Shown in pieces: positions 1 to 8,906 of a stretch of DNA of 8,906 nucleotides. Every line of letters starts with the position of its first letter. Position 1 is the first letter of the stretch. Location: contig CALVRQ010000069.1 of assembly GCA_944358685.1 (NCBI GenBank), forward strand, positions 1 to 8,906, given 5' to 3'. The notes below the pieces were generated by a model. It searched no databases and was not told the origin of the DNA. It worked only from the letters and a program-made list of their open reading frames with translations. The position numbers and the translations under genes were made by a program. The DNA is from an uncultured Bacilli bacterium (GTDB lineage Bacteria > Bacillota_I > Bacilli_A > RF39 > UBA660).

Positions 1-1
1 A

Positions 2-460
2 ACAATTCAAAATAAATTCCACTATGCAATTACAGAACAAACAGCCGCTGAAATAATCTATAATAGAGTTGACGCGAGAAAAACTAATATGGGGCTTAAT
101 ACTTGGGAAAATTCCCCAGATGGTAAAATTTTGAAATCAGATGTAATTATCGCTAAAAATTATTTAGATGAAAAAGAAATAAAAAACTTAAACAATTTAG
201 TAAACTTATTTTTAGATATTGCCGAAAATAATGCCGAAAGAAATATCCCAATGTATATGAATGACTGGAAAAATGAAGTTGAAAATGCCTTAAAAATATT
301 TCATTATGAAGTATTAGAGGGCAAAGGAAAGATTTCACATAAACAAGCAGTAAATAAAGCAACAAATGAATACGAGAAATATAAAGTCATTCAAGATAAA
401 AATTACATTTCTGACTTTGATAAACTAGTAAATGAAACTAAAGAAATAAATAATAAATAA
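2..460 (+). CDS. RhuM-family protein, C-terminal part (5' end cut by window)
   Basis: The reading frame is open from base 2 to the TAA at 458-460, giving the last 152 residues of a protein whose start lies outside the window. An internal ATG at 89 exists but is unlikely to be the true start, because the homologous sequence continues upstream of it (QNKFHYAIT, then TAAEIIYNRVDA). The stretch resembles the C-terminal half of RhuM proteins, with the recognisable blocks TAAEIIYxRxDA, NMGLxTW, GKILKSDVxIAKNYL, a run like NAERxIPMYMNDW, GKISH and YKVIQDKxYxSDFDKL. RhuM was named from a Salmonella pathogenicity island. The biochemical function of the family is not established, although members are widespread in bacterial accessory regions and often lie near defence or restriction genes. 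Full-length members are about 300-350 residues, so roughly half is visible. The gene is separated from the downstream operon by a terminator, so it is probably an independent unit. Family assignment is from memory of conserved blocks. Confidence 0.85.
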   Translation, partial: TIQNKFHYAITEQTAAEIIYNRVDARKTNMGLNTWENSPDGKILKSDVIIAKNYLDEKEIKNLNNLVNLFLDIAENNAERNIPMYMNDWKNEVENALKIFHYEVLEGKGKISHKQAVNKATNEYEKYKVIQDKNYISDFDKLVNETKEINNK

Positions 461-550
461 ATTAAACATTTGATATATTATTAAATTGTCAATACTCATA
501 ACATCTAAACAAAATAATTTTAAAAAACACTGTGGAAAATAATTTAAATG

Positions 551-586
551 AAAACTCTCAAGCACAAAATAGTATTGAGAGTTTTT
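551..586 (+). terminator. Rho-independent terminator after the RhuM gene
   Basis: A perfect 11-bp inverted repeat is visible: AAAACTCTCAA (551-561) pairs with TTGAGAGTTTT (575-585) around a 13-base loop, and the 3' arm runs into TTTTT (582-586). This is the layout of an intrinsic terminator. The A-run on the 5' side would give a T-run on the opposite strand, so it could work in both directions. It lies 91 bases after the RhuM stop and just upstream of the jetA promoter, insulating the two units. The stem has only four G-C pairs, so it is moderately stable. Confidence 0.8.
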
Positions 587-597
587 ATAAAAAAATC

Positions 598-626
598 TTT
601 TCTTTTTCCAAGTAAAATGTTACAAT
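598..626 (+). promoter_or_regulatory. Predicted promoter of the jetABCD operon (extended -10)
   Basis: TACAAT at 621-626 matches the sigma-70/sigma-A -10 consensus in five of six positions. It is preceded by TG at 618-619, giving the extended -10 form TGTTACAAT. The -35 position at 17-bp spacing (598-603, TTTTCT) is weak, which is common when an extended -10 is present. Transcription would start near 633, leaving a leader of only about 19 bases before the TTG at 652. There is therefore no room for a riboswitch or attenuator. No clear operator repeat is visible beside it. Confidence 0.55.
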
Positions 627-636
627 ATGTGCGAAG

Positions 637-645
637 AAGGACGTG
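637..645 (+). promoter_or_regulatory. Ribosome binding site that sets the jetA start at TTG 652
   Basis: AAGGACGTG matches the full anti-Shine-Dalgarno complement AAGGAGGTG in eight of nine positions. The GTG codons at 643 and 646 lie in or directly against this site and are too close to be used. TTG at 652 has a 6-base spacer and is the best start. Confidence 0.65.
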
Positions 646-651
646 GTGCGT

Positions 652-2118
652 TTGAAGCTTTCTAATAAATTAATAAAACCAATCACTGAAGCCGCATACT
701 TAAATACAGAAAATACAAATAGATATAGACCAATCATGCGCTTTTTTTACCACAAATATGAGCAAGCCGAAAACTGGTTATATAAAGAAGATGTATATAA
801 TGAACTAAAAGACCAAATCGAAGGATATACAATTGAAGATTGCCAAAGAGATTTGGATTTTCTTGTGGAAAAAATGTCCCTAACCACTGTTCAAGATACT
901 GAAAATGCATCAACCTTAGAAAAATTCAAATTCAAAAACTATCGTTACCAAATGACTGACTATGCCATTGAAATTGAAAGAATGACTATCAGACTAGAAG
1001 AAATGGAAGTCAAAGTTGCTTCTCTAGAACCAAGACTATTTGAAAGAATAAAATTAAGACTAGAAAAATTATTAGAAATAAAAAACCTTTCAGAGCAAGA
1101 ATTGTATGAACTATGGACAGATTTAATGCAAGATTTTACTAATTTAAACCAAAGCTATCAAGACTTCTTAAAAAAATTCAACGAACCAAAAACTGAAGAG
1201 TTAATGCAAAGCCATCTTTTTATCCAACACAAAAACTCTCTTGTTCACTATCTTCAAGATTTTATCAAAGAATATATCGCATCTGGTAGTGAAATAGCTA
1301 AAATATTAAAACAAATAACAAAAGAAGATACCAATTATTTCATGGATAGTTTAATATCTCATCAAAAGAAAACTCCAAAAATAAGACCCGACTTTGACTA
1401 TGACTACTTAAGAGTTGTTAATTCAGGTAAATGGAATAGTTTAAGAAAATGGTTCATAGCTGAACAAGGCATTAGCGAAGGTGATAGACTTTTAAACGCC
1501 ACTAACAACATAATATCTAAAATAACCAAATATGCCTCTAACTTAATTGAATTACATGGTAACATGATAAATAGAAAAGAAGAATATAAATACCTATGTC
1601 ACTTATTTGATAATATAACAAACCTAAACGACGCTCATACTTTAGCCGGAACAATATTAGGTGTAGGGACAGTTAGACATTTTAAAGGAACATCCCTTTT
1701 AAATAGTGATTCCATCATCCCATCATTAAATGTAAAACCAACAATTATCAAAGTAGATCCTATGAAAAAGACACTAAGAGCAGAGATAAATCGCACTCAA
1801 ATTATAGATAAAACAAAAGAAAAAGAAGCCATATTAATGCAAGCTGAAGCTGAAGAAAAAAGAAAAAAAGAAATTCTCTACTCTTTAGTCCATAAAGGAC
1901 ATATAAACCTAACCGGAAATATCAATTTAACTCAAGAAGAAAGATCATACATTTTATCATTACTAGCTAAATCTCGTAATGATGTCACTAAAGACCCAAT
2001 ATTCGGACTAAATTATAAAATCACTGAAGCACCCGGAAAATGCCAAATAAACTCGGAAGATGGTACATTTTATATGGATGCCATCAGTATTGAGATAGGT
2101 GGTGAAAGCCTTGGATAA
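652..2118 (+). CDS. jetA: Wadjet protein JetA (TIGR02677/DUF2397 family), kleisin-like subunit
   Basis: The protein is 488 residues when started at TTG 652 (491 from GTG 643, 490 from GTG 646). The TTG start is chosen because the GTGs overlap the Shine-Dalgarno. The N-terminal part (about residues 15-110) reads like the winged-helix region of TIGR02677: NRYRPIMRFFY (23-33), WLYKEDV (42-48), DLDFLVE (67-73), the QDT motif (81-83), TLEKFK (88-93) and YRYQMTDYAIEIER (97-110). It is followed by SLEPRLFERI (124-133) and a mostly helical middle. The C-terminal part contains AGTILGVGTVRHFKG, a charged helix rich in Glu/Lys, and a final small domain resembling a winged helix. In Wadjet complexes JetA plays the kleisin (MukF-like) role, bridging the heads of the JetC dimer and holding JetB; this is family knowledge, not visible directly. 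It is first in the operon behind a single promoter, and its last 8 bases overlap jetB. No frameshift or truncation is seen. Assignment to type III rather than type I or II rests on these motifs. Confidence 0.88.
   Translation: MKLSNKLIKPITEAAYLNTENTNRYRPIMRFFYHKYEQAENWLYKEDVYNELKDQIEGYTIEDCQRDLDFLVEKMSLTTVQDTENASTLEKFKFKNYRYQMTDYAIEIERMTIRLEEMEVKVASLEPRLFERIKLRLEKLLEIKNLSEQELYELWTDLMQDFTNLNQSYQDFLKKFNEPKTEELMQSHLFIQHKNSLVHYLQDFIKEYIASGSEIAKILKQITKEDTNYFMDSLISHQKKTPKIRPDFDYDYLRVVNSGKWNSLRKWFIAEQGISEGDRLLNATNNIISKITKYASNLIELHGNMINRKEEYKYLCHLFDNITNLNDAHTLAGTILGVGTVRHFKGTSLLNSDSIIPSLNVKPTIIKVDPMKKTLRAEINRTQIIDKTKEKEAILMQAEAEEKRKKEILYSLVHKGHINLTGNINLTQEERSYILSLLAKSRNDVTKDPIFGLNYKITEAPGKCQINSEDGTFYMDAISIEIGGESLG
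2097..2105 (+). promoter_or_regulatory. Ribosome binding site inside jetA that sets the jetB start at TTG 2111
   Basis: AGGTGGTGA matches AGGAGGTGA in eight of nine positions, and TTG 2111 follows after a 5-base spacer. The in-frame GTGs at 2099 and 2102 lie inside the site itself and so are poor start candidates. The site lies within the last codons of jetA, so ribosomes finishing jetA would pass over it, which favours translational coupling. Confidence 0.65.
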
Positions 2119-3304
2119 TTTAAATAAAGAAATGAATCTTCTTTTAAATAACTTTTGGATAACTAAAGATGAAGACCCCGAAAATTATTATTTATTAAAA
2201 AGAAGACAAAAAGAATTACAGGAATTTATTTTTAAAAACCTAGGTAGTAAATTAATCATTCACGAACGGTTTATCAAACTAGAAAAAATATCAAGTACCC
2301 CTTCTAAAGACCAAGGAATAGAAACATTCACCTCACCCATGGATTATGTCTTCTTATTTATTTTCTTGCTATATCTAGAAGATAAACCTCGCGGTGAAAA
2401 ATTTATCCTTTCACAATTAATCGATTATGTAAAAAACACTGCTATCACATTAGAACTTTCAAACACCCCAGATTGGACCTATGCCTCTCACCGAAAAAGT
2501 TTAATTAGAGTCATCAAATATTTAGTAAGTTTAAACGTAATCATCGTAAAAGACGAAGATAAAATTAGTTTCCAAGATGACCAAAATGCCGATGCCTTAT
2601 ATGAGGTAACCGGTATTTCCAACTACTTAACACCATCATTTGATCATGGAATATTTGGCCTTAAAACCCCCAAAGACTTTCTAAACATCCAGTGGGAAGG
2701 ACAAGACACTGGTAGTAGCAACATCAGAAGATATAACATATATAGAAATCTTCTTTACCTTCCCGCAACCTACCGCGATAACATATCCGAAGGTGAATAC
2801 GATTATTTAAAGAAACTACATAAAACAATCGAAAATGAAATATCTGAAAAACTAGACTTTTCAGTAGAAATAACTAAAAACATGGCCTTAATATATACTG
2901 ATGAATCACTAGTTCAAAAAGATTATTTTCCAAACACCAAAAGAATTACCGATATTATTCTTCTTATCAACAAGGAAATTACCGACTATATAAAAAATCA
3001 AAATATTGAAATGCAAGAAGACGAAACATATATCTTAACTAAAGCAGAATTAAAAACTGTCATACTAGATACCAAAACAAAATATAAACCATATTACAGT
3101 AAAGCTTACTTAGATTTAACTGAAAAAAGATACTTAAATGAAATTATTACCAACATGGAAAACTACCACTTCATTAAAGAAAATCAAGATGAAACCTATA
3201 AAATATATCCTTTGATATACCGTTTTATAGGAAATCCAGTTAAAATTAAAGAAAACAAAAATGAACAAATAGAAATATTTGGAGGTGAAGAAGATGAATT
3301 ATAA
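2111..3304 (+). CDS. jetB: Wadjet protein JetB (TIGR02678/DUF2398 family), MukE/KITE-like subunit
   Basis: Starting at TTG 2111 the product is 397 residues. Features that recall TIGR02678 are the N-terminal LLNNFWI (11-17), DEDPENYYLLK (20-30), LGSKLIIHERFIKLEKI (44-60) and FTSPMDYVFLFIFLLYLEDK (73-92). These are followed by FILSQLIDYV, DWTYASHRKSLIRVIKYL, a DALYEVTGISNYL block and a variable C-terminal half with winged-helix-like helices. The hydrophobic run near residues 79-89 is a conserved buried helix of the family rather than a membrane segment: it is short and ends in LEDK. In Wadjet complexes JetB corresponds to the MukE-like subunit that dimerises, binds the JetA kleisin and touches DNA (established for related complexes, inferred here). 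The gene overlaps jetA by 8 bases and jetC by 11. Nothing is missing or frameshifted. Length and gene order fit the family. Confidence 0.87.
   Translation: MDNLNKEMNLLLNNFWITKDEDPENYYLLKRRQKELQEFIFKNLGSKLIIHERFIKLEKISSTPSKDQGIETFTSPMDYVFLFIFLLYLEDKPRGEKFILSQLIDYVKNTAITLELSNTPDWTYASHRKSLIRVIKYLVSLNVIIVKDEDKISFQDDQNADALYEVTGISNYLTPSFDHGIFGLKTPKDFLNIQWEGQDTGSSNIRRYNIYRNLLYLPATYRDNISEGEYDYLKKLHKTIENEISEKLDFSVEITKNMALIYTDESLVQKDYFPNTKRITDIILLINKEITDYIKNQNIEMQEDETYILTKAELKTVILDTKTKYKPYYSKAYLDLTEKRYLNEIITNMENYHFIKENQDETYKIYPLIYRFIGNPVKIKENKNEQIEIFGGEEDEL
3281..3288 (+). promoter_or_regulatory. Strong ribosome binding site of jetC, inside the end of jetB
   Basis: GGAGGTGA is a perfect match to the Shine-Dalgarno consensus and lies 5 bases before ATG 3294. 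A TTG at 3279 in the same frame overlaps the site and is not a credible start. This is the best ribosome binding site in the operon. Confidence 0.8.
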
Positions 3305-6300
3305 AGTAACCAGAATAGGCCTTATTAATTTTTGGCTCTACGATGAAGAAACATTTGACTTTGAAGATGGTAAACTTTTATTAAGAGGAACCAATGGTAG
3401 TGGTAAATCTGTAACCATGCAATCATTTATTCCCTTAATATTAGATGGTAATAAAAACCCATCTAGATTAGACCCCTTCGGTAGCAAAGACAAAAAAATT
3501 GAAGATTACTTATTAGGAAGTGCCGATAGCGAACAAAAAGATGAAGCAACAGGCTATCTATTCATGGAAATGTATAGTGAAGAAAAACTAAAATATCAAA
3601 CACTGGGTATTGGTCTTCATGCTAAAAAAGGAAGACCTACTGACTTTTGGGGTTTTATCATCAAAAATGGGCAGCGCATCGGTAGAGATATCCTACTTTA
3701 TCATAGTAAAGAAGAAAAAATACCATGCAGCAAAAAAGAATTAAGAGCTAGACTTGGTACGGAAAATATCTTTACTGAAACCGCCAAAGAATACAAAGAA
3801 GCTGTTAATAAAACCATTTTTGGCTTTCCAAATCTTGATATGTATGATGAATTCATTAATTTGCTATTGCAACTTAGAAGTCCAAAACTATCTAAAGAAT
3901 ATAAACCGACAAAATTAATGGAAATCTTAAGTGGTGTCCTTCAACCTCTAACCGAAGAGGATTTAAGACCCCTATCTGAAGCCATTGAAGACATGGATAA
4001 AACCAAAGAAAAAACTTTAAAATTGCAGTCAGATGTAAAAAAAATATCAAATCTTATAATACCATATAATAATTATAATGAAACCATGCTTTATAAAAAA
4101 GCTGAAAATTATTTAAATAGTTTAAATGTCGAAACTGCTCACGAAAAAGAAATTCATCAATTAGAGGAAGATATTGAAAATCTTCAAAACTCACTCCAAG
4201 AAAATAAAAAGACATCGTTAGATTTAGAAATTAGAAAAGAAAATATCGAAACTCAAAGAGCTAATTTAGATAGCCGTGATTTAGAAAGCAAAATCAAAAG
4301 AAAAGAAAGTTTAGAAAGCGAAATAAAAGAAGAACAAAATAAAAAAGAAAAAGCTCAAAATAGCTACAATAATCATATAACCAAAAGGCAAGATTTAGAA
4401 ATTGATTTAGACAAATTAATTAAAGATAAAGATAAAAAAGAATTAGAGTGTCAAAGTACTTTTCAGGATATTGCTAATTTATGTACCAACATAAAATTTG
4501 AAGAGGGTAAAATTATTCTTAAGGATTATGCAAAAGATAGAAATATTCTCAAACAGTTTGAACCGCTAAAAAATAGACTAAAAAATTATCAACTCAAACT
4601 AGAAAACATTAAAAAAGAATTAGAAAAAAACAAAAGACTCGAAGAAAAACGCAATGAAATTGAACAAGAATTAAACACTAAAAATAAAGAATATAACAAA
4701 GTATCTGATAATATAAAAAATAATGAAGAAAAACTAGGCGAAGAAATATTAAACATCAAAGATAAAGTTGCCTATCTTGGTAAGACAAATGAAATTATCA
4801 AATTAAAAATAGATGAAATTAGTGATATAACCTCACCCTATAATCCATATTCTAAAACATCATATGATGCATCTAAACAAAAATATTTAAAAATCTCTTC
4901 TAAAATAAAAGATAATCTGTTAAAAGAGTTATACACAATAAAAAATAAAATAGCTCTTCAAAGGCAAAAAGTTGAAGATATAAATAAAGAACTTAATAAT
5001 CTCAAATTATCTAAAGAATTAGAAATAATAAGAGATGAAGAAGAAAATAAAACCATTGAATATCTAAATGACAAAAACATTCCTTATGCCGAATTTTATA
5101 AAGCCATTGAATTTAAAGATAATATAGATCAAAACACCAAAGATAAACTAGAATCAACTTTATTATCATCTGGTATTTTAAATGCCATTATTGTAAATGA
5201 CTTTAACCAAATAAAAAATATCAAAGGTAATTTTATTACCTATAGTAAACCTGCCTCTAATAATTTAACTAAATATTTTAAACCAGTTAAAACAAATAAT
5301 CTAACTGAAGATATAATAATCAATGTTTTAAAATCAGTCAGTATCGATGATACTGAAGAAATTGCTTTAACCAAAGATTATTTCAAAAATAGCTTCATGC
5401 GTATTCAAGGTTCGCAAAATTTTAAAAGCATATATATTGGAATATTATCTAGAATAAAAGCCAAAGAAGAAAAAATCAGCCAAATAGAAAAAGAGTTAGA
5501 AAAAGAGGAATCTATATTAACTAATTTAGAAAATATTAAACTCACAAAAGAAAATGACTTAACCACCTTATCACATGAAGAAAATAATTATCCATCAAAT
5601 GAAGTACTAAATCAAATCGAAAGTGAAATTGATAAATTAACTGTTCATTTAGAAATCATTAGTAAAGACAAAAACCAAGCGGAAGAAAAGCTTCAAACAA
5701 TTACCGAAGAAATTGAAACATTATTTAAAAAGTTAGTCGAAATGAAAAAAGAAATTAATTTTCCACTATATCTAGAAACTATTGAAGAAGTACTTCAAAA
5801 TACCCAAAGCCTTTCTTCAGAGCTTGCAACCTTTGAAATTTCCTTAAATAATTACTATGGGTGTCAAGAAAATGTTTTAGTAAAAAAAGAACAAATTGAA
5901 TATGAAAATAATACAATCGATGAAATAAACGAAAATATAAGTTCCATAAACATTTCTTTAAAGAAAAAAGAATATGAAAAAAATGATTTAGATAAAATTT
6001 TAAATTCAAATGAATATAAAAATTTATCAGAAACCATTCTTAAACTAGATAGTGAGTTAAAACAAATCGATGATAGAAGAATAAATCTCACTCAAAAATA
6101 TGGTCAAGATGAAGAATCTTTAAAAAATAAACAAGCCACTCTCGAAGAAAAAAAGCAAAATCAAAAAGTAAAACATGAAATTGCTAATCTAAATGAAATG
6201 TTCTTTAAAGAAGAATATAACCTCCATTATATTGAAAAAGAACCAATTGAAAATGTTAAACTTGCTGCGAAAAATGTTTTGGAAAAATTATCTAATAGGA

Positions 6301-7367
6301 AAAATAGTGATATAGACAAAGTTAAATATAATTATGATGATGCTTATAATAATTACCGAAATGAGTTAAGTGATTATCACCTAACTAGTAATATTATATT
6401 TGATAGAGAAATAGAGCCAAACGACATTATTGATAATGAAACCTTAAAAGATTTACACTCAAAAAATAAAAGAGTAGACCTATCGGCAATGTATCAAGGT
6501 AGAGTTTTAAACATCTATTCTCTATCTAAAACCATTGAAAATGCTATTGAAGAAAACAATCAAATCATTAGTGAACAAGACCGTCATTTATTTGAAGAAA
6601 TACTGTTAAAATCAGTAGGAGCCAAAATACGAGAAAGAATAGAATCTAGTAAAAATTGGGTCAAAGAAATAAATCAAATAATGAAACAAATGCAAGAAGG
6701 TAGTAGCCTATCATTTGGGTTAGAATGGAAAAGTAAAAGTGCTGAATCAATGGACGAAATCGAAACCAAAGAACTCGTTAGAATTTTTCAAATTGACCCT
6801 AATATGGTCACTAAATCCGATAGTGATAAATTAATTAATCACTTTAGATCAAAACTAAAAAGAGAAACCGAGATGAACGGTGAAAGTGAAACATATTCAT
6901 CAGTAATATTTGATGTCCTAGATTATCGTAACTGGTTTGAATTTAAAATGACATACCAAAGAAAAGGAGAAAATAAAAAAGAATTAACTAATAAAGTATT
7001 CTCCGTGTTTAGTGGTGGTGAAAAGGCCAAAACCATGTATATTCCATTATTTGCCGCAGTATATGCTAAACTTATGAGTGCTAAAAAAGATGCTCCAAGA
7101 TTAATCGCCTTAGATGAAGCCTTTGCGGGTGTTGATGATGCTAATATTCGTGAAATGTTTGGAATATTATCTTCGCTTAACCTAGATTATATCTTAACAT
7201 CACAAGCCTTATGGGGAGACTATGACACTATTAGTAACCTAGCCATTGCTGAACTATTAAGACCAAATAACGCCCAAGCAGTTTGCGTAAAAAGATATCG
7301 TTGGAATGGTAAAGTCAAAGAAATAGTTTTAAAAAAGGAGTTAAATGATGCTATACCTTTATTTTAA
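3294..7367 (+). CDS. jetC: Wadjet protein JetC (TIGR02680 family), SMC-like ATPase
   Basis: JetC is the motor of Wadjet: an SMC/MukB-like ATPase whose dimer binds ATP between two heads and is thought to extrude DNA loops. The product is 1357 residues from ATG 3294, in the usual size range of the family. The Walker A motif GTNGSGKS is at residues 32-39 (bases 3387-3410), and a Q-loop-like LLLQLRSPKLSK is at 190-201. Long Glu/Lys/Asn-rich coiled-coil segments (about 265-590 and 720-1030) flank a less charged, non-coiled central region beginning IPYAEFYKAIEF (from residue 596) and ending near 720, which is in the hinge position. The C-terminal head carries the ABC signature FSGGEKAKT (SGGE at 1240-1243), Walker B LIALDEAF (D1274, E1275) and the D-loop GVDD (1279-1282). 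Thr-Ser-Gln follows where many ABC ATPases have the H-loop histidine. All ATPase motifs needed for activity are present. It overlaps jetB by 11 bases and jetD by 20. Confidence 0.93.
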   Translation: MNYKVTRIGLINFWLYDEETFDFEDGKLLLRGTNGSGKSVTMQSFIPLILDGNKNPSRLDPFGSKDKKIEDYLLGSADSEQKDEATGYLFMEMYSEEKLKYQTLGIGLHAKKGRPTDFWGFIIKNGQRIGRDILLYHSKEEKIPCSKKELRARLGTENIFTETAKEYKEAVNKTIFGFPNLDMYDEFINLLLQLRSPKLSKEYKPTKLMEILSGVLQPLTEEDLRPLSEAIEDMDKTKEKTLKLQSDVKKISNLIIPYNNYNETMLYKKAENYLNSLNVETAHEKEIHQLEEDIENLQNSLQENKKTSLDLEIRKENIETQRANLDSRDLESKIKRKESLESEIKEEQNKKEKAQNSYNNHITKRQDLEIDLDKLIKDKDKKELECQSTFQDIANLCTNIKFEEGKIILKDYAKDRNILKQFEPLKNRLKNYQLKLENIKKELEKNKRLEEKRNEIEQELNTKNKEYNKVSDNIKNNEEKLGEEILNIKDKVAYLGKTNEIIKLKIDEISDITSPYNPYSKTSYDASKQKYLKISSKIKDNLLKELYTIKNKIALQRQKVEDINKELNNLKLSKELEIIRDEEENKTIEYLNDKNIPYAEFYKAIEFKDNIDQNTKDKLESTLLSSGILNAIIVNDFNQIKNIKGNFITYSKPASNNLTKYFKPVKTNNLTEDIIINVLKSVSIDDTEEIALTKDYFKNSFMRIQGSQNFKSIYIGILSRIKAKEEKISQIEKELEKEESILTNLENIKLTKENDLTTLSHEENNYPSNEVLNQIESEIDKLTVHLEIISKDKNQAEEKLQTITEEIETLFKKLVEMKKEINFPLYLETIEEVLQNTQSLSSELATFEISLNNYYGCQENVLVKKEQIEYENNTIDEINENISSINISLKKKEYEKNDLDKILNSNEYKNLSETILKLDSELKQIDDRRINLTQKYGQDEESLKNKQATLEEKKQNQKVKHEIANLNEMFFKEEYNLHYIEKEPIENVKLAAKNVLEKLSNRKNSDIDKVKYNYDDAYNNYRNELSDYHLTSNIIFDREIEPNDIIDNETLKDLHSKNKRVDLSAMYQGRVLNIYSLSKTIENAIEENNQIISEQDRHLFEEILLKSVGAKIRERIESSKNWVKEINQIMKQMQEGSSLSFGLEWKSKSAESMDEIETKELVRIFQIDPNMVTKSDSDKLINHFRSKLKRETEMNGESETYSSVIFDVLDYRNWFEFKMTYQRKGENKKELTNKVFSVFSGGEKAKTMYIPLFAAVYAKLMSAKKDAPRLIALDEAFAGVDDANIREMFGILSSLNLDYILTSQALWGDYDTISNLAIAELLRPNNAQAVCVKRYRWNGKVKEIVLKKELNDAIPLF
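7335..7340 (+). promoter_or_regulatory. Ribosome binding site of jetD, inside the end of jetC
   Basis: AAGGAG is followed by tandem ATG codons at 7345 (4-base spacer) and 7348 (7-base spacer). The 7-base spacing is closer to optimal, so 7348 is preferred. The difference is one methionine. The site lies within the last eleven codons of jetC, as at the other junctions. Confidence 0.7.
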
Positions 7368-8577
7368 AGAAAGAAGAGGTTTTGATAGATTATTTACCCT
7401 ATTAAAACAAAAGTATATTTCTCTAAATCGTTTTTCTGGAACGGTAACCTTAAAAAACATCACTGAAATTGAAAGTAAAGATTTGAGTAACTTCTTTGGA
7501 ATGACCATTGAACAAGGCAGTACATTTAAAACATCTTTTGCTAAAATAGAAAAGAAATTAAAAGAAACAAAATACTCTGGTTTTACTTGGGATGAACTCT
7601 TTAAAAACTATTTTGAAAAACAAATTGTCACAAAAAAAGAAAAAAGTGAAATGTTTAAAAAAGAAGAAACCTTATTCTATCAAAGAATTTTAAAACAAAC
7701 TCCAGAAGAACTTAAAAGTTGGTTTGAAACTATTATTCAAAGCAAAAATGAAATTTCTCAAATCTTCTTACGAAAATATAAAAAAAATAAGCAAAGTTTT
7801 GAAACTGAGCTTTTAAACTTATTAAAAATCATTTCAAAAACAAAAGAAAACAATCCCACCTCTTTAACTATTCTAGCATCCACCTCATCGAATCCCCATT
7901 TTTTAGATTTAGGAACACCCACTAGTAATCTATTTTTTAAATTAACTGCGAACTATTATCAAAAAAAGGAACCTAAAACAACTATTGAAAAAATAAAATT
8001 CTTATCCGATTTAAACATCTATATAGATACATTATCTAATTTCGTAATAATTTATAATTTTAAAAGTGATAGTGAGTTAATTAATACTTTTACTAAAGAA
8101 AAACAACCATTAAATCTAAATCTAAATAATATTTTAACAATCGGTAAAATAGATACCGATTTAAAAAAAGTATTAGTATTTGAAAATCCATCGATGCTTC
8201 CAGTTTTTGCCAAATATAATATTCCGATTATAATAAGTTATGGAAACCCTAATTTTGCCTTTTATAAAGTAATCGAAAAATTAATCGAAACAAAAAATCA
8301 AATATATTATAATGGTGACTTTGATCCAGAAGGTTTAGTTATTGCTGCAAATATTTGTGAAAAATTTCCGCAAATAAAATTATTTTGTTATCAAAAAGAA
8401 GATTATTTTAATTCAAAGTCTAAAAATTTGGTTTCTGAAAGTAGACTAAAAAAATTAGATAACATAAAATTACCAGAATTAAAGCAAATAAAAGAACTTT
8501 TGAAGAAAGAAAAATTATCAGCTTACCAAGAAAAAAACATCCAAAATATTGAAAATTATATAAAAAAGATAATTTAA
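7348..8577 (+). CDS. jetD: Wadjet protein JetD (TIGR02679-like), TOPRIM-fold nuclease subunit
   Basis: The product is 409 residues (410 from ATG 7345). JetD is the effector: in characterised Wadjet systems it is related to the topoisomerase VI A/Spo11 subunit and cuts DNA once the JetABC motor has reeled in a small circle. Here the N-terminal two thirds (about 1-230) resemble the DUF3323-type region, with FKERRGFDRLF and FSGTVTLKNITE followed by Lys-rich helices. The C-terminal third (about 265-400) resembles DUF2399/TOPRIM: KKVLVFENPS with E279, then YYNGDFDPEGLVIAANI with D324 and D326. These Glu and Asp-x-Asp residues are the expected metal-binding acids, so the nuclease looks intact. The N-terminal part is more diverged than the TOPRIM part, which makes type III assignment from JetD alone less certain than from the other three genes. 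It is the last jet gene, overlaps jetC by 20 bases, and ends in TAA with no terminator before the next gene. Confidence 0.87.
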   Translation: MLYLYFKERRGFDRLFTLLKQKYISLNRFSGTVTLKNITEIESKDLSNFFGMTIEQGSTFKTSFAKIEKKLKETKYSGFTWDELFKNYFEKQIVTKKEKSEMFKKEETLFYQRILKQTPEELKSWFETIIQSKNEISQIFLRKYKKNKQSFETELLNLLKIISKTKENNPTSLTILASTSSNPHFLDLGTPTSNLFFKLTANYYQKKEPKTTIEKIKFLSDLNIYIDTLSNFVIIYNFKSDSELINTFTKEKQPLNLNLNNILTIGKIDTDLKKVLVFENPSMLPVFAKYNIPIIISYGNPNFAFYKVIEKLIETKNQIYYNGDFDPEGLVIAANICEKFPQIKLFCYQKEDYFNSKSKNLVSESRLKKLDNIKLPELKQIKELLKKEKLSAYQEKNIQNIENYIKKII

Positions 8578-8579
8578 TT

Positions 8580-8586
8580 AAAGGAG
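8580..8586 (+). promoter_or_regulatory. Ribosome binding site of the NUDIX gene
   Basis: AAAGGAG begins 3 bases after the jetD stop codon and has a 6-base spacer to ATG 8593. No promoter or terminator fits in the 15-base gap, so read-through from the jet operon is the simplest way this gene is expressed, unless a promoter lies inside jetD. Confidence 0.7.
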
Positions 8587-8592
8587 TAGATT

Positions 8593-8906
8593 ATGGAATA
8601 TCGTGATTTATATAACAAAGATAGAAACTTAACAGGCAAAACTATTGCTAAAGGAGAGCCTATTCCTAAAGGCTATTACATTAAAATTGTTGTTTGCTTC
8701 ATGGAAAATAGTGAAGGAAAATTTCTAATGCAAAAAAGATCGTTACAAAAAGATGGACTATGGGCCACAACTGGAGGACATCCAAAATCAGGTGAGGATT
8801 CACTAACCGGCATGCATACTGAAATATTAGAAGAATTAGATTTAGACATTAATCCAAATGAATTGAAATTAGTTGTTACAAATCAAGATGATAAACATAT
8901 CTGTGA
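8593..8906 (+). CDS. NUDIX hydrolase, N-terminal part (3' end cut by window)
   Basis: The frame is open from ATG 8593 to the window end, showing 104 residues of a protein that in this subfamily is usually about 160-200 residues. NUDIX enzymes hydrolyse nucleoside diphosphates linked to another group, using metal ions held by the Nudix box. The N-terminus (DLYNKDRNLTGKTIAKGEPI, residues 5-24) and KGYYIKIVVCF (26-36) are typical of the cd04693-like subgroup that resembles isopentenyl-diphosphate isomerase. The Nudix box spans about 62-84: G62, E68, then TEILEEL with E77, E80 and E81. The metal-binding glutamates are kept, but the usual Arg before E77 is Thr76 and the usual Gly is Asp83, so the box is degenerate. 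The substrate is unknown. It lies 15 bases after jetD and may share its transcript. Such genes are common housekeeping neighbours, so a defence role is not implied. Confidence 0.82.
   Translation, partial: MEYRDLYNKDRNLTGKTIAKGEPIPKGYYIKIVVCFMENSEGKFLMQKRSLQKDGLWATTGGHPKSGEDSLTGMHTEILEELDLDINPNELKLVVTNQDDKHIC

Follow-up and report, generated by a model that had tools for sequence, protein, structure and literature searches.

The window analysed here, an 8,906-nucleotide stretch with a G+C content of 27.6% on a contig from an uncultured, low-GC and most probably small-genome Bacilli bacterium, almost certainly carries a complete type II Wadjet operon, in which a loop-extruding motor would act with the JetD nuclease so that small plasmids are lost. 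The plus strand contains four back-to-back open reading frames (643–2118, 2099–3304, 3279–7367 and 7345–8577) with no internal stops, bearing out the original prediction of four consecutive plus-strand genes with uninterrupted frames. These genes encode the type II proteins JetA, a DUF2397 kleisin-like subunit (643–2118, 491 aa from GTG 643, with GTG 646 and TTG 652 as alternative in-frame starts); JetB, a DUF2398 KITE-like subunit (2111–3304, 397 aa from TTG 2111, or 401 aa from an alternative upstream GTG at 2099); JetC, an SMC-like ATPase (3294–7367, 1357 aa from ATG 3294); and JetD, a nuclease with a C-terminal Toprim domain (7345–8577, 410 aa). With starts taken at 2111, 3294 and 7345, neighbouring genes overlap by 8, 11 and 23 bases. 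The system had been proposed to begin at 598, which lies 45 bases upstream of the first JetA start codon, GTG 643, and is separated from it by an in-frame TAA (613–615).

Profile searches identify all four proteins as Wadjet components. The best PADLOC models are JetA2 (PDLC00540, 449.7 bits), JetB2 (PDLC00542, 357.7 bits), JetC2 (PDLC00551, 1207.6 bits) and JetD2 (PDLC00556, 339 bits), scores at which the operon match is not explained by chance, and the PADLOC comparison suggested with the original prediction thus returns a Wadjet model, in each case of type 2, for every protein. Pfam places JetA in PF09660 (343 bits, cut-off 28.5) and JetB in PF09661 (260.4 bits, cut-off 26.9). Among the NCBIfam models that had been named in advance, TIGR02677 for JetA (216 bits, cut-off 165.85), TIGR02678 for JetB (154.4 bits, cut-off 124.65) and TIGR02680 for JetC (709.2 bits, cut-off 462.85) are passed, and TIGR02679 for JetD is not (113.9 bits, cut-off 196, residues 29–400 aligned), so that JetD is not a named TIGR02679 member; JetB scores in NCBIfam, Pfam and PADLOC refer to the GTG 2099 form. 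Annotation by TIGR02679 alone would leave JetD unnamed, though PADLOC recognises it. Sequence searches of the Protein Data Bank match JetA to 9qe0_E (JetA, 5.5e-49), JetB to 9qe0_D (JetB, 1.1e-46) and JetC to 9qe0_A (JetC, 4.5e-180, its sole match at E 0.001). Entry 9qe0 is titled as the Neobacillus vireti Wadjet-II JetABC dimer, and this is the only solved complex matched by JetA, JetB and JetC. Since the PADLOC models are type 2 and the 9qe0 title reads Wadjet-II, we assign the system to Wadjet type II, a call that follows PADLOC model names and a PDB title rather than the original type definitions.

This assignment replaces the type III reading of the original prediction, which we now consider extremely improbable. 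All four best PADLOC models are type 2, the nearest solved complex is a Wadjet-II assembly, and no type 3 PADLOC model is matched at E 0.001 by any of the four Jet proteins; other types yield weak type 1 matches only (up to 18.3 bits for JetB and up to 107 bits for JetC). The PADLOC library includes type 3 models, as its JetD3 model appears for JetD of a relative of the window (locus L017), a match that leans towards type III yet reaches 26.2 bits versus 326.5 bits for JetD2. The hallmarks of a type II system are found across the window operon, including JetA2, JetB2, JetC2 with its ATPase motifs, JetD2 with its Toprim acids, A-B-C-D order on one strand and a JetC hinge like that of N. vireti. 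PADLOC, Pfam and PDB sequence matches, the conserved operon order and predicted folds agree on a complete, intact-looking JetABCD Wadjet, and that part of the original prediction stands.

The JetC sequence contains the ATPase motifs. Walker A (GTNGSGKS, 3387–3410), the ABC signature (FSGGE, 7008–7022, with SGGE at 7011–7022) and Walker B (RLIALDEAFAG, 7098–7130, with LIALDEA at 7101–7121 and the catalytic glutamate E1275 counted from ATG 3294) are intact and lie exactly where they had been placed from the sequence, and both FSGGE and ALDEAFAGVD are invariant in 12 of 12 aligned full-length JetC proteins, the window copy counted. In the predicted fold, the hinge and adjoining coiled coil (residues 555–750, 4956–5543) match the hinge of N. 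vireti JetC at 21% identity in a structural alignment. From this match we infer that the JetC hinge probably lacks a central channel, so that obstacles would not pass through it. PMC12647877 describes Wadjet-III as channel-free at the hinge, like Wadjet-II, with coiled coils that tend to be longer; type III is compatible with this as well, so that the two types are not told apart by the overall architecture of JetC. Compared with the N. vireti LMG 21834 Wadjet-II system (nvJET; PDB 9qe0, 9qe1), the window proteins are diverged in sequence, as at the hinge, and no nvJET JetD chain was found in the PDB for sequence comparison with the window JetD.

JetD retains the acidic residues of a Toprim nuclease. 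The glutamate motif FENPS (8179–8193) contains E280 and the DxD motif NGDFDPEG (8311–8334) contains D325, D327 and E329; all four residues are conserved without exception in 62 of 62 aligned sequences. These acids had been described as intact, which holds, and numbered D324 and D326, which is one too low for a protein starting at ATG 7345 and fits a start at the second JetD ATG (7348). Eleven database proteins are 98–99% identical to JetD, and comparison with the PDB by sequence returns no convincing match (best E 0.96, designed proteins). The predicted JetD model (pTM 0.60) yields nine Foldseek matches at E 0.001 or better with low query-normalised TM scores of 0.24–0.40; Toprim-containing structures align with residues 272–410, and the structural matches hardly extend into the first ~95 residues. 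Neither the type I JetD of P. aeruginosa (7til, rmsd 13.1 Å over 270 residues) nor the C. glutamicum nuclease 8b7f (rmsd 7.9 Å over 265 residues) is matched in the PDB sequence search, and their large rmsd values mean either that the domains are arranged differently or that the predicted JetD model is off. Unlike DNA topoisomerase VI subunit A and Spo11, the window JetD is encoded by the final gene of an SMC operon, and a general statement on JetD in part of a review describes it as having no catalytic tyrosine, in contrast to those proteins (PMC10586767).

The same gene content argues against a housekeeping condensin of the MukBEF or MksBEF kind with no defence role, a reading to which we give next to no credence. 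The operon includes a gene for a nuclease whose Toprim acids are invariant, and the only PDB sequence match of JetC at E 0.001 is a Wadjet-II complex. A three-gene MukBEF or MksBEF operon lacking JetD does not describe the locus, where JetD begins inside the 3′ end of JetC. The genes are also patchily distributed: a JetD scan of named genomes led to two MAGs named "uncultured Bacilli bacterium", and in the 193 genomes from the order of one of these (G002, itself included) JetD matches occur in 13, with 11 near full length and two weak and partial (G025, G098). The weak matches in G025 and G098 were rejected as Wadjet, since no other jet gene occurs in the surrounding stretches.

Fourteen loci were examined in detail (L001, L002 and L017–L028, with L003–L016 being shorter pieces of the same places), and 11 of them carry JetA-B-C-D in this order on one strand. 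Another, L023, sits at a contig edge with JetD and a portion of JetC; L027 and L028, found through weak JetD matches, contain no jet gene. The nearest relative, L017 (G137:C18, from the order of G002), has the same four genes in the same order and strand as the window, with identities of 73, 67, 60 and 65% for JetA to JetD. Estimates of dN/dS against L017 are about 0.09, 0.11, 0.18 and 0.17 for JetA to JetD, rough values given a dS of 1.6–2.2 that is near saturation, and suggest that all four genes are constrained and bear signs of purifying selection. As to a possible phage or plasmid origin of the locus, a tblastn search of a phage collection with JetC gave no matches, and a scan of viral contigs, which reaches close relatives only, confirmed no relative. 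Among plasmids 21 records match, but just one, a 1.08 Mb record of Priestia megaterium with 30.9% identity, does so across 80% or more of the query.

Conserved motifs and genes that seem constrained lead us to infer that the operon is probably active. A system that is type II Wadjet by descent and has been inactivated, silenced or retargeted in this host is unlikely, given that none of its named catalytic motifs is disrupted and that each of the four genes seems to be under constraint. The JetD score below the TIGR02679 cut-off would fit such a system, as would a scan for consensus sigma-70 promoters near the JetA start, which found one match against 2.5 expected by chance and is a weak test.

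On its upstream side the operon is directly flanked by the C-terminal portion of a RhuM-family gene (2–460, PF13310, 166 bits), which begins outside the window and also matches the PADLOC candidate model PDC-S05. Between this gene and JetA, a terminator-like hairpin on the plus strand (548–588, −16.5 kcal/mol, z −5.68) is bordered by A and T runs, and none of 200 shuffled sequences folds as well; it is possibly the terminator of the RhuM-family gene. A consensus terminator scan restricted to loops of 3–8 listed no terminator, this hairpin included, and RNA family searches gave no matches at gathering score. Downstream, a NUDIX-domain gene (8593 onward, PF00293, 33 bits) is truncated by the window end; its ATG at 8593 is 15 bases past the JetD stop and is accompanied by a ribosome-binding-site-like AAAGGAG. 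Neither the NUDIX piece (104 aa, N-terminal) nor the RhuM piece (152 aa) is matched in any of the 14 loci by tblastn at E 1e-4, including L017, whose neighbours differ; in this comparison L018 ends ~0.3 kb after JetD, L026 starts 78 bases before JetA and two loci have no jet genes. With no match in the 14 loci, there is no support for the NUDIX gene being a fifth member of the Wadjet operon or a conserved partner. By eye only, N-acetylmuramoyl-L-alanine amidase-like reading frames, some with LysM-like repeats, were seen near Wadjet in several relatives (L001:1942–3171, L001:11286–12326, L019:5911–6219, L020:14922–15242 and L024:13930–14220).

In three relatives (L022, L025 and L026), members of a ~600–660 aa family absent from the window lie directly 3′ of JetD and share its strand; the gaps are 4, −4 and 12 bases, respectively. 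Copies occur in tandem, with three in G078 (L022:14362–18298), two in G151 (L025:12499–16334) and three in G150 (L031:1627–7414), alongside a single copy in G192 (L026:7925–9745), and a protein search found 17 members. Only a C-terminal SEC-C motif passes the Pfam cut-off (L022:14362, L025:14361 and L031:1627); PADLOC matches arise solely through this motif, apart from one weak match for L025:14361, and there are none for L025:12499 or L026:7925. The family is present in 7 of the 193 genomes: three belong to the set of 11 that have a near full-length JetD, and four, G150 among them, to the remaining 182 (Fisher p 0.0043 for co-occurrence with JetD, in a post hoc test that ignores genome relatedness). 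No jet gene lies in the stretches that surround the G048, G095 and G138 copies. L031 opens with 25 residues identical to residues 371–395 (of 410) of L025 JetD before continuing in a different frame, followed by a weakly ISL3-transposase-like reading frame (20.3 bits against a cut-off of 23); L031:1–1535 resembles the outcome of a mobile-element insertion into the 3′ end of the G150 jetD. It is conceivable, if rather doubtful, that type II Wadjet in these Bacilli relatives gained a lineage-specific accessory module of one to three copies of this family, with the window representing the plain four-gene form. The genes for these ~600–660 aa proteins could be co-expressed with JetD and serve, for instance, in regulation or as adaptors for targets.

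By analogy with studied systems, JetA as kleisin, JetB as KITE subunit and JetC as SMC-like ATPase would form a DNA loop-extruding motor. Two such motors would reel in a whole small circle until they collide, whereupon the Toprim nuclease JetD would cut the DNA, and small plasmids would be lost. This scheme follows the model outlined in parts of PMC10586767 and PMC12287153, in which loop extrusion by JetABC on small circles proceeds until the motors meet and JetD cuts; complex formation, loop extrusion, cleavage and plasmid restriction by the window operon are attributed to it on the strength of this likeness. The system is a known one, an intact-looking new copy within the already described type II branch, and a literature search pairing Wadjet with its DUF and TIGR family names found no paper. 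According to a section of a 2023 review, most work on Wadjet concerned type I (PMC10586767). With its type corrected from III to II, the window operon extends type II, a class with few studied members, by an intact-looking example from an AT-rich lineage, and hosts that carry this operon are likely to resist small plasmids.
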